A DNA stretch of 64,000 nt from Actinomycetota bacterium (GTDB lineage: Bacteria > Actinomycetota > Actinomycetes > S36-B12 > CAIYMF01): the NCBI GenBank assembly GCA_026393115.1, contig JAPLAU010000033.1, forward strand, positions 62,001 through 126,000, given 5' to 3'. The translations under genes were made by a program, and so were the position numbers. The notes beneath the pieces were generated by a model. It saw only the letters and a list, made by a program, of their open reading frames with translations. It was not told where the DNA came from and made no database searches. Of the stretch, positions 1-64,000 are shown piece by piece. Numbering within the stretch: position 1 is the first letter of the stretch; each line of letters begins with the position of its first letter.

Positions 1-43
1 AGGTCGTCGAAGGTACTGGCGGACAGTGATTCGTTCACGGCTG

Positions 44-1669
44 CTAGTTCTCCTGGGCGAAGTCGTCGCTGGGGCGGCCACCTGCTCGGCCGCGCTCGTT
101 CGACCCTAGTCGTCGACTCATCAGTGCCCACAACACGGCTAGCAAAGCGATGAGAGTGAGCGCCCATTCCGGCTTTGAACCCAGTCGGTCAGAGAGCGTC
201 AGGCTGTCAGATTGGACGATCTCTGACACAAGGCTTCCGGCAACAAACTCGGGCAGTTGCGCCGTGATGTCACCGCGCGCGGTCATGATCGCGCTGATGC
301 CGCTGGTGGCTGCCACCAGGGTTGCGCGTCCGTGTTCGATGGCACGCAACCTTGTGATCGCTAGTTGTTGCTCCGGTTGGCCGGTGCGACCGTAAGTGGC
401 GTTGTTCGTCTGAACGACGAGCACGTGGCCGCCGCCAGTGATGGCATCGCGCACTACTTCGTCGTCGGCCACTTCGAAGCAGATGACGTCACCGATGCGC
501 GCTGGCCCCAGCGTCAGGACTCCCGGAACGTGGCCGGCGGCGAAATCGCGCGGGATGAGTGCGAATCTGTCGATGAGTCGTGAAATCAACGGCCGCATCG
601 GGATGTACTCGCCGAACGGAACCGGGTGGCGCTTGGCGTACCACTCCCCAGGGCCGGTACCGGGCTTCCACACGATGCCCAGATTCAACACCGTGTCAGG
701 GTTATCAGGGTTGGCGACGACGGCACCAACGAGCACTGGAGCACCGATGTCATCAACAGTTGAACTGATGTCGACCGCTGCTCCCGGGTGCGTGTACGGG
801 TCGATATCGCTGGCGTTTTCCGGCCAGATCACCAACTCCGGCTGTGGCTGGGAGCCCTGCCGAACCAGACGCGCAAGTTCGCGAGTCGCGGCGATGTTGT
901 TGTCAAGAATCTGCCCCGGAGGGCCTTCGGTGCCCAGACCCGCGCGCGGCACATTTCCTTGGATCACGGCCGCGGTCACCGCCTTTTCCGTGCCGGGCTG
1001 CGGTAGAACAGTGACGGCGCTGGATGCTAACCCGCCAAGTAGGATCGCCACGATCAAAACTAAATCAACGGCCGCTAGGCCTGGCGACCGTACGGGCCTG
1101 GCGCCCCATCGAGGTTCGCCCGCGAGCCCGGGGGCCAAATGCAGGACCCCGGCCGCCAGTAACGAACCGAGCAACGCCACCGTGAATGTGACCAGTGGTG
1201 CGCCGGCGATCGCTGCGAGGAAGGCGAACGGTGAATCGGACTGGGAAAACGCCAGGCGACCCCAAGCGAACCCGCCCCAGGGAATACGGTCACGCAGGGT
1301 CTCAACGGCAACCCAGCATGTTGCTGCCCACAGGGGCCAGAGCGGAAGCCGTGTGACAAGTGCGATCAAAGCTCCGGTGACCGCGGCCCAGAAGGCGCAC
1401 AGCAGCGAGAGCATCACCCAGGCGTCATCGCCGACGACGCGCATCCACGAGATGAGTGGGAGGAAGAGAGCAAGGCCGAAAAGGGCGCCCAGCAGGAAGC
1501 CTGACCACGCGCTACGGCGCCACAGGCACACGGTGAACACCATGATCGCGATGGGGGCGAGCCAACCCCAGCCACGCGGAGGGAAGGCCGCAGAAAGCGC
1601 GTAACCCGCCAGTGGGGCGCACACTAGTCGCGCGAGAGCGGCTAAAAACGAACTCGAGCGCACAGTCAC
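44..1669 (-). CDS. lnt: Apolipoprotein N-acyltransferase
   Basis: Transfers an acyl chain from phospholipid to the N-terminal cysteine of lipoproteins at the outer face of the cytoplasmic membrane. The first ~220 residues carry about seven hydrophobic membrane segments, and the rest is a nitrilase-fold (CN hydrolase) domain. The catalytic triad is visible: Glu284 in WPENASD, Lys346 in YAKRHPVPFGEY and Cys397 in GDVICFEV. At 541 residues it is normal for actinobacterial Lnt. The GTG start is supported by a TANNNT hexamer 6 nt upstream. It follows kal but appears to have its own promoter, so a link to lysine metabolism is unlikely. Confidence 0.95.
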   Translation of the reverse strand: MTVRSSSFLAALARLVCAPLAGYALSAAFPPRGWGWLAPIAIMVFTVCLWRRSAWSGFLLGALFGLALFLPLISWMRVVGDDAWVMLSLLCAFWAAVTGALIALVTRLPLWPLWAATCWVAVETLRDRIPWGGFAWGRLAFSQSDSPFAFLAAIAGAPLVTFTVALLGSLLAAGVLHLAPGLAGEPRWGARPVRSPGLAAVDLVLIVAILLGGLASSAVTVLPQPGTEKAVTAAVIQGNVPRAGLGTEGPPGQILDNNIAATRELARLVRQGSQPQPELVIWPENASDIDPYTHPGAAVDISSTVDDIGAPVLVGAVVANPDNPDTVLNLGIVWKPGTGPGEWYAKRHPVPFGEYIPMRPLISRLIDRFALIPRDFAAGHVPGVLTLGPARIGDVICFEVADDEVVRDAITGGGHVLVVQTNNATYGRTGQPEQQLAITRLRAIEHGRATLVAATSGISAIMTARGDITAQLPEFVAGSLVSEIVQSDSLTLSDRLGSKPEWALTLIALLAVLWALMSRRLGSNERGRAGGRPSDDFAQEN

Positions 1670-1675
1670 CAGACG

Positions 1676-1681
1676 ACGCTA
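1676..1681 (-). promoter_or_regulatory. -10 hexamer for leaderless lnt transcript
   Basis: TAGCGT lies 6 nt before the GTG start of lnt, so transcription would begin at the start codon. No Shine-Dalgarno is present. Inferred from spacing only. Confidence 0.55.
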
Positions 1682-1700
1682 GTGCACGAAAGGTTCCGAT

Positions 1701-2087
1701 TCAGGGGACCACGACCGTGCCGCGGGCCGTGGTGCAGACCAACGGCGGATCAAGCAGGGCTGCAGCGCTGGGTGAAACATCGGGAGTAGCCCGGGCGAGG
1801 ATGCGTGCTTCAAACTCCACCTCGCGGCTGCGACGTCCGATGCGGGTCAATGTCGCTTGAACCTCGATGACATCTCCCGCGCGCACGGCGTCGACGAACT
1901 GCACGTCGGAGTACGACGCGAAAAGACCCTCATCGCCGTCACTGCGAATACCCAACTCGGTGGCGACGTCGCCGAACAAGCCCAGCACGTAGGCGCCGTC
2001 AACGAGGGAACCGCCGTAGTGGGCGTGTGAGTACGGCACGTAACGGCGGTGGGTGACACTCAGTCCCAGTCGGGGGTCGTCGCTCAT
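1701..2087 (-). CDS. kal: 3-aminobutyryl-CoA ammonia-lyase
   Basis: Small hot-dog-fold protein of 128 residues, the usual size for Kal, which removes ammonia from 3-aminobutyryl-CoA to give crotonyl-CoA in lysine fermentation. The N-terminal part (RRYVPYSHAHYGGSLVDGA) resembles the Kal family, and the best support is context: it overlaps the end of kamE by 4 nt (ATGA) and is the last gene of kdd-kamD-kamE-kal. From sequence alone another hot-dog CoA enzyme is possible, but the operon makes Kal by far the most likely. Confidence 0.85.
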   Translation of the reverse strand: MSDDPRLGLSVTHRRYVPYSHAHYGGSLVDGAYVLGLFGDVATELGIRSDGDEGLFASYSDVQFVDAVRAGDVIEVQATLTRIGRRSREVEFEARILARATPDVSPSAAALLDPPLVCTTARGTVVVP

Positions 2088-2851
2088 CGAGTGGCCTTTC
2101 TGGTGGGTGCGGGGGCCGGCGTGCGGGTAGTGCTGCGTGAGACAAGGTACGAAGCAACTTCGGCAGGTGTGGTGCCCTTTCCGAAGATGCGGTCGACGCC
2201 GAGTTCTGCGGTCATCGTCTCATCAAAGCGAGGTCCGCCGACGATAATGATCGGGCGACGCCCGTCTGGGAATGCCTCGCGGAATGCCGCCGTCATTTCG
2301 CGAACGTTGTGCAGGTGCGCATCGCGTTGCGTGACTACCTGCGAGACAAGAACGGCGTCAGCCTTGGAGGCGCGAGCAGCCTCAACCAAGGACGGGATAC
2401 TCACTTGAGCGCCGAGATTGACCACTTGCATCTGCGAGTAGTACTCAAGTCCCTTCTCGCCGGCGAACCCCTTGATGTTGAGAATGGCGTCAATACCTAC
2501 AGTGTGCGCATCAGTTCCGATGCAGGCACCGACAACCACGAGCGGTCGCCGCAGCCGTGACTTAATCAGTGCGTTGACTTCCTTGGCTGACAGCAGGGGG
2601 AAGTCGCGTTCAATGACCTGAACCTTGTCGACCTCGACTAGGTGGTGCACCGATCCGTACACCACGAAGAAGGTGAAACTAGGTCCCATCGCCTTGGCGT
2701 GAACCACCATTGCCGGTTCGATGCCCATCTTGTGCGCCAGTTGCAGCGCGGCGCCTTCGGCTCGCTTGTCGTGAGGGAGAGGCAAGGTGAACGACACCTG
2801 AATCATGCCGTCGCCGGTGGCGTCTCCGTAGGGGCGCACGATCTGACTCAT
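2084..2851 (-). CDS. kamE: Lysine 5,6-aminomutase beta subunit
   Basis: Adenosylcobalamin- and PLP-binding subunit of the enzyme that moves the terminal amino group of beta-lysine to give 3,5-diaminohexanoate. The B12 motif DxHxxG is seen as DAHTVG, with the cobalt-ligand His116. Lys127 lies exactly 11 residues later in LNIKGF, matching the His133/Lys144 spacing of the clostridial enzyme, where that lysine binds PLP. The 255 residues fit the family. It overlaps kamD and kal by 4 nt on each side, so translational coupling is likely. Confidence 0.95.
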   Translation of the reverse strand: MSQIVRPYGDATGDGMIQVSFTLPLPHDKRAEGAALQLAHKMGIEPAMVVHAKAMGPSFTFFVVYGSVHHLVEVDKVQVIERDFPLLSAKEVNALIKSRLRRPLVVVGACIGTDAHTVGIDAILNIKGFAGEKGLEYYSQMQVVNLGAQVSIPSLVEAARASKADAVLVSQVVTQRDAHLHNVREMTAAFREAFPDGRRPIIIVGGPRFDETMTAELGVDRIFGKGTTPAEVASYLVSRSTTRTPAPAPTRKATR

Positions 2852-4404
2852 GACTGCCCTTCCAGAATCTCGGTGGCGGGGTTGAGATAGTCCGCACCCT
2901 TGATCACAACACCGTCGAGTCCGCGGCCCGCGTCTGCCGGGCGTTTCATCAGGCCGAAAGTTCCGTCGGCGATGGCATCGAGCAGGGTTTCGTCGTTAAT
3001 GCGCTCAAGTAGCGTGATCGCCTCATTGAGCACTGCATGGGCGCGTTGCACGATGAATCCGTCTCGCGGCGGATGGAAATCTTCGCGCAGACCTCCAGCA
3101 GCATTGAGTACATAGCGCACGTTCTGCAAGGCAAGGTCACGGTCGGAAAGCCAGGGGGTGACGACCGCTTCGGTCATCATGCCGACGAGCAGAATTCCCT
3201 GCCCGGTGAGTGCGCCCACAAGGTTGAAGAAGCCGTCAAGCAGGTAACCGCGGAAGATGTCGCCGGTCATGTGCTTGGTGGGCGGCATCCATTTGAGGGG
3301 TGCGTCAGGAAAAAGTTCGCGCGCCAAGAGTGCATGTGCGAGTTCAAGACGGAATGAGTCCGGAATCTCAGGGCTGATCTCGAACGCGTGGCCCAGACCG
3401 AGTTGCCAGTCTTCCAGTCCTGCTTCTTTGGCGAAGTACTCGTTGAGCAATTGCGACACCGTGACGGTATGAGCAGCTTCAATTGCGTCGGCAGTGGTGA
3501 GGTAGTTGTCTTCGCCGGTGTTGATGATGATGCCCGCGCGCGCATGAATCTGGCGCGAGAAGCGTTGGTCAACGAAGGTGCGAATCGGATTGATGTCGCG
3601 AAAGAGGATGCCGTACATCGAATCGTTGAGCATCATGTCGAGTCGTTCGAGCCCGGCCAGCGTGGCGATCTCAGGCATGCACAAGCCGCTTGCGTAGTTG
3701 GTCAGACGCACGTAACGGCCCAGCTCTTTCGATACCTCATCGAGCGCCGCGCGCATGATGCGAAAGTTCTCTTGGGTGGCGTAGGTGCCGGCAAAACCTT
3801 CGTGCGTGGCGCCTTCAGGAACGAAGTCAAGGAGTGACTGACCTGTCGATCGGATGACGGCGATGACGTCGGCGCCTTCCCTCGCTGCAGCGATCGCCTG
3901 AGGTACGTCTTCGTCGATGTCGCCGGTGGCAACGATCAGATAGATCCACGGTGCCGGTGGATTGCCGTAACGCTTGATGAGTTTGTCGCGCTGAACTCGA
4001 TTGCGGTCGATGCGGGTGATGCCACCTCCGATTGCCCGCCGTGCATTCGTGGCGGCGCGTTCGTGGTCGCGCCCCTCGGGCAACGTAAACGCGATCGATC
4101 CTGCAGCGGCACGTTGTGCAAGTTCGGTGATATCGGTCAGACCTTCACGTCGAAGCGTGTGCCACACAGGCAACGCGACACCCTGCTCAAGTCCGACATC
4201 GGCTCGCACTCGGTCGACAAGGTGGTTGACCCACGGAGTTCCCTCAACATCGGCACCGGACAGTCCGGCGAGCCGCAGCACAGCTCGCTCAACAGAAACC
4301 GTGGTGTGTTGCTTGGCGATGTCGACGACGGGTGCACCTGCGGTGCGTGCCAGTGCTCTGGCGCGTGTCACCGTGCGCTTGTTGAGGTGTAGGAGCTCGC
4401 TCAT
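2848..4404 (-). CDS. kamD: Lysine 5,6-aminomutase alpha subunit
   Basis: Large TIM-barrel subunit (518 residues) that pairs with KamE to rearrange beta-lysine or D-lysine. It aligns by eye along its whole length with the KamD family, including the N-terminal helical region (LLHLNKRTVTRARALA) and barrel segments such as PWIYLIVATGDIDEDVPQAI and YLLDGFFNLVGALTGQGILL. The ATG start overlaps the end of kdd by 4 nt. No truncation or frameshift is seen. Confidence 0.95.
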   Translation of the reverse strand: MSELLHLNKRTVTRARALARTAGAPVVDIAKQHTTVSVERAVLRLAGLSGADVEGTPWVNHLVDRVRADVGLEQGVALPVWHTLRREGLTDITELAQRAAAGSIAFTLPEGRDHERAATNARRAIGGGITRIDRNRVQRDKLIKRYGNPPAPWIYLIVATGDIDEDVPQAIAAAREGADVIAVIRSTGQSLLDFVPEGATHEGFAGTYATQENFRIMRAALDEVSKELGRYVRLTNYASGLCMPEIATLAGLERLDMMLNDSMYGILFRDINPIRTFVDQRFSRQIHARAGIIINTGEDNYLTTADAIEAAHTVTVSQLLNEYFAKEAGLEDWQLGLGHAFEISPEIPDSFRLELAHALLARELFPDAPLKWMPPTKHMTGDIFRGYLLDGFFNLVGALTGQGILLVGMMTEAVVTPWLSDRDLALQNVRYVLNAAGGLREDFHPPRDGFIVQRAHAVLNEAITLLERINDETLLDAIADGTFGLMKRPADAGRGLDGVVIKGADYLNPATEILEGQS

Positions 4405-5495
4405 GGGTGCACCCTGTCAGTGTGAGCCCGCGGTAGCGGTGGATGTTCGGCGCGAAGTCGTTGTTCGAACAGATGCCGCACCGCGTCATCGCGTCGCAAC
4501 AGTTCAAATGCGTATTCGGCATGTCCGGGGCTGAACCCGTTGCCAATGAGCATGGAGACGTCAGCGGCGAGCCCCTCTGCGCCCAGTGCGGCGCTACTGA
4601 ACGAGGTCGCCATGGAGAAGAAGATGACAGTTCCGCCGTCGCCGGTCGACAAAATGGCCCCGTGTTCACAACCGGGAACGTCAACGCAGACCACCGTGAT
4701 GTCGGCGGCCCTTCCGAGTGCTGCAACAACAGCTTCCGACAACATCACCGGGTCGCGTGCATCTGCGAGTTCGACCGCGTCGGCAAGACCCACGGAGAGC
4801 AACGCATCACGTTCACGTTCGATGGGGACGATGCCAGCCGTTCGGCCCGCACCTTCTAGTCGCGCGGCCGCCAGTGACAGCGATCCACTCTTACCTGCTC
4901 CCCCGACGACGGCCACCAATGGAGTGATGCCGCGGTCGAGATACTGGCGCACGGTGCGCGCGACGAGAGCAGGGGCGCCGGCGACATCCATGACTGCCAT
5001 GGCGAGTTCTTCAGGAAGGTCGTCGGGCACATGTGCGGCGATCGTGCGTTGAAAGAGAATGGCTGTGCCATCGCACGGCACCTGCTCTGAGCGGCCATTC
5101 CATTGCGTGAGGCCGTCAGTGATGAGCAACGGTGTCAGAGTAAGCGACACGAGCGTGGTGATGACGTCGCCCACCTGAACTTCCAGATGCGCATCGGCGC
5201 CGACCTCCTCCACCACTCCGACCAGCATGCCTCCCGACCCCGTGACGGGGTTGTGCATCTTGCCGCGCGAGGCGATGATGTCGCGAACTTCTTCTCGCAC
5301 TCGGTCGCCATCGCCTTGATGCTTGTCGAATAACTGCCGAAATGAGGCCGCATCGAGGTTGAGCCGGCGCACACGCACGCGCACTTCAGTTGGACCGATG
5401 ACGGGATTGGCATCGAGTCGCCAGGCGGCCTGAGGCAGCACTCCCCTAGGTTCGAGGACCCGATGTAGGCCGACGGGTGACGCGCTCGATCTCAC
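4401..5495 (-). CDS. kdd: L-erythro-3,5-diaminohexanoate dehydrogenase
   Basis: NAD-dependent oxidation of 3,5-diaminohexanoate to 5-amino-3-oxohexanoate, the step after lysine 5,6-aminomutase. Family blocks include GLHRVLEPRGVLPQ near the N-terminus, ASRGKMHNPVTGSGGMLVG, the nucleotide-binding VVGGAGKSGSLSLAA, and FFSMATSFSSAALGAEG. The frame stays open to an ATG at 5570, but I prefer the GTG at 5495: it has a good ribosome site (GGAAGGA, 8 nt away), gives 364 residues and begins where family similarity begins. It is the first gene of the minus-strand operon. The longer 389-residue form cannot be excluded. Confidence 0.9.
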   Translation of the reverse strand: MRSSASPVGLHRVLEPRGVLPQAAWRLDANPVIGPTEVRVRVRRLNLDAASFRQLFDKHQGDGDRVREEVRDIIASRGKMHNPVTGSGGMLVGVVEEVGADAHLEVQVGDVITTLVSLTLTPLLITDGLTQWNGRSEQVPCDGTAILFQRTIAAHVPDDLPEELAMAVMDVAGAPALVARTVRQYLDRGITPLVAVVGGAGKSGSLSLAAARLEGAGRTAGIVPIERERDALLSVGLADAVELADARDPVMLSEAVVAALGRAADITVVCVDVPGCEHGAILSTGDGGTVIFFSMATSFSSAALGAEGLAADVSMLIGNGFSPGHAEYAFELLRRDDAVRHLFEQRLRAEHPPLPRAHTDRVHP

Positions 5496-5634
5496 GTTGG
5501 TGATCCTTCCATCGATGCAGTTGATGGCACGCGTGCGCCCCCGGTCATCCAGCGACCATGCAGTTGACATCGTAGCGGAGGAACGCTTTCACAAGCGCGT
5601 ATTGAGGGGAAGATTCGCCGACAGAAGGTCCACA

Positions 5635-5653
5635 TACAGGCAGATATCCTGTA
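5635..5653. promoter_or_regulatory. Candidate operator between kdd and kamA
   Basis: TACAGG, a 7-nt spacer, then CCTGTA form an inverted repeat that overlaps the start of the kamA -10 hexamer. A protein bound here would block kamA transcription and could influence the divergent kdd operon. The Lrp/AsnC gene beyond kamA is the natural candidate ligand. Inference only. Confidence 0.4.
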
Positions 5654-5657
5654 GTAT
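5652..5657 (+). promoter_or_regulatory. -10 hexamer for leaderless kamA transcript
   Basis: TAGTAT lies 7 nt before the kamA ATG, and no ribosome site is present. Overlaps the inverted repeat at 5635-5653. Confidence 0.55.
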
Positions 5658-5664
5658 CCCCGAC

Positions 5665-7062
5665 ATGACCCAGATTCTTGATCGACAGGCGGCTACGGAA
5701 ACCGGTCAGCCGTATCACTACAGCCGCGCCACTCTGGTCGAGCCCGATTACCGGCGCTTTCCGGGGTGGGCGCAGGTCACCGACGAAGACTGGCGCTCGG
5801 TTCAGTGGCAACGGTCACACTGTGTGAAGTCCGCAGCGCAATTGCGCGAATTGCTCGGCGATCTCGTGGCCGACCGCTTCTACGACGATCTCCTGCGCGA
5901 CCAGGCTGAACGCGCCACCATGTCGATGCTGGTTCCGCCGCAGATGCTCAACACGATGATGCCGACGTTGGCGCCGGGCGGCCCAGGGTCGTTGACCGAC
6001 GCTTTCTACGCCGACCCGATTCGCCGATACATGATTCCGGTGTTTTCTGACCGCCTTGAAACATGGACCAGTCACCCGTTCTCATCTCGCGATTCACTGC
6101 ATGAGCACGAGATGTGGACTGCGGAAGGACTCACTCACCGGTATCCCACCAAAGTGCTCGCCGAGTTGCTTCCGACCTGCCCGCAGTACTGCGGGCATTG
6201 CACACGGATGGACCTCGTAGGAAATTCCACTCCCGTGATCGACAAGTTGAAGTTCGATCTGAAACCTGCCGACCGCTACGAGGCGATGCTTGCGTACTTG
6301 CGGCGTTCGCCAGAAGTCCGCGACGTCGTGGTTTCAGGTGGAGACGTCGCCAACATGCCGTGGCCGCGTCTTGAGGCGTTTGTGGCCTCACTTCTTGAAG
6401 TCGACAACATTCGCGATATCCGCCTAGCCACCAAGGCGCTCATGGCGCTGCCTCAGCACTGGCTCACCGATGAAGTGCGCGCCGGCATGGAACGCCTCGC
6501 GACGACTGCCCGATCTCGCGGTGTTTCGCTGGCGATTCACACGCACGTCAACAATGCGCAGTCGGTGACTCCCCTTGTCGCCGAAGCCACTGCAGCAATG
6601 TTTGAAGCTGGTGTCCGCGACGTTCGTAACCAAGGCGTCTTGATGCACGGAGTGAACGCCACCCCCGAGCAACTCCTTGACCTGTGTTTCTCGCTGCTCG
6701 ACGGCGCATTGATCATGCCGTACTACTTCTACATGTGCGACATGATTCCGAACGCGGAACACTGGCGTGTGTCATTAGGCGAGGCGCAATCGTTGCAGCA
6801 CGCGATCATGGGGTACTTGCCCGGATTTGCAACCCCGCGCATTGTGTGTGACGTACCGTACGTCGGCAAGCGATGGGTGCATCAGGTCAGCGAGTACGAC
6901 CGCGAACGCGGAATCTCGTACTGGACCAAGAACTACCGCACCGGAATTGAACTCGAAGATGCCGAAGCCCTTAACCGGCGCTACGAGTACTACGACCCGA
7001 TTCATACGCTGCCGGCCGCGGGTCAGCAATGGTGGGCTGCACAAGAAGCAGCGAAGGCCTAA
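5665..7062 (+). CDS. kamA: L-lysine 2,3-aminomutase (radical SAM, PLP)
   Basis: Converts L-lysine to L-beta-lysine, the first step of the pathway completed by kamDE-kdd-kal. Length 465 from the chosen ATG, somewhat longer than clostridial KamA. The radical-SAM cluster motif CPQYCGHC gives Cys172, Cys176 and Cys179. Asp358 (MCDMIP) and Asp395 (VCDVPY) match the two aspartates that bind the substrate side chain in lysine-specific enzymes; glutamate mutases lack them. The PLP lysine is probably Lys401, but the usual GGGGK is PYVGK here. The frame is open upstream to 5497; the ATG at 5665 is preferred because family similarity and the TANNNT hexamer fit it. Confidence 0.9.
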   Translation: MTQILDRQAATETGQPYHYSRATLVEPDYRRFPGWAQVTDEDWRSVQWQRSHCVKSAAQLRELLGDLVADRFYDDLLRDQAERATMSMLVPPQMLNTMMPTLAPGGPGSLTDAFYADPIRRYMIPVFSDRLETWTSHPFSSRDSLHEHEMWTAEGLTHRYPTKVLAELLPTCPQYCGHCTRMDLVGNSTPVIDKLKFDLKPADRYEAMLAYLRRSPEVRDVVVSGGDVANMPWPRLEAFVASLLEVDNIRDIRLATKALMALPQHWLTDEVRAGMERLATTARSRGVSLAIHTHVNNAQSVTPLVAEATAAMFEAGVRDVRNQGVLMHGVNATPEQLLDLCFSLLDGALIMPYYFYMCDMIPNAEHWRVSLGEAQSLQHAIMGYLPGFATPRIVCDVPYVGKRWVHQVSEYDRERGISYWTKNYRTGIELEDAEALNRRYEYYDPIHTLPAAGQQWWAAQEAAKA

Positions 7063-7078
7063 CGCCTTCGTTCTATCT
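7052..7078 (+). terminator. Hairpin at end of kamA
   Basis: CGAAGGC, a 5-nt loop that contains part of the stop codon, then GCCTTCG form a perfect 7-bp stem, followed by a mixed T-rich tail TTCTATCT. Plausible weak terminator for kamA. Confidence 0.45.
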
Positions 7079-7090
7079 AGTCTGCGTCGA

Positions 7091-7549
7091 CTAGTCGGCG
7101 TCGATCTGAGGGATGTGCGGCGGTCGCCCTTCGAACGGGGTCGACAGCACCACGATGGTGCGTGTTGACACTGACGCAGCACTTCGAATTTCGCCGAGCA
7201 GCGATTCGAGTGCCGCTGGTGTGGCCACGCGCACGACCAGAATGTACGACTCGTCCCCAGCAACCGAGTAGCACGATTCGATGGCCGCAATGTGCAACAA
7301 ACGCTGAGGGTAGTCGTCTGGAGCGGCCGGATCGACCGGTGTTATTGACACGAAGGCCGTGAGTGGTAAACCCACTGCGCTGTGATCAATGTGCGCGCTA
7401 TAACCAGTGATGATGCCGCGTTGTTCGAGTCGCTTCACTCGCTGGTGCACGGCTGATGTCGACAGGCCGGTCTCGCGAGCAAGGTCGGTGAACGACATGC
7501 GCCCGTCGGCGGCAAGTAAGCGCACAATCTGCCGGTCGGTCTCCTCCAT
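7091..7549 (-). CDS. Lrp/AsnC-family transcriptional regulator
   Basis: Amino-acid-responsive DNA-binding protein of 152 residues. An N-terminal winged helix-turn-helix (DRQIVRLLAADGRMSFTDLA followed by GLSTSAVHQRVKRLEQRG) is joined to a C-terminal RAM ligand-binding domain (TAFVSITPVD, SCYSVAGDESYILVV). It sits at the end of the lysine cluster and points towards kamA, so lysine or beta-lysine control of that cluster is a reasonable inference. The frame is open further upstream, but the ATG at 7549 begins the conserved region and has a TANNNT hexamer 6 nt away. Confidence 0.9.
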   Translation of the reverse strand: MEETDRQIVRLLAADGRMSFTDLARETGLSTSAVHQRVKRLEQRGIITGYSAHIDHSAVGLPLTAFVSITPVDPAAPDDYPQRLLHIAAIESCYSVAGDESYILVVRVATPAALESLLGEIRSAASVSTRTIVVLSTPFEGRPPHIPQIDAD

Positions 7550-7555
7550 GTCTGA

Positions 7556-7561
7556 ACTGTA
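7556..7561 (-). promoter_or_regulatory. -10 hexamer for leaderless Lrp/AsnC gene
   Basis: TACAGT lies 6 nt before the ATG at 7549. No Shine-Dalgarno is present. Confidence 0.5.
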
Positions 7562-7609
7562 GACCGGGGTGCGGCCGGACACTATCCCAGTGGGTGGGAT
7601 GCTGGCGCG

Positions 7610-8836
7610 ATGGACGCCCACCAGACTGACGCAGCGCTGCGGCTGGTCGAATTGGGTGCGGTGCTGCTCGGTCTCGGGATACTCACGAGGTTGGCAAGTC
7701 GCATCGGAATCTCCGCAGTTCCTTTCTATTTGCTGGCAGGCCTGGCCTTCGGTGATGGGGGCATTACAAAACTCGACTCGACCGGTGGTTTCATCGAAGT
7801 CGCTGCCGAGGTAGGTGCGGTGCTGTTGCTGCTATTGCTCGGTTTGGAGTACAGCGCCCGCGATCTGATCTGGACCGGCCGTACCCATTGGCGCACCGGG
7901 ATTGCCGACATCGTGTTGAACGCGTTGCCTGGGGCTGCGGCTGGATTACTTCTCGGGTGGGGACTACCGGGCGCACTGGCATTGGCGGGCGTCACTTACG
8001 TGTCATCGTCGGGAATTGTGTCGCAGTTACTGCGCGATATGCGTTGGCGTCGCAATCCTGAGACCGCGCCGGTTGTTGGCATTCTGGTGATCGAAGACCT
8101 CGTGATGGCCCCCTACCTGCCGATTTTGGTGGTGGTGGTCGGAGGGGGTGGGCTGCTCGCCGGACTGCTGGGTGCAGGTATCGGGCTGCTGGTCGTGGCC
8201 ATCGTGATCGGTATCGGGCTTCGCAATCGCAATGTGCTTGATCGCTTCATCGGTTTACGCGACCCCGTCGCTCTCCTGCTGACAGTGCTCGGAATCGCGG
8301 TACTTGCCGCCGGCTTCGCCGATAGCGTCGGGTTCTCCGGAGCAGTTGCTGCTTTCCTCGTGGGTTTGTTGCTGACCGGTCAGGTCGCCGAGACCGCACG
8401 CACCCGACTCGACCCCCTTCGTGATCTTTTTGCGGCCCTGTTTTTCGTAGCCATCGGGCTCAGTACCGACCCCGCCGAGATTCCGGGTGTTCTGCCCATC
8501 GCCCTCGCACTCGCGTTAGTGACGATCGCGACCAAGCATGTGGTGGGGTGGCTCGCTGCACGTCACCGTCCCGGCGTGATTGGGCCGCTACGTGCTGGCG
8601 CGCTGCTGTCGGCTCGAGGCGAGTTCAGCGTGCTGGTCGCCGGCATCGCCGCTACCTCAACCTTGCTTCCCTCGAGTTTCCAAGCACTCGTCACGACCTA
8701 CGTGTTAATTACCGCCATCGTGGCTCCGATTCTGGCGCGCATCGCCGTTCCGCTGGGTTCGCGTCTCACTCGAGTACCGGTGGCCGATCAGGTAGGACAG
8801 ATGGCGGACGGTTCAGACATCAACCACGGCGAGTGA
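7610..8836 (+). CDS. Cation:proton antiporter, CPA2/Kef type
   Basis: Integral membrane protein of 408 residues with about 12 hydrophobic segments, typical of the Na+/H+ or K+/H+ exchanger domain of the CPA2 family. Recognisable stretches are VELGAVLLGLGILTRLA at the start, LLLLLLGLEYSARDL, SSSGIVSQLLRDM, VIEDLVMAPYLPI and SARGEFSVLVAGIA. There is no C-terminal TrkA-N domain, so regulation by nucleotide binding is not expected in this chain. Its last 24 bp overlap the end of the convergent M24 peptidase gene. Ion specificity cannot be read from the sequence. Confidence 0.88.
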   Translation: MDAHQTDAALRLVELGAVLLGLGILTRLASRIGISAVPFYLLAGLAFGDGGITKLDSTGGFIEVAAEVGAVLLLLLLGLEYSARDLIWTGRTHWRTGIADIVLNALPGAAAGLLLGWGLPGALALAGVTYVSSSGIVSQLLRDMRWRRNPETAPVVGILVIEDLVMAPYLPILVVVVGGGGLLAGLLGAGIGLLVVAIVIGIGLRNRNVLDRFIGLRDPVALLLTVLGIAVLAAGFADSVGFSGAVAAFLVGLLLTGQVAETARTRLDPLRDLFAALFFVAIGLSTDPAEIPGVLPIALALALVTIATKHVVGWLAARHRPGVIGPLRAGALLSARGEFSVLVAGIAATSTLLPSSFQALVTTYVLITAIVAPILARIAVPLGSRLTRVPVADQVGQMADGSDINHGE

Positions 8837-9931
8837 ACGCGGACGTTCATTCATAAGCAGTGGCCCGTCTTCACCGCACACGACGATGTCTTCAATGCGG
8901 GCACCGTATGTACCCGCGAGGTAGAAGCCCGGTTCGACGCTGAAGGCGAAGCCAGGTTCGAGCAGCTCGGTGTTACCGCTCACGATGTAGGGCTCTTCAT
9001 GAGTTTCAAGACCGATGCCGTGCCCCGTGCGGTGAATGAAGAGCTCGCCAAGGCCCGACTGCGTCAGTAGATCGCGAGCAGTGGCATCGACCGACTCGCA
9101 CGTGACGCCAGGCCGCACGTGAGCCACCGCTGCTGCTTGGGCGTGCTCGAGTGCGGCGTAGGAGGTCAAGAACGCCTCGCTCGGCTCACCGACGGCATAC
9201 GTTCGGGTTTCATCGCTGCAATATCCATCGGGCATCGTTCCGCCAATGTCGACAACGACGGGGTCGCCACGCTCAATCACGCGATCGCTGACTTCGTGGT
9301 GGGGGCTTGCACCGTTAGGTCCGCTAGCCACGATGACAAAATCAACGCTTACGTGGCCGGCCGCGATGATCGCGTCTGCGATATCGCGACCGACCTCGCG
9401 CTCGGTACGACCAGCGCGCAGCCATGTGTGCACCTGCGCGTGCACGGAGTCGATTGCTTCGCCGGCGGCCTTCAGCGACGCGATCTCGCTGGGGGTCTTA
9501 CGCATGCGCAAGTGGTTAATGACCTCGCCCGCGAGCCGCTGGTCAATGTCGGGCATGGCAGCCCGCAAGCGAATCGCCTTTTCAGCCCACATGCGATTAT
9601 CGACGGCCACCGATTCGACGGGTCCTACCGTGCGTGCAACGAGCTCGTACGGATTGTCTGTCTCACCCCACGTGAGCAGGTCGATTCCGAGAGCGCCGGC
9701 GGGGCTGGCGAGAGCGGCAGGGTGTTCCAAAAGTGGAACTACCAGGGCCGGGTCGCCCTCGGCAGGCACGATGAGCGCGGTGAGTCGCTCGAGTGCGATG
9801 GCGTCGTAGCCAATGAGGTAACGCAGGTCAGGTCCTGGGCTGACAATGAGAGCGCCAATCCCGAGCCTGCGAGCCTGTACCTGTGCGCGGGCGATGCGAT
9901 CGGCGAGGTCAGCCTTAGGCTTCTGATGCAT
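8813..9931 (-). CDS. M24 aminopeptidase, Xaa-Pro type
   Basis: Cytoplasmic pita-bread metallopeptidase of 372 residues, most likely a Xaa-Pro dipeptidase or aminopeptidase. An N-terminal creatinase-like domain (ALIVSPGPDLRYLIGYDA) precedes the catalytic domain. Metal ligands are seen in VVVDIGG, CSDETRTY, HRTGHGIGLETHEEP, SVEPGFYL and RIEDIVV. The frame is open to 10015, but the ATG at 9931 starts the conserved part and has a TANNNT hexamer 6 nt upstream. Its 3' end overlaps the antiporter gene. Confidence 0.9.
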   Translation of the reverse strand: MHQKPKADLADRIARAQVQARRLGIGALIVSPGPDLRYLIGYDAIALERLTALIVPAEGDPALVVPLLEHPAALASPAGALGIDLLTWGETDNPYELVARTVGPVESVAVDNRMWAEKAIRLRAAMPDIDQRLAGEVINHLRMRKTPSEIASLKAAGEAIDSVHAQVHTWLRAGRTEREVGRDIADAIIAAGHVSVDFVIVASGPNGASPHHEVSDRVIERGDPVVVDIGGTMPDGYCSDETRTYAVGEPSEAFLTSYAALEHAQAAAVAHVRPGVTCESVDATARDLLTQSGLGELFIHRTGHGIGLETHEEPYIVSGNTELLEPGFAFSVEPGFYLAGTYGARIEDIVVCGEDGPLLMNERPRSLAVVDV

Positions 9932-9937
9932 GGGTAC

Positions 9938-9943
9938 ACGGTA
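9938..9943 (-). promoter_or_regulatory. -10 hexamer for leaderless M24 peptidase transcript
   Basis: TACCGT lies 6 nt before the ATG at 9931. Confidence 0.5.
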
Positions 9944-9986
9944 GTGCCCGAGTCTTTGGATCGCCGCGTGCGACAGACTATGACTC

Positions 9987-10907
9987 ATGACTGATCGCCT
10001 CATGCTGCTCGACACCGCATCGCTGTACTACCGCGCCTACTACGGTGTGCCGGAGTCGACAGTTGCTCCCGACGGTACGCCCGTGAACGCGGTGCGGGGG
10101 CTGCTCGACTTCATTCGCCGCCTAGTCAACGACCACTCCCCCACACAGTTGGTGGCGTGCTGGGATGACGATTGGCGCCCGGAGTTTCGCGTGCAGGCGA
10201 TTGCGAGTTACAAGGCACACCGGGTCGCTGTTGAGGACCCAGACGCCGAGGACGTGCCCGACACTCTTGCTCCGCAGATTCCGGTGATCATCGACGTTCT
10301 TGAAAGTCTGGGCATTCCGCGCATTGGCGTTGCTGGCTTTGAGGCCGACGACGTGATCGCAACCCTCGCCACTCGATCTGCGTGTGGGGTTCGCATCGTC
10401 AGTGGTGACCGCGACCTGTTCCAGTTGGTCGATGATGCGCGTGATGTGAAGGTGGTCTATACGGCGCGCAGTGTGAGTCGGCCCGACATTTACGACCAGG
10501 CAGCGATCGCAGCGAAGTACGCCATCCCCGGCGATCGCTATGCAGACTTCTCGATCTTGCGGGGCGACCCCTCTGATGGGTTGCCGGGAGTGAAAGGCAT
10601 TGGCGAGAAGACTGCTGCCTCGCTCATCACCGACCACGGATCATTGGCGGCTGTGCGCGCGGCGGCGGCCGACGATTCAGTGACGATGGCAGCAGGTGTG
10701 CGTCGCAAACTTCTCGAAGCAGCCGACTATCTCGACCTCGCGCCCAATGTCGTGAGCGTCGTGCGTGATGTTCCCATTCCGCCGCACGACGCCCGCATAG
10801 TGCCGGCGCCTACTGATGTAGCACGCTTCGAGCAACTCGTCACTCGATGGGGACTCGGAGGTAGTGCGGTGAGGGCAGCAGAAGCTCTATCAGCGGCTGC
10901 TGGCTGA
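9987..10907 (+). CDS. 5'-3' exonuclease (flap nuclease family)
   Basis: Stand-alone relative of the 5'-nuclease domain of DNA polymerase I, 306 residues. The N-terminal PIN-like fold has acidic metal ligands in MLLDTASLYYRAYYG, GFEADDVIATLA and SGDRDLFQLVDD, followed by a helix-hairpin-helix in GLPGVKGIGEKTAASLI. No polymerase domain is fused. Actinobacteria commonly carry such a separate copy; a role in flap or RNA-primer processing is inferred from the family. Its end overlaps the convergent DUF1796 gene by 18 bp. Confidence 0.9.
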   Translation: MTDRLMLLDTASLYYRAYYGVPESTVAPDGTPVNAVRGLLDFIRRLVNDHSPTQLVACWDDDWRPEFRVQAIASYKAHRVAVEDPDAEDVPDTLAPQIPVIIDVLESLGIPRIGVAGFEADDVIATLATRSACGVRIVSGDRDLFQLVDDARDVKVVYTARSVSRPDIYDQAAIAAKYAIPGDRYADFSILRGDPSDGLPGVKGIGEKTAASLITDHGSLAAVRAAAADDSVTMAAGVRRKLLEAADYLDLAPNVVSVVRDVPIPPHDARIVPAPTDVARFEQLVTRWGLGGSAVRAAEALSAAAG

Positions 10908-11534
10908 GGCAGTTGCGGCGACGCGCGGAATGTCGAAGTCAGCCAAAAGGCGCGTCCATTGCCGATCGTCACCCTGCCATTCGTAGGGATCGAGTTGTGA
11001 CAGGTACCCGTTCGTGATTCCGTCGAGTCCCCAGTCAGCCGCGTCTGCAGGTCGATTCGTCACGTACAGCAGATGGAATCGCTGATGGGTTAGACGGGCA
11101 GCAAGTGCAACCCGCAGCGCTTCGGCCGCGCGGGGGATGTCATCGGTTGACCGATCCTCCCGCACGAACAGAACCGAGTCGGTTCCGTCCATGAGGTCGA
11201 CCCAGCGTCTTCCTACTGCCGCATAGCGCCCGGCGTGGTTGGCGTGTTCGGCCACAACGTCTGCGTCGGCAGAGAACTCGTGAGGGAACTCCATGTCAGT
11301 GACCGCATGAGTCACCGAGGCTCCATCGGTCGGGCGGTGAAGTTGCTCGAGATCGAAGAAGCCATCGAAATCGTTGGCGATGCAGGTGAGAAGGCCCGTG
11401 TTGTACGTGACGACCCAGTCGAGAGGATAGGCAGTCTCATCGCCGGTGATGCGACGAATCTGGTGTGCTGTCTGGCATGAGTAGCCAAGACCGACGACTC
11501 GGTCAAATCGCTGATCGGAAGTACTCGCTTGCAT
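10890..11534 (-). CDS. DUF1796-like putative cysteine peptidase
   Basis: Protein of 214 residues resembling DUF1796, described as a putative papain-like cysteine peptidase. The marker is near the N-terminus: VVGLGYSCQTAHQIRR followed by YPLDWVVT, giving a candidate catalytic Cys. No signal peptide or membrane segment is seen. The frame is open to 11714; the ATG at 11534 is preferred because it is preceded by GGGGG at ribosome-site distance and begins the similarity. It lies 32 bp after helY and may be co-transcribed. Substrate unknown. Confidence 0.65.
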   Translation of the reverse strand: MQASTSDQRFDRVVGLGYSCQTAHQIRRITGDETAYPLDWVVTYNTGLLTCIANDFDGFFDLEQLHRPTDGASVTHAVTDMEFPHEFSADADVVAEHANHAGRYAAVGRRWVDLMDGTDSVLFVREDRSTDDIPRAAEALRVALAARLTHQRFHLLYVTNRPADAADWGLDGITNGYLSQLDPYEWQGDDRQWTRLLADFDIPRVAATASASSR

Positions 11535-11566
11535 AGAACCCCCAGATAGCGTTGGGCCGGCTGACG

Positions 11567-14314
11567 TTACGAAACTGAAGAGTATGCTACGACCCCGCGA
11601 CGCACTTCGTCGATGGCAAGGCGCGCAGTGTCGGCCAACTGCGAACGTCCGCCGTGATATTTCTCTGATGCTGAGGCAATTTGACCCAGAAGGTCGATGA
11701 GTTGCTTGCACCACCGCACGAAGTCACCTGCCAGCATGTCGGCTTCGCGTAATACGGTTTCAAGTCGGCGCCCCGATGCCCATCGATACGCGGTCCAGCA
11801 GAACCCGAGGTCAGGTTCACGCAGGAACTTCAGCCGGTGCTGACCCTCGAGGTCATCAAGTTCGGCCCACAACCGAACTGTGGCCGCCAATGCTTCTTCC
11901 GGTGCACCGCGGGGAATCTTAGGAGTTGAGTTCTCTTCGCTACTTGACCGTGACTCGTACACCAAAGCTGAGCACACTGCGGCCAGTTCTGGCGCAGTGA
12001 GGTCGTCCCACAATCCGCGCCGAAGCGCTTCGGCGGTCAGCAGATCAGTTTCGGAATACAGCCCCGCAAGCAATTGTCCGGCCGGCGTTACTGACGTCGT
12101 AGCACCAGGACCTTCCTCGAGGTAGCCGAGTTGACTCAACAGCGTGCAGACGCGATCGAACTCGCGCGCGATGGAGTTGGTGCGTGACTCAACGCGTCGC
12201 TCAAGGTCGTCGGTTTCGCGGCGCAGGCGGTAGTACCTCTCGGCCCACCGTGCGTGTGTTTCGCGGTCATCGCATCCGTGGCAGGGGTGACGACGCATTT
12301 CATGACGAAGAGCAAGAATCTCGTCATCGTCGGATGCTTGGCCCTTGCTGCGTGTTCGGCCGGGTGCCTCGATTCCACGCACCTTCTCGCGCAAGGCGTT
12401 CGCCAGATCGCGTCGCGATTGGGCACTGCGGGCACTGAAGTTCGCGGGGATTTTCATGTGTGCCACCGAGGTGACCGGCGAGGTGAAATCGATGATCGAA
12501 AGACGCTTTACTTGGCGATCGATCGTGAGCACATAGGGGCGAGGTTCATTACCGGCATCTCGGAATCCGGGATCGAGCACGACTGCGGGGCCGGTGTGGC
12601 GGCCGGACGGAACGAAGATCACATCGCCCGCGCGCAGCGCCGACAGCGATTCAACTGCCTGGGCGCGACGGCGTGCGGCTCCGCTTCTGGCGAGGTCTTT
12701 TTCACGCTCGCTGAGGCGATTGCGTAGCGCCGCGTATTTGGTGAAGTCGCCGAGGTGGCAGCTCATCGCCTGCGCGTACCCCGCCAGGGCTTCCTCATTG
12801 CGTCGCGCATGAGAAGCGAGTCCTACGACTGCGCGGTCGGCTTGGAACTGTGCGAACGAGGTCTCGAGCACCTCGCGTGCAGCATGACGGCCCAGTTGCG
12901 CCACGAGGTTGACGGCCATGTTGTACGAGGGAGAAAAACTCGAGCGAAGCGGATACGTGCGTGTAGAGGCGAGGCCCGCCAGCGAGCCGGGATCGAATCC
13001 GGGATACCACAGCACGACCGCGTGTCCTTCCACGTCAATGCCGCGTCTGCCGGCTCGCCCGGTGAGTTGGGTGTATTCGCCCGGTGTGATGTCGGCGTGA
13101 GTTTCGCCGTTCCACTTTACGAGCTTTTCGAGAACGACCGACCGCGCTGGCATGTTGATGCCCAACGCGAGGGTTTCTGTTGCGAACACTGCACGCACCA
13201 ACCCTCGCTGGAAAAGGTCCTCGACCGTTTCTTTGAAAGTGGGGAGCATACCCGCGTGGTGGGCTGCGATTCCGCGTGAGAGCGCTTCAACGAAATCGCC
13301 ATATCCGAGCACCGCAAGATCTTCTGGGGGCAATTGCGAGCACCGCTGAGCGACGAGTTCTCGAATAAGCTCGCGTTCCTCCGGCGTTGTCAGCCGAACG
13401 CCCATCGCCAAGCACTGCTCGACAGCGGCATCACAACCTGCCCGGCTGAAGATGAATGTGATTGCCGGAAGGAGATCTTCACTCTCCAGTCGATCGATTA
13501 CTTCGACTCTGGTGGTGAAGTGCGGACCGCGCGGTCGACGCCGCCCACGTTGAGGTCGCTGCTGCGCCAACTTCTCGGCGCGGGTTGAGTCACGCGCTAG
13601 GCGTAGGAGCTCGGGGTTGACTTCGGTTTGGTCATCGTCGATGAAGAGGTCGAACAGTCGGGAGCCCGCCATCACGTGCTGCCACAACGGCACGGGGCGG
13701 TGCTCTTCAACGACTACCTCCGTGTCGCCTCGTACGGTAGCGAGCCACGCGCCAAATTCCTCGGCGTTGCTCACCGTTGCCGACAGTGCCGATACGGCGA
13801 CGTGTTCGGGAAGTTGGATGATGACTTCTTCCCAGACGGCGCCACGGAACCGGTCGGCGAGGTAGTGCACTTCATCCATCACCACATGACTCAAGCCCGT
13901 GAGGGTGTGCGAACCGGCGTAAATCATGTTGCGCAGGACCTCAGTGGTCATCACGACCACGGGAGCTTCGCCGTTGATGCTGTTGTCTCCGGTGAGGAGT
14001 CCGACCTGATCGGCGCCGTAGCGTTCAACGAGATCGTGAAACTTCTGATTCGACAGGGCCTTGATGGGAGTCGTGTAGAAAGCCTTGGTCCCTGATTCCA
14101 ACGCGAGGTGCACGGCGAATTCGCCGACAATCGTCTTTCCAGAACCAGTCGGAGCTGCCACCAAAACGCCGCGGCCCGCTTCGAGTGCCTCACAGGCACG
14201 TATTTGGAAGCCGTCGAGTTCAAAGTCGTACATCGCCGCGAACCGTGCAAGAGACGACTTCTCTGCAGCGGTGCGGGATCGGGCGGCCGCATACCGCTCG
14301 GCCGGCGAGCTCAT
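11567..14314 (-). CDS. helY: DEVH-box RNA helicase, HelY/Ski2-like
   Basis: Large superfamily 2 helicase of 915 residues, related to mycobacterial HelY and eukaryotic Ski2/Mtr4. Walker A is APTGSGKT at 54-61, motif II DEVH at 147-150, motif III SALSAT and motif VI QLTGRAGRRG. The C-terminal half is the helical DSHCT-type region. Likely works on structured RNA or in RNA turnover. The start is supported by a TANNNT hexamer 6 nt upstream, and the space before it holds the hairpin repeat and a G-rich tract. Confidence 0.93.
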   Translation of the reverse strand: MSSPAERYAAARSRTAAEKSSLARFAAMYDFELDGFQIRACEALEAGRGVLVAAPTGSGKTIVGEFAVHLALESGTKAFYTTPIKALSNQKFHDLVERYGADQVGLLTGDNSINGEAPVVVMTTEVLRNMIYAGSHTLTGLSHVVMDEVHYLADRFRGAVWEEVIIQLPEHVAVSALSATVSNAEEFGAWLATVRGDTEVVVEEHRPVPLWQHVMAGSRLFDLFIDDDQTEVNPELLRLARDSTRAEKLAQQRPQRGRRRPRGPHFTTRVEVIDRLESEDLLPAITFIFSRAGCDAAVEQCLAMGVRLTTPEERELIRELVAQRCSQLPPEDLAVLGYGDFVEALSRGIAAHHAGMLPTFKETVEDLFQRGLVRAVFATETLALGINMPARSVVLEKLVKWNGETHADITPGEYTQLTGRAGRRGIDVEGHAVVLWYPGFDPGSLAGLASTRTYPLRSSFSPSYNMAVNLVAQLGRHAAREVLETSFAQFQADRAVVGLASHARRNEEALAGYAQAMSCHLGDFTKYAALRNRLSEREKDLARSGAARRRAQAVESLSALRAGDVIFVPSGRHTGPAVVLDPGFRDAGNEPRPYVLTIDRQVKRLSIIDFTSPVTSVAHMKIPANFSARSAQSRRDLANALREKVRGIEAPGRTRSKGQASDDDEILALRHEMRRHPCHGCDDRETHARWAERYYRLRRETDDLERRVESRTNSIAREFDRVCTLLSQLGYLEEGPGATTSVTPAGQLLAGLYSETDLLTAEALRRGLWDDLTAPELAAVCSALVYESRSSSEENSTPKIPRGAPEEALAATVRLWAELDDLEGQHRLKFLREPDLGFCWTAYRWASGRRLETVLREADMLAGDFVRWCKQLIDLLGQIASASEKYHGGRSQLADTARLAIDEVRRGVVAYSSVS

Positions 14315-14320
14315 GCCCCC

Positions 14321-14326
14321 ACCCTA
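14321..14326 (-). promoter_or_regulatory. -10 hexamer for leaderless helY transcript
   Basis: TAGGGT lies 6 nt before the ATG of helY. Confidence 0.6.
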
Positions 14327-14333
14327 GGCGGTC

Positions 14334-14391
14334 AGGTGGGGCGTCTGAACGCGCTAGGTGCGCGTGTGGGTGCCCCCGATGCGGAATGGGG
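14334..14391. repeat. 58-bp intergenic hairpin repeat, copy A
   Basis: Matches 28750-28807 at 53 of 58 positions. Its centre (14338-14376) folds as a 17-bp imperfect stem around a 5-nt loop TAGGT: GGGGCGTC pairs with GGTGCCCC and CGCGC with GCGCG. Lies between dagK-like and helY, both on the minus strand. Confidence 0.8.
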
Positions 14392-14449
14392 TGGGTGAGG
14401 GGTGGGTGAGGTGTGGGTGAGGGGGTGGTTAGGGGGTGGTTAGGGGGTG
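14388..14449 (+). repeat. G-rich tandem tract with quadruplex potential
   Basis: Repeated units of GGGGTGGGTGA then GGGGGTGGTTA fill the space directly after hairpin copy A, and the last unit contains the lipid kinase stop codon. Many runs of three or more G within short spacing would allow a G-quadruplex on the plus strand. Confidence 0.7.
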
Positions 14450-15327
14450 AACGCGCGGAGAGCAGAGGGCAGAAGGTTCACGGAGACGGGCAGGACATCG
14501 ATGCGTTCCCCATCTGCGTACGCCACTTGCCCCACGGCCTCGAGTCGCACCGTGCGGGCGGTGCGCTCGGTGACGGCCGGGTGTTCGATGTGGGTGCCAG
14601 CGAAGACTCGCGGGAAGACTCGCAGGAAGGTCGGCTTGCCGATGCGGCCCAGGAGTACGACGCTGAACAGTCCGTCGTCGATAACGGCGCCGGGACACAC
14701 CTTCATACCGCCGCCGTAGGAAACGCCGTTGCCGACGGCGACCAGCATTCCGTCAGTATCCTCGGCGACCCCATCGAGTTCGATGTGGTAGGTCGCAGGC
14801 TTGAACACGCCGAGTTCGGCGATGATCGCAGCGAGATACTTGGCCTGACCGGGTGGGAATGACATCCGATTAGCGCGCTCATTGACCATTGAATCGAATC
14901 CGGATGACAAGACCCCGAGGAAGTAGCGATGCACTCCCCCATCGGTTGTCACCTCCCCGACATCGACAAGCCGCTCGTTCCCATTGGTCACGACCGCCAC
15001 GGCTGCGGCTACGTCTTTGCGCGGAATCCCCAAAGCGCGGGCGATGTCGTCACCGGACCCCACTGGAATCACCCCGAGCGGAATGTCGTGCCCCATCACG
15101 GCCTGAAGAGCGATGTGTACAGTGCCGTCTCCCCCGCAGGCCACAAGGCCGTCGAGTCCTGAGGTAACTGCATCACGCGCCTTGATGAGGGCGTCATCGC
15201 CATCGGTGCCCTCAATGCGCACGGGGTCGATGCCATTGGCTCGGAGCAGATCGAGAACCTCGGGCGCGGCGCGGCCACCCTTGCCACGTCCTGACGTGGG
15301 ATTGACCAGTACCCCAATGCGGCGCAT
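14440..15327 (-). CDS. Diacylglycerol/lipid kinase family protein
   Basis: Soluble lipid kinase of the DagK/YegS family, 295 residues, phosphorylating diacylglycerol or a related lipid. The N-terminus IGVLVNPTSGRGKGG, the nucleotide motif ACGGDGTVHIAL and VIPVGSGDDIARALGI are characteristic; the last is usually GTGND, here GSGDD. The frame runs on upstream to 15537, but that part is Pro/His/Ser-rich and lies outside the family. The ATG at 15327 has a TANNNT hexamer 7 nt upstream. Exact lipid substrate not known. Confidence 0.88.
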   Translation of the reverse strand: MRRIGVLVNPTSGRGKGGRAAPEVLDLLRANGIDPVRIEGTDGDDALIKARDAVTSGLDGLVACGGDGTVHIALQAVMGHDIPLGVIPVGSGDDIARALGIPRKDVAAAVAVVTNGNERLVDVGEVTTDGGVHRYFLGVLSSGFDSMVNERANRMSFPPGQAKYLAAIIAELGVFKPATYHIELDGVAEDTDGMLVAVGNGVSYGGGMKVCPGAVIDDGLFSVVLLGRIGKPTFLRVFPRVFAGTHIEHPAVTERTARTVRLEAVGQVAYADGERIDVLPVSVNLLPSALRAFTP

Positions 15328-15334
15328 GGGCGTC

Positions 15335-15340
15335 AGGTTA
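15335..15340 (-). promoter_or_regulatory. -10 hexamer for leaderless lipid kinase transcript
   Basis: TAACCT lies 7 nt before the ATG at 15327. Confidence 0.5.
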
Positions 15341-15367
15341 GCGGTACAAAGAGCGTCCCGTCCGCCG

Positions 15368-16288
15368 CTATGCGGATGTGGGGGGTTCGGGAGCGTCGAT
15401 ATCGGTGGGTGCGGACTCGATTTCCGACGGTGTGGTGTCGAGTGATGAGGCCTCGTCGTCATCCCATTGTCCGAGACCTTCAGTCTTGCGCCTTCGGTCG
15501 CGGCGCTTGTCGTTGAGTAAGCACACGCCGATAGCAATCATCACCAAGCCCATGATCGGCAGGGCGAGCAGCATCATGTTCCACGGGTCGCCGGTTGGAG
15601 TGGCGACCGCCGCGAAGACACACACAATGAGCACGATGGCGCGCCACCACGAGAGCAACTGCTTGCCGCTGAGCAGCCCCGCGAAATTCAGAAGCACAAG
15701 CAGCAGCGGCAGAAGGAATCCAACGCCAAAGACCAAGATGGTGCGTACAAAGAAGTCGAGGTAACGATCAACGGAGACAATGTTTTCGACACCTTGAGGT
15801 GTGAAACCAAACAGCAGGGCCAGACCCGAGGGTATAACTCGGTAGGCAAGGTAGACACCGAGGAAGAACAGCGGTGCTGCCACGAAGGCGAACGCGAGGG
15901 CCCAACGCCGCTCATGGGTGTGGAGTCCTGCCGCGACAAAGCGCCACAGTTGGTACAGCCACACGGGAGCAGAGAGGACGATGCCCACCATTGCGGAGAT
16001 CTGCAATTGCAATGTGAACGGATCGGTGACGCCGTTGAGAGCCAAGATGACGGTGTGGCCTTGGGCCTGCGCCTGCGCAACGATTGCGTTGAAGGGTGCG
16101 GTCAGCCAGGCGAAGATGACGTCGTAGTAGATCCAGCCCACGATCATGCCAACAGTGATCGCGATTCCACTTTTGACCAGTCGATTGCGCAGTTCGCGAA
16201 GATGATCAACCAGCGACATCCCTTGGGCGGGATCTGGACGCGGCTCTTTGCGACGACGGCCGGCCTTGGGGCCGGACACGGAGGACAT
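15368..16288 (-). CDS. tatC: Sec-independent translocase subunit TatC
   Basis: Substrate-receptor subunit of the twin-arginine translocase in the cytoplasmic membrane. The early cytoplasmic block MSLVDHLRELRNRLVKS contains the conserved LRELR, followed by six membrane segments; the FxTQPEGxx-type loop region and GVYLAYRVIPSGLALL are recognisable. At 306 residues it has an extended, acidic, charged C-terminal tail, common in actinobacteria. It begins 15 bp after tatA ends, so the two form one unit. Confidence 0.95.
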   Translation of the reverse strand: MSSVSGPKAGRRRKEPRPDPAQGMSLVDHLRELRNRLVKSGIAITVGMIVGWIYYDVIFAWLTAPFNAIVAQAQAQGHTVILALNGVTDPFTLQLQISAMVGIVLSAPVWLYQLWRFVAAGLHTHERRWALAFAFVAAPLFFLGVYLAYRVIPSGLALLFGFTPQGVENIVSVDRYLDFFVRTILVFGVGFLLPLLLVLLNFAGLLSGKQLLSWWRAIVLIVCVFAAVATPTGDPWNMMLLALPIMGLVMIAIGVCLLNDKRRDRRRKTEGLGQWDDDEASSLDTTPSEIESAPTDIDAPEPPTSA

Positions 16289-16303
16289 CGTCGAGCGTGC
16301 CCT

Positions 16304-16609
16304 CTAAGCCCGGTTGCTGTCGCCAGGCGGCGGAGGAGCGACGACCGGCTGGCCCGCAGGAGGTGAGGGAGGAGCAGCGATCTCGGCGCTCGTCGGGGCA
16401 GGACTGGGGGCAGGGGTGGGGGATGCTTGGATCGATGCGTTTGGGTCGGTGGCCGGTGTTCCGTCCTCTGACATCGCCTTCGTCTCGGACTTCAGGATGC
16501 GCATACTGCGACCCAAACTGCGGGCCGCATCGGGCAGTCGCTTGTAGCCGAAAAGAATCACAACGATGATGAGCAGAATCCACCAGTGGCGCTCAAGGTT
16601 TGCAAACAC
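16304..16609 (-). CDS. tatA: Sec-independent translocase subunit TatA
   Basis: Pore-forming subunit of the twin-arginine translocase. One N-terminal membrane helix ([19 protein letters not shown]) with the conserved FG hinge is followed by an amphipathic helix ([15 protein letters not shown]) and a disordered Pro/Ala/Ser-rich tail to residue 101. The start is GTG, preceded by AAAGGA at a long but workable distance. tatC follows directly. No tatB is adjacent. Confidence 0.93.
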
Positions 16610-16706
16610 CGCAGTTCGTCCTTTCGTGGGGTTTCACCCGGTTGTCCGCGGCTACCTGCCGTCGCCAACCTCACCATAGGGTACGCCCCCGGACGCTGGG
16701 TAGGGC

Positions 16707-17036
16707 TCAGGCGGGCACCAAGGCGCGAATTGGGTCGGGGGTTTGCTCAAGCCACTGGCCGAATTGGATGACGTCATCTTCGCTGATGACCGGGCCGCTG
16801 TGTGCCTCACGAGCTTCGGCGGGGAGGCGGAAATGACGCACTGTGGCACCTGCGCGACTCAATGACCGGACAACCTCAGGAGTTGCCGCTCCTCGTACGT
16901 GGCGCTCACAGGCGCGGCATTCGAACGCGAAGCAGGTGATGGATTCGGTGAGGGTCTCCTCGATCTCGAGGCGCACGTCAGCGATTGTGAGCGTGACGTC
17001 ACCGCAGTCGGGGCAGGTTGCCTTGATGGTGGTCAT
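16707..17036 (-). CDS. Zinc-ribbon protein of unknown function
   Basis: Small protein of 109 residues with two CxxC pairs (CPDCGD near residue 8 and CRAC near residue 40) that would bind one zinc ion. The rest has no recognised domain and no membrane segment. It lies between pafC and tatA on the same strand, 72 bp after pafC. I do not recognise a function; position suggests co-expression with the pafBC-tat unit. Confidence 0.7.
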   Translation of the reverse strand: MTTIKATCPDCGDVTLTIADVRLEIEETLTESITCFAFECRACERHVRGAATPEVVRSLSRAGATVRHFRLPAEAREAHSGPVISEDDVIQFGQWLEQTPDPIRALVPA

Positions 17037-17108
17037 GAACTAGTAATCGGCCCTGCAAAACGCCGTCTTGAGCCTCGAAGGGATGAACCTGCCACTTGAG
17101 ACAAAGAA

Positions 17109-18056
17109 TTACTCTGAGTAGGCGGCGAGGGCTTCCTGTGCACGCTGAGCGACCATGGCGGACAGTTCCGGGTCGTCCACGATTCGGGCTTGGTCACCCA
17201 AACTGAGCATGAGGCGTACTAGCCAGCCGGGGTCAGCCACGCGCACGAGCGCGTCGAGCGAACCATCGGGCAGTGTCTCGCGGCTCAGACACGAGGGTAT
17301 TTCGGTGATGTGCTCGGCCGCGCGTGCGAGGTGAAGCCTGACGTCGGTGCCCACCGGCAAGAGTGGATCGTCGGCGTCTCGCCCGTGCGCGTCGGCAGGA
17401 ATGTTCACCGGCGTCGCGGTGACGCTGGCACTCACAATGCGGTCGAGTCGGAACATACGGACCCCCTCGGCGAGGTAGCACCACGCTTCGAGGTAGGCGC
17501 GGCCTTCGATGACGATCAATCGCATCGGATCGACTTCGCGCTCGCTGAGGTCTTCGCGGGCGGCGCTTACGTACTGCAGCGCCAGGCGGTGCTGATTCTT
17601 GAGGGCTTCAGAAATGGCCAGTTCGACGCTGGGATCGACGTGCTCGTGCGAAATGACGACGGCTCCCGCTGCCCCTGCAATAGCGGCCCCTGCCGCTTCT
17701 TCCAATTTGGCGAGAGCGCTGATCGCTGCGTCAACGGACCCTCGGCTCGCGGGTAGTTCGGTGAGCAGCGTGAGTCCGGTGATCAGGGAGGCCGCTTCCG
17801 CGGTGCTCAGTCGCAACGCAAACTCGAGTCCCTGTGAATCGTGCACGGCCACTGTGCCACCGGCTTCATAAGAAATATCGACCAATTCGCCGCCACCCTG
17901 CCCAGGGCCGACGAAGGTGAGGGTGGCGAGTTCGTCGGCCAATTGATCTTCACTGATACCGAAGTGCGCGGCGACTTCGGACATCTCGACAGGCCCGCGT
18001 GATCGCAACCACGGAAGCAACGTGAGCATGCGCAGCATCGATTCGGCGGTGCTCAT
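17109..18056 (-). CDS. pafC: WYL-domain regulator PafC
   Basis: DNA-binding partner of PafB; in mycobacteria the PafBC pair activates the LexA-independent DNA-damage response. An N-terminal winged helix-turn-helix (MLRMLTLLPWLRSRGPVEMSEVA region) is followed by the WYL domain (RLALQYVSAAREDLSEREVDPMRL, AWCYLAEGVRMFRLDRI) and the C-terminal WCX extension. Length 315. Its start overlaps the pafB stop by 4 nt. The assignment of C versus B follows gene order. Confidence 0.88.
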   Translation of the reverse strand: MSTAESMLRMLTLLPWLRSRGPVEMSEVAAHFGISEDQLADELATLTFVGPGQGGGELVDISYEAGGTVAVHDSQGLEFALRLSTAEAASLITGLTLLTELPASRGSVDAAISALAKLEEAAGAAIAGAAGAVVISHEHVDPSVELAISEALKNQHRLALQYVSAAREDLSEREVDPMRLIVIEGRAYLEAWCYLAEGVRMFRLDRIVSASVTATPVNIPADAHGRDADDPLLPVGTDVRLHLARAAEHITEIPSCLSRETLPDGSLDALVRVADPGWLVRLMLSLGDQARIVDDPELSAMVAQRAQEALAAYSE

Positions 18057-19000
18057 AGCGACCCCTCCAAGCGTCGGATGACGGCAGAACGTAACTGCGG
18101 TGGAGCAAGCACCACGACATCGGGGCCGTAGGCAGCCACTTCGCGTTCGAATCGTTCAAGTGAGCGGAAGGGGACAGTGATCTCAAGGTCGTCGGGTTCG
18201 GCATTAGCCATGCGCCGCAACGACATGGCGCGACCAGGAACCACGCGCAGCGTGGCATTCCCGGAGAAAGTCTCAGGCTCACCGTCGCCGACCAGCGCCC
18301 GAAGATCTACTCCCTCGGGCACCGTGACAACACCTGCATGGCCTCGGGCAATTGTGCCCTCGATGCGAGATACCCGAAAAACGCGGCGATCGTCACGGTC
18401 GGTGTCGTGGGCCACCAGATAGGCACTGCCGCGACGTAAGACCAGACCCCACGGTTCGACGCTGCGATGCTCGGAGTCTCCCCCGGGCTTGCGGTAGTCG
18501 AATTGCACTGGGCGACGCTCGATGATGGCGCCCATGAGGTCGGCGAACGCCGGTTCGGATACACCGAGCCGCGTCTCGACGGGTACCGAGGCGACATCAT
18601 CGGGAACATCGAGACCGGTGCTTTCGAGCTTGCGCAACGCGATGGCAGCCACACCCTCGAGAGCCGCGCGCTTCCACGCTCGTGCGGCAATGTCGAGCGC
18701 GATGAGTTCGTCGGTGGTGAAGGCAACCGCGGGCAATTCGTACGCGCGAGGGTCAATGCGGTAGCCCCACTCGTCATCGTGGGCGGAATCGAGTTGAACG
18801 GTCTCGACAGGAATTCCGAGTTCGCGCAGTGATTCTTTGTCGCGCTCAAACATGCGTTCAAATGCCTGCTCGCTCGCGCTAGCGGCGTAATCGGGAATGA
18901 CCTCGCGTAGGCGGTCGCGAGAGACTCCGCGTCGGCTTCCGAGCATGACGAAAACCAGCGTCAACAGCCGCTCCGTGCGTCGAGTCGAGGCCCCCGCCAT
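18053..19000 (-). CDS. pafB: WYL-domain regulator PafB
   Basis: First of two tandem WYL regulators. The N-terminal helix-turn-helix region (RLLTLVFVMLGSRRGVSRDRLREVIPDYA) precedes the WYL domain, seen as RPVQFDYRKPGGDSEHRSVEPWGLVLRRGSAYLVAHDTDRDDRRVFRVSRI in pieces. Length 315. It follows the second FKBP gene by 3 bp, so translation is probably coupled. The pair sits downstream of pafA, the arrangement that gave the genes their names. Confidence 0.88.
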   Translation of the reverse strand: MAGASTRRTERLLTLVFVMLGSRRGVSRDRLREVIPDYAASASEQAFERMFERDKESLRELGIPVETVQLDSAHDDEWGYRIDPRAYELPAVAFTTDELIALDIAARAWKRAALEGVAAIALRKLESTGLDVPDDVASVPVETRLGVSEPAFADLMGAIIERRPVQFDYRKPGGDSEHRSVEPWGLVLRRGSAYLVAHDTDRDDRRVFRVSRIEGTIARGHAGVVTVPEGVDLRALVGDGEPETFSGNATLRVVPGRAMSLRRMANAEPDDLEITVPFRSLERFEREVAAYGPDVVVLAPPQLRSAVIRRLEGSL

Positions 19001-19003
19001 GTC

Positions 19004-19360
19004 TCAGCCGACGTCGAGCAGGTCGATCACGAAAACGAGGGTGCGACCGGAAAGGTGGTGCCCGCCGGTTTCGCCATAGGCCAGGGCCGGTGGGCACACC
19101 AGTTGACGACGCCCGCCAACCTTCATGCCCGGGATGCCTTGCTGCCATCCGGCGATGAGGCCCTGAAGTGGGAATCGAATTGCTTCGCCGCGATCCCATG
19201 AAGCGTCGAACTGCTCACCGGTCTCGAAGTCGACACCCACGTAGTGCACGAGGACGCGTGCACCGGGCGTGGCTTCAACCCCATCGCCGACGACGATGTC
19301 GGTGATGACCAAGTCGGTGGGAGGGGGTCCTTCGATGAAGTCGATCTCGGGCTTGTCCAC
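19004..19360 (-). CDS. FKBP-type peptidyl-prolyl isomerase, cytoplasmic
   Basis: Single-domain FKBP of 118 residues without signal peptide. Family blocks are VLVHYVGVDFETGEQFDASWDRG, GLIAGWQQGIPGMKVGGRRQLVCPPALAYG and TLVFVIDLLDV. Catalyses cis-trans isomerisation of X-Pro bonds. The GTG start has AGAGGAG just upstream. It lies between a lipoprotein FKBP and pafB. Confidence 0.93.
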   Translation of the reverse strand: MDKPEIDFIEGPPPTDLVITDIVVGDGVEATPGARVLVHYVGVDFETGEQFDASWDRGEAIRFPLQGLIAGWQQGIPGMKVGGRRQLVCPPALAYGETGGHHLSGRTLVFVIDLLDVG

Positions 19361-19415
19361 GGCTCCTCTTTCTTCAGGTGCGTTGGGTTATTGAATCTGC
19401 GTTGGATTGTTCAGG

Positions 19416-19447
19416 TACTCGACTACTCGAATACTCGAATACTCGGT
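19416..19447. repeat. 8-bp tandem repeat, four units
   Basis: TACTCGAC, TACTCGAA, TACTCGAA and TACTCGGT follow each other in the space between the two FKBP genes, reaching the stop codon of the lipoprotein FKBP. Confidence 0.75.
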
Positions 19448-20064
19448 TACTTGATGGCGAGTACGTCGAGCACGAAGACAAGAGTTTCGTTGGGAGCGAT
19501 GCTCGGTGTGGGCGGGTTGGCGCCGTAGGCGAGTGCGCCGGGAATGACCAAGACGCGGCGCCCGCCGACCTTCATCCCCGGAATCCCTTGCTGCCAGCCC
19601 GGGATGAGTTGCGCGAGTGGGTAGGTGATGGGAGCGCCGCGTTCGTATGAAGAGTCGAAGGTCATTCCGCTCTGGGCGCCGACACCCACGTAGTTGAACG
19701 TGATCGAGTCGGTGGCCTTCACCTCGGCACCGGTGCCCACCACGACATCTGTGGACGTCAATTCGGTGGCAGACGACGGGAACGGGAACGTGACCTTCGG
19801 GGTTTCCTTGATGCCGCCAGTGACCTTCACCATCTCAGCGGTGAGGTTGGTGTCGGCTGGTACCGATGTTGACTCGGAGGCACTCGCGGCCGCACTCGAG
19901 GTTGTGGCTCCGGTGGGGTCGATGAGTCCCCCCGACGAGCTCGACGACCCGCAGGCAGCCAGGGAAGTCACAACGACGGCGGCAGTAGCAAGGGCAAGGG
20001 TGCGGCGGTGGATTCTCACCCTCGCGACTTTACCTTCCCGGGGTGCCAAATCTTTCACCGCCAC
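19447..20064 (-). CDS. FKBP-type peptidyl-prolyl isomerase, lipoprotein
   Basis: Exported FKBP. A signal peptide with lipobox (VVVTSLAAC, cleavage before Cys) leads into a Ser/Gly/Thr linker and one FKBP domain with YVGVGAQSGMTFDSSYERG and GWQQGIPGMKVGGRRVLVIPGALAYG. The listed GTG start is 4 nt after pafA. A GTG at 20019 would give a more typical signal peptide (190 residues), so the first 15 residues are uncertain. Probably assists folding outside the membrane. Related to the neighbouring cytoplasmic FKBP, suggesting a local duplication. Confidence 0.88.
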   Translation of the reverse strand: MAVKDLAPREGKVARVRIHRRTLALATAAVVVTSLAACGSSSSSGGLIDPTGATTSSAAASASESTSVPADTNLTAEMVKVTGGIKETPKVTFPFPSSATELTSTDVVVGTGAEVKATDSITFNYVGVGAQSGMTFDSSYERGAPITYPLAQLIPGWQQGIPGMKVGGRRVLVIPGALAYGANPPTPSIAPNETLVFVLDVLAIK

Positions 20065-20067
20065 GGC

Positions 20068-21438
20068 TCACATACTGGCGATGAGCTTCTCGACCCTCTC
20101 GTCAACATTTCGGAAGGGGTCCTTGCACAGCACGGTGCGTTGGGCTTGATCGTTGAGTTTGAGGTGAACCCAGTCAACGGTGAAGTCACGGCGCCGTTCC
20201 TGGGCCTTGCGGATGAAGTCGCCGCGCAACTTGGCCCTCGTGGTTTGGGGAGGAACGTTCTTGGCTTCAAAGACCTCAACGTCTCGGGTTACCCGCGCAA
20301 CAGCTCCGCGGCGTTCGAGCAGGTAGTAGAGACCTCGACTTCGGGTGATGTCGTGGTACGCCAAGTCAATCTGAGCAATGCGGGCACTGCCGAGTGGAAG
20401 GTTGTGCTTGGCCATGTAGCGATTGATGAGTTGTTGCTTGATCACCCAATCGATCTCGGTCGACACGAGGTCGAGCCGATCAGTTTCGACAGCTCGCAAC
20501 GTGCGACCCCACAGTTCTAGGGCGCGGGCGGGCATTGACATCGGATCCTCCGCGAGTCCGCGGCGCTCAGCGAAATCTAGAGCCCGCTCGTAGTACTCGG
20601 TTTGAATCTGCAGGGCCGACAATTCGCGACCATTGGAAAGGCGAACGGTGCGACGACCGGTGACATCGTGGCTGATTTCGCGAATGGCACGAATGGGGTT
20701 TTCCAAACTCATATCGCGAAGTACGTATCCGGCCTCAAGCATGCGCAACACCAAGTCGGTCGTGGCGACTTTCAACATCGTGGTGGTTTCACTCATATTC
20801 GAGTCACCCACGATCACGTGCAAGCGGCGGTAGCGCTCGGCATCAGCGTGAGGTTCATCGCGGGTATTGATGATGGGCCGGCTACGTGTGGTGGCGCTCG
20901 AGACGCCCTCCCACATGTGCTCAGCGCGTTGGCTCAAGCAGTACACCGGTCCGCGGGGAGTCTGCAGCACTTTGCCGGCACCGGCGATGATCTGGCGCGA
21001 GACAAGAAAGGGAATGAGCGCGTCGGCGAGCTTGCTGAACTCTCCTTGGCGCGCGACGAGAAAATTCTCGTGGCAGCCGTACGAGTTGCCCGCCGAGTCG
21101 GTGTTGTTCTTGAACAGGTAGATGTCACCGTCGATGCCTTCATCGCGCAGTCGCTCTTCGGCATCGACCAAGAGGCCTTCCAAGATGCGCTCGCCGGCTC
21201 GATCGTGGGTGACCAGTTGAACGACGTCGTCACACTCGGGTGTGGCGTACTCAGGGTGGCTTCCGACATCGAGGTACAGACGCGACCCATTACGCAAGAA
21301 GACATTGCTGCTGCGCCCCCATGACACGACTCTGCGGAAGAGGTAACGCGCGACCTCATCCGGTGAGAGGCGACGCTGACCGTGGAACGTGCAGGTGACA
21401 CCGAATTCTGTCTCGATGCCGAAAATGCGCCTGTCCAC
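20068..21438 (-). CDS. pafA: Pup ligase PafA
   Basis: Carboxylate-amine ligase that joins the C-terminal glutamate of Pup to substrate lysines, using ATP. The glutamine-synthetase-like fold begins with [12 protein letters not shown], containing the catalytic glutamates. Family stretches are [36 protein letters not shown] and [28 protein letters not shown] in pieces. Length 456. GTG start with TAGGGT 6 nt upstream, so it may have its own promoter although it is only 36 bp from prcA. Confidence 0.96.
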
Positions 21439-21444
21439 GACTCC

Positions 21445-21450
21445 ACCCTA
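21445..21450 (-). promoter_or_regulatory. -10 hexamer for leaderless pafA transcript
   Basis: TAGGGT lies 6 nt before the GTG of pafA, within the 36-bp space after prcA. Confidence 0.5.
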
Positions 21451-21474
21451 GGGCGAAGGTTGTGTCGCCGTGAC

Positions 21475-22200
21475 TTACGGAGCCCCTGCGGAGTCTGCCT
21501 CGTCGTCGGGCACGCCCAAGATTTCGGCAAGTCGATCTCCCGAGATGCGCCTGAACGTGCGTCGAGGCCGCGATCGATCGAGCACTGCAACCTCGAGCTG
21601 TCCGGGCGTGAGCGTGCGTGGCTCGGTGCCACCGTCGCGGCCCAGCAACTCGGTGGCCAAGCGCAAGGCGTCGTCGAATGCCATTCCGGCATTCCAGCGC
21701 TCGCTCAGGGCCGTGGTGATGGCTTCAGCAGAACCACCCATGGCAACGTAGCCGTGCTCGTCGCCGACTGAACCGTCGAAGGTGAGTCGGTAGAGCTGAT
21801 CTTCTTCGGGAGTGTCACCGACTTCAGCGACGACGATTTCAACCTCGTAGGGCTTGGGTGTTTCGGTGAAGATTGTGCCGAGCGTTTGTGCGTACGCGTT
21901 GGCCAGGCTTCGTCCGGTGACATCGCTGCGGTCGTAGGAGAAGCCGCGCAAATCAGCAAAACGTATTCCGGCGACGCGCATGTTTTCGAATTCGTTGTAC
22001 TTACCGACGGCGGCGAATGCGATGCGGTCGTAGATCTCGGAAATCTTGTGTAGTGCGCGAGACGGGTTTTCGGCAACGAACAGAATGCCGCCCTCGTACT
22101 GCATGACCACCACGCTTCGTCCGCGCGCAATGCCCTTGCGTGCGTAGTCGGCCTTGTCCTTAATGAGTTGTTCTGGAGAGACATAAAAGGGAACACTCAT
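21475..22200 (-). CDS. prcA: 20S proteasome alpha subunit
   Basis: Forms the outer rings and gate of the 20S core. The N-terminal helix ([20 protein letters not shown]) and [20 protein letters not shown] match bacterial alpha subunits, and there is no catalytic N-terminal Thr. Length 241. The ATG overlaps the prcB stop (ATGA), so the two subunits are translated together. Confidence 0.96.
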
Positions 22201-23045
22201 GAGGCGTCTCCCTCGGGAAGGGGCGCGAACGGACCGTTAGGGCGCGTGTTGCGCTGGTTGACCAGTCGCTGCACAATCGGCTCAAGTTCACTGTCGGGAA
22301 GGCGTCGGTATCCGTCAGCATCAACAATCGCCACCACAGGGTAGATGCGGCGAGCGAGGTCGGGGCCACCGGTTGCTGAGTCGTCATCGGCTGCGTCGTA
22401 GAGCGCTTCCAAAACCACACTCACGGCATCACCCGGAACCAGATCAGATCTGTACAACTTCTTGAGCGATCCGCGAGCGAAGACCGAGCCGCTACCAACA
22501 GCGTGGAAGGCGTGTTCTTCGTAGCGTCCACCGGTGACGTCGTACGAGAAGATGCGGCCGCGATCACCGTCGGGGTCGTAGCCACCGAACATTGGAACAA
22601 CCGCCAGACCTTGAAAGGCCATTCCAAGGTTGCCACGAATCATCGACGACAGGCGATTTGCCTTGCCTTCAATAGAAAGCTGAGCGCCCTCGATCTTTTC
22701 GTAGTGCTCAAGTTCGACTTGAAACAGTCGAACTAACTCAACGGCGATGCCGGCCGTTCCAGCAATTCCGACACACGTGTGCTCGTCGGCGGGGTACACC
22801 TTTTCGATGTCACGCGAGGCGATCATGTTGCCCATAGTTGCTCGACGATCGCCAGCCATCACCATGCCGTGCGGAAAGGTGACCGCAACGATCGTGGTGC
22901 CGTGAGGGGTGTCGAGGGTTCCTTGCGAGGGAACGCCCGCGCTTGGGAGCAGCGAAGGGTCGTACGCAGCGAGGAAGTCAACAAATCCCGATGAGCCAAT
23001 GGCCAAGAATGCCTCAGGGAGTCGCCCGGAAATCCGCTCGCTCAC
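22197..23045 (-). CDS. prcB: 20S proteasome beta subunit
   Basis: Catalytic subunit. A propeptide of 49 residues ends at PHG, and Thr50 of [11 protein letters not shown] becomes the N-terminal nucleophile after self-cleavage. Conserved blocks are [20 protein letters not shown] and [20 protein letters not shown]. Length 282. It overlaps pup by 4 nt at its start and prcA by 4 nt at its end. Confidence 0.96.
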
Positions 23046-23245
23046 TGGCCACCCTTTTGAACGAAGCTCTTGACGAACTCCTCAGCGTTCTCTTCGAGCA
23101 CCTCGTCGATTTCATCGAGAATCGAGTCAACGTCGGAGTCGAGCGCCTCTTTACGCTCGGCCACTCCCCCAGTCGTGGGGACCTCGTCGACCGACTCCTC
23201 GGTCGATCGGTTAACTCGCTGCTGTTCACTGTCGCGTTCGGACAT
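23042..23245 (-). CDS. pup: Prokaryotic ubiquitin-like protein Pup
   Basis: Disordered protein tag of 67 residues, rich in Glu and Asp, ending in Gly-Gly-Gln. Family stretches are [19 protein letters not shown] and SFVQKGGQ. Because the last residue is Gln, it must be deamidated by Dop before PafA can use it. The ATG has a good ribosome site (AGGAG, 7 nt away). First gene of pup-prcB-prcA. Confidence 0.97.
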
Positions 23246-23264
23246 GCGTGCACTCCTGTCCCTC

Positions 23265-23279
23265 GGTCACTTGACCCTA
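23265..23279 (-). promoter_or_regulatory. Candidate pup promoter with palindrome
   Basis: TAGGGT (23274-23279) is a plausible -10 hexamer giving a leader of about 22 nt with a ribosome site. The perfect palindrome GGTCA-CT-TGACC (23265-23276) overlaps its downstream edge and could be an operator. Confidence 0.4.
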
Positions 23280-23437
23280 TCCCGGGTCACCGTCCTCGTG
23301 CTGTGCCCGGGGATGTTTGGGGAGTGTTAAGACCCTTAGCCTTACGTTATCCAACACACCCCAGTGGTCTTAGTCCGCTGTAATAGAGGCTAGTACCAAC
23401 GCGATCAACACGATCGTCGTATGAGAGGTGAACCCCT

Positions 23438-23983
23438 GTGAATCACGCGATCCGCCGCCGGTCCCACGGAACGGTCTTGGCGCGCACACTGACCCTGGGC
23501 ATCACCGCGTTGTCTTTCGCGGCCGCAGGTGCAGTTACAGGAGCGCTCGCTGCTCAGGCATCGACCAACCAGGCCCAGAAGGCCGCCAACGCAGTGCGCA
23601 CCGGGCAGGCAGACGCAGCCACCAGGCTGGTCGCCGCCCCGGTCCGCAAGCCCAAGGCTGTCACCAAGCCCTCGCCGACGCACACATCGGACACCTCGTC
23701 GTCCAACAACTCGTCAAGCAACTCGGGGAGTTCGAATAGTTCAAGCGGCTCGAGCAACTCAAGTAACTCAGGCAGTTCAAGCAGTTCCAATAACTCCAGT
23801 AGCAGTTCAAACTCCACTCCGACCCCGAAACCCAAGCCGAAGCCCAAGCCCAAGCCCAAGCCTGCTCCCACGTCGAACAACTCGTCGTCGGGCGGTGGCT
23901 CGTCTTCCGGTGGTGGATCGTCCTCTTCCGGCGGCGGCGGTGGTTCGTCGTCGGGTGGCGGTGGCTCTTCTTCGGGTAGTTGA
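23438..23983 (+). CDS. Exported Ser/Asn/Gly-rich low-complexity protein
   Basis: Protein of 181 residues. An Arg-rich N-terminus and hydrophobic stretch (LARTLTLGITALSFAAAGAV) form a signal peptide or anchor. After a short Ala/Lys region, the rest is low complexity: Ser/Asn runs, a (KP)6-7 linker, then Ser/Gly runs to the end. No catalytic domain is visible. The GTG start has GAGAGGTG upstream. It abuts apbE, and in similar clusters this place is held by an FMN-binding protein; here no FMN-bind domain or flavinylation motif can be found. Function unknown. Confidence 0.75.
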   Translation: MNHAIRRRSHGTVLARTLTLGITALSFAAAGAVTGALAAQASTNQAQKAANAVRTGQADAATRLVAAPVRKPKAVTKPSPTHTSDTSSSNNSSSNSGSSNSSSGSSNSSNSGSSSSSNNSSSSSNSTPTPKPKPKPKPKPKPAPTSNNSSSGGGSSSGGGSSSSGGGGGSSSGGGGSSSGS

Positions 23984-24949
23984 GTGATGGCGTTGGCCGT
24001 GATGAATCTGCTCGACGGACCGGCACTGCGTTGGGACTTGTGGTCGACGCGTGCGGAGTTGTTGCTGGCTGATGCCAGCGATACCGACCTCGTTGAAGCA
24101 CGCGCGTTGTTGGAGCCGATGTTGCATCAGGTTGAAATGGCAGCTTCACGGTTTCGGCCCGATAGCGACATCGCTCGGTTGGCCAAGGCTGGCGGTGCCA
24201 GTGTCTTGGTGACCCCGATGATGATTGATCTCGTTCACACAGCACTGCGCGCGGCCGCTGTGTCCGATGGGTTGGTCGATCCGACCCTGGGTGGGGCCTT
24301 GATCAATCTTGGCTACGACCGCACCATCACCAGTGTGAAGGCGATGCCAGTGCGCGCTGTCAGCTCGGCCCATTGGGTGGTTGGGGGGTGGCGCGATGTT
24401 GTGGTCGATGCCGACGCCAGCACGGTGACGATTCCGGCGGGCATGGTGCTCGATCTAGGTGCTACCGCCAAAGCACGTGCCGCCGATCTGGGAGCCGACA
24501 TCGTGTGGCAAGCGACGGGCCTTCCGGTTCTTTTCGGACTCGGCGGTGATGTCGCAGTGGCTGGATCACCAGTTGACAGTGATGGCTGGCCGGTCACCGT
24601 GGCCGAAACCGCCGCGCAACTCGATGATGACACTGCCACCACATCGCGTATTGCGGTGCATGACGGTGGGCTTGCGACGTCGACCACGCAGGCGCGCCGC
24701 TGGATGACCACGGGCGGTGGGGTGCACCACGTACTCGATCCGCGCACGATGGCGCCTGCGCGCGAAGTGTGGCGCACGGTGTCGGTGGCCGCGGCCACCT
24801 GTGTCGACGCCAACATCGCGAGCACCACTGCTTTGATCTTGGGCGACGGAGCAAGCGAGTGGTTGGTGCGGCATCAACTGCCGTCTCGGCTTGTGTCGGG
24901 ACGTGGCGAGATCACTCATGTGGCAGGCTGGCCGGTAGATATCTCATGA
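23984..24949 (+). CDS. apbE: FAD:protein FMN transferase
   Basis: Flavin transferase that attaches FMN through a phosphoester to Thr or Ser of partner proteins, usually on the outer side of the membrane. Recognisable blocks are RFRPDSDIARLAKAGG, VLDLGATAKARAADLGAD, LFGLGGDVAVAG, HHVLDPRTMAPA and AATCVDANIASTTALIL. No clear signal peptide in 321 residues, which is odd for an extracytoplasmic ApbE. GTG 23984 directly follows the previous stop; ATG at 23987 or 24002 are alternatives. Confidence 0.88.
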   Translation: MMALAVMNLLDGPALRWDLWSTRAELLLADASDTDLVEARALLEPMLHQVEMAASRFRPDSDIARLAKAGGASVLVTPMMIDLVHTALRAAAVSDGLVDPTLGGALINLGYDRTITSVKAMPVRAVSSAHWVVGGWRDVVVDADASTVTIPAGMVLDLGATAKARAADLGADIVWQATGLPVLFGLGGDVAVAGSPVDSDGWPVTVAETAAQLDDDTATTSRIAVHDGGLATSTTQARRWMTTGGGVHHVLDPRTMAPAREVWRTVSVAAATCVDANIASTTALILGDGASEWLVRHQLPSRLVSGRGEITHVAGWPVDIS

Positions 24950-25578
24950 CCTCACTTGCCCTCGTGTTTCCGGCGCGCATCGATCTGTTCGGTGATCCGA
25001 AAACGTTGTGGTTCATTAATCGTGCCACCGGGCTCGTCCTGTTGGTACTGCTCACCATCGTGCTCGTATTCGGTGTACTTGCGGCCCGAAAGTCGGCGGG
25101 TGGCAAGCTTCCCCGCTTTGTATCCAACGAAGTGCACCGCGGAATCGCGCTGACTGCGGTGATCTTCCTCGTCATTCACGTCATATCGGCGGTGCTTGAC
25201 GACTTCGTGTCGATCGACCTCATCAACATCGTGGTGCCGTGGGGATCGGGCTGGAAGCCGGTATGGATTGGCTTTGGTGCAGTGGCGGTCGATCTGCTCA
25301 TCGCAGTCATCGTGACGAGCTTGCTTCGCAATCGAATGCCAGAAAGTACGTGGCGCCTCATCCACCTCAGTGTGTTTGCGATGTGGCCGATCGCCTGGAT
25401 CCATGCGCTTGGTTCGGGCACCGACGCGAAGAGCCCTGCGTATCTTGCCCTGTCGATTGTGTGTGCTCTGGCAGTGCTGGCCGCCGCACTCTTGCGTTGG
25501 TTCAAGCCCGAGCCAGTGCCGGTGCCCCAAGAAGAGACTCGCGGAACGCGCTCAGCACATGACGGGAGTTCTTGGTGA
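24946..25578 (+). CDS. Ferric-reductase-like haem b membrane protein
   Basis: Membrane protein of 210 residues with about five hydrophobic helices. Two pairs of His in helices (NEVHRG and VIHVIS; RLIHLSV and WIHALG) fit haem b ligands of ferric-reductase-like transmembrane proteins. Start chosen at the ATG overlapping the apbE stop (ATGA). Probably passes electrons from the cytoplasmic flavoprotein/ferredoxin across the membrane. The acceptor is unknown. Confidence 0.82.
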   Translation: MTSLALVFPARIDLFGDPKTLWFINRATGLVLLVLLTIVLVFGVLAARKSAGGKLPRFVSNEVHRGIALTAVIFLVIHVISAVLDDFVSIDLINIVVPWGSGWKPVWIGFGAVAVDLLIAVIVTSLLRNRMPESTWRLIHLSVFAMWPIAWIHALGSGTDAKSPAYLALSIVCALAVLAAALLRWFKPEPVPVPQEETRGTRSAHDGSSW

Positions 25579-26855
25579 ATGCCCACAGCGCGTTCTGTGC
25601 CATTGGCGTGCTCGGATCGCCCCGGCTACTCGCGGGTCTGAACACCCCCACCGACACCGTCGACTTCGCCATGCACGAGCAGGTCCACGGACCGTTAGCA
25701 CGGTTCGGATCGCGTGCAAACCTCGAGCGGGTGCTGCTTGATTCAGGTTTACGCGGTCGAGGAGGTGCCGGCTTCCCACTCGGTCGCAAGATCGCAACGC
25801 TTGCCAAGCGACGCAACCCCGTAGTGGTCGTGAATGCCAGTGAGGGTGAGCCGCTCTCGCGCAAGGATGTGGTGCTGCTGGGGCGTGTTCCACACCTGGT
25901 GATCGATGGCGCCATTGCGGTGGCCGATGCCATTGATGCCGGCGAGGTTGTGATCTACCTGCACGAAGGTCGACCAGAGACGGTAGAGGCGGTTCGGGCA
26001 GCGCTTGCCGAGCGTCGCGGCGACCTCGTGCCTGTGCGCATCGTCGAGGGCCCTGCGCGCTACGTTGCCGGTGAGGCGAGCGCGGCGATTTCTTTCATCT
26101 CGGGCGGCGAGGCGCTGCCCACCAAGAAGCCGCCGCAGCCCACCGATCGCGGTGTTCGTGGCCGACCGACGGTGCTGTCGAACGCTGAAACTTTTGCGCA
26201 CACGGCACTAATCGTGCGTCACGGTGCGCAATGGTTTAGGTCGGTCGGTGTTGAGTCCGATCCTGGCACGGTGTTGCTGACGGTGACCGACGGCACCACC
26301 CACGTTGTGATCGAAGCGCCGACCGGAACCCCGCTAAGTCAGGTGGTGAATCGTGCCGGAGGTTCACTCGAGCGCGCTGCCGCCATTCTTCTCGGAGGCT
26401 ACGCGGGAACGTGGGCTACGCCAGACCAGTGCGCCACTCTCACCCTCGATCGCAACGCGCTCTCTGCTTCGGGATTTGCCTTGGGCGTTGGACAGATCGC
26501 ATTGCTTCCGTCAGACGCCTGCTACCTGAGCGAAACTGCGCGAATTTCCGATTGGCTCGCTGGGCAGACGGCAGGTCAGTGCGGCCCATGCGTGCACGGC
26601 CTACCCGACATCGCTGCGGGTATGCGCGATATCGCAACGCGGCCCACCACAACCAAGGCCGCTGAGACTGTGTGGCGTTGGGCTGATCAAGTTGACGGTC
26701 GCGGAGCGTGCGCGCACCCGGGTGGCGTGTCGCGGTTGGTTCGTTCAGCGCTCGCGCTGTCACCTGAACATTTGGCACACCATCAGCGTGGCTTGTGTCG
26801 GGCCACGCGCGCCGCCTTCCCGATTCCGGGCGTACTTGCGGTGGTGCGGCCCTAA
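25575..26855 (+). CDS. NuoF-like NAD(P)H:acceptor flavoprotein
   Basis: Related to the 51-kDa subunit of complex I. The FMN/NADH region is seen in LRGRGGAGFPLGRK and VVVNASEGEPLSRKD. A central SLBB-like part (GTPLSQVVNRAGG) leads to the Fe-S region GQCGPCVHGLPDI and a later Cys in GRGACAHPGG. About 426 residues. GTG start overlaps the previous stop (GTGA) and has GGGAG upstream. No other nuo genes are near, so it probably serves this cluster as the NAD(P)H dehydrogenase. Confidence 0.85.
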   Translation: MNAHSAFCAIGVLGSPRLLAGLNTPTDTVDFAMHEQVHGPLARFGSRANLERVLLDSGLRGRGGAGFPLGRKIATLAKRRNPVVVVNASEGEPLSRKDVVLLGRVPHLVIDGAIAVADAIDAGEVVIYLHEGRPETVEAVRAALAERRGDLVPVRIVEGPARYVAGEASAAISFISGGEALPTKKPPQPTDRGVRGRPTVLSNAETFAHTALIVRHGAQWFRSVGVESDPGTVLLTVTDGTTHVVIEAPTGTPLSQVVNRAGGSLERAAAILLGGYAGTWATPDQCATLTLDRNALSASGFALGVGQIALLPSDACYLSETARISDWLAGQTAGQCGPCVHGLPDIAAGMRDIATRPTTTKAAETVWRWADQVDGRGACAHPGGVSRLVRSALALSPEHLAHHQRGLCRATRAAFPIPGVLAVVRP

Positions 26856-27082
26856 TGGACGTTCAACTGCATCTCGTTGTTGATTGGATTCGTTGTCGCG
26901 GTCATGGAATCTGTGCCGAACTTGCACCTGAAGCGATTGTTCTTGACGACTGGGGATTTCCGATGGTCAAGGCGGCTGTACCGCACGATGGTGAGCGCGA
27001 TGCGCAGCGAGCCTGCGATGCGTGCCCCTCGTCGGCGCTGACTCTTGTCGAAGTTGACGTGCCGGTATCACCTAAGCGTTAA
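26855..27082 (+). CDS. Ferredoxin, single cluster
   Basis: Protein of 75 residues with CRGHGIC (C-x5-C) and CDACPSSAL (C-x2-C-P), the pattern of a small 3Fe-4S or 4Fe-4S ferredoxin. The ATG overlaps the stop of the NuoF-like gene (TAATG). Last gene of the cluster; its end overlaps the end of the convergent dop gene by 11 bp. Confidence 0.88.
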
Positions 27083-28574
27083 GGGCTTCCACGAGTTCTT
27101 GTGCGGAGTGACAGGCATCGAGCAGTGGGCCCACGTGTGCCTTCGTGCCACGCAAAGGTTCCATCATCGGAACGCGTTGCAAGACGTCGTTGCCGGGCAG
27201 GTCAAAGATGATCGAATCCCATGAGGCTGCCGCCACTGAGTCGCCGTAACGTCGCAAGCACTCACCTCGGAACCACGCACGCGTGTCTTCCGGTGCATGA
27301 GTGATTGCCGCATCAACTTCGGCATCGGTGGTGAGGCGGGTGAGCGATCCGCGCGCCATGAGTAGTTGAGCGAGTCCCTTGTCGGGACGCACGTCGCTGT
27401 ACTGCAGATCGACGAGGGCCAATCGCGGGCTGTCCCAGTCGAGTCCATCGCGTTCGCGGTAGCCCTCGAGCAGCGTGAGTTTAGCGACCCAGTCGAGCTC
27501 GCTCGCCAGAGACATGGGGTCAGTTTCGAGGGTACTGAGTACTGACTCCCAGCGGTCGATCACGTCAAGAGTTGCCTGATCGTCGACTCCTTGATCGCGC
27601 ACGTGCTTGGAAACGCGTTCGCAGAACTCAATCTGCATCTGCACCGCTGTGATAGTGCGTCCGTCGGCCAGACGCATGGTGTGTTTCAGTGACGGATCGT
27701 GCGACACGCGGTGCATCTGTTCGACGGGTCGATCGGGCATCAAGTCGAAGTCGAAGACGCCGTCTTCAACGAGTGACAGCACGAGCGACGTGGTTCCGAT
27801 CTTGAGGTACGTCGACACCTCGGCGAGGTTGGCGTCACCGACAATGACGTGCAAGCGACGGTACTTCTCAGGGTCAGCATGAGGTTCGTCGCGCGTGTTG
27901 ATGATGGGTCGCTTGAGTGTAGTTTCAAGGCCCACTTCAACTTCGAAGTAGTCAGCGCGCTGCGAAATCTGAAAGCCCGCCGACTTTCCTTCTTGCCCGA
28001 TGCCCACCCGACCGGCTCCACAGACGACCTGACGTGAAATGAAGAAGGGGGTCATGGCGCGCACGATGTCGGCAAACACCGTCGAGCGGCGCATGAGGTA
28101 GTTCTCGTGTGTGCCGTATGAGGCGCCCTTGTTGTCGGTGTTGTTCTTGTACAGGTTGATGGAATTCCCACCGGGTGCCTGTGCGGCAAGCGCAGCGGCA
28201 CGCGCCATCACGCGCATTCCGGCGGCATCCCACAGAACCGCGTCACGAGGGTTGGTGATCTCAGGTGATGAGTACTCAGGATGCGCGTGGTCGACATACA
28301 GGCGAGCGCCGTTGGTGAGGATGACGTTGGCCAGGCCCAGATCGTCGTCGGTGAGTTGGGTCGGATCGGCATCGGCGCGCGACATGTCGAACCCGCGGGC
28401 GTCGCGCAGTGGTGTTTCCTCGTCGTAGTCCCATCGAGTGCGGAAGCGACGTTCAGCACTCACCGACTGGGCGTACGCGTTGACCACCTGCGACGAGAGC
28501 ATCATCGCGTTCATGTTCGGGTGACCGGGCACGCTGATGCCGTACTCGGTCTCGATACCCATCACCCGCTGCAC
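27072..28574 (-). CDS. dop: Pup deamidase/depupylase Dop
   Basis: Deamidates the C-terminal Gln of Pup to Glu and removes Pup from substrates. Homologous to Paf[17 protein letters not shown] near the start, [37 protein letters not shown] and [20 protein letters not shown]. The frame continues upstream to 28685, but similarity begins at the GTG at 28574, giving 500 residues, the usual size. It lies downstream of arc, whereas in mycobacteria it is next to pup. Confidence 0.95.
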
Positions 28575-28866
28575 GCCCACCGTTACAGGGTAAGCGTGGG
28601 TGTGCAGCGGATCGATGGCGACTACCGGATCGGGTGGGAAGGGGACCGTAGGGGTTTCTCTACCGCACTGAATTCGCTCATCCATGCTCTCCGGTCATAC
28701 CAACGACGCTGAGTGACGGATGGCGATGGATAAGCGAGTAAGCCGGGAAAGGTGGGGCGCCTGAACGCGCTAGGTGCGCGCTTGGGTGCCCCCGATGCAG
28801 AAAGGGGAAAGCATGAGTGAGAGGGGAAGGGTGCGCGATGGGGAAGGGGGGCGCGATGGGGAAGGG
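28575..28866. other. Intergenic space between arc and dop
   Basis: No gene is recognised. It holds hairpin repeat copy B and, on the arc side, a G-rich stretch in which GCGCGATGGGGAAGGG occurs twice. Confidence 0.7.
28750..28807. repeat. 58-bp intergenic hairpin repeat, copy B
   Basis: Second copy of the element at 14334-14391, five mismatches. The stem (28754-28792) is retained: GGGGCGCC pairs with GGTGCCCC, CGCGC with GCGCG, loop TAGGT. Two of the differences keep pairing through G-U wobble or a shifted mismatch, as expected for a conserved RNA or DNA hairpin. Confidence 0.8.
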
Positions 28867-30516
28867 TTAGAGGTATTGGCCGGTGTTCGAGACGTTGTCG
28901 ATCGAGCGGCCGGCCTCAGTTCCTTGCTTACCTTGGATGAGTGTGCGGATGAAGGTGATGCGCTCACCCTTCTTACCCGAGATGCGTGCCCAGTCGTCAG
29001 GGTTGGTGGTGTTGGGCAAGTCTTCGTTCTCGCGGAATTCGTCGACGCAGGAGGCGAGTAAGTGCTGTACCCGGATTCCGCGGTGCCCCACATCGAGGAA
29101 GTCCTTGATGGCCATTTTCTTGGCGCGCGAGACGATGTTCTCAATCATGGCGCCGGAGTTGAAGTCCTTGAAGTACAGGACCTCCTTGTCTCCGTTGGCG
29201 TACGTGACTTCGAGGAATCGGTTTTCGTCGACCTCGGAGTACATGTGCTCAACCGTTCGCCGAATCATCGCCGCAACTGTGGCGTCGCGATTGCCGCCGT
29301 GCTCGCCAACATCGTCGGCGTGTAGCGGAAGATCGGCGGTGAGGTACTTGCTAAAGATGTCGGCAGCAGCCTGGGCGTCAGGGCGTTCGATCTTGATCTT
29401 CACGTCAAGACGTCCTGGTCGCAAGATGGCTGGGTCGATCATGTCTTCGCGGTTGGAGGCGCCGATCACGATGACATTCTCGAGGCCCTCGACGCCGTCG
29501 ATCTCGCTGAGCAGCTGAGGAACGATGGTGTTCTCGACGTCGCTGGAAACACCCGATCCGCGCGTACGGAACAGTGAGTCCATCTCGTCGAAGAACACGA
29601 TGACCGGCATGCCCTCGCTCGCCTTCTCACGGGCCCGCTGAAAGACCAGCCGAATGTGACGTTCGGTTTCGCCGACGTACTTGTTGAGAAGTTCGGGGCC
29701 CTTGATGTTGAGGAAAAACGATCGACCCTCTTCACGACCCGTGCGCTCGGACACCTTCTTGGCCAGCGAGTTCGCCACTGCCTTGGCGATGAGCGTTTTG
29801 CCGCAGCCAGGAGGGCCGTACAACAAGATGCCCTTGGGTGCGGCCAACTTGTGCTCGGCGTAAAGCTCGGGGTGCATGAACGGCAACTCGACAGCGTCAC
29901 GAATTGCTTCGATCTGCGACGCGAGACCGCCGATGTCGCTGTAGTCGATGTCGGGAACTTCCTCGAGTACGAGTTCCTCAACCTCAGCCTTGGGGATGCG
30001 CTCATAGACGTATGAGCTACGTGATTCGAGTAAGAGTGAGTCACCGGGGCGTAGATGGACATCGCGCAGAGACTCGGCAAGGCGTACGACCCGCTCTTCA
30101 TCCGCGTGCGCCATCACCAGCGCGCGGTCGCCGCCTTCGAGTACTTCCTTGAGGCTGACGATCTCGCCAAAGCGCTCATACGAGCGCACTCCGACAATGT
30201 TCATCGCTTCGTTGAGCATGACTTCCATGCCCGGACGCAAACTTTCGATGTCGATGCTAGGAGCGACAACGACGCGCATCTTGCGGCCAGAGTTGATAAT
30301 GTCGACGGTGCCGTCATCGAGATGATCGAGGAAGATGGCGTACCCGCTCGGGGGTTCGGCAAGCCGATCGACCTCTTCCTTGAGAGCCACGATCTGGTCG
30401 CGGGCCTCGCGCAACGTCGATACAAGTCGCTGATTTTGAGTGGCGGTGGCGGCGAGGTCGGATTCGAGCCCGACAATGCGTGCCTCAAGAGTTTTCAGTC
30501 GTTCGTCGTCTGCCAT
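28867..30516 (-). CDS. arc: Proteasome-associated ATPase Arc/Mpa
   Basis: Hexameric unfoldase that binds Pup through an N-terminal coiled coil and threads substrates into the 20S core. From the chosen ATG: coiled coil about residues 5-55, OB domains to about 185, AAA domain with Walker A GPPGCGKT at 234-241 and Walker [10 protein letters not shown]. The C-terminus GQYL is the proteasome-docking motif. ATG 30516 has a perfect ribosome site (AGGAGG, 6 nt away); the frame is open 31 codons further. Length 549. Confidence 0.95.
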
Positions 30517-30637
30517 CTCGCCCCTCCTATCTAGGCTTCCTGTCTCGGCGTCCTCACTCGGCACCCTCACTCGGCTCCGCACTCGCGAGCCATGCCGCTC
30601 ATCCGACAATACCTGTGTCGGACGCTGTGTCCAGCAT

Positions 30638-31546
30638 TCAGGGCGATGGCGTTTCGGTCACTTCTTCGAGTTCCGGACGGGCCCCCTTGGCTGGACGTAC
30701 GCGACGCGGGGGAAGAACCGTTCCGGGCGCCAGTCGCCGACACGCGGTGAGAAATCCGGTATGTCCGCTCATACGGTGGTCGGGTCGCACAGCGAGACCT
30801 TCCAAGTGCCACGTGCGCAGCAGCGTTTCCTGTGATCGCGGTTCAGAGAAGTTTTTGCTGTCTCGAATGGCCTCGACGACCTTGGACAATTGGGTTGTCG
30901 TGGCGACGTAACACACGAGCACTCCCCCGGGCTCGAGCGCGTTCGCAACCATGTCGAGACATTCCCAGGGCGCCAGCATGTCGAGCACCACTCGATCAAC
31001 GGGTTCAGTGTGAACACCATCGTTGAGATCACCCAGAGTCAGGGTCCAGGCCGGATGTGGTCCGCCGAAGAAGGTCTCCACATTGCGACGGGCGATCTCA
31101 GCGAAGTCCTCGCGTCGCTCGTACGAGTACAGACGTCCCTCGTCGCCGATTCCACGCAACAGCCAGCAACTGAGGGCTCCTGAGCCAGCGCCCGCTTCGA
31201 GAACGCGGGCTCCCGGGTAGATGTCAGCGAGGCCGAGAATGAGAGAGGCATCTTTGGGATACACAATCGTGGCGCCGCGCTTCATTCCGAGCACGTAGTC
31301 GGTGAGCAATGGCCGGAAGGCGAGATAGCCGGTGCCATTGGTCGAGTTGATGACCGTGCCTTCGCTACTCCCGATCAGCTCATCGTGAGCCAGTGCCCCC
31401 TTCGAGGTGTGAAAGGCAGCGCCCGGAACGAGAGTGATGGTGTGCACGCGGCCGCGCGGGTCGGTGAGTTGGCACCGCTCGCCAGCGCGAAAAGGTCCGG
31501 TGGGCATGCGGCCCGTGGGCACGTGGTCAGAGCGGTCTGCGGTCAC
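30638..31546 (-). CDS. trmI: tRNA (adenine-58-N1)-methyltransferase
   Basis: SAM-dependent methylation of A58 in the tRNA T-loop. The N-terminal small domain ([18 protein letters not shown]) precedes a Rossmann fold with SAM motif [16 protein letters not shown] and catalytic-region [12 protein letters not shown]. Length 302 with a short basic, acidic-ended tail. GTG start, TAGGCT 6 nt upstream. Its place next to arc is common in actinobacteria. Confidence 0.93.
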
Positions 31547-31552
31547 GTCTCG

Positions 31553-31558
31553 AGCCTA
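31553..31558 (-). promoter_or_regulatory. -10 hexamer for leaderless trmI transcript
   Basis: TAGGCT lies 6 nt before the GTG of trmI. Confidence 0.55.
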
Positions 31559-32674
31559 GGGAGAGGTGAGTGCGGCCTGAACATCGCCCGTCGTCAGCAC
31601 TCCCACAACGGCCCCCACAGCGTCGAGCACGAGATACTCGGGGGCGGGGTTGTCGGACATGGCATCGATGAGGTCCTCGCCGGTGAGCGACGACAGCAGC
31701 GTGCTCGCGGGTGAAATGCTGCGCGACACCGATCCCACGCTGACCCAGGGCCGTCGCTCTTCCGGTACCGCGGTTACCGCATCGTCGTTGGCGATGGCGG
31801 TCGGATAGCCGTTGCTATCGACAACGATGAGTGCGCTCGCACCCGCCGCGACCTGACGTGAGAGCCCCTCCGACAGCGGCAGATCGCGATACACCGAGAT
31901 TGCCTGTCGGGCCAGCGCGCCCGCGTCGAGTCCGGGAAGCCGCTCTTGCATCTTTGACCGGCGCAGTGCGTCGTAGGCGCCCATGCCCAGCCACGCTGCA
32001 AAAATCGCAACGGTGATCACGCTGACGGTGTCAGGTGAGTCTTGCCCCAGACGGCGAGCGATGGCGAACGGGCTGAGGAACACGGCAATGGCGACCACGA
32101 TGCCCGACCACGCGCCGACCCTAGTTCCGAGCGCTTCGGAACCACTGATCTTCCATACCGGGCACTTCACTAGTGCGCCGCCATCGAGTGGAATTCCTGG
32201 CAGCAGGTTGTAGATACCGAGCACGAGGCCTACCCAGCCGAGCTGCAGGAGCATGTCGGTGACAATTGAACCCGGCTCAAGGATTGCGCCGATCGCCCTA
32301 CCGCCGTACCAGCAGATCGCTGCGATGGCCAGCGTTGCCGCAGGACCCGCGACAGCGATCACGAATTCGCGGCCTGGAGTATGCACTTTGCGTTCGTAGG
32401 CGGTGTAACCACCGAGTGCGTAGAGGCGAATCTGGTGCACGGGGAAACCGAAACTGCGCGCCGCCCCCGCGTGCGCCAGTTCGTGTAGCAGGATCGTGCC
32501 GTAGACGAGTACCGCGAAGATCGCGGCGAGGACGTACCCGCCCTTGCCGGAGCCGTCAGTAAACCCCGGAGCAAAGATCCAGGTGAGCACGCCGACGCCG
32601 ATCAGGCTCGACCACGGCAGCACAATCGGAATGCCGGCGATGCGCAGGGTCCCGCGTTCGTCGGAGTCGCTCAT
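31556..32674 (-). CDS. Site-2 protease family zinc metalloprotease with CBS domains
   Basis: Intramembrane protease of 372 residues. The zinc motif HELAH (His64, Glu65, His68) lies in the second membrane segment, and NLLPGIPLDGG provides the third ligand, Asp, near residue 165. The C-terminal ~130 residues look like a pair of CBS domains (VVDSNGYPTAIANDDAV; LVLDAVGAVVGVLTTGDV). The start has TACCAT 6 nt upstream and is divergent from the ABC exporter. Substrate unknown. Confidence 0.9.
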   Translation of the reverse strand: MSDSDERGTLRIAGIPIVLPWSSLIGVGVLTWIFAPGFTDGSGKGGYVLAAIFAVLVYGTILLHELAHAGAARSFGFPVHQIRLYALGGYTAYERKVHTPGREFVIAVAGPAATLAIAAICWYGGRAIGAILEPGSIVTDMLLQLGWVGLVLGIYNLLPGIPLDGGALVKCPVWKISGSEALGTRVGAWSGIVVAIAVFLSPFAIARRLGQDSPDTVSVITVAIFAAWLGMGAYDALRRSKMQERLPGLDAGALARQAISVYRDLPLSEGLSRQVAAGASALIVVDSNGYPTAIANDDAVTAVPEERRPWVSVGSVSRSISPASTLLSSLTGEDLIDAMSDNPAPEYLVLDAVGAVVGVLTTGDVQAALTSP

Positions 32675-32680
32675 CCCTTG

Positions 32681-32686
32681 ATGGTA
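32681..32686 (-). promoter_or_regulatory. -10 hexamer for leaderless site-2 protease transcript
   Basis: TACCAT lies 6 nt before the ATG at 32674. The divergent promoter of the ABC exporter is 12 bp away. Confidence 0.5.
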
Positions 32687-32697
32687 GGTGGTCGGGT

Positions 32698-32703
32698 TAC
32701 GGT
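32698..32703 (+). promoter_or_regulatory. -10 hexamer for leaderless ABC exporter transcript
   Basis: TACGGT lies 6 nt before the GTG at 32710. Confidence 0.5.
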
Positions 32704-32709
32704 GGAGTC

Positions 32710-33456
32710 GTGTCGGATCAAACAGCAGCAGCGCGTGCCATCGGTGTTTCCAAGATCTATGGCGGAGGTGACACTGCGGTTGTCGCCCTCGATGCGGTGG
32801 ATATCGCCATGGCCACTGGTGAGTTCACCGCCATCATGGGCCCATCGGGTTCGGGCAAGTCGACTCTGATGCATTGCCTGGCCGGACTTGATTCGGTGAC
32901 TTCGGGTCAGGTGTTCATCGGTGACACGGAGTTAACGGCGCTCGGCGACCGCGATCTCACCCGTTTGCGCCGCGATGCCGTGGGATTCGTCTTCCAAGCA
33001 TTCAATCTCGTGCCCACCTTGACCGCACGCGAGAACATCACTCTCCCGCTCGACATTGCCGGGCGTAAGCCCGATGCCGAGTGGCTCGACACTGTGATCG
33101 ACACTGTGGGTCTGCGTGATCGCCTCACGCACAAACCGTCTGAACTCAGCGGCGGTCAACAGCAGCGAGTCGCATGTGCGCGGGCCTTGGCCAGTCGACC
33201 GCTCATCGTGTTCGCCGACGAACCCACCGGAAACCTTGACTCGCGTTCGGGTGCCGAGGTGCTTTCTTTCCTGCGTCGCAGCGTCGATGATTTTGGTCAG
33301 ACGATCGTGATGGTGACGCACGATCCGGGTGCTGCGGCGTACTCCGACCGAGTGGTGTTCTTGGCCGATGGTCGACTTGTCGATGAACTGCGAGCGCCGA
33401 CATCGAGTTCAGTACTTGATCGAATGAAGGCACTCGAACCGGCGCCGAGGACCTGA
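32710..33456 (+). CDS. ABC transporter ATP-binding protein, MacB/LolD type
   Basis: ATPase of 248 residues. Walker A is GPSGSGKST at 44-52, the signature is LSGGQQQRVACARAL, Walker B LIVFADEPTGNLDSR, and the switch His lies in VTHDPGAA. The order and sequence are typical of the FtsE/LolD/MacB group of exporters. The permease starts 1 nt after its stop. Substrate unknown. Confidence 0.93.
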   Translation: MSDQTAAARAIGVSKIYGGGDTAVVALDAVDIAMATGEFTAIMGPSGSGKSTLMHCLAGLDSVTSGQVFIGDTELTALGDRDLTRLRRDAVGFVFQAFNLVPTLTARENITLPLDIAGRKPDAEWLDTVIDTVGLRDRLTHKPSELSGGQQQRVACARALASRPLIVFADEPTGNLDSRSGAEVLSFLRRSVDDFGQTIVMVTHDPGAAAYSDRVVFLADGRLVDELRAPTSSSVLDRMKALEPAPRT

Positions 33457-33457
33457 C

Positions 33458-36022
33458 ATGCTGCGCGCAGCACTTCGCAGTATCACCGCGCACCGATTGA
33501 GGCTGGGCCTCACAGCGCTGGCGATCATCCTGGGCGTGTCCTTCGTCGCGGGCACCTTTATCTTCACCGATTCACTGAAGAAGTCTTTTGATTCGCTCTT
33601 CAATCAGCGTGGCCCCGACATCGTGGTTGAGCCCGTCGATACTCAGGCAGGTAACGGCGGTGGAGGTGGTGGCCCGGGCGTCGACTCACAGCGCTGGATG
33701 CCTGAGAGCGTCATTGCCAAAGTTGCCGCCGTTCGGGGAGTGTCGCTCGCCGAGGGTTACGTGTCGTCGCGATCGGCAGTCGTGCTCGGAATCGACGGTA
33801 AGCCCATTGGCGGGCAGGGTGCCGGAGCCGCTGGCCGATCTTGGCTTGATCCAGTGATGAACCCACTCTCGATCGCAGATGGTCGGGCTCCGCAGGCGGC
33901 CGGTGAAGTAGCCCTCGACCGCACGACAGCTGAAAAGACGGGCGCCTCGATCGGAGGAAAAGTCTCACTGGCGCCGCCACGCGTCACTGATGGCCAAACG
34001 GTTGTTCCCATGACGCTCGTCGGCATTCTCGACGACAGCATCACCGCGACCTTCGGTGGCGGAACTCTCACGGTGATGACGCTGCCGGACGCGCAAAAGT
34101 TGCTACTGGGGCCAGGACGGCTTAGTTCGGTACGAGCAGTCGCTGCCGCAGGCGTAACTCAAGATCAACTTGCTGCAGCCGTGGGTGAGTCGATCGGCAA
34201 GGGCTTCACCATCACCACCGGTCAGCAGCAACGTGATCGCACGGCACAACGGATACAAGATCAGTTGCAGTTCCTCAATACGTTCCTCCTGGTGTTCGCA
34301 TTGATCGCACTCTTCGTTGCGTCATTCCTGATTTACAACACTTTCTCGATGCTCGTGGCACAGCGCACGCGCGAGTTGGCACTGCTACGGGCAATCGGCG
34401 CCTCCCGAACCCAAGTGCAGAGCACGGTGTTGGTTGAAGCTTTCGTGATCTCGGTGATTGCCTCCACCATTGGGCTTTTCGTCGGTTTAGGCCTCGCGCT
34501 GGTGTTGCGCGCGCTCTTCTCAGCCTTCGGCGCCACCCTGCCCGGCGGCGCGCTCGTGATTGCACCACGCACGATCCTTGCCACCTACATCGTCGGCGTC
34601 GTAGTCACCATGCTGTGCGCATGGTTCCCGGCGCGCCGCGCCGGTCGGGTTCCACCTGTTGCCGCGATGCGCGATGACGTGGCCCTGCCCGCGCGCTCGT
34701 TGCGCGTGCGAGCCGTCGTCGCTGTGCTGCTGCTCGTGGTGGCGGCCTTCCTCGCCTTCCGAGCTGTTGGACTGGGCGACACCGACGGTGAACGCGCCGC
34801 GCAGCTCGTCGGGTTCTCGGCGCTCTGTGGAGTGATCGCTGCGATTGCTGCTGCCGCCTTCCTCGCTCGCCCTGTACTCGGCGTGCTCGGGGCTGGCTTC
34901 CGCGGAGCGATCGGAAGGCTTGCTCGCGAGAACGGTCGGCGCAACCCTCGACGCACAGCCGCAACCTCAACCGCACTCACTATTGGCATTGCATTGATGG
35001 CGGCGCTATCGGTGATTGCTGCCTCGGCGACCGCGTCAGTGGCGAAGGTGGTTGATGACACGATCGGTGCCGACTACGTCGTATTCGGTGCTGGCTTCAG
35101 GCCGTTCCCCACTCAAGTGTTTGACTCGATTCGCGATACGCCAGGACTCGGCCTTGCGACGTACGTGCGTCAAAGCGTGGCGCAGGCTGATGGCTCCAAG
35201 GCGCGCACGCCCGTGACCGGAATTCAGCCCGATGCACTCACGAAGGTTCTCAACCTCACGTTCACGTCCGGCTCACTGTCATCGGTCGGACTTGGGTCGG
35301 TGCTCGTTGATACCGACCTCGCCAAGGCCAATAACTACAAGGTGGGTCAAGACATTGGGCTGACGCTGCCCAACGGACGCACCACTCTGCGCGTCGTCGG
35401 AATCTACGAGCCGGCGGCCCTGTATCGCGGCTACATCGTGTCGATGCCGACTCTGTCGAGCATTGGCTCACTCGAACAAGACTCGGCGGTGTACCTGCTA
35501 CTTGCCCCCGATGCTGATCCTGCCGTGGTGCGGGCCGAACTCGAACGACGGCTCGCCGCCTACCCGACGGTGACACTGCAAGACCAGGTCGAACTCAAGA
35601 ATGCGGTGTCTGATCAAGTCAACTCACTGCTCGGCTTTCTCTTTGCCCTGCTCGCATTGGCAGTTGTCATCGCGATTCTTGGCATCATCAACACGCTGTT
35701 GTTGTCGGTGGTTGAACGCACGCGCGAGATCGGCTTGATCCGGGCTGTCGGAGCGACTCGCGCTCAGGTTCGCCGCATGATCGTGCTCGAGTCGCTCCTC
35801 ATCGCGGTCTTTGGTGCGGTGGTTGGTGTGGTCGTGGGCGTGGTCTACGGGGTCCTGCTGCAACGAGTATTGGCATCGCAGGGAATCAGCGTGTTGAGCA
35901 TTCCGTGGCTGCGCATTGCTGCCCTGGTACTCGTCGCCGCAGTCGGAGGAGTGGTCGCCGCCCTCTGGCCGGCCCGACGGGCTGCCCGTCTCGACGTGCT
36001 GCGAGCGATCTCGGTCGAATGA
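33458..36022 (+). CDS. ABC transporter permease, FtsX/MacB family
   Basis: Permease of 854 residues with a duplicated FtsX architecture: N-terminal membrane helix and large extracytoplasmic domain, three helices near 275-400, a further set, a second extracytoplasmic domain, and three C-terminal helices. Both halves carry TRE(L/I)(A/G)L(L/I)RA(I/V)GA, the FtsX-domain hallmark. Works with the preceding ATPase, probably exporting or extracting a lipid, peptide or surface component. Ends 5 bp from the convergent HAD gene. Confidence 0.92.
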   Translation: MLRAALRSITAHRLRLGLTALAIILGVSFVAGTFIFTDSLKKSFDSLFNQRGPDIVVEPVDTQAGNGGGGGGPGVDSQRWMPESVIAKVAAVRGVSLAEGYVSSRSAVVLGIDGKPIGGQGAGAAGRSWLDPVMNPLSIADGRAPQAAGEVALDRTTAEKTGASIGGKVSLAPPRVTDGQTVVPMTLVGILDDSITATFGGGTLTVMTLPDAQKLLLGPGRLSSVRAVAAAGVTQDQLAAAVGESIGKGFTITTGQQQRDRTAQRIQDQLQFLNTFLLVFALIALFVASFLIYNTFSMLVAQRTRELALLRAIGASRTQVQSTVLVEAFVISVIASTIGLFVGLGLALVLRALFSAFGATLPGGALVIAPRTILATYIVGVVVTMLCAWFPARRAGRVPPVAAMRDDVALPARSLRVRAVVAVLLLVVAAFLAFRAVGLGDTDGERAAQLVGFSALCGVIAAIAAAAFLARPVLGVLGAGFRGAIGRLARENGRRNPRRTAATSTALTIGIALMAALSVIAASATASVAKVVDDTIGADYVVFGAGFRPFPTQVFDSIRDTPGLGLATYVRQSVAQADGSKARTPVTGIQPDALTKVLNLTFTSGSLSSVGLGSVLVDTDLAKANNYKVGQDIGLTLPNGRTTLRVVGIYEPAALYRGYIVSMPTLSSIGSLEQDSAVYLLLAPDADPAVVRAELERRLAAYPTVTLQDQVELKNAVSDQVNSLLGFLFALLALAVVIAILGIINTLLLSVVERTREIGLIRAVGATRAQVRRMIVLESLLIAVFGAVVGVVVGVVYGVLLQRVLASQGISVLSIPWLRIAALVLVAAVGGVVAALWPARRAARLDVLRAISVE

Positions 36023-36027
36023 CGAAA

Positions 36028-36702
36028 TCAGGTTGTGTGCTCAGCGAGCCACTCTGCGAGATGCGCGGGAGTGACTTCGTCAAGGGTGTGAATCACCACG
36101 AGCCGGTCACCTGGTTCAATCGGCACGAGGTCAGGAATCGCAACAACTACTCCCCCACTGCTGTGACCCGCGGCGACTCCGTTGGGTGAATCCTCAAGGA
36201 TGACGCAGCGCGTGATGTCGACCTCAAGGCGCTCGGCCGCGAGCAGGTAGGGCAACGGGTCGGGCTTGGACCTCTCGACTTCGTCACCCGCGATCGTGGT
36301 GGTGAAGTGTTCGGCGCCCATGATGTCAAGAACACAATCCATCACTCGCCGAGGTGACGCCGAGACCAGTGCCAGTGGTATTCCGGCGGCAACGAGATCG
36401 TCGAGTAATTGTTCGCTGCCAGCTGTGAACGAGACGTCGCTGCTGCGGAACGTGTCTTCGACCTTGTCGAGCAGGATGCTGGAGATTTCAGCCTGGCTCA
36501 GGGAAGTGCCCGATTTAGCTTGCATGCGGGCCGTGACGTTTTCGAGCGGTCCGCCGAGACTGAACTTCTGATCCTCCGCGGTCCACTCAGAGCCGAGAAA
36601 ACGCATCGTGGCACGCTCGGCGATGTGCCAGAGGTGCTCAGTGTTGACCAGAGTGCCGTCCATGTCGACCAGCACGGCTTCGGGCAGTGGATGCGTACTC
36701 AT
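36028..36702 (-). CDS. HAD-family phosphatase, beta-phosphoglucomutase-like
   Basis: Soluble hydrolase of 224 residues. Motif I is VDMDGTLVNTEHLW with nucleophile Asp, motif II LVSASPRR, and motifs III and IV KPDPLPYLLAAERL with LEDSPNGVAAG. The ATG overlaps the metH stop by 4 nt. Natural substrate cannot be told from sequence; the operon with metH gives no clear hint. Confidence 0.9.
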   Translation of the reverse strand: MSTHPLPEAVLVDMDGTLVNTEHLWHIAERATMRFLGSEWTAEDQKFSLGGPLENVTARMQAKSGTSLSQAEISSILLDKVEDTFRSSDVSFTAGSEQLLDDLVAAGIPLALVSASPRRVMDCVLDIMGAEHFTTTIAGDEVERSKPDPLPYLLAAERLEVDITRCVILEDSPNGVAAGHSSGGVVVAIPDLVPIEPGDRLVVIHTLDEVTPAHLAEWLAEHTT

Positions 36703-39700
36703 GTCGCGTTGAAGTACGTGGCTTCGGGGTGGTGGAGAATTAAGGCGGAGGTCGACTGTTCGGGGTGCAATTGGAACTCCTCAGACAACTCGACACCGAC
36801 ACGCTCAGGGCGCAGCAATTCGAAAAGCCCGGTCTGCTGTTCAAGATCAGGGCAGGCGGGGTATCCGAACGAATAACGTTCGCCGCGGTACTGCTGTTTG
36901 AGGATGCTTGCGAGTTGTGGGGAGTCGTCGGCTCCGATGCCCAATTCCTCGCGCACGCGCACATGCCAGTACTCGGCGAGGGCTTCGGTGAGTTGAACCG
37001 AGAGACCGTGAAGTTCGAGGTAGTCACGGTAGGAGTCAGCGGCGAAGAGTTCTTGGCACGCCTGTGAAATTCGCGAACCCATTGTCACGACGTGGAATCC
37101 GATGACATCCAGTTCTCCGCTCTCGCGCGGACGTACATAGTCGGCCAAGCAGAGGTGTCGTCCGCGTGTTTGTCGCGGGAAGTGGAAGCGCACTCGCTCA
37201 GTTCCGTAGAGTTCGCCCTCGTGATGTGCGACGACAATTTCATTGCCCTCAGACCAGCAGGGGAAATAGCCGTACACCACAGCTGCTTCCAAGAGCCCTT
37301 CTGAGGCAACCCGGTTCAGCCACATGCGCAATCGAGGTCGACCCTCGGTCTCGACGAGTTCCTCATAACTAGGCCCGCCACCGCGTGCTGCCTTCAGACC
37401 CCACTGACCCAAGAACGTGGCGCGCTCATCGAGGTATGCGGAGTAGTCGGCCAAAGCAATTCCCTTGACGATTCGATCACCCCAGAAAGGCGGCGTGGGA
37501 ATCGGCGCGTCGGTGGCGACATCAGAGCGTGCGGGAAGTTCGGCGGCGGGTGTTTCTGGCCGGCTACTTGTGCGCACCCGACGTTCACGTCGTTCAGGAA
37601 GAGCAGCGCCCTCAACCCCGCGCTTGACCCCGATCATCGCGTCCATGAGACGCAGGCCTTCGAATGCGTCGCGGGCGTAACGTACCTCGCCTTCGTAGAT
37701 GTCGGCGAGATCTTGCTCAACGTAGGCGCGAGTGAGCGCGGCTCCACCGAGGATGACCGGCCACCGATCAGCCACCTTGCGCAGATTCATCTCTTCGAGG
37801 TTCTCGCGCATCACCACAGTTGACTTCACGAGCAGCCCTGACATACCGATCACATCGGCATTGGACTCTTCGGCTGCATCAAGAATGGCGCTGATCGGCT
37901 GCTTGATTCCGATGTTGACCACTGTGAAGCCATTGTTCGACAAGATGATGTCGACGAGGTTCTTGCCGATGTCGTGAACATCGCCCTTCACGGTGGCCAG
38001 CACAATGGTGCCCTTGCCAGACTCCTCCGAGCGCTCCATGTGCGGTTCGAGGTGCGCGACTGCGGCTTTCATCACTTCCGCGCTTTGCAGCACGAACGGA
38101 AGTTGCATCTCTCCGGAGGCGAACAATTCGCCCACGGTGCGCATGCCGGCAAGCAATGTGTCGTTGACGATCTCGAGTGCGGGACGATCGTCGAGTGCAA
38201 GGTCGAGGTCGTCGGTGAGACCCTGACGTTCGCCATCGACGATTCGTCGTTCGAGTCGCTCAAACAACGGAAGGGCGGCGAGTTCCTCGGCACGGGTGGC
38301 TGCCGAGGTCTGCGACTGCGCACCGTCGAACAGGGCGAGGAAGTGTGTGAGCGGGTCGTGAGTGACAAGGCCGTCAACGTCGTACTTGCGACGATCCCAC
38401 ACGAGTTCGAGAGCCGCGTGACGCTGGTCATCGGGGATGCGCGCCATCGGCAGAATTTTCGACGCATGAACGATCGCAGAATCCAGGCCTGCCTGAATGC
38501 ATTCGTGCAGAAAGACTGAGTTCAGTACCTGACGCGCAGCAGGATTAAGACCAAAGGAAATATTCGACAATCCCAGGATCGTCTGAACCGCCGGGTGGCG
38601 ACGCTTCACCTCGCGAATGGCCTCAATCGTCTCGATTCCGTCGCGCCGCGTCTCTTCCTGTCCCGTCGCGATCGGGAAGGTGAGCAAGTCGACGAGGATG
38701 TCATCGACCTGCATGCCCCAGGTGCCGGTGAGGTTGGCAATGAGTCGGTCGGCGATCTGAACTTTCCAGTCAGCGGTGCGGGCCTGACCTTCTTCGTCGA
38801 TCGTCAGCGCCACGACTGCGGCGCCATGTTCGGCAACGAGCGGCATGATGCGAGCGAATCGCGATGTGGGGCCGTCGCCATCTTCGTAGTTAACCGAGTT
38901 GACGATGGCGCGACCGCCGAGGCGTTCAAGGCCAGCGCGCACGACTTCGGGCTCAGTGGAATCAAGCATCAGTGGCAACGTTGACGTGGTGGCCAACAGG
39001 AATGCCAGGTGATCCATGTCGGCGGTGCCGTCACGTCCGACATAGTCGACGCACACATCGAGCATGTGGGTTCCGTCGCGAATCTGGTCGCGCGCGATGT
39101 CGAGGCAGGCTTCCCAATCCTCGGCCAGCATCGCGTCACGGAACGCTTTCGATCCGTTCGCGTTCGTGCGCTCGCCCACTGACAGGTACGACGTGTCTTG
39201 CCGGAAGGGTACGGATTGGTAGAGCGAGGCCGCACCCGGCTCAGGCCGTGGACGACGAGGTGTGACCGGGCGCGAACCCAGGCGCTCAACAACGGCGCGC
39301 ATGTGTTCAGGAGTCGTTCCGCAGCAGCCGCCTACGAGCGAGAGCCCGTACTCGCGGGTGAACGTGTCGTGTGCGTCGGCTAGTTCATCGGGCGTGAGCG
39401 GGTAATGTGCACCGCGAGCGCCCAGCACCGGCAGGCCCGCGTTCGGCATGCACGACAGATGGATACGTGAGTGGCGGGCCAGATGCCGCAGGTGCTCGCT
39501 CATCTCGGCCGGACCGGTGGCACAGTTCAGGCCGATGACCTCGATGCCGAGCGGCTCGAGGGCCGTGAGCGCCGCACCAATTTCCGAGCCCAACAGCATG
39601 GTGCCGTTTGTCTCAACGGTGACCTGGACCCACACCGGAATGTCGGCACCCGTTGCGGTGATGGCGCGACGTGCGCCGATGATTGCGGCCTTTGCCTGAA

Positions 39701-40205
39701 GCAGGTCCTGAGCCGTTTCAACGAGAACTGAATCGACACCTCCGTCAACCAGACCCCGCACCTGTTCTTGGTACGCATCTCGCAGTGTGGCGAACGTGGT
39801 GTGACCCAGAGTCGGGAGTTTGGTGCCGGGGCCAACTGAGCCAATCACCCAGCGGGGGCGCTCAACCATCGAATAGCTATCGGCGGCCACGCGCGCAACA
39901 ACGGCGCCCGCGTGAGCGAGTTCGTAGATTCGGTCTTCGATGTCGTATTCGGCGAGGTTTGCCAGGTTCGCGCCAAACGTATTGGTTTCAATGGCGTCGA
40001 CACCAACGTCGAGGTAGGCCCGGTGAATTGCTTCAATCACGTCGGGTCGAGTGACGTTGAGAATCTCGTTGCAACCCTCAAGGCCGATGAAGTCATCGAG
40101 GGTCAGGTCGGCCGCCTGCAGCATGGTGCCCATACCGCCATCGGCGATCACTACGCGCTCTTCGAGAGCCCTGCGCAGAGCTGACACAGAATCGGTGCGA
40201 ACCAT
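36699..40205 (-). CDS. metH: Cobalamin-dependent methionine synthase
   Basis: Methylates homocysteine to methionine using methyltetrahydrofolate and B12. Length 1168. In order: homocysteine domain with zinc Cys in LNCATGP and VGGCCGTTPEHMR; pterin-binding barrel (VGERTNANGSKAFRDAM); cap and B12 domain with GDVHDIGKNL holding the cobalt-ligand His; and the AdoMet reactivation domain (YFPCWSEGNEI, FGYPACPDLEQQ). The frame runs upstream to 40502, but the ATG at 40205 begins similarity and has TAGGGT 7 nt upstream. Confidence 0.96.
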   Translation of the reverse strand: MVRTDSVSALRRALEERVVIADGGMGTMLQAADLTLDDFIGLEGCNEILNVTRPDVIEAIHRAYLDVGVDAIETNTFGANLANLAEYDIEDRIYELAHAGAVVARVAADSYSMVERPRWVIGSVGPGTKLPTLGHTTFATLRDAYQEQVRGLVDGGVDSVLVETAQDLLQAKAAIIGARRAITATGADIPVWVQVTVETNGTMLLGSEIGAALTALEPLGIEVIGLNCATGPAEMSEHLRHLARHSRIHLSCMPNAGLPVLGARGAHYPLTPDELADAHDTFTREYGLSLVGGCCGTTPEHMRAVVERLGSRPVTPRRPRPEPGAASLYQSVPFRQDTSYLSVGERTNANGSKAFRDAMLAEDWEACLDIARDQIRDGTHMLDVCVDYVGRDGTADMDHLAFLLATTSTLPLMLDSTEPEVVRAGLERLGGRAIVNSVNYEDGDGPTSRFARIMPLVAEHGAAVVALTIDEEGQARTADWKVQIADRLIANLTGTWGMQVDDILVDLLTFPIATGQEETRRDGIETIEAIREVKRRHPAVQTILGLSNISFGLNPAARQVLNSVFLHECIQAGLDSAIVHASKILPMARIPDDQRHAALELVWDRRKYDVDGLVTHDPLTHFLALFDGAQSQTSAATRAEELAALPLFERLERRIVDGERQGLTDDLDLALDDRPALEIVNDTLLAGMRTVGELFASGEMQLPFVLQSAEVMKAAVAHLEPHMERSEESGKGTIVLATVKGDVHDIGKNLVDIILSNNGFTVVNIGIKQPISAILDAAEESNADVIGMSGLLVKSTVVMRENLEEMNLRKVADRWPVILGGAALTRAYVEQDLADIYEGEVRYARDAFEGLRLMDAMIGVKRGVEGAALPERRERRVRTSSRPETPAAELPARSDVATDAPIPTPPFWGDRIVKGIALADYSAYLDERATFLGQWGLKAARGGGPSYEELVETEGRPRLRMWLNRVASEGLLEAAVVYGYFPCWSEGNEIVVAHHEGELYGTERVRFHFPRQTRGRHLCLADYVRPRESGELDVIGFHVVTMGSRISQACQELFAADSYRDYLELHGLSVQLTEALAEYWHVRVREELGIGADDSPQLASILKQQYRGERYSFGYPACPDLEQQTGLFELLRPERVGVELSEEFQLHPEQSTSALILHHPEATYFNAT

Positions 40206-40212
40206 TGCCCAC

Positions 40213-40218
40213 ACCCTA
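40213..40218 (-). promoter_or_regulatory. -10 hexamer for leaderless metH transcript
   Basis: TAGGGT lies 7 nt before the ATG of metH. No cobalamin riboswitch is possible upstream of a leaderless start, and none was recognised. Confidence 0.55.
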
Positions 40219-40256
40219 CCGAATGAAGGCCAGTGCGTTGCGTCGACACCAGCCGG

Positions 40257-40262
40257 TAGCCT
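40257..40262 (+). promoter_or_regulatory. -10 hexamer for leaderless hydrolase transcript
   Basis: TAGCCT lies 6 nt before the GTG at 40269. Confidence 0.55.
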
Positions 40263-40268
40263 CAACGC

Positions 40269-41165
40269 GTGAACGTACCTATGGACCCAGTGCGCATCGT
40301 TCGGTCGACGGCCGACGTCTCGCTGGTCGCCGACTCTGTCGCGGGCGACGCCGAATTGCCGACTGTGGTGCTGCTGCACGGGCTCACGCAGCAACGCAAG
40401 TTCTGGGGACCGGTAATTCGACGGCTCACTTCGCGTCCAGACCATCCGCCAGTGCTCGCTGTCGATCAGCGTGGCCACGGTGACGCTGATAAGCCCGACC
40501 ATGGTCCCTACGACGTTGCGACCTGCACGGCCGATGTCGCACGGCTACTTGACCAACTCTCTATCGACCGCTGTGTGGTGGTCGGCCATTCATGGGGCGG
40601 TTGGATCGCGGTCGAACTTGCCGCCCAGCAGCCTGATCGGGTTGTGGGGATGGTGGCGCTCGATGGAGGATTCACGCGACTCGCCGATCTTGGAGAGCGG
40701 GAAGCAGTGCGCACGCGACTCACTCCCCCACGCCTGGGTATTCCGCTCGACGATCTGTTGGAAAGGATCTCCACGGGACCACTCGCACCGTGGTGGAGTG
40801 ACGAAATGCGCGACGCCTTGCTCCCCACCTTCGAAGTAGATGACGAAGGACTGGCCCGCACTCGTTTGGGTTTTGATCGACACATGCAGGTGCTCGACGG
40901 CGCTCTCGACTACGACCCTGTTGTCGCGCTCGAGGCAATCGCGTGCCCCGCATGGATGGTGCGTTGTGAACCTGTGGGGACTGTCGAACCGGATGCCGCA
41001 CTCTTGCGCGCCGCCGGGCTGTTAGCGATGCCCCGGGTCCTCCGATGGGCAGGAGCCGTCCACGACGTACCCTTACAGTGGCCGGCATTAGTCGCTGGTG
41101 TGATCGAATCGTGTGTCGATGAAGTGGGTGCCGCAGAGCGCCCCGACGGGAGGGGAGATGCATGA
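40269..41165 (+). CDS. Alpha/beta hydrolase
   Basis: Soluble hydrolase of 298 residues. The oxyanion loop is LLHGLTQQRKFWG, the nucleophile elbow GHSWGG gives Ser108, and the catalytic His is probably in WAGAVHDVPLQWP near residue 264. Its end overlaps the PAC2 gene by 4 nt (ATGA), so the two are co-translated. Substrate not predictable. Confidence 0.88.
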   Translation: MNVPMDPVRIVRSTADVSLVADSVAGDAELPTVVLLHGLTQQRKFWGPVIRRLTSRPDHPPVLAVDQRGHGDADKPDHGPYDVATCTADVARLLDQLSIDRCVVVGHSWGGWIAVELAAQQPDRVVGMVALDGGFTRLADLGEREAVRTRLTPPRLGIPLDDLLERISTGPLAPWWSDEMRDALLPTFEVDDEGLARTRLGFDRHMQVLDGALDYDPVVALEAIACPAWMVRCEPVGTVEPDAALLRAAGLLAMPRVLRWAGAVHDVPLQWPALVAGVIESCVDEVGAAERPDGRGDA

Positions 41166-42013
41166 CCGAGTCATTTCAAACCATCCCTGAACTCGTAGCT
41201 CCCGTCATGGTCGTTGCCTTCGAAGGCTGGAACGACGCTGGCGACTCAGCCACTGAAGCGATCGAGCACTTGGAGGCCGTGTGGTCTGCGACTCCGTGGG
41301 CCGAACTTGATCCCGAGCCGTACTACGACTACCAAGTCAATCGACCCATTGTCAGTCTCAACGAGCACGGAATCCGCAGCATTAGTTGGCCCACGACGCG
41401 TCTGACGATCGCTCGGATTCCGTTGGCCCAACGTGATGTGGTGTTGGTTCGCGGAATTGAGCCCAACATGCGCTGGCGTGGATTCTGCGCTGAGATTCTT
41501 ACCTATGCCCGGGCTCTCGGTGTCGAGATGGTGGTCAGCCTCGGAGCGTTGCTTGCTGACACGCCTCACACGAGGCCGGTTCCCGTCTCCGGGGTCACCA
41601 ACGATGATCGACTCGTCGAGAGCATGGGCTTTGAACAATCAAGTTACGAAGGCCCCACAGGCATCGTGGGAGTCCTGCAGTCGGCGTGCCAGGAAGCCGG
41701 CATTCCTGCGGTCTCGCTGTGGGCGGCAATCCCCCACTACGTGGCTCAGCCGCCATGTCCGAAAGCCACTCTGGCGCTGCTCACTCGACTTGAAGACGTG
41801 CTCGACGTGCCCGTGCCTCTCGGCGATCTCGCAGACGAGGCGGCCGCATGGCAAGTGGGCGTTGACGAGTTGGCCGAGGACGACGTTGAGGTCGCCGAAT
41901 ACGTGCGTCACCTCGAGGAAACGCAAGACGCCGCCGAACTTCCCGAAGCAAGTGGTGAAGCCATTGCCCGGGAGTTCGAACGTTACCTTCGGCGACGCAG
42001 CACCGACGGCTGA
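41162..42013 (+). CDS. PAC2 (proteasome assembly chaperone 2-like) family protein
   Basis: Protein of 283 residues. Family stretches are VMVVAFEGWNDAGDSATEAIEHL near the start, RDVVLVRGIEPNMRWRGFC and SLWAAIPHYVAQPPCPKATLALL. Common in actinobacteria. The archaeal and eukaryotic relatives assist proteasome assembly, which is tempting here because the window encodes a proteasome, but PAC2 proteins also occur in bacteria without one, so the role is unproven. Confidence 0.85.
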   Translation: MTESFQTIPELVAPVMVVAFEGWNDAGDSATEAIEHLEAVWSATPWAELDPEPYYDYQVNRPIVSLNEHGIRSISWPTTRLTIARIPLAQRDVVLVRGIEPNMRWRGFCAEILTYARALGVEMVVSLGALLADTPHTRPVPVSGVTNDDRLVESMGFEQSSYEGPTGIVGVLQSACQEAGIPAVSLWAAIPHYVAQPPCPKATLALLTRLEDVLDVPVPLGDLADEAAAWQVGVDELAEDDVEVAEYVRHLEETQDAAELPEASGEAIAREFERYLRRRSTDG

Positions 42014-42018
42014 ACTAG

Positions 42019-43641
42019 TTAGCGACGATCGCGATAGCGCTTGATCAATTCAGCCGTCGAGCCGTCGATGTCGTCAGGAATAGCAGCACCGGTGAGAGTC
42101 GGGATGATTCGTTGTGCCATCACCTTGCCGAGTTCGACCCCCCACTGGTCGAATGAGTTGATTCCCCACACCGTGCCCTGAACGAACACGATGTGCTCGT
42201 AGAGCGCCACCAAAGTTCCGAGCGCGTACGGGGTCAGTTCGTCGAGCATGAGCAAACTTGACGGGCGGTTACCTTCCATCACCTTGTGCGCAACTACGGC
42301 ATCAGCGGTTCCGTCGGCGCGCACCTCGTCGTCGGTGCGGCCAAAGGCCATCACCGATGCTTGAGCCAACACGTTGGCTACGAGGATGTCGTGGTGCGGC
42401 CCGAGTGGATTGAGGGTTCGAGCGAAGACGATGAAGTCGGCAGGCACGATCGTCGTGCCCTGGTGGATGAGTTGGTAGAACGAGTGTTGTCCGTTCGTTC
42501 CGGGTTCTCCCCAGTAGATGGCCCCCGTGGAGTAGTCGACATGTGATCCGTCGAGACTGACGTGCTTGCCGTTGCTCTCCATGGTGAGTTGCTGCAAATA
42601 GGCAGGAAAGCGCTTGAGGTATTGCTCGTAGGGCAACACCGCAACGGTCTGGCAATCAAAGAAGTCGCGGTACCAGAGACCGACAAGTCCCATGATGACG
42701 GCGAGGTTCTTCTCAAGCGGTGCAGTGCGCACGTGCTCGTCCATGGCGTGGAATCCATCGAGCATCGAGCGGAAGGCATCGGGGCCGGTGGCGAGCATGG
42801 TCGACAGGCCGATCGCCGAGTCCATGGAGTAACGGCCGCCGACCCAGTCCCAGAAGCCGAACATGGCGTGGTCAGCGTCGATGCCGAACTTCGACACTTC
42901 AACCGCGTTGGTGCTGACCGCAACGAAATGCTTTGACACATCTGCATCGGCGCCTAAGCCTGTAACGAGCCATTCGCGAGCACTGTGGGCGTTGGTCATC
43001 GTCTCCAAGGTGGTGAATGTCTTGGACGAGACGATGAAGAGAGTCTCAGCCGGGTCGAGGTCGCGCGTTGCTTCAGCGATATCGGTGCCATCAACGTTGG
43101 AAACAAATCGAAACACCATGTCGCGCCGCGAGTAGAAGCGCAGTGCTTCATAGGCCATGACTGGTCCGAGATCGGATCCACCGATACCGATGTTGACCAC
43201 ATTCTTGATGGGCTTACCGGTGTGGCCTTTCCACTCACCGCTGCGAACGCGATCGGAGAACGCTGACATCTTGCTGAGGGTGGCGTGAACCTCTGCAGCA
43301 ACGTCGACGCCGTCGACCACCAGCGTCTCGCCCGGAGGCAGTCGCAACGCAGTGTGCAGCACCGAACGACCCTCGGTGGAGTTGATGCGGTCGCCACGGA
43401 ACATCTGCTGCCACCGTTGTTCGACACCTCGCTCGCGAGCGAGGTCGAAGAGAAGTGTCAGAGTTTCGTCGGTAACGCGGTGCTTGCTGTAGTCAAGGTG
43501 CACCCCAGCGCCGTCTGCTGTGTAGCGCAGCGCACGACTGGGGTCAGCAGTGAAAAGTTCACGCATGTGCGTTTCATTCATCGTCACCGCATGCGCCGAT
43601 AACTGCTGCCACGCGGCCGTGTCGTTGAGGTGAGTGCTCAC
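42019..43641 (-). CDS. pgi: Glucose-6-phosphate isomerase
   Basis: Interconverts glucose-6-phosphate and fructose-6-phosphate. Length 540. The sugar-isomerase fold shows [18 protein letters not shown] and [14 protein letters not shown] for phosphate binding, and the PGI signatures [19 protein letters not shown] and [13 protein letters not shown] overlaps the zwf stop by 4 nt, so zwf-pgi is one unit divergent from gnd. Confidence 0.96.
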
Positions 43642-45056
43642 AACTGCTCCTCAAGTTCGCGAGGCAGCTTCCAGGGTGCGTGGCCTCGGATGAGTTCGTG
43701 TGATTGCTCGGGACCCCATGTGTCTTGCGCGTACGCAATGACCGGCGGTGGGTTGTCGAGCAGTGGCTGCACGACTTCCCATGTCGCTTCGACGGTGTCC
43801 CAGCGTGGGAAGAGGTCGTGAACACCGTGCAGAGCGTCATTGAGCAAACGTTCGTACGGGGTCGGCTCCTCACCAAGAACGTCGTCGAAATGCACTGAGA
43901 GCCATGTGGGCTCAGTGACATTCAGACCCGGCCTCTTGACCCGCATGCCAATGTCGACACCGGGGTGATGCCCAATGTTGAAGACGATCTCATCGTGACC
44001 GGGTACGTCAACCAGACGACCGGCAGCGCGCACGCGGGGCACCTTTTTGAGGCGGGCGACAACCTCGGTTGCAGTTCCGGGCATGCGCTTGCCCGCGCGT
44101 ACGTAGATCGGAACGCCGGCCCAGCGCCAGTTGTCGACTTCGAGTTTGACTGCCACGAACGTCTCGGTGTCGCTGTCATCTGCGACCCCCTTGATGTCGC
44201 GGTATCCCGAGTATTGGCCCCGTACCGTCTTAGCCGGGTTGATCGGCCGCATCGATTCGAAGAGCAGACGACGGGCGTCGGACACCGCGTCATCTCCGGC
44301 GCCGGGGGGTTCCATGATGACGAGCGCTAAGACCTGCAGCAGGTGGTTTTGCACCACATCGCGCAAGGTGCCCACGCTGTCGTAGAAGGAACCGCGATCT
44401 TCTACGCCGAATGACTCGGCCATGGTGATCTGAATGGAGTCGATGTAGTGGCGATTCCAGAGCGGTTCGAACAGTGCGTTCGCGAAGCGCAGGTACATGA
44501 TGTCCTGCACTGGTTCCTTGCCCAAGAAATGGTCGACCCTGAACAACTGGTCTTCGGTGAGGACCTGGAGCAGTCGGTCGTTGAGTTCGCGGGCGGTTAC
44601 CAGGCTCGTACCGAAGGGCTTCTCAACGGCAACACGAGCTCCGGCGGTGAGATTGGCAGCTCCGAGGCTTTCAACCACGGGACCGAACAGAGAAGGCGGA
44701 ATCTCGAGGTAGAACAGTGGTGAGGTGCTGCCCGCCGCGGTGAGCGCCGCAGCCACTTGTCCGTAGAGGGATGAGTCAGTGAAGTCTCCGTGGACGTAGG
44801 TGAGGCGAGCAGCAAACCGATCGAAGATGGCCTGATCAAAGTCATCGCCGGAAGCAACGAGCGACTCGGTGACCGCTTTTCGGGCACGCTCGACGAGTTG
44901 GTCGAGGGTCCAATCCTCGAAAGCCACCCCGAGAACGTTGACATTGAGCAGCCCTCGTACCTCAAGTCGGTACAGCGAAGGCAGGGTCATTTTGTATCCC
45001 AGGTCCCCGGTAATCCCGAAAATCACCAAGTGGTCGGACTCGTGTGCGGTCGGCAT
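43638..45056 (-). CDS. zwf: Glucose-6-phosphate dehydrogenase
   Basis: First step of the oxidative pentose phosphate pathway. Dinucleotide motif ITGDLGYKM near the start (IFGITGDLG), active-site region [21 protein letters not shown], and EKPFGTS. From the ATG at 45056 it has 472 residues, a normal length; the frame is open 48 codons upstream, but that part overlaps the gnd promoter and lacks similarity. A GAGAGGG sits 14 nt before this ATG, so the exact start is not certain. Confidence 0.93.
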
Positions 45057-45141
45057 GGCGGCGGTCAGCCCCTCTCGTCTAGTGTTCAGGATGCTATCGG
45101 CTTCGGATTCTGCCGGGCCGAGCCACCGATGGGAGACACGC

Positions 45142-46176
45142 GTGACTACCTCGACACCTATGCAATTGGGCATGGTCGGCCTGGGCCGGATGGGCGCCAA
45201 CCTCGTGCGACGTCTGATGCGCGATGGTCACCGTTGTGTCGTGTACGACGTGAACCCCGACGCTGTCAAGGCGCTGGTAGCCGAAGGTGCCACCGGGGCG
45301 ACGAGCCTGGAAGATTTTGTCGCCAAACTGGAGAAGCCCCGCACCACCTGGATCATGGTTCCGGCCGGCCACATCACCGACTCCACGGTGCAGGCCCTCG
45401 GTGCACTCCTCGAAGACGGCGACGCACTGATCGACGGTGGCAACAGCTACTACCGCGATGACATCCGCCACGCCAATGGATTGCGCGATAAGGGGGTTCA
45501 CTTCATCGACTGCGGAACCTCGGGAGGCGTATGGGGCCTTGACCGCGGGTACTGCCTGATGGTGGGCGGTGATACCGAAGCAGTGGAGGCGCGCAACGCT
45601 TTGTTCGACACCATCGCGCCCGGATTTGATTCTGCTGCTCGTACCGAAGGCCTCACCGGACCCATTCAGCCGGCTGAGAAGGGCTGGTTGCACTGCGGTC
45701 CCAACGGCGCCGGGCACTTTGTGAAGATGGTGCACAACGGCATCGAGTACGCCATCATGGCGGCCTACGCTGAGGGTCTGAATATCCTCAAGAACGCCGA
45801 TGCTGGAAAGCGCCCGCCGTCGCAGGACGCCGAGACTGCCCCCCTCGAGCACCCGGAGTTTTACCAGTACACCCTCGACCTCCCCGCAGTCGCTGAAGTG
45901 TGGCGGCGTGGGTCGGTGATCGGATCGTGGTTGCTTGACCTCACGGCCATTGCGCTGCACGACGATCCGGAACTGTCGGAGTTCAACGGTCGAGTCTCTG
46001 ACTCCGGTGAAGGCCGCTGGACGTCCATCGCGGCCATTGATGAAGGTGTTCCCGCGCCGGTTCTCACCGGATCGCTCTACTCCCGCTTTGGTTCACAGGG
46101 CAACGACCTGTTCGCAAACAAGGTGCAGTCAGCGATGCGCAAGCAGTTCGGCGGACACGACGAGAAAAAGAAGTAG
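45142..46176 (+). CDS. gnd: 6-phosphogluconate dehydrogenase (decarboxylating, short NAD type)
   Basis: Oxidative decarboxylation of 6-phosphogluconate to ribulose-5-phosphate. Dinucleotide motif GMVGLGRMGANLVRRL near the start, substrate signature FIDCGTSGGVWGLDRGYCLMVGG, and VKMVHNGIEYAIMAAYAEG with catalytic Lys. Length 344 places it in the short group rather than the ~470-residue enzyme. GTG at 45142 has GGGAGA 5 nt away; an ATG at 45160 is possible. Divergent from zwf-pgi. Confidence 0.92.
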   Translation: MTTSTPMQLGMVGLGRMGANLVRRLMRDGHRCVVYDVNPDAVKALVAEGATGATSLEDFVAKLEKPRTTWIMVPAGHITDSTVQALGALLEDGDALIDGGNSYYRDDIRHANGLRDKGVHFIDCGTSGGVWGLDRGYCLMVGGDTEAVEARNALFDTIAPGFDSAARTEGLTGPIQPAEKGWLHCGPNGAGHFVKMVHNGIEYAIMAAYAEGLNILKNADAGKRPPSQDAETAPLEHPEFYQYTLDLPAVAEVWRRGSVIGSWLLDLTAIALHDDPELSEFNGRVSDSGEGRWTSIAAIDEGVPAPVLTGSLYSRFGSQGNDLFANKVQSAMRKQFGGHDEKKK

Positions 46177-46201
46177 GCAGTAGGGGCGGGGGTGTGGCGG
46201 A

Positions 46202-47428
46202 CTAGAGCGCCACTCCCAACAGGGCATCGCACGCGCGCGTGATGATGCCCGGGCCTGAGGGGTCTTCTCCCCCGCGGCTGAGTTGCTCGTCAACCCACCG
46301 ATCGACCGCAGCGACAGCACCCGGTGCGTTGAGGTCGTCCGACAGCGACTGTCTCATGCGTAGCAAGGTGTCGTCGGGTCGTGGACCCGTAGGCGGTGAC
46401 AGAGCGGCACGCCAGCGCGCCAGGCGCTGCTCGGCGGCCGGAAGGTCAGCGTCGGTCCACTCCCAGTCAGTGCGGTAGTGGTGGTTCAACAGGGCCAACC
46501 GAATAGCCATGGGATCGTGCCCGAGCATGCGCAGGGCTGAGACGAACACGAGGTTTCCGCGCGACTTCGACATTTTCTCGCCGTCGAGTCCGACAAGGCC
46601 CGCGTGCACGTACGACCGTGCGTAGGGCCACTCGCCCATTAAGACGTGCGCCTCGCTGGCACCCATTTCATGATGTGGAAAAGCCAGATCGCGGCCGCCA
46701 CCTTGTACGTCGAAGGACATACCAAGGGTTCCGAGCGCAATTGCGACGCATTCGATATGCCAACCAGGTCGACCATGCCCGAGTGCGGTATCCCACGCAG
46801 GCTCATCGGGTCGGGCTGCCTGCCATAACAAACAGTCGAGCGGATCGGACTTGCCGGGCCGTTGCGGGTCTCCGCCACGTTCGCCGAAGATTTCGAGCAT
46901 TTGGCTCGACCCCAACGACGTCACACTGCCAAATCTGTCGTCAGCATGCACCCGGAAGTAGAGGTCACCGTCGACGTCGTACACAGCCCCGAGTTCGCGC
47001 AACTTTTCGACAGCGTCAACAACGGCGGGAATCGACTCGACGGCGCCGAGATAGTGGTCGGGAGGCATGACTCGCAGTGCGGTCATATCGTCACGGAACA
47101 ACTCGGTTTGGCGAAGTGCGAGTGCTTGCCAGTCGTCGCCGGTGGCAACCGCGCGCTCGAGGAGCGGGTCGTCGATGTCGGTGACGTTTTGTACGTAGTG
47201 CACCTCATGACCCGAGTCGCGCCAGGCGCGGCCGAGAAGATCAAAGGTGATGTACGTGGCGGCGTGGCCGAGGTGCGTGGCGTCGTACGGCGTGATGCCG
47301 CAGACGTACATGCGGGCGATCGGGCCGGGGGACGTCGGTTTCACCGCCCCGGAGGCCGTGTCGAAGACGCGCACCTCCGGCCCACTTCCGGGCAGTTCGG
47401 GCAGGGAGACAGTGGGCCATGATCGCAC
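46202..47428 (-). CDS. mshC: Cysteine:GlcN-Ins ligase, mycothiol biosynthesis
   Basis: Joins cysteine to glucosaminyl-inositol with ATP, the third step of mycothiol synthesis. A cysteinyl-tRNA synthetase paralogue of 408 residues: N-terminus [14 protein letters not shown] is typical of MshC, the HIGH motif is THLGHA, the zinc Cys lies in [10 protein letters not shown], and KMSKSRGN is the second signature. It lacks the tRNA anticodon-binding domain. GTG start, TAGAGT 6 nt upstream. A marker for Actinomycetia. Confidence 0.94.
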
Positions 47429-47434
47429 CGCCTG

Positions 47435-47440
47435 ACTCTA
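47435..47440 (-). promoter_or_regulatory. -10 hexamer for leaderless mshC transcript
   Basis: TAGAGT lies 6 nt before the GTG of mshC. Confidence 0.55.
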
Positions 47441-47445
47441 TCGGT

Positions 47446-48255
47446 TCAGAAGGCAGGCCACGGCAGGCTGGGCCAACCATCGCCGGGGTACGGGAAGGTT
47501 GCGTCTGCCAGAAGGTGGTCAACGCGCTCGCGGGTTCGAGTGATCTCATCTCGGTGCAGCAGACCCCGCAGGCCGGCGGCATCGGGAGTTGAGAGAGCAT
47601 CGCTGAGGATCTCGAGCGACACGATGAGTGCATCATCAATTGGCTCGCCTGCCCAGCCCCAGAGCACGGTGCGCAGTTTGTCGTCTTCGCTGAAGGTCAC
47701 TCCGTGGTCGATTCCGAACACCCGCGCATCGGCGTCAATGAGCACATGACCGCCCTTGCGGTCGGCGTTGTTCACTACGGCGTCGAACACCGCCATGGCG
47801 CGCAGCTCAGGAGTATCGGCATGGACAAGAGTCACCGGACGCCCTCGTGCACCCTCTGCGTCGATGACGCGCTTCCATCCGGGTGGACACGAGCCTCGCG
47901 GAACCACGTCGATCAGAGCGGCCCCTTCCTCGACATCGATCCAGCGTTGGCACATTCCTTCGCCTGCGGGGCCGTCGTCTCGCCAGACCGTCGTGGGGAC
48001 CAGATTCCAGCCGGCCGCCGCGCTGATTCGGTACGCGGCCACTTCGCGGCGGCTTAACGTCGATTCGGGAAAATCCCAGAGCGGGCGCTCGCCCGCCACT
48101 GGCTTGTACACGCAGCGCAATGACAGACCGTCGAGTTGAGCGACCGCTACGACGGCCAAATTCGACGCTTCAACCAGGCGCCCCTCAATGTCGAGTTGCC
48201 CGTGAGTGAGCACGCGAATGGCATCTGGCTCAACGAGCGGGGCGATGTCAGGCAC
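47446..48255 (-). CDS. SCO1664-family kinase-like protein
   Basis: About 269 residues, resembling the actinobacterial SCO1664 family, whose fold is like PI3/4-kinases. Blocks are LTHGQLDIEGRLVEASN, VYKPVAGERPLWDFPESTL, AVFDAVVNNADRKGGHVL and VFGIDHGVTFSEDDKLRTVL, the last two resembling kinase catalytic and metal-binding loops. Start set at the GTG at 48255, overlapping the DUF3090 stop by 8 nt; the frame is open to 48660 but that part lies inside DUF3090. Part of the conserved phosphatase-DUF3090-SCO1664-mshC order. Substrate unknown. Confidence 0.8.
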   Translation of the reverse strand: MPDIAPLVEPDAIRVLTHGQLDIEGRLVEASNLAVVAVAQLDGLSLRCVYKPVAGERPLWDFPESTLSRREVAAYRISAAAGWNLVPTTVWRDDGPAGEGMCQRWIDVEEGAALIDVVPRGSCPPGWKRVIDAEGARGRPVTLVHADTPELRAMAVFDAVVNNADRKGGHVLIDADARVFGIDHGVTFSEDDKLRTVLWGWAGEPIDDALIVSLEILSDALSTPDAAGLRGLLHRDEITRTRERVDHLLADATFPYPGDGWPSLPWPAF

Positions 48256-48820
48256 GGCGACGGTAGCCGTTCGCCCGGGGGCACACGTGACCTTCCGGAT
48301 CGAGAGGCAGGTGGCAGAGCGGGCATGGTGGTCGACCAGCAGAGACGAGGGCATTCGAGCGCACGATGAAGTCGCGCGCCTGGGCGCCGGTGATGCGTAC
48401 GCGCAGGCAGGCTGGAGCAGTGTCGGGAACGTCGTCTTCATCAAGTTCGGGAACTTCGAACTCGTCACTTTCAACCGTTGCGTGAAGCTCGATGACGGCA
48501 CGTTCGATCTCACCGTTCCAACCCAAGCCGATGGCGCCCACCCGGAATTCCTCCGTGAGCGGCAGTTCCAAGGGCTCAAGATCGAGCGCGCCTGATGCCT
48601 CGACCGGAATGGGAAGGGGTCCTTCGGCGCGTCGCAGCACCTCACTGAGTAACTCGTCAAGGCGCTCGGAAAGCAGTGCCACCTGTTGCTTTTCTACGAT
48701 CACACTGGTCGTGCGGGCGCCGCTGCGTGCTTGCACGTAGAACGTGCGCTCTCCTGGCTGGCCCACGGTGCCCGCGACGAAGCGGTCGGGTGGGTCGTAC
48801 TCAAAGAGCTCTCGGGGCAT
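48248..48820 (-). CDS. DUF3090 family protein
   Basis: Protein of 190 residues found next to SCO1664-like genes throughout actinobacteria. Family features: FEYDPPDRFVAGTVGQPGERTFYVQA at the start in pieces, GWNGEIERAVIELHA, and a C-terminal zinc-binding CPLCHLPLDPEGHVC with the RANGYRR end. Function unknown. TAGGCT lies 6 nt before its ATG. Confidence 0.92.
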   Translation of the reverse strand: MPRELFEYDPPDRFVAGTVGQPGERTFYVQARSGARTTSVIVEKQQVALLSERLDELLSEVLRRAEGPLPIPVEASGALDLEPLELPLTEEFRVGAIGLGWNGEIERAVIELHATVESDEFEVPELDEDDVPDTAPACLRVRITGAQARDFIVRSNALVSAGRPPCPLCHLPLDPEGHVCPRANGYRRRA

Positions 48821-48826
48821 GGGGCA

Positions 48827-48832
48827 AGCCTA
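48827..48832 (-). promoter_or_regulatory. -10 hexamer for leaderless DUF3090 transcript
   Basis: TAGGCT lies 6 nt before the ATG at 48820, within the 28-bp space after the histidine phosphatase. Confidence 0.5.
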
Positions 48833-48848
48833 CGGCGATTGACCGAAG

Positions 48849-49559
48849 TCAGTCGCCGGCCCCTCCGCCAACGGGTGCGTCGGTCGATCGCCGTCGTCGG
48901 GTCTTGCTTTTGGGCTTGGGAACGAGCGAGGCGAAACTGCCGCCTGTGTCGTTGACGCGCAGCACATAGGGGCGAACGGACGTGTAGCGAACGATCGTTA
49001 CCGAGCACGGGTCGCACGAAATGCGTTGAAATGCGTCGAGGTGCATTCCGAGCGCGTCAGCTGTGATTGCCTTGATGACATCGCCATGCGACACCACCGC
49101 GTACACGGCTTCGGCTCCGTGCTCGGCCTCAATGCGTGCGTCCCAGTCGCGCACTGCGCCCACCGCTCGGGCAGCCATCGACACCATCGACTCACCCTGC
49201 GCACCGGGAAAGGTCACAGCACTCGGCTGCGACTGCACCACCTTCCACAGTGGGTCCTTGGCCAACGCGCTGAGTTTCTGGCCCGTCCAGTCGCCGTAGT
49301 GAGCCTCGGCGACCCGCTCGTCGAGGTGAAATGGCGGGGCGCTTTCGCGGCCTTCTAGGAGGTAGCCGGCTGTTGACTGGGTGCGCAGCAGGGGGCTGGT
49401 GATGATCGCTGCCAGTGGGACGCACAGAAGTCGCGTGGCCAGATCGGCAGCCTGGCTGCGGCCGGCGTCATCGAGGTCGACGCCCTCGGTGTGGCCCGCG
49501 AGCACACCGGTGGCATTTGCCTGCGTCCGACCGTGCCGAATGAGTAATGCAATCGCCAT
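48849..49559 (-). CDS. Histidine phosphatase, MSMEG_4193 type
   Basis: Phosphoglycerate-mutase-like enzyme of 236 residues. Catalytic RHG in LIRHGRTQANATG, second His in VVSHGDVIKAI, and proton donor Glu in DERVAEAHYGDWTGQ. The C-terminus is a basic, Gly-rich tail. It heads the conserved group with DUF3090, SCO1664-like and mshC. The substrate is not known; the old label phosphomutase is not supported by the sequence alone. TAGGGT lies 6 nt before its ATG. Confidence 0.9.
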   Translation of the reverse strand: MAIALLIRHGRTQANATGVLAGHTEGVDLDDAGRSQAADLATRLLCVPLAAIITSPLLRTQSTAGYLLEGRESAPPFHLDERVAEAHYGDWTGQKLSALAKDPLWKVVQSQPSAVTFPGAQGESMVSMAARAVGAVRDWDARIEAEHGAEAVYAVVSHGDVIKAITADALGMHLDAFQRISCDPCSVTIVRYTSVRPYVLRVNDTGGSFASLVPKPKSKTRRRRSTDAPVGGGAGD

Positions 49560-49565
49560 TCCCCC

Positions 49566-49571
49566 ACCCTA
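49566..49571 (-). promoter_or_regulatory. -10 hexamer for leaderless histidine phosphatase transcript
   Basis: TAGGGT lies 6 nt before the ATG at 49559. Confidence 0.55.
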
Positions 49572-49580
49572 ATCCCTCCC

Positions 49581-49684
49581 GCATGGGGGGACATTGAGCA
49601 CGCATAGACGCAGTTTTGCTTCCCCATGGGTTGAGCCGTGGGCACGAAAAACTGCGCCTAGGGGTCGTAGGGGTCCCCCCATGC
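49581..49684. repeat. 104-bp imperfect inverted repeat before corA
   Basis: Outer arms GCATGGGGGGAC (49581-49592) and GTCCCCCCATGC (49673-49684) are perfect. Inner arms TAGACGCAGTTTT (49605-49617) and AAAACTGCGCCTA (49648-49660) differ at one position. Equal 12-nt segments separate the arms on each side, and the centre can form a small CCCATGG stem. A G-rich stretch follows to about 49725. No coding potential. Confidence 0.8.
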
Positions 49685-49736
49685 AAGGTGGAAAAGGGGG
49701 AAAGAAAAGGGGGAAAGGGTGTGGGTTCGTGCGAGG

Positions 49737-50768
49737 ATGACCAGCGTGATCAGGGGACTTGGCTTCTACCGCAACGGCGAGGTGGTCGTTTCGCGCGATG
49801 ATCTGATGGCCGCACACAGCAATGACGCCGACCTGATCGAACACATCACCCAACTGCTGCGCGAGGCGCGCCAAGATCCCGACCCCAGTACTTTCATTTG
49901 GCTCGGCCTCTACCAGCCGACGCCTGCCGAGATGGCTGTGGTGGCTGCCGAACTCGCTCTGCCCTACCTGCAAGTTGAGGACGCACTCAACGTGCGCCAG
50001 CGTGCCAAAGTCGAATCGAGCAACGACGAATGGTTCCTGCTGTTCAAAGTGCTGCGCTACGTCGAAGAAACCAGTGATGTGGAAACTGGCCAGATTTCGA
50101 TGTTTGTTGGTGACGGCTTCGTGGTGACCGTGAGGTATGGCGGAGTGGCTGAATTGGTCGAGGCACGCGAACGCCTTGAGCAGTCGCCGCATTTGCTCAA
50201 AGCAGGTGCGCTCTCGGTGGCCTATGTCGTTCTCGACACCATTGTCGATGGTTACACCTACGTGGCCGACGAAATCGAACGCGATATTGACATCATCCAG
50301 GAGTCGGTATTCTCCCGCGTGCGATCGGACGACTCGGAGAGTATTTACCGGCTCAAGCGTGAGGTACTCGAACTCAAGCGCGCCATCTCTCCGCTGGTGC
50401 CGGTAGCGCAGAGCCTCATCGACCCTGGCTCAGCGATCGTCTCAGCCGAACTCAAGCCCTACTTCCGCGATATCGCCGACCACGTCTTTCGCGCGAGCGA
50501 CCAGGTGGAAGGTTTCGACAACCTACTCGGAACCCTCTTGTCGGCGAGCACCCAAAGGCTTGAACTCCAGCAGAACAGCGACATGCGCAAGATCTCCGCG
50601 TGGGTTGCCATCGCAGCCGTTCCGACGATGATCGCCGGAATCTACGGAATGAACTTCGACAACCTTCCTGAATTACATTGGGAATACGGGTATTTCATGG
50701 TCATCGGACTCATGCTGACTGCTTGCGGATTGATGTTCCGCGCATTCAAGCGATCGGGCTGGCTATAA
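49737..50768 (+). CDS. corA: CorA-family magnesium/divalent cation channel
   Basis: Pentameric channel of the CorA family. A long cytoplasmic N-terminal domain of about 280 residues, with helical stretches such as SESIYRLKREVLELKRAI, leads to two C-terminal membrane helices. The selectivity motif GMN is present in GIYGMNFDNLPE. About 343 residues. No clear ribosome site or TANNNT hexamer fixes the start; GTG at 49746 or the upstream frame are alternatives. The 26-bp repeat begins 2 nt after its stop. Confidence 0.92.
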   Translation: MTSVIRGLGFYRNGEVVVSRDDLMAAHSNDADLIEHITQLLREARQDPDPSTFIWLGLYQPTPAEMAVVAAELALPYLQVEDALNVRQRAKVESSNDEWFLLFKVLRYVEETSDVETGQISMFVGDGFVVTVRYGGVAELVEARERLEQSPHLLKAGALSVAYVVLDTIVDGYTYVADEIERDIDIIQESVFSRVRSDDSESIYRLKREVLELKRAISPLVPVAQSLIDPGSAIVSAELKPYFRDIADHVFRASDQVEGFDNLLGTLLSASTQRLELQQNSDMRKISAWVAIAAVPTMIAGIYGMNFDNLPELHWEYGYFMVIGLMLTACGLMFRAFKRSGWL

Positions 50769-50770
50769 AC

Positions 50771-50796
50771 AACCGTTGCGCTGACGACTCCGAACA
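50771..50796 (+). repeat. 26-bp direct repeat, left copy (putative att-like site)
   Basis: Identical to 51781-51806, which is the 3' coding end of uppP. Begins AACCGTTGCG and ends CTCCGAACA; flanking bases differ immediately on both sides. Placed just after the corA stop. The two copies bound 984 bp of accessory DNA. Confidence 0.85.
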
Positions 50797-50824
50797 GCAT
50801 TTCCACACACTATGTGGCCTAGGT

Positions 50825-50852
50825 CACATGCACCCTAGATCGCACATGCACC
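50825..50852 (+). repeat. Short direct repeat CACATGCACC, two copies
   Basis: CACATGCACC at 50825-50834 and again at 50843-50852, 18 bp apart, inside the presumed insertion and downstream of the precursor peptide gene. Function not known. Confidence 0.5.
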
Positions 50853-50888
50853 AACGCTTCAGCAGAAGTACCGGGGGTAGGCACTCAT

Positions 50889-51182
50889 TCACGGTCCTGT
50901 GGGATACAGCATGCGATCGGCGCCGCCAGTACAACCGGCGTTGGGGTCACCGCCGCTGACGAGTTCGAGGTAGTCCAGCGGCAGTTCGTCGTTGACGAAC
51001 CCAAGGCTGAGTGACCCGTCGGCTGCCTGGCTGGCCACGATGTTCCAGTCATCGGGCACTGTCATGCAGGTTTCGGCTGAGATCGTTGCGGCGGGATCGG
51101 CAATGAGTCGTGCGCGCAGCCCGTCGTCCCTGTTGGCTCGTGCGATGAGTGCGTCGACCGCGGTGGGAAGGTCGTTCGCCAT
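50889..51182 (-). CDS. Orphan RiPP-like precursor with NHLP-type leader
   Basis: Peptide of 97 residues with the layout of nitrile-hydratase-like leader peptides (NHLP). The leader has ALIARANRDDGLRARLIADP, then VPDDWNIV and ELPLDYLELVSGG, ending in Gly77-Gly78, the usual cut site for peptidase-containing exporters. The remaining 19 residues (DPNAGCTGG to the end) would be the core, with one Cys, two Thr and one Tyr. The ATG has AGGAG 5 nt away. No modifying enzyme or NHLM exporter lies in the window. It is enclosed by 26-bp direct repeats with a decayed recombinase. A non-RiPP NHLP-like protein is the alternative. Confidence 0.6.
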   Translation of the reverse strand: MANDLPTAVDALIARANRDDGLRARLIADPAATISAETCMTVPDDWNIVASQAADGSLSLGFVNDELPLDYLELVSGGDPNAGCTGGADRMLYPTGP

Positions 51183-51531
51183 GGGGGCTCCTCGTGCTTG
51201 GCAGGAATACTCACAGCCCAATTCCGACGACTGTCACGAGCCGGCCTGAATAACAATTCTATTTACAGTATTGCAGGTTGGTGCCGATTACATCAGGTGA
51301 TGGCCAGCTCGCGACCGAGTGAAACTCCTATTGACTACGGGGAAAGTCCGGCACAGTCAACGATCTACCCGCACCCGCCGGCGGGGCCTAAGCAGTGCGA
51401 ACTTAACAACCCCAGCGTTCTCGGCACCGCACAAACCCACGATGCCGGACACCGACGATAGTCGGAGTGTGACGAGGTGTTGCACGGATCCCCCTAGACA
51501 CTCTTTGTCCTGTCGAGGGACCCGGCAACTC
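51183..51531. other. Non-coding stretch inside the insertion
   Basis: Between the precursor peptide and the recombinase relic no reading frame of recognisable type is seen on either strand. Part may be eroded downstream sequence of the recombinase: traces of similarity appear to stop near 51532. Confidence 0.6.
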
Positions 51532-51739
51532 TCACGAGCCTGAGCCGGACACGGTCAAGTCGGCGATGGTCTCAACTACGTCCCATTCCTTTTGCAGCTG
51601 CGTACGCGCGTCAGGTCGCCTCTTGACGTTCTGGCGACGTGCTCGGATCGGATTCGCCACCGTGGCTTGACAGTCGCGTGTAGATCAGAACCCGCCTCGC
51701 TGTGCTGGCTTCGGCTTGTGTGCGGTGGCCTTTACCCAT
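51532..51739 (-). pseudogene. Serine site-specific recombinase, N-terminal remnant
   Basis: From the ATG at 51739 (ribosome site AGGAG, 6 nt away) the frame reads RRVLIYTRLSSHGGES and SPERQEAT, the catalytic start of serine integrases/resolvases, with the nucleophile Ser in YTRLS. A TGA at 51611-51613 sits where the family usually has Cys, then RAYAAAKG continues; a one-base shift is needed to read WDVVETIADLTVSGSGS, again family-like, before another stop at 51532. So one nonsense change, one frameshift, and loss of the rest. It starts 42 bp from the right 26-bp repeat. Confidence 0.8.
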
Positions 51740-51771
51740 GGCGGGCTCCTCTGGTGGGTGGAGCCTGCGCA

Positions 51772-52629
51772 CTATTGTGGAACCGTTGCGCTGACGACTC
51801 CGAACATCAACAAGATGACGAGCAGGAGCCCCAGTGCGATTCGGTAGATGACGAACGGCAAGAACGTGTTGCTGATCAAGTAGCGCAGCAACCACGCAAT
51901 GACCAAGTACCCCACAACGAATGCGATGGCGGTGGCCAACAAGGTCGGACCCCACGCTGCGGTTGTGTCGCTTCCGATGTTGAGCGCTTCGAACAGGCCA
52001 CTCGCGAGAACCGCTGGAATGGCGAGCAGGAATGAGTACCGTGCGGCGCTTTCACGCGTGTAGCCCAGCGCGAGACCGGTACTGATGGTCGCGCCCGAAC
52101 GAGACACCCCGGGAATAAGCGCCAGGGCTTGACCTAAGCCGTAGAGGATTCCGTCACGTGCGTTGAGATCATCAACTTTCTTGGTGCGCCTTCCGAGTGC
52201 GTCGCAAACGCCCAGAATGATGCCGAAGATGATCAGGTTGAACGCAACGAGCCACAAGTTTCGAGCGACTGTCTCAATCGAGTGCCGAAAGAGGAAGCCA
52301 AGGATCAAGATGGGAAGTGAACCGATAATCACGTACCAGCCCATGCGCGCATCGATCGACGACCGGGCTGACTGATCGCGCAACGAGTGGAGCCACGCCT
52401 TCGCAATGCGCACGATGTCGTGTCGAAAGTAGATGATGACCGCGAGTTCCGTTCCGATCTGAGTGACGGCGGTAAACGCAGCACCTGGATCACCCCAGCC
52501 GGTGAGTCGCGACAAAATCAACAGGTGTGCCGATGACGAGATCGGGAGAAACTCCGTCAGCCCTTGAACGATTCCAAGGATGATGGCCTCAAGCCACGAC
52601 ACGCTGCCAACCACAACCGAAAGCGTCAC
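51772..52629 (-). CDS. uppP: Undecaprenyl-diphosphate phosphatase
   Basis: Membrane enzyme that recycles undecaprenyl pyrophosphate for cell-wall synthesis (BacA type), 285 residues with about eight helices. Signature 1 is GLTEFLPISSSAHL and signature 2 PGVSRSGATIS. Its last nine codons contain the right copy of the 26-bp repeat, so the gene end is probably the attachment target, kept intact. ATG overlaps the LLM gene stop by 4 nt. Confidence 0.95.
   Translation of the reverse strand: MTLSVVVGSVSWLEAIILGIVQGLTEFLPISSSAHLLILSRLTGWGDPGAAFTAVTQIGTELAVIIYFRHDIVRIAKAWLHSLRDQSARSSIDARMGWYVIIGSLPILILGFLFRHSIETVARNLWLVAFNLIIFGIILGVCDALGRRTKKVDDLNARDGILYGLGQALALIPGVSRSGATISTGLALGYTRESAARYSFLLAIPAVLASGLFEALNIGSDTTAAWGPTLLATAIAFVVGYLVIAWLLRYLISNTFLPFVIYRIALGLLLVILLMFGVVSATVPQ
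51781..51806 (+). repeat. 26-bp direct repeat, right copy (putative att-like site)
   Basis: Same 26 bases as 50771-50796, within the 3' end of uppP. Start-to-start distance is 1010 bp. Confidence 0.85.
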
Positions 52630-53675
52630 GTGGCAAGCCCTGTTTCGTCAAGCAGTTCGGCCATCGTGCGCAGCGTCTGAACCTGCTCGGCCAACGTTCC
52701 GACGTAACTTGCGACGGTGAGGGTCGTCACGCCTGCCTCCGCGTAGGCAGGTAGTCGATCACGAATGCGCTCGCGCGGTCCGATCAGTGCAGTGCGATCG
52801 ATGAATTCCATCGGAACGGCAGCTGCCGCTCCCGCGTAATCGCGCGCGAGGTACTTTTCCTGAATCTCGTTGGCTTCCTTTTCATAACCCATGCGCACCG
52901 CGAGTTGGTTATAGAAGTTCTGCTCACGGCTACCCATGCCCCCGATATAGAGAGCTGCATAGGCGCGGACAGCGGCCGCGCATTGTTCGAGGTCGTCGCC
53001 GATCACGACCGGCACCGTGGGTACTACATCGAATCCCTCAAGCGTCTTGCCGGCGATGGCGCGCCCGGTCTTGATGTGACTGAGCAATTCGGCTGACGAT
53101 TCAGGTGCGAAGAAGATGGCCAGCCAGCCGTCAAACGCCTCTCCTGCAAGCTCGAGATTCTTCGGTCCAACGGCAGCGAGGTACATCGGAATGTAGTCAC
53201 GAGCGGGGTGCACGGTCAGCGTCAGCGCACGGCCGGGGCCGTCGGGCAGAGGCAGGGTGAAGAATTCCCCGTCGTACTTCACCCGTTCGCGACGCAGCGC
53301 CATGCGCACGATGTCGGTGTATTCGCGGGTGCGGGCGAGCGGCTTGTTGAAGCGCACACCGTGCCATCCTTCAGACACCTGAGGTCCCGAAACTCCCAGC
53401 CCGAGCCGGAATCGGCCTCCAGACAACGTGTCGAGCGTGGCGGCAGTCATGGCCGTGTTGGCAGGCGTGCGACCTGGAATCTGGAAGACCGCCGACCCGA
53501 CATCAATGCGTTCCGTTTGAGCGGCGACCCACGCCAGCACCGTGGCAGCGTCGGAACCGTAGGCCTCAGCAGCCCATACCACCGAATATCCGATGACGTC
53601 AGCCTCGCGGGCCAACGCAAGGTTGTTGGCGTCGTTACCTGCACCCCAGTAGCCCAAGTTAAGTCCGAGTTTCAC
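52626..53675 (-). CDS. LLM-class F420-dependent oxidoreductase
   Basis: TIM-barrel flavin/F420 oxidoreductase of 349 residues in the luciferase-like monooxygenase superfamily. Blocks: LGLNLGYWGAGNDANNLALA, VVWAAEAYGSDAATVLAWVA, GSAVFQIPGRTPANTAMTAA and LGVSGPQVSEGWHG are typical of mycobacterial F420 enzymes. GTG start with GGAGG 4 nt away. It is upstream of and overlaps uppP by 4 nt. Substrate unknown. Confidence 0.9.
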   Translation of the reverse strand: MKLGLNLGYWGAGNDANNLALAREADVIGYSVVWAAEAYGSDAATVLAWVAAQTERIDVGSAVFQIPGRTPANTAMTAATLDTLSGGRFRLGLGVSGPQVSEGWHGVRFNKPLARTREYTDIVRMALRRERVKYDGEFFTLPLPDGPGRALTLTVHPARDYIPMYLAAVGPKNLELAGEAFDGWLAIFFAPESSAELLSHIKTGRAIAGKTLEGFDVVPTVPVVIGDDLEQCAAAVRAYAALYIGGMGSREQNFYNQLAVRMGYEKEANEIQEKYLARDYAGAAAAVPMEFIDRTALIGPRERIRDRLPAYAEAGVTTLTVASYVGTLAEQVQTLRTMAELLDETGLAT

Positions 53676-53749
53676 AAGTCCTCCGTGTTAGCCGTGATAG
53701 CCGCCGCTGCGAGCCTACGCGGGTTCGGGCGCAGAGCCGGCCTACGGGG

Positions 53750-53755
53750 TACGGT
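53750..53755 (+). promoter_or_regulatory. -10 hexamer for leaderless aldo/keto reductase transcript
   Basis: TACGGT lies 6 nt before the GTG at 53762. Confidence 0.5.
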
Positions 53756-53761
53756 GTCGTT

Positions 53762-54751
53762 GTGGAGATGAGATCGCTGGGGAATACCGGGCTGTACGTT
53801 TCTCGGCTGGCGCTGGGCACGATGACGTGGGGCGGCGCAACCGACGAGTACGACGCTCACGATCAGTTGCGCACCTTCCTCGACGCGGGTGGCACCTTTG
53901 TCGACACTGCCGACGTATACGGGCACGGGATGAGTGAAGGAATCCTTGGCCGCGTCCTTGCCGAACTTGGGGTGCGCGATCAGGTCGTGCTGGCAACCAA
54001 AGCAGTCTCGGTGCGGCCCGATCCGCGGCGCTTCAATGCGTCGCGGGCGCATCTGCTCACAGCTCTCGATCGTTCCTTGGCCCGACTTGGGGTTGATCAT
54101 GTCGATCTCTGGCAACTTCATGCCTGGGATCCCCTCACCCCCCTCGACGAGACGTTAGGCGCTGTTGACGCTGCCGTTCGCTCGGGCCGAGTGCGCTACG
54201 CGGGTATTTCTAACTACAGCGGCTGGCAGTTGGCGCGAGCAGCAACCGTGCAGTCTGAGCGGCGAGGTTCGGCTCCGCTGGTGAGCGCCCAGATGGAGTA
54301 TTCGTTGCTTCAGCGAGGCATCGAACGAGAAGTACTTCCAGCGGCCCACGAATTCGGCATCGGAATCCTGCCATGGTCGCCCTTGGGTCGCGGTGTGCTC
54401 ACCGGAAAGTACCGAGCAGGAATTCCGGCCGGCTCACGCGCAACGACGGAAGAATACGGCGCCTTCGTTGAAGAGTTCCTCACGCCGACGCACGCGCGCA
54501 TCATCGACGCGGTGGTCACTGCCGCCAACGGTTTGAACAGCACACCATTAGAAGTTGCGTTGGCCTGGGTGCGCGATCGGCCCGGCGTTGTCGCATCCAT
54601 CGTGGGCGCGCGAACGACGGCGCAGTTGGCGGCGGCTCTGACGAGCGAGGAACTGGTACTGCCGGCTGAGATCACGTCGGCACTCGATGAAGTGTCGGCA
54701 CCTCACCGGGGTTACCCCGAGTTCGGATGGAACCAGCGAGGTGAGCAGTGA
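53762..54751 (+). CDS. Aldo/keto reductase
   Basis: NADPH-dependent reductase of 329 residues with the AKR barrel. Catalytic residues are seen in FVDTADVYGHGMSEG (Asp and Tyr), VLATKAVSV (Lys) and LWQLHAWDP (His). The N-terminus MEMRSLGNTGLYVSRLALGT is typical of the YajO/YhdN-like group. Its end overlaps DUF5703 by 4 nt. Substrate unknown. Confidence 0.92.
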   Translation: MEMRSLGNTGLYVSRLALGTMTWGGATDEYDAHDQLRTFLDAGGTFVDTADVYGHGMSEGILGRVLAELGVRDQVVLATKAVSVRPDPRRFNASRAHLLTALDRSLARLGVDHVDLWQLHAWDPLTPLDETLGAVDAAVRSGRVRYAGISNYSGWQLARAATVQSERRGSAPLVSAQMEYSLLQRGIEREVLPAAHEFGIGILPWSPLGRGVLTGKYRAGIPAGSRATTEEYGAFVEEFLTPTHARIIDAVVTAANGLNSTPLEVALAWVRDRPGVVASIVGARTTAQLAAALTSEELVLPAEITSALDEVSAPHRGYPEFGWNQRGEQ

Positions 54752-54942
54752 CTTCGACAGCGACCTGGGAGTTCCGAGAACTCACCTTGCCCCGCGGCAC
54801 TCCGCGCTCAGCAGCTCGAACGCTGCTCACTGAATACGCCGAACATGGTCGCTGGGAACTAGCACGATTGCGGTTGTACCCCGACGGAACCCGTCGAGTG
54901 TGGCTTCGGCGCAAAGTAATTCGCGCCGTGCGAACGGCGTAG
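54748..54942 (+). CDS. DUF5703 family small protein
   Basis: Protein of 64 residues, basic at the C-terminus. The stretch WEFRELTLPRGTPRSAAR and GRWELARLRLYPDGTRRVWLRRK match the actinobacterial DUF5703 family. It overlaps the aldo/keto reductase and ends 4 bp from the convergent M20 peptidase, the neighbourhood in which this family is usually found. Function unknown. Confidence 0.85.
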   Translation: MTSTATWEFRELTLPRGTPRSAARTLLTEYAEHGRWELARLRLYPDGTRRVWLRRKVIRAVRTA

Positions 54943-54946
54943 GTCT

Positions 54947-56269
54947 CTACACGCGGCGCAGGAATCGGTCGAGAACAGCAACACCGAATTCAAGCGACTC
55001 AATCGGAACGCGCTCGTCAACTCCGTGGAACAGGCTTGCGAAGTCAAGACTCGGTGGAAGTCGTAGAGGCATAAAACCAAAGCACCTCATGCCCAGTTGA
55101 GAGAACGCCTTCGCATCGGTTCCGCCTGACAGCATGTACGGAACGGTCTGCGCGCCCGGATCGACTTCGCGCAATGCCGATGCCATGGCATCAATGGTGG
55201 GGCCGTCAAAGCCCGTTTCGACCGCGATGTCACTCACAGCCGCTTCGCGAGTGATGCCTGGGCCGAGCAGTGCGTCAATTTCGGCCAGGAATTCGTCGCG
55301 GTGACCGGGTAGGTAGCGACCGTCGATGACCGCCGTTGCCGTTCCTGGAATGACATTGGCCTTGTAACCCGATGACAACATTGTGGGGTTCGCCGTGTTG
55401 CACAACGTGGCACCGATGACGCGAGCCAACGGTCCGAGTTGAGCCACGAGTTGTTCACCGTCGTTGGTATCGAGTTCGATACCGAGAACTTCCGACAGTC
55501 GTTCGACCAATGCCTGCACCGTCGGTGTGACGACAACCGGGAACCGATGTCTTCCAACGCGTGCTACGGCCTCGCTCAGGGCAGTGATGGCGTTGTCGTC
55601 GTTGAGGAACGAACCGTGTCCCGCGGTACCGGACGCGGTCACGCGCATCCATTCGATGCCCTTCTCCGCGGTCTGCACCGTGTAGAGGCGAAGATCGTCA
55701 TTGATAGTGATCGAGAACCCGCCGACCTCACCGATGGCTTCCGTGGCACCTTCGAACAACTCGGGCCGGTTCTCGACCATCCAGTGGGCGCCGTGCTCTC
55801 CTCCGTGCTCCTCGTCGGGGGTGAACACGACGATCAGGTCACGGTCAGGCTGGCTTCCGGTGCGCGACCATCCGCGCAACGTCGCAAGGATCATGCCGAC
55901 GGAGTCCTTCATGTCGACTGCTCCGCGCCCCCAGATCATGTCGTCGATGACCTCACCGGCAAACGGTGGCACCGACCAGTCAGAAGCGATGGCTGGCACG
56001 ACGTCGAGATGTGTGTGCACGAGAAGCGCGGGTCGGCTTGGGTCTTTACCTGCGATGCGGCTCACCACGCCCTGACGACGACCCGATGTCGTATTGACAA
56101 GTTCAGACGAGATACCGCATTCATCCAGAAGTCCTTGTACGTATTCAGCCGCAAGAGCCTCGCCCGGTCCTGAGTCGTCGCCGTAGTTCGAGGTATCGAT
56201 GCGCAGCAGGCCGCGAACGATGTCAACAACCTCTCGCTGAGCGAGGTCGTCAATTCCAGAGGTTGTCAT
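54947..56269 (-). CDS. M20 family metallopeptidase/deacylase
   Basis: Di-zinc hydrolase of 440 residues. Zinc and catalytic motifs are LVHTHLDVVP, WGRGAVDMKD and TPDEEHGGEHG; a dimerisation domain lies between about 200 and 310. The frame is open upstream to 56353, but the ATG at 56269 begins similarity (LAQREVVDIVRGLLRIDTSN). Cuts dipeptides or acyl-amino acids; exact substrate unknown. Confidence 0.9.
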   Translation of the reverse strand: MTTSGIDDLAQREVVDIVRGLLRIDTSNYGDDSGPGEALAAEYVQGLLDECGISSELVNTTSGRRQGVVSRIAGKDPSRPALLVHTHLDVVPAIASDWSVPPFAGEVIDDMIWGRGAVDMKDSVGMILATLRGWSRTGSQPDRDLIVVFTPDEEHGGEHGAHWMVENRPELFEGATEAIGEVGGFSITINDDLRLYTVQTAEKGIEWMRVTASGTAGHGSFLNDDNAITALSEAVARVGRHRFPVVVTPTVQALVERLSEVLGIELDTNDGEQLVAQLGPLARVIGATLCNTANPTMLSSGYKANVIPGTATAVIDGRYLPGHRDEFLAEIDALLGPGITREAAVSDIAVETGFDGPTIDAMASALREVDPGAQTVPYMLSGGTDAKAFSQLGMRCFGFMPLRLPPSLDFASLFHGVDERVPIESLEFGVAVLDRFLRRV

Positions 56270-56400
56270 TGCTCTAGTCTGCCGTGTTCGTGGAAATTGC
56301 GCTGCCCTGACACCGCTTGCAGAGCAAGAATCCTCGCAACCTAGACTCTGCAATCAGTTGACCGCACGGACCGCGAAAGCGATTACTCAAGGAGGCTGAC

Positions 56401-57414
56401 GTGGCGGTCACCATTCGTGAGGTCGCAGAGGCTGCGGGGGTTTCGACGGCAACAGTTTCTCGTGCATTGCGCGGACTTCCTTATGTTGATGACGCGACCC
56501 GTCTGCGAGTACTCGCCGCGGCGGCGAATCTTGACTATGTCGTGTCGCCGAGTGCCTCGCGGTTGGCGAGCGGTCGCACAGGCAGTATCGCGGTGGTTAC
56601 GCCCTTTATCGCTCGTTGGTTCTTCTCGACGGTGCTCTCTGGAGTCGAACAGGTCACGCACGACGCGGGTCTGGATCTGTTACTTCTCGGAGTGGGTGAT
56701 CCCGACCGACCGAGCGAGGTTCCGACCGAGCAGCGTTTGCGCCAGCGAGCGGATGGGGCGATCATCGTTGCGCTTCCCGCTGACGATCCCGAAGTGCGAG
56801 CGTTGCTGAACGCGAACCTGCCCGTGAGCATTGTCGGAAGTCTTGTTCCCGACGTTCCGTGTGTTGCCATTGACGACGCAGAAGCCGCTCGCAAGGCGAC
56901 TGCACACCTGCTCAATCTGGGACATCGACGGATCGCCGTCATCTCGGGCAGTCGCATCGGAAGCATCTACACCACTCAAGAGCACCGGTATCGGGGCTAC
57001 TGCGACGCGCTCTCAGCCGTTGGAATCGAGCCCGACCCGACTCTTGTCGCATTCGGACAGTTCACTCGCGAGGGTGGCGAGCAGGCGATGGGTGAACTGC
57101 TGAATCTGACGCTCACGCCGACCGCTGTTTTCTGCATGTCTGATGAGATGGCATTTGGGGCGTCGGTGGCGTTAAGGCGCCGCGGACTCGTTGCGGGGGT
57201 TGACATCTCGCTGATCGGGATTGACGGGCACCCACAGTCGGAGGTCATCGACCTCTCCACCGTTGAACAGCCAGTCGAGAGCATGGGCAGATTCGCTGCC
57301 GAGTCGTTGCTTGCAGTCCTAGGTCTTACTCCACCACCCGTGCGCGCGCCTGGGTTGGTTTCCACCAGGCTCGTTTCGCGTGGGTCGACCGCGTCACCGC
57401 GCGATGGTCGCTAG
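56401..57414 (+). CDS. LacI-family transcriptional regulator
   Basis: Regulator of 337 residues. The N-terminal LacI helix-turn-helix is TIREVAEAAGVSTATVSRAL with hinge region, followed by a periplasmic-binding-protein-like effector domain (GSIAVVTPFIARWFFSTVLSG; LGHRRIAVISGSRIGSIYT; PTAVFCMSDEMAFGA). GTG start with AGGAGG 5 nt away. No sugar operon is adjacent, so the regulon cannot be named. Confidence 0.93.
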   Translation: MAVTIREVAEAAGVSTATVSRALRGLPYVDDATRLRVLAAAANLDYVVSPSASRLASGRTGSIAVVTPFIARWFFSTVLSGVEQVTHDAGLDLLLLGVGDPDRPSEVPTEQRLRQRADGAIIVALPADDPEVRALLNANLPVSIVGSLVPDVPCVAIDDAEAARKATAHLLNLGHRRIAVISGSRIGSIYTTQEHRYRGYCDALSAVGIEPDPTLVAFGQFTREGGEQAMGELLNLTLTPTAVFCMSDEMAFGASVALRRRGLVAGVDISLIGIDGHPQSEVIDLSTVEQPVESMGRFAAESLLAVLGLTPPPVRAPGLVSTRLVSRGSTASPRDGR

Positions 57415-58094
57415 TTCAGTAGATCGCTCACCCCTTTGAACAAGAAGAGACAGCCGAAGAGCAGGGCCACTCCGATTGAGAGGGCGCGGTTGTTGGTCTG
57501 CAGCCATGTCGACAGTGCGCTGATCCATCGCTTAGCTCGCCGGGGCAGGAGGGCACACGCCACAATCAGGCCGATCAGCACTGCTTGCGCGACCAGAATG
57601 AAGCCGAGGTACGCACCGATCTGCGCTGGCCGAGTCAGTTCGCCTTCGACGATGATGCCGAGGGCGCTGAGAGTAAAGATCCACGCCTTGGTGTTCAGTG
57701 CCACAAGTCCGGCACCGAGACCGGCTGCCTTAGGAGCAGTGACCGAATCAATCATGCGTGACCAGCGAGGGGGTGCTGCATCGGGATCGGGCTCACCGAG
57801 GAGCATACGGATGCCGGCGATCACGAGCAGCAGACCGAGTACCGACAGCGCCCCGGAAACCAGCCAGTGAGTCTCTTGCGTTGTCACTTCACTCGATGCA
57901 CCACTGGCCAGGAGCGCAAACAGTGCTCCTTGCAGCAAGCGCACAGAAGTCATCCCGGTGACAAACCCGACGGCCTTTCGAATACCGTGCTCTCCGCTGA
58001 GTAACTGAACTTCGATGATGAGCCAGAGAGGCATCAGCATGTTCACCGCAGCCAGTGGGAGAAGCGCGACGATTGTCGATGCCAGGTAACTCAC
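57411..58094 (-). CDS. GAP/Sap-family membrane protein (LysE superfamily)
   Basis: Membrane protein of 227 residues with about six helices, resembling the GAP (Sap, sulfolipid-1-addressing) family of actinobacteria within the LysE superfamily. Features: LPLAAVNMLMPLWLIIEVQLLSG, RLLQGALFALLASGA and GLVALNTKAWIFTLSALGI. In mycobacteria such proteins help move lipids to the surface. GTG start without a good ribosome site; a tandem repeat begins 8 bp upstream. Overlaps the LacI gene end by 4 bp. Confidence 0.75.
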   Translation of the reverse strand: MSYLASTIVALLPLAAVNMLMPLWLIIEVQLLSGEHGIRKAVGFVTGMTSVRLLQGALFALLASGASSEVTTQETHWLVSGALSVLGLLLVIAGIRMLLGEPDPDAAPPRWSRMIDSVTAPKAAGLGAGLVALNTKAWIFTLSALGIIVEGELTRPAQIGAYLGFILVAQAVLIGLIVACALLPRRAKRWISALSTWLQTNNRALSIGVALLFGCLFLFKGVSDLLN

Positions 58095-58101
58095 CTCATT
58101 A

Positions 58102-58171
58102 GTGGGTAGATCAGATTCTTTGGGCAGATCGATTATGTGGGTAGATCAGATTCATTGGGCAGATGGATTTC
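58102..58171. repeat. 35-bp tandem repeat, two units (four half-units)
   Basis: Units 58102-58136 and 58137-58171 differ at four positions. Each unit is itself two related halves, GTGGGTAGATCAGATT and TTGGGCAGATCGATT. Located directly upstream of the GAP-family gene, on whose strand the half-unit reads AATCTGATCTACCCA. Confidence 0.85.
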
Positions 58172-58280
58172 GACGACAAGGTTCGAGCGACCTGCTGATC
58201 CTCTCAGTTCCCGCCGACCTCGGCGATGCAGGGCAACGCCCCCGTCGTCGTCCCGCGTCGTTGTGCCAGCCTCGGCCCGG

Positions 58281-58286
58281 TATAGT
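58281..58286 (+). promoter_or_regulatory. Candidate -10 of tRNA-Leu promoter
   Basis: TATAGT lies 32 nt before the mature tRNA. A perfect palindrome CCGCTCATGAGCGG (58297-58310) would be in the 5' leader of the precursor. Confidence 0.45.
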
Positions 58287-58318
58287 TGCCGGGCAGCCGC
58301 TCATGAGCGGTTCCACTC

Positions 58319-58404
58319 GTCCGAGTGGCGGAATTGGCAGACGCGCTAGCTTGAGGTGCTAGTTCCCTTTACGGGGAATGGGGGTTCAAGTCCCCCCTCG
58401 GACA
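58319..58404 (+). tRNA. tRNA-Leu (GAG)
   Basis: Complete class II tRNA of 86 nt. Acceptor GTCCGAG pairs with CTCGGAC, discriminator A as expected for leucine, CCA not encoded. Anticodon stem CTAGC/GCTAG encloses loop TTGAGGT, giving anticodon GAG at 58353-58355. A variable arm with a short stem and the T-arm GGGGG-TTCAAGT-CCCCC follow. Confidence 0.97.
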
Positions 58405-58420
58405 CGTAAGGTTGAGACTG

Positions 58421-58462
58421 CGATAGGGCTCCGGGCGACGGCTCGGGGCCCTATCGTCTTTT
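58421..58462 (+). terminator. Intrinsic terminator after tRNA-Leu
   Basis: CGATAGGGC (58421-58429) pairs with GCCCTATCG (58448-58456), extended inward by CCG/CGG, and is followed by TCTTTT. Strong, correctly placed terminator for the tRNA. Confidence 0.85.
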
Positions 58463-58512
58463 CGGTCCTCCCCGGCGATCAGGGGCACGATGGCAAGCAA
58501 CTGGGGCAGTGA

Positions 58513-58791
58513 CGTCTCTCTCGTTCTACCGGTACTGGTGCTGGTCGACCGGCCGGCGCGGGTAGCGAGGTACTGCTGCACAATGGCGAGCCACTGTACG
58601 GCGAGGGCGCCCCGCCAGGACTTAACCCGATGCAAAGAACGACAAAGACAGTCATCGACAGCGCAGGAAACTTCTGGGCAGTCAATAACTGGAAGAACGA
58701 ATCTGGCATCGACAACACGACCAACCCTGGCGGGGACGGTGTCGTCATTTTCGTTGGCCTCGCCGCTCCGCCGTTAGCAAAGGTGAGCTAG
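58513..58791 (+). pseudogene. C-terminal fragment of a secreted repeat/propeller-type protein
   Basis: An open frame with no proper start, beginning after a stop at 58510-58512 and ending at 58791. Its second half from the ATG at 58630 reads TKTVIDSAGNFWAVNNWK, then NPGGDGVVIFVGLAAPP, which resembles the C-terminal domain of secreted actinobacterial NHL/propeller-like proteins. Upstream residues are Gly/Ala-rich. Nothing upstream codes for the rest of such a protein because the tRNA and its terminator are there. Read as a gene relic rather than a functional 53-residue gene. Confidence 0.6.
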
Positions 58792-58842
58792 TCGCATCAG
58801 CACCGTGCTCCTGCCGACCTCGAACTGGTACCGTTCGTTGCG

Positions 58843-58848
58843 TATTCT
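58843..58848 (+). promoter_or_regulatory. -10 hexamer for leaderless DUF2277 transcript
   Basis: TATTCT lies 6 nt before the ATG at 58855. Confidence 0.5.
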
Positions 58849-58854
58849 TGGCTC

Positions 58855-59070
58855 ATGTGCCGAAGCATTAAGACACTTCGTCCCCCGTACGAAGACGACG
58901 TAACCGTCGACGACATGCATGCAGCGGCCTTGCAGTACGTGCGCAAGGTCGCGGGAATGCGAGCGCCTTCTGCAGCGAATAGAGAGGCGTTTGATCGCGC
59001 GGTTGATGAAGTAACTGCTGCCACGCAGTCACTGCTACGCGATCTGCAACTGAGACCCGCAAAAACTTAG
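58855..59070 (+). CDS. DUF2277 family protein
   Basis: Protein of 71 residues. The start MCRSIKTLRPPYE and the stretch AALQYVRKVAGMRAPSAAN are hallmarks of DUF2277, a small family widespread in bacteria with no known function. Complete length. Overlaps the end of the convergent SDR gene by 4 bp. Confidence 0.9.
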   Translation: MCRSIKTLRPPYEDDVTVDDMHAAALQYVRKVAGMRAPSAANREAFDRAVDEVTAATQSLLRDLQLRPAKT

Positions 59071-60164
59071 ACAGTCGGAAGTAGCTTCAGCCGACGCATG
59101 ATGTTGAACCACTCGATGAACGTTTCTTGAGTGTCGTAGACATCAACGAGCCCGGCCTGACGCAATTTGATCGAGCTGACAAATGCCGGGGTCGTTCCGT
59201 GATCGCTGACCCGATCGCGAGAGTCATAGCCGAATGCGTAGTCGGCGTAGAAGTGAGATTCGCCGAGGTACGCAGACATCGGCAGGTCGCGTAATCCGTT
59301 GTCGCGCACGATCTCATTCCAGGTCGCCTCATGGGCAGGCACAAACTCGGCCATCGATGTGGGGTCATCAGCGCCGACCTCCGCACCCAAAGCGGTGCCG
59401 AGTGCGGGCCACATATCGCGCCATTCGAAGACGTCGCCGTTAGTGATGTTGAAGGTTTGGTTACGGGCAGCCTCAGCAGACTCCGCCCATAGGAATGCTT
59501 TAGCCAAAAGTCGGGCATCGGTGCCCTCGGCTACATACGACGCACCACCGGGATAGCTGAAAGGACGTCCTTCACGCGCACAGATCGAACCGTAGATTCC
59601 AATCACGGCGATGAGGTTCATCGCCGATCCGATCGCATCGCCAAAGACGAATTGCGGCCGGAAGATCGAGTAGCCGAAGCCCAATTCGGCAGCGGCGCCG
59701 GTCAGGTAGTCCTCCTGGAGCCAGTAGAAGTTCTCGTGTTGCACGCGAGGCTGGCTTTCCTTGGCCGGAATACGCAGCGGCGTGACGTGTACCCCGTACG
59801 CCTTGGTTCCTTGTAGCAGTACAACGTGAGACAAACCCGATTCCGAAAGGGCGCCCACGGTATTGCGCAGCATCTGCTCGTTAGTTTCCATCTGGTCGGC
59901 GTCGCGCCAGCCAGGAATGAGTCCGGGCTTCTCAAATAGAGCGGCGTAGATGAGTTGATCAACATGGCCCAGAGACCCCAGAGCTGCACGCGTTGCGTCG
60001 GCGTCGCGAAGGTCGACTGACAGATGCCGGTACGAACGGTCTGAGAGGATCATGGGCTGTCGTCGTGAAAGAGCGACGACATCCCAGCCCTGCTCAAGAT
60101 AATGGTTGAGGGCAGCCTGTCCGACGAGTCCTGAGGCTCCTGCGATGACAACGGTCTTGGCCAT
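59067..60164 (-). CDS. SDR reductase, PRISE-like
   Basis: Short-chain dehydrogenase of 365 residues with cofactor motif VIAGASGLVGQAALNHYL at the start. The stretch LLQGTKAYGVHV with ENFYWLQEDYL is characteristic of the PRISE group (progesterone 5-beta-reductase/iridoid-synthase-like enone reductases), where Lys and a later Tyr act in catalysis. ATG with GGAG 4 nt away. Probably reduces an activated C=C bond; natural substrate unknown. Confidence 0.85.
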   Translation of the reverse strand: MAKTVVIAGASGLVGQAALNHYLEQGWDVVALSRRQPMILSDRSYRHLSVDLRDADATRAALGSLGHVDQLIYAALFEKPGLIPGWRDADQMETNEQMLRNTVGALSESGLSHVVLLQGTKAYGVHVTPLRIPAKESQPRVQHENFYWLQEDYLTGAAAELGFGYSIFRPQFVFGDAIGSAMNLIAVIGIYGSICAREGRPFSYPGGASYVAEGTDARLLAKAFLWAESAEAARNQTFNITNGDVFEWRDMWPALGTALGAEVGADDPTSMAEFVPAHEATWNEIVRDNGLRDLPMSAYLGESHFYADYAFGYDSRDRVSDHGTTPAFVSSIKLRQAGLVDVYDTQETFIEWFNIMRRLKLLPTV

Positions 60165-60299
60165 GAGTCTCCACTTTCGTGCGACGGCCCCCCGTCATTC
60201 ATCCGAGCATGCCATGAGCGCTTGCAACATGTCAGAGCGCATGACCTAAATCACTCCACCCCGAATGCCGAACACGTTCCCGGGACAGCAGGACGCTCA

Positions 60300-60800
60300 T
60301 CAGCCGAGGTAACCAGTACGCCCATCAAGCAACTCGCGATAGATATCGAGGTGTCCGTTGTGCCGTGCCGTCTCATCGAGCATGTGGCACAGGATCCAGC
60401 GCAGGCTTGGTCGATTGCCGCTCTCCTCGGCACGACACATCTGATCGTCCAACGCATACCTGCTGGCGACCTCGCGACTCTCGGCACAGGCCTCTTCGTA
60501 GTCAGCGACGATGGCCTCGAGGGTGTCTGCGGCGGTGAACTCAAACTCGAGGTCGGGTTCAGAATCACTCCACGCGAAAGTCACGTCATCTTGCCCGTCG
60601 AGGTGCCGCCGGAACCACCATCGCTCGACATCGGTGAGGTGACGAATGATTCCGGCCGCACTCGTCGCCGATGGTCCGAGTCGACGGGTTGCCTGTTCCC
60701 ATGACAGCCCAGAAACCTTGGCGACCGCTGTGGCGCGGTTGCCGTCGAGGTGAGCCTCCATCATCTCGCGCTCGGTGCCGTTCTCCTCGTCCAATGCCAT
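60300..60800 (-). CDS. DinB/DUF664 family protein
   Basis: Four-helix-bundle protein of 166 residues. The metal-binding His pattern of the DinB superfamily is seen in IIRHLTDVERWW and LCHMLDETARHNGHLDIYRELLDG, typical of DUF664. Such proteins may be thiol-dependent (mycothiol/bacillithiol) transferases, which would fit the mshC gene, but that is inference. ATG 60800 chosen because TAGGAT lies 6 nt upstream; a TTG at 60806 is in frame. Confidence 0.88.
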   Translation of the reverse strand: MALDEENGTEREMMEAHLDGNRATAVAKVSGLSWEQATRRLGPSATSAAGIIRHLTDVERWWFRRHLDGQDDVTFAWSDSEPDLEFEFTAADTLEAIVADYEEACAESREVASRYALDDQMCRAEESGNRPSLRWILCHMLDETARHNGHLDIYRELLDGRTGYLG

Positions 60801-60806
60801 GGACAA

Positions 60807-60812
60807 ATCCTA
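60807..60812 (-). promoter_or_regulatory. -10 hexamer for leaderless DinB-like transcript
   Basis: TAGGAT lies 6 nt before the ATG at 60800 and thereby decides the start. Confidence 0.55.
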
Positions 60813-60859
60813 GGTGCTAGCCTTCGGCCGACCGTGAGCCCGCAACACTGGAGGATTTG

Positions 60860-61894
60860 ATGAGTACCTACGCAGCGCTGCTGCTGCCTTCGGTGAACCG
60901 CGTCTACGCGGACGCGGCCCTGCATCTGGTGCAGGCCGAACTCGAAGTCTTCAGTGTGCGATTACTTGGTGGTCGAATCACTGGCATCAGTACGGAGACC
61001 ATCGCGGGAGTTGCCTACATCACCTTCGACGGTGTTGAACTCAGTGATCGAGACCTCAGTCTCTTGGGGAATGTCTCGGCAATCTACGCGCTGTATCAGC
61101 GGGAGAGCGACCGATTACGCCCGATAGAGCTGCGTTCGCTCGACCGCCTCGACAGCGATCTACTCACCATCATGAAGTACCCCGGTAAAACCAATGAACA
61201 GTTCACCCGACTGTTGCTCAACGTGACGCTTGCGTCCTCGCGCTTCGGGGCCGACATGCTTGACCGGCGATTCTCAGTTCTCGATCCACTCTGTGGGCGC
61301 GGAACCACGCTGAACCAAGCTCTGATGTGTGGCTTCGACGCCTACGGCATTGACGCGGATGCGCGCGATGTTGATGCGTATGCAACGTTCTTGCAACGCT
61401 GGCTGAAGGACAAGAGACTTAAACACCGAAGCGAGTACGGGCCTGTACGACGCGACCGCAAGGTTGTTGCGCGACGATTCGAGGCGACGTTTGCGGTGAC
61501 GAAGGAAGACTTCAAGGATGGAGATGTTCAGCGAGTCGACGTCGTCAATACCGACACCACGAGAGCTCTGGAATTCATGCGTCCGGGCTCGGTTGACCTC
61601 GTCGTTACTGACGCTCCTTATGGAGTGCAGCATGGCAGCCGAACAGGCGGAGCGACGCTTACCCGCAGTCCACTCGAACTCATCGCTGAGGCCGCGCCCG
61701 TGTGGGCACAACTCTTGCGATCGGGAGGCGCTCTAGGAATCTCGTGGAATATCAGGGTCGCATCCAGGCGTGATGCTGTGGCCGCAGTGAGCGCTGCCGG
61801 GCTCGACGTGCTTGAGGGTGGGCCCTACGAACTGTTCGAGCATCGGGTCGATCAATCCATTCAGCGCGACGTGTTGGTGGCTGTCAAGAACTGA
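60860..61894 (+). CDS. Trm11-like SAM-dependent RNA methyltransferase
   Basis: Protein of 344 residues. After an N-terminal region of about 130 residues comes a Rossmann methyltransferase fold: SAM motif VLDPLCGRGTTLNQALMCGFDAYGID and catalytic motif TDAPYGVQHG, a variant of the (D/N)PPY motif of guanine-N2 methyltransferases. This order resembles Trm11/TrmG10. No clear THUMP domain. ATG at 60860 has GGAGG 5 nt away. The target RNA is not known. Overlaps the next gene by 11 bp. Confidence 0.8.
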   Translation: MSTYAALLLPSVNRVYADAALHLVQAELEVFSVRLLGGRITGISTETIAGVAYITFDGVELSDRDLSLLGNVSAIYALYQRESDRLRPIELRSLDRLDSDLLTIMKYPGKTNEQFTRLLLNVTLASSRFGADMLDRRFSVLDPLCGRGTTLNQALMCGFDAYGIDADARDVDAYATFLQRWLKDKRLKHRSEYGPVRRDRKVVARRFEATFAVTKEDFKDGDVQRVDVVNTDTTRALEFMRPGSVDLVVTDAPYGVQHGSRTGGATLTRSPLELIAEAAPVWAQLLRSGGALGISWNIRVASRRDAVAAVSAAGLDVLEGGPYELFEHRVDQSIQRDVLVAVKN

Positions 61895-62525
61895 CCGCGC
61901 GCGCGCGTGGCATCAGTCCGACGTCAGCGAGCGCAGCATTGATGAGTGCCTCGTAACGCCCTTCGGCCAAGTCGCCGAATGGGTCAGAGGTATACCGAAT
62001 CAATTCGCTGTAGGGCAATCCAAATGCTGCTCGCATCGCGACGAGTCGCGCGCGCTCAGGATCATTGAGGTCGACGTACCCGGCAAGACCCCGTGCTGAG
62101 CTCATCTCGCGAATTTTGCGCCAACGGCGTGGCACCACAGCAACGAGAAGCACGATGATCGGAAGCGCAGCGGTGATGATTCCAATCACTGTCGCCAGCA
62201 GGTACACGGCGTCCTGGCCCTGCTGCCCAATTGCAGCAAGATTGCCGCCCGTGCTCTGCCCCACCGACGCAAACACATCGCCGATCGACCCACCGACTAC
62301 AGGAACGTTACTGATCGCCTCACCGACGGAGTTGAACCCACTCTGGATGCCGGTCCCGGCGGCACTCACTCCCGTGCCGAGCACGGCCAGCGCGGAAACG
62401 AGGTCGTGCACCTGAATGCCAATCCAGATGAACAGCACGATGAGTGCGACGACGAACAGGTCGAGCAAAACCTGTCGGGTACGTGCGCCGGGGATGTCTG
62501 GGTACAAGGTCAGGTGTTGCCACAT
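61884..62525 (-). CDS. Membrane protein of unknown function
   Basis: Protein of 213 residues. One hydrophobic helix at about 18-40, a Gly/Ser/Val-rich outer loop with a weakly hydrophobic part (VSALAVLGTGVSAAGTGIQSG), and a second helix at about 105-133, followed by a basic cytoplasmic tail with LPYSELIRYTSDPFGDLAEGRYEAL. Similar proteins are common in actinobacteria but I know no function. TAGGCT lies 7 nt before its ATG. Confidence 0.75.
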   Translation of the reverse strand: MWQHLTLYPDIPGARTRQVLLDLFVVALIVLFIWIGIQVHDLVSALAVLGTGVSAAGTGIQSGFNSVGEAISNVPVVGGSIGDVFASVGQSTGGNLAAIGQQGQDAVYLLATVIGIITAALPIIVLLVAVVPRRWRKIREMSSARGLAGYVDLNDPERARLVAMRAAFGLPYSELIRYTSDPFGDLAEGRYEALINAALADVGLMPRARAVSS

Positions 62526-62532
62526 GTCCGCA

Positions 62533-62538
62533 AGCCTA
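62533..62538 (-). promoter_or_regulatory. -10 hexamer for leaderless membrane-protein transcript
   Basis: TAGGCT lies 7 nt before the ATG at 62525. Confidence 0.5.
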
Positions 62539-62555
62539 GAGTGCGAGAGGCGACT

Positions 62556-63314
62556 TTAGCCGTGGATGATCAACCACACGGCGGCAACTCCACTCAGGCT
62601 TAACACCGCAGCTGAGAAGAATGTTTGACTCATCCGTGGGTAGAGCCACACACCCAGTCCCGCCCCCAGCAACAAGAAGGGGAGAAACCATAGGTCGGCG
62701 CGGAGAGATTCCGTCGTGATGGTGCCGAGTCCGAGTGCAAACGGCACCTTGGTGATGTTGACGATTGCCCAGAACCATGAGGAGGTTCCGAGAAAGGCCA
62801 GCATGGGTACGCGGATCTTGAGTAGATACAGGGTCATAGCTGCGCCACCGGCATTTGCGGTCATGGTGGTCATGCCGGCGAGCGTTCCGTAGAAGCCAAC
62901 TGCTACTTGCCGGGACAGTGGTGTCGATGAATCGGCCGCGTGTTCGCCCTGCCTTCTGCGGCGTACCTCAAGCAGCACCGACGCAAGAATCAGCACTCCG
63001 AGGATGCGTGACAGGGAAGTGCGGTCGAGGAATGCGAAGAGCGCTGCGGCACCGATCAGCCCGACAAGCACCCACGGTAGGAGGCCCAGGATGATGCGCC
63101 AATTCGCGCCGCGACGATAGCGCGACAATGCGATCACGTCGCCGACGAGGAGAAGGGGAAGTGCAAAACCTGAGGCAGCCGCGGGACCAAGCGCAGCCGC
63201 GAGCAGTGTTCCAGCCAGAATGCCGCTGCCGGGAAGGGCCGTCTTACTGACGCCATAGATCATCGAAGCAAGTCCGACAATCGCCACCAGTACGAAGGTC
63301 CACGACTCGGGCAC
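62556..63314 (-). CDS. TauE/SafE (TSUP) family permease
   Basis: Membrane protein of 252 residues with about eight helices. The N-terminal helix pair with VSKTALPGSGILAGTLLAAALG and the second-half repeat GFYGTLAGMTTMTANAGGAAMTLYLL match the TSUP family, which moves sulfite, sulfoacetate or other small anions. GTG start with TAGGCT 6 nt upstream. The substrate cannot be read from sequence. Confidence 0.9.
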   Translation of the reverse strand: MPESWTFVLVAIVGLASMIYGVSKTALPGSGILAGTLLAAALGPAAASGFALPLLLVGDVIALSRYRRGANWRIILGLLPWVLVGLIGAAALFAFLDRTSLSRILGVLILASVLLEVRRRRQGEHAADSSTPLSRQVAVGFYGTLAGMTTMTANAGGAAMTLYLLKIRVPMLAFLGTSSWFWAIVNITKVPFALGLGTITTESLRADLWFLPFLLLGAGLGVWLYPRMSQTFFSAAVLSLSGVAAVWLIIHG

Positions 63315-63320
63315 TCGTGC

Positions 63321-63326
63321 AGCCTA
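63321..63326 (-). promoter_or_regulatory. -10 hexamer for leaderless TauE/SafE transcript
   Basis: TAGGCT lies 6 nt before the GTG at 63314. Confidence 0.55.
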
Positions 63327-63356
63327 TGGAGACTGCACGAGTGCGCGAACAGCAGG

Positions 63357-64000
63357 TTAGGCGCGGAGCGCTGCCGCGAGTTCGGCGAATTCCTCGACCA
63401 GCAAGTTCATATCCGCAGAGGTGTGAGCGAGCGACACGAGCCATTGCTCATCGAGTCCGGGAGGGGTGAGAATTCCACGGTTGACGCCCCAGAGCCAACT
63501 GAGCTCAGCGATAGCGAAATCAGTGCGCTTGTAGTCGCGGTAGTTGCGCACAGGAGCGGATGCCCACGTCACGGCGCCCTTGACGCCAAATCCGACCGTG
63601 TGGGCCGGAAGAGCGTTCTCAACGATGACAGCGTCAATCGCCCGCATCGCTTCCTCGTTCAGTGACTCAGCGGCAGCGAGAGCATCTTCGGTGCACACCT
63701 CATCGACGGCCATTGCGGCGGCCATCACGAGCGGGTTGCCGTTGTAGGTGCCGAAGTGTGGCATGCGGTTGTCGACGACTGCCTGCATGTACTCGGCCTT
63801 ACCACCGAACACTGCGAGCGGAAGTCCGCCGCCGATGCTCTTGGCCAGAGCCACGAGGTCGGGGGTAACTCCCAAGCGTTGCGAGGCTCCCCCGTGTCCA
63901 GCGGTAAGGCCGGTCTTGACCTCATCGAATACGAGCAGAACTCCGTACTTGTCACACAGTGCGCGCACACCCGCCAAGTAACCTGCGTCTGGCACCACGA
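63357..64000 (-). CDS. Class III aminotransferase, HemL-like (partial)
   Basis: C-terminal half of a PLP enzyme; the N-terminus lies beyond the window end. Seen are LLVFDEVKTGL with the PLP-contacting Asp, ALAKSIGGGLPLAVFGGK with the Schiff-base Lys, and HFGTYNGNPLVMAAAMA. This order fits glutamate-1-semialdehyde aminomutase-like proteins. Whether it is HemL itself or a related aminotransferase cannot be decided without the first half. Confidence 0.85.
   Translation of the reverse strand, partial: VVPDAGYLAGVRALCDKYGVLLVFDEVKTGLTAGHGGASQRLGVTPDLVALAKSIGGGLPLAVFGGKAEYMQAVVDNRMPHFGTYNGNPLVMAAAMAVDEVCTEDALAAAESLNEEAMRAIDAVIVENALPAHTVGFGVKGAVTWASAPVRNYRDYKRTDFAIAELSWLWGVNRGILTPPGLDEQWLVSLAHTSADMNLLVEEFAELAAALRA

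Follow-up and report, generated by a model that had tools for sequence, protein, structure and literature searches.

In selidamide biosynthesis a tandem GNAT protein attaches an acyl group to a side chain in a precursor of the NHLP or Nif11 type, nostolysamide and phaeornamide being examples, and a lanthionine synthetase is sometimes absent from the loci (PMC13060382). Judged by gene layout, the selidamides are the closest precedent for the genes analysed here, for which we do not claim membership of that class. As in the selidamides, an NHLP-type precursor goes together with a GNAT-fold gene, usually with an ABC exporter and not always with a lanthionine synthetase; the precursor lies beside the GNAT gene in a sister copy and in most relatives, but not in the orphan copy found in the window (the whole 64,000-nucleotide stretch of actinomycetotal DNA that was analysed, from a genome designated G000). 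Selidamides are acylated on Lys or on Arg-derived Orn, whereas the core encoded in the window has no Lys and a single Arg, all cores in this family carry Cys, and the GNAT-fold partner is unmatched by Pfam and NCBIfam and is without the Q/R-x-x-G-x-G/A loop.

With the NHLP (proteusin) precursors, represented by the model TIGR03793 and the structures 8tb1 and 9cjx, the window precursor shares a predicted leader fold, an end-to-end profile alignment, a Gly-Gly junction and a short hypervariable core; it differs from them in scoring far below the curated cut-off and in having no enzyme or exporter gene beside it in the window. The same genome encodes, on contig C27, a gene set that resembles NHLP-type export systems in its C39-peptidase ABC protein and in the adjacent membrane-fusion and second ABC genes, but that departs from them in falling below curated cut-offs and in being unlinked to the precursors of the window family in G000.

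A divergent proteusin-type leader with a short, variable core

By its sequence, the window gene is a proteusin-type peptide precursor with a nitrile-hydratase-like leader, belonging to a divergent subfamily. The 97-residue product described in an earlier sequence-only reading of this DNA was confirmed, with ELVSGG at residues 73-78 followed by the 19-residue core DPNAGCTGGADRMLYPTGP, which includes C84, T85, Y93 and T95 (Table 1). That reading had also assigned an NHLP-type leader and proposed an HMM search, in which residues 11-78 aligned with positions 8-77 of the 77-position leader model TIGR03793 at an E-value of 2e-4 and 21.1 bits; the assignment holds through this end-to-end alignment, although the score falls far short of the curated 50.9-bit threshold, so that the protein is a divergent relative and, by that rule, not a member. 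PF14407 gave a weak match at residues 9-37. A structure predicted from the window protein and nine relatives begins with three helices, continues through a hairpin to a fourth helix and ends in a disordered tail (mean pLDDT 64, and below 50 in the core). When the model was searched against approximately 350,000 PDB chains, the best match was 8tb1 (Z 6.0 over 73 residues, 4.1 A) and the second was 9cjx (Z 5.5 over 66 residues, 3.1 A); these are the two solved proteusin precursors (NMR), matched with modest E-values and Z-scores, and on realignment of the matches nitrile hydratase and thiocyanate hydrolase ranked next. At these modest scores the window precursor is predicted to have the nitrile-hydratase-like leader fold. 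A chance open reading frame is ruled out by the TIGR03793 match, a 77%-identical paralogue, relatives in other species and the proteusin-like predicted fold.

Strong relatives of the leader turned up in 10 genomes when 166 from the order were searched, and a protein search returned relatives from MAGs labelled Candidatus Nanopelagicales, among others; in our literature search no paper mentioned Nanopelagicales together with RiPP. Across 12 aligned precursors conservation stops at the Gly-Gly, and the tails of 5-21 residues differ from one another, in line with the sequence-only reading. That reading would have been undone by a long conserved domain after the Gly-Gly; homologues show short, differing tails instead, and a folded domain at this position is ruled out by their length and by a pLDDT below 50. 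Each of the 14 cores read (5 to 21 residues) contains at least one Cys, which accounts for 19 of their 182 residues compared with 0.7% in the GNAT proteins; several of these cores come from close relatives, so that a naive probability overstates the enrichment. The cores otherwise vary widely and are mostly without Lys. One precursor leader, at L040:2370-2603 (-), is missing the central part that separates the last helix from the preceding ones and has a five-Cys core, APCDQLPWCPTCQQWGCSGCF.

The sister precursor in G000, at C5:36995-37237, is 77% identical to the window precursor over residues 1-84 and has the core SGCARP. A third, distant NHLP leader in this genome, at C16:2409-2624 (L001:1501-1716), has the core HSGNFGTPM and scores 38 bits to TIGR03793; its neighbours include no clear partner gene. 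In G026, L033:3246-9962 holds another NHLP-type system; it has an exporter of its own, and in two short ORFs the conserved part ends in SGG.

An operon fragment in an insertion scar

The window gene sits within an insertion at the corA/uppP junction, and the direct repeats that bound it are 97% identical. Joining the flanks of 50771-51780 gives the junction of the sister species G001 with no internal gap, the empty site being preserved there, and the description of the locus as a small insertion scar is thereby substantiated (1010 bp, 29-bp direct repeat). From the tail of a hydrogenase-like gene through the Gly-Gly (50949-51354), the insert shares 84-85% identity with the loci at C5 and in G001; homology to the C5 operon breaks in the core and returns for a further 40 bp or so, as far as the start of the GNAT gene. 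As read from these alignments, the window copy derives from a precursor-GNAT operon, of which it is a fragment cut off where the GNAT gene would begin. We do not favour a direct copy of today's C5 gene, because the window copy shares its residue with the relatives at 7 of the 11 informative positions and C5 does not.

The resolvase N-terminal domain PF00239 was detected in the recombinase remnant only with two frames joined (E 5.9e-5, 23.6 bits against a cut-off of 23.3), and a relative lies within a 926-aa open frame in G003. A serine-recombinase element probably brought the operon fragment to the corA/uppP site and would later have shrunk to the present scar. The suggestion of a mobile, stand-alone precursor was not borne out: the copy is, on the alignments, an operon fragment, the adjacent recombinase is a frameshifted remnant and there is no sign that the gene now moves itself.

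Table 1. Features of the precursor gene and the surrounding insertion, in window coordinates
Feature	Position	Strand	Basis or remark
1010-bp insertion counting one repeat copy; missing in sister species G001	50771..51780	.	junction comparison
Left copy of 29-bp direct repeat, end of uppP	50771..50799	.	repeat alignment
Renewed homology to the C5 operon past the core (about 40 bp), as far as the C5 GNAT start	50858..50896	(-)	0/2000 shuffles reach the score
Precursor CDS	50889..51182	(-)	97 aa + stop
Core, residues 79-97, DPNAGCTGGADRMLYPTGP	50892..50948	(-)	alignment of tails; predicted disordered
Leader, residues 1-78, NHLP/proteusin-type, Gly-Gly end	50949..51182	(-)	profile and predicted fold
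Upstream region conserved with C5 and G001 precursor loci	51183..51290	(-)	DNA alignment
3'-end remnant of the complex I/hydrogenase-like gene preceding the sister precursor; frameshifted	51291..51354	(-)	boundary approximate
40 bp with 86% identity to the 3' end of a G001 aldo/keto reductase-like gene; possibly chance or an old fragment	51359..51398	(+)	
Frameshifted N-terminal remnant of a large serine recombinase	51535..51703	(-)	PF00239 and G003 relative
Right copy of 29-bp direct repeat, within the present uppP 3' end	51781..51809	.	repeat alignment

A GNAT-fold partner of the precursor family

A protein of approximately 235 aa adjoins the C5 precursor and nearly all of its relatives and, besides the exporter, is the product of the only gene that recurs with precursors in the loci examined. 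The gene lies directly 3' of the precursor on the same strand at C5 and in G001 and G063, is divergent in most other loci, and is present in G000 as a single copy outside the window. Precursor and partner are each found in 10 of the 166 genomes, nine of which are common to both (Fisher 5e-13, not corrected for relatedness); the exceptions are G148, which is 70% complete, and G044, whose sole open frame for the partner is 108 aa long. Elsewhere in a 396-genome phylum sample the search yielded no relative of the family.

Neither Pfam nor NCBIfam matched the 235-aa proteins, and a profile search of PDB sequences with the family returned nothing useful. The predicted structure (mean pLDDT 71, mostly 80-95 over residues 91-200) matched known structures with Foldseek E-values down to 2.1e-6, the top rows being GNATs only, and with VIA Z-scores up to 10.9; MshD, VipF and other tandem GNATs were among the best structural matches, and the model assigns the partner a GNAT fold. 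The Q/R-x-x-G-x-G/A acyl-CoA loop was absent from the partner in 8 of 8 sequences inspected, which makes the use of acyl-CoA doubtful.

The precursor-GNAT cassette at L024:9201-10700 (G000:C5) is 98-100% identical to that of L028 (G001), against about 88% for the upstream DNA, a contrast that suggests recent horizontal exchange of the cassette between the species. Directly before the sister precursor lies a complex I/hydrogenase-4-like gene set (L024:10346-16949, G000:C5), the 497-aa subunit of which has ERISGDTA in place of the usual [NiFe]-site Cys-x-x-Cys; the set may be a non-hydrogenase relative.

An unlinked exporter and other enzymes

The best NHLP-type exporter match of G000 lies outside the window at C27, where the membrane-fusion, C39-peptidase ABC and second ABC genes stand side by side. 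The C39-peptidase ABC protein matched TIGR03796 over the full model at 775.1 bits, short of the curated cut-off of 853.3 bits, and the C27 exporter proteins are below the curated cut-offs of the NHLP-type export models (TIGR03794/03796/03797). Counterparts of this exporter adjoin a precursor and/or GNAT gene in L037, L038, L041, L042 and L068, their two ABC proteins being approximately 55-65% identical, and within the window's own taxonomic family a counterpart is found only in G000, G001 and G009, of which G000 and G001 have precursors. G063 has the precursor and the GNAT gene, and a close exporter is absent. From the linkage of exporter, precursor and GNAT gene in relatives and their co-distribution within the family, we infer that the scattered G000 genes belong together. 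In the RiPP locus of L040 a family 3 solute-binding protein gene (PF00497; L040:8926-9723, +) directly follows the exporter genes.

The sequence-only reading had noted that the window holds no modifying enzyme or exporter for the precursor and had offered maturation by enzymes elsewhere as one alternative; both statements agree with the present results, which place the likely partner genes elsewhere in the genome, the GNAT-fold gene at C5 and the exporter at C27. Neither a LanC-like enzyme (PF05147) nor a YcaO enzyme (PF02624) was matched in G000, the assembly of which is approximately 95% complete, and lanthionine or azole chemistry was rejected on this ground.

A proposed split pathway and its alternatives

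The window gene and its C5 sister are probably the two precursors of a peptide pathway whose genes are scattered. We regard as roughly even the chance that the window gene is specifically an orphan, the second precursor to feed a split NHLP-GNAT RiPP pathway, and is matured in trans. In such a pathway the GNAT-fold protein would recognise the leader and then acylate the core or transfer another group, and the C39 domain of the exporter would cut after Gly78 and export the 19-mer; the enzyme at C5 and the exporter at C27 would act on the window precursor in trans.

The window copy could instead be a decaying duplicate, an operon fragment in a dead mobile element that is open by chance and disused, which we consider possible but rather unlikely. 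The truncation of the operon and the frameshifts in the adjacent recombinase point towards decay, as do a dN/dS of 0.86 between the window copy and C5 (compared with 0.16 between C5 and G001, each from few sites) and the lack of a promoter-like site in a scan for promoters and terminators, which returned neither. The frame is nevertheless intact through 97 codons, the difference from the C5 core (net 13 codons) is in frame, the leader keeps 23 of 26 family-invariant residues where C5 keeps 22, and the family residue is retained at the 7 of 11 informative differences noted above, all of which argue against disuse. A doubtful, though credible, explanation of another kind makes the GNAT-fold partner an immunity enzyme or a regulator, with the core exported either as made or after modification by an unlinked enzyme: self-resistance GNATs are known (PMC13060382), the divergent orientation of the partner gene in most loci is consistent with such a role, and so are highly variable cores that mostly have no Lys, whereas the recurrence of the partner alone, exporter aside, with precursors and its place directly 3' of the precursor in C5, G001 and G063 speak against it.

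It is very improbable that the product is a small nitrile-hydratase-like folded protein with a role of its own and an unimportant tail; the leader is predicted to be compact and nitrile hydratase-like, but conservation ends at the Gly-Gly, the short, differing tails all contain Cys, and NHLP-type exporters adjoin several relatives. The split NHLP-GNAT pathway can also be extended to a RiPP class whose GNAT-fold enzyme has no acyl-CoA loop of the usual kind and would transfer a group from another donor (for example, aminoacyl-tRNA or an acyl carrier) to short Cys-bearing cores, and in which orphan operon fragments would yield extra precursors with new cores; we consider this extension a long shot.

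Cluster mining expects a precursor beside its enzyme and would miss a pathway with its exporter, enzyme and extra precursor spread over three places. The 235-aa GNAT-fold family, unmatched as it is in Pfam and NCBIfam, provides a concrete candidate enzyme, and the window locus illustrates a possible route by which a precursor repertoire may grow, through an operon fragment with a changed core that ends up at a new site.
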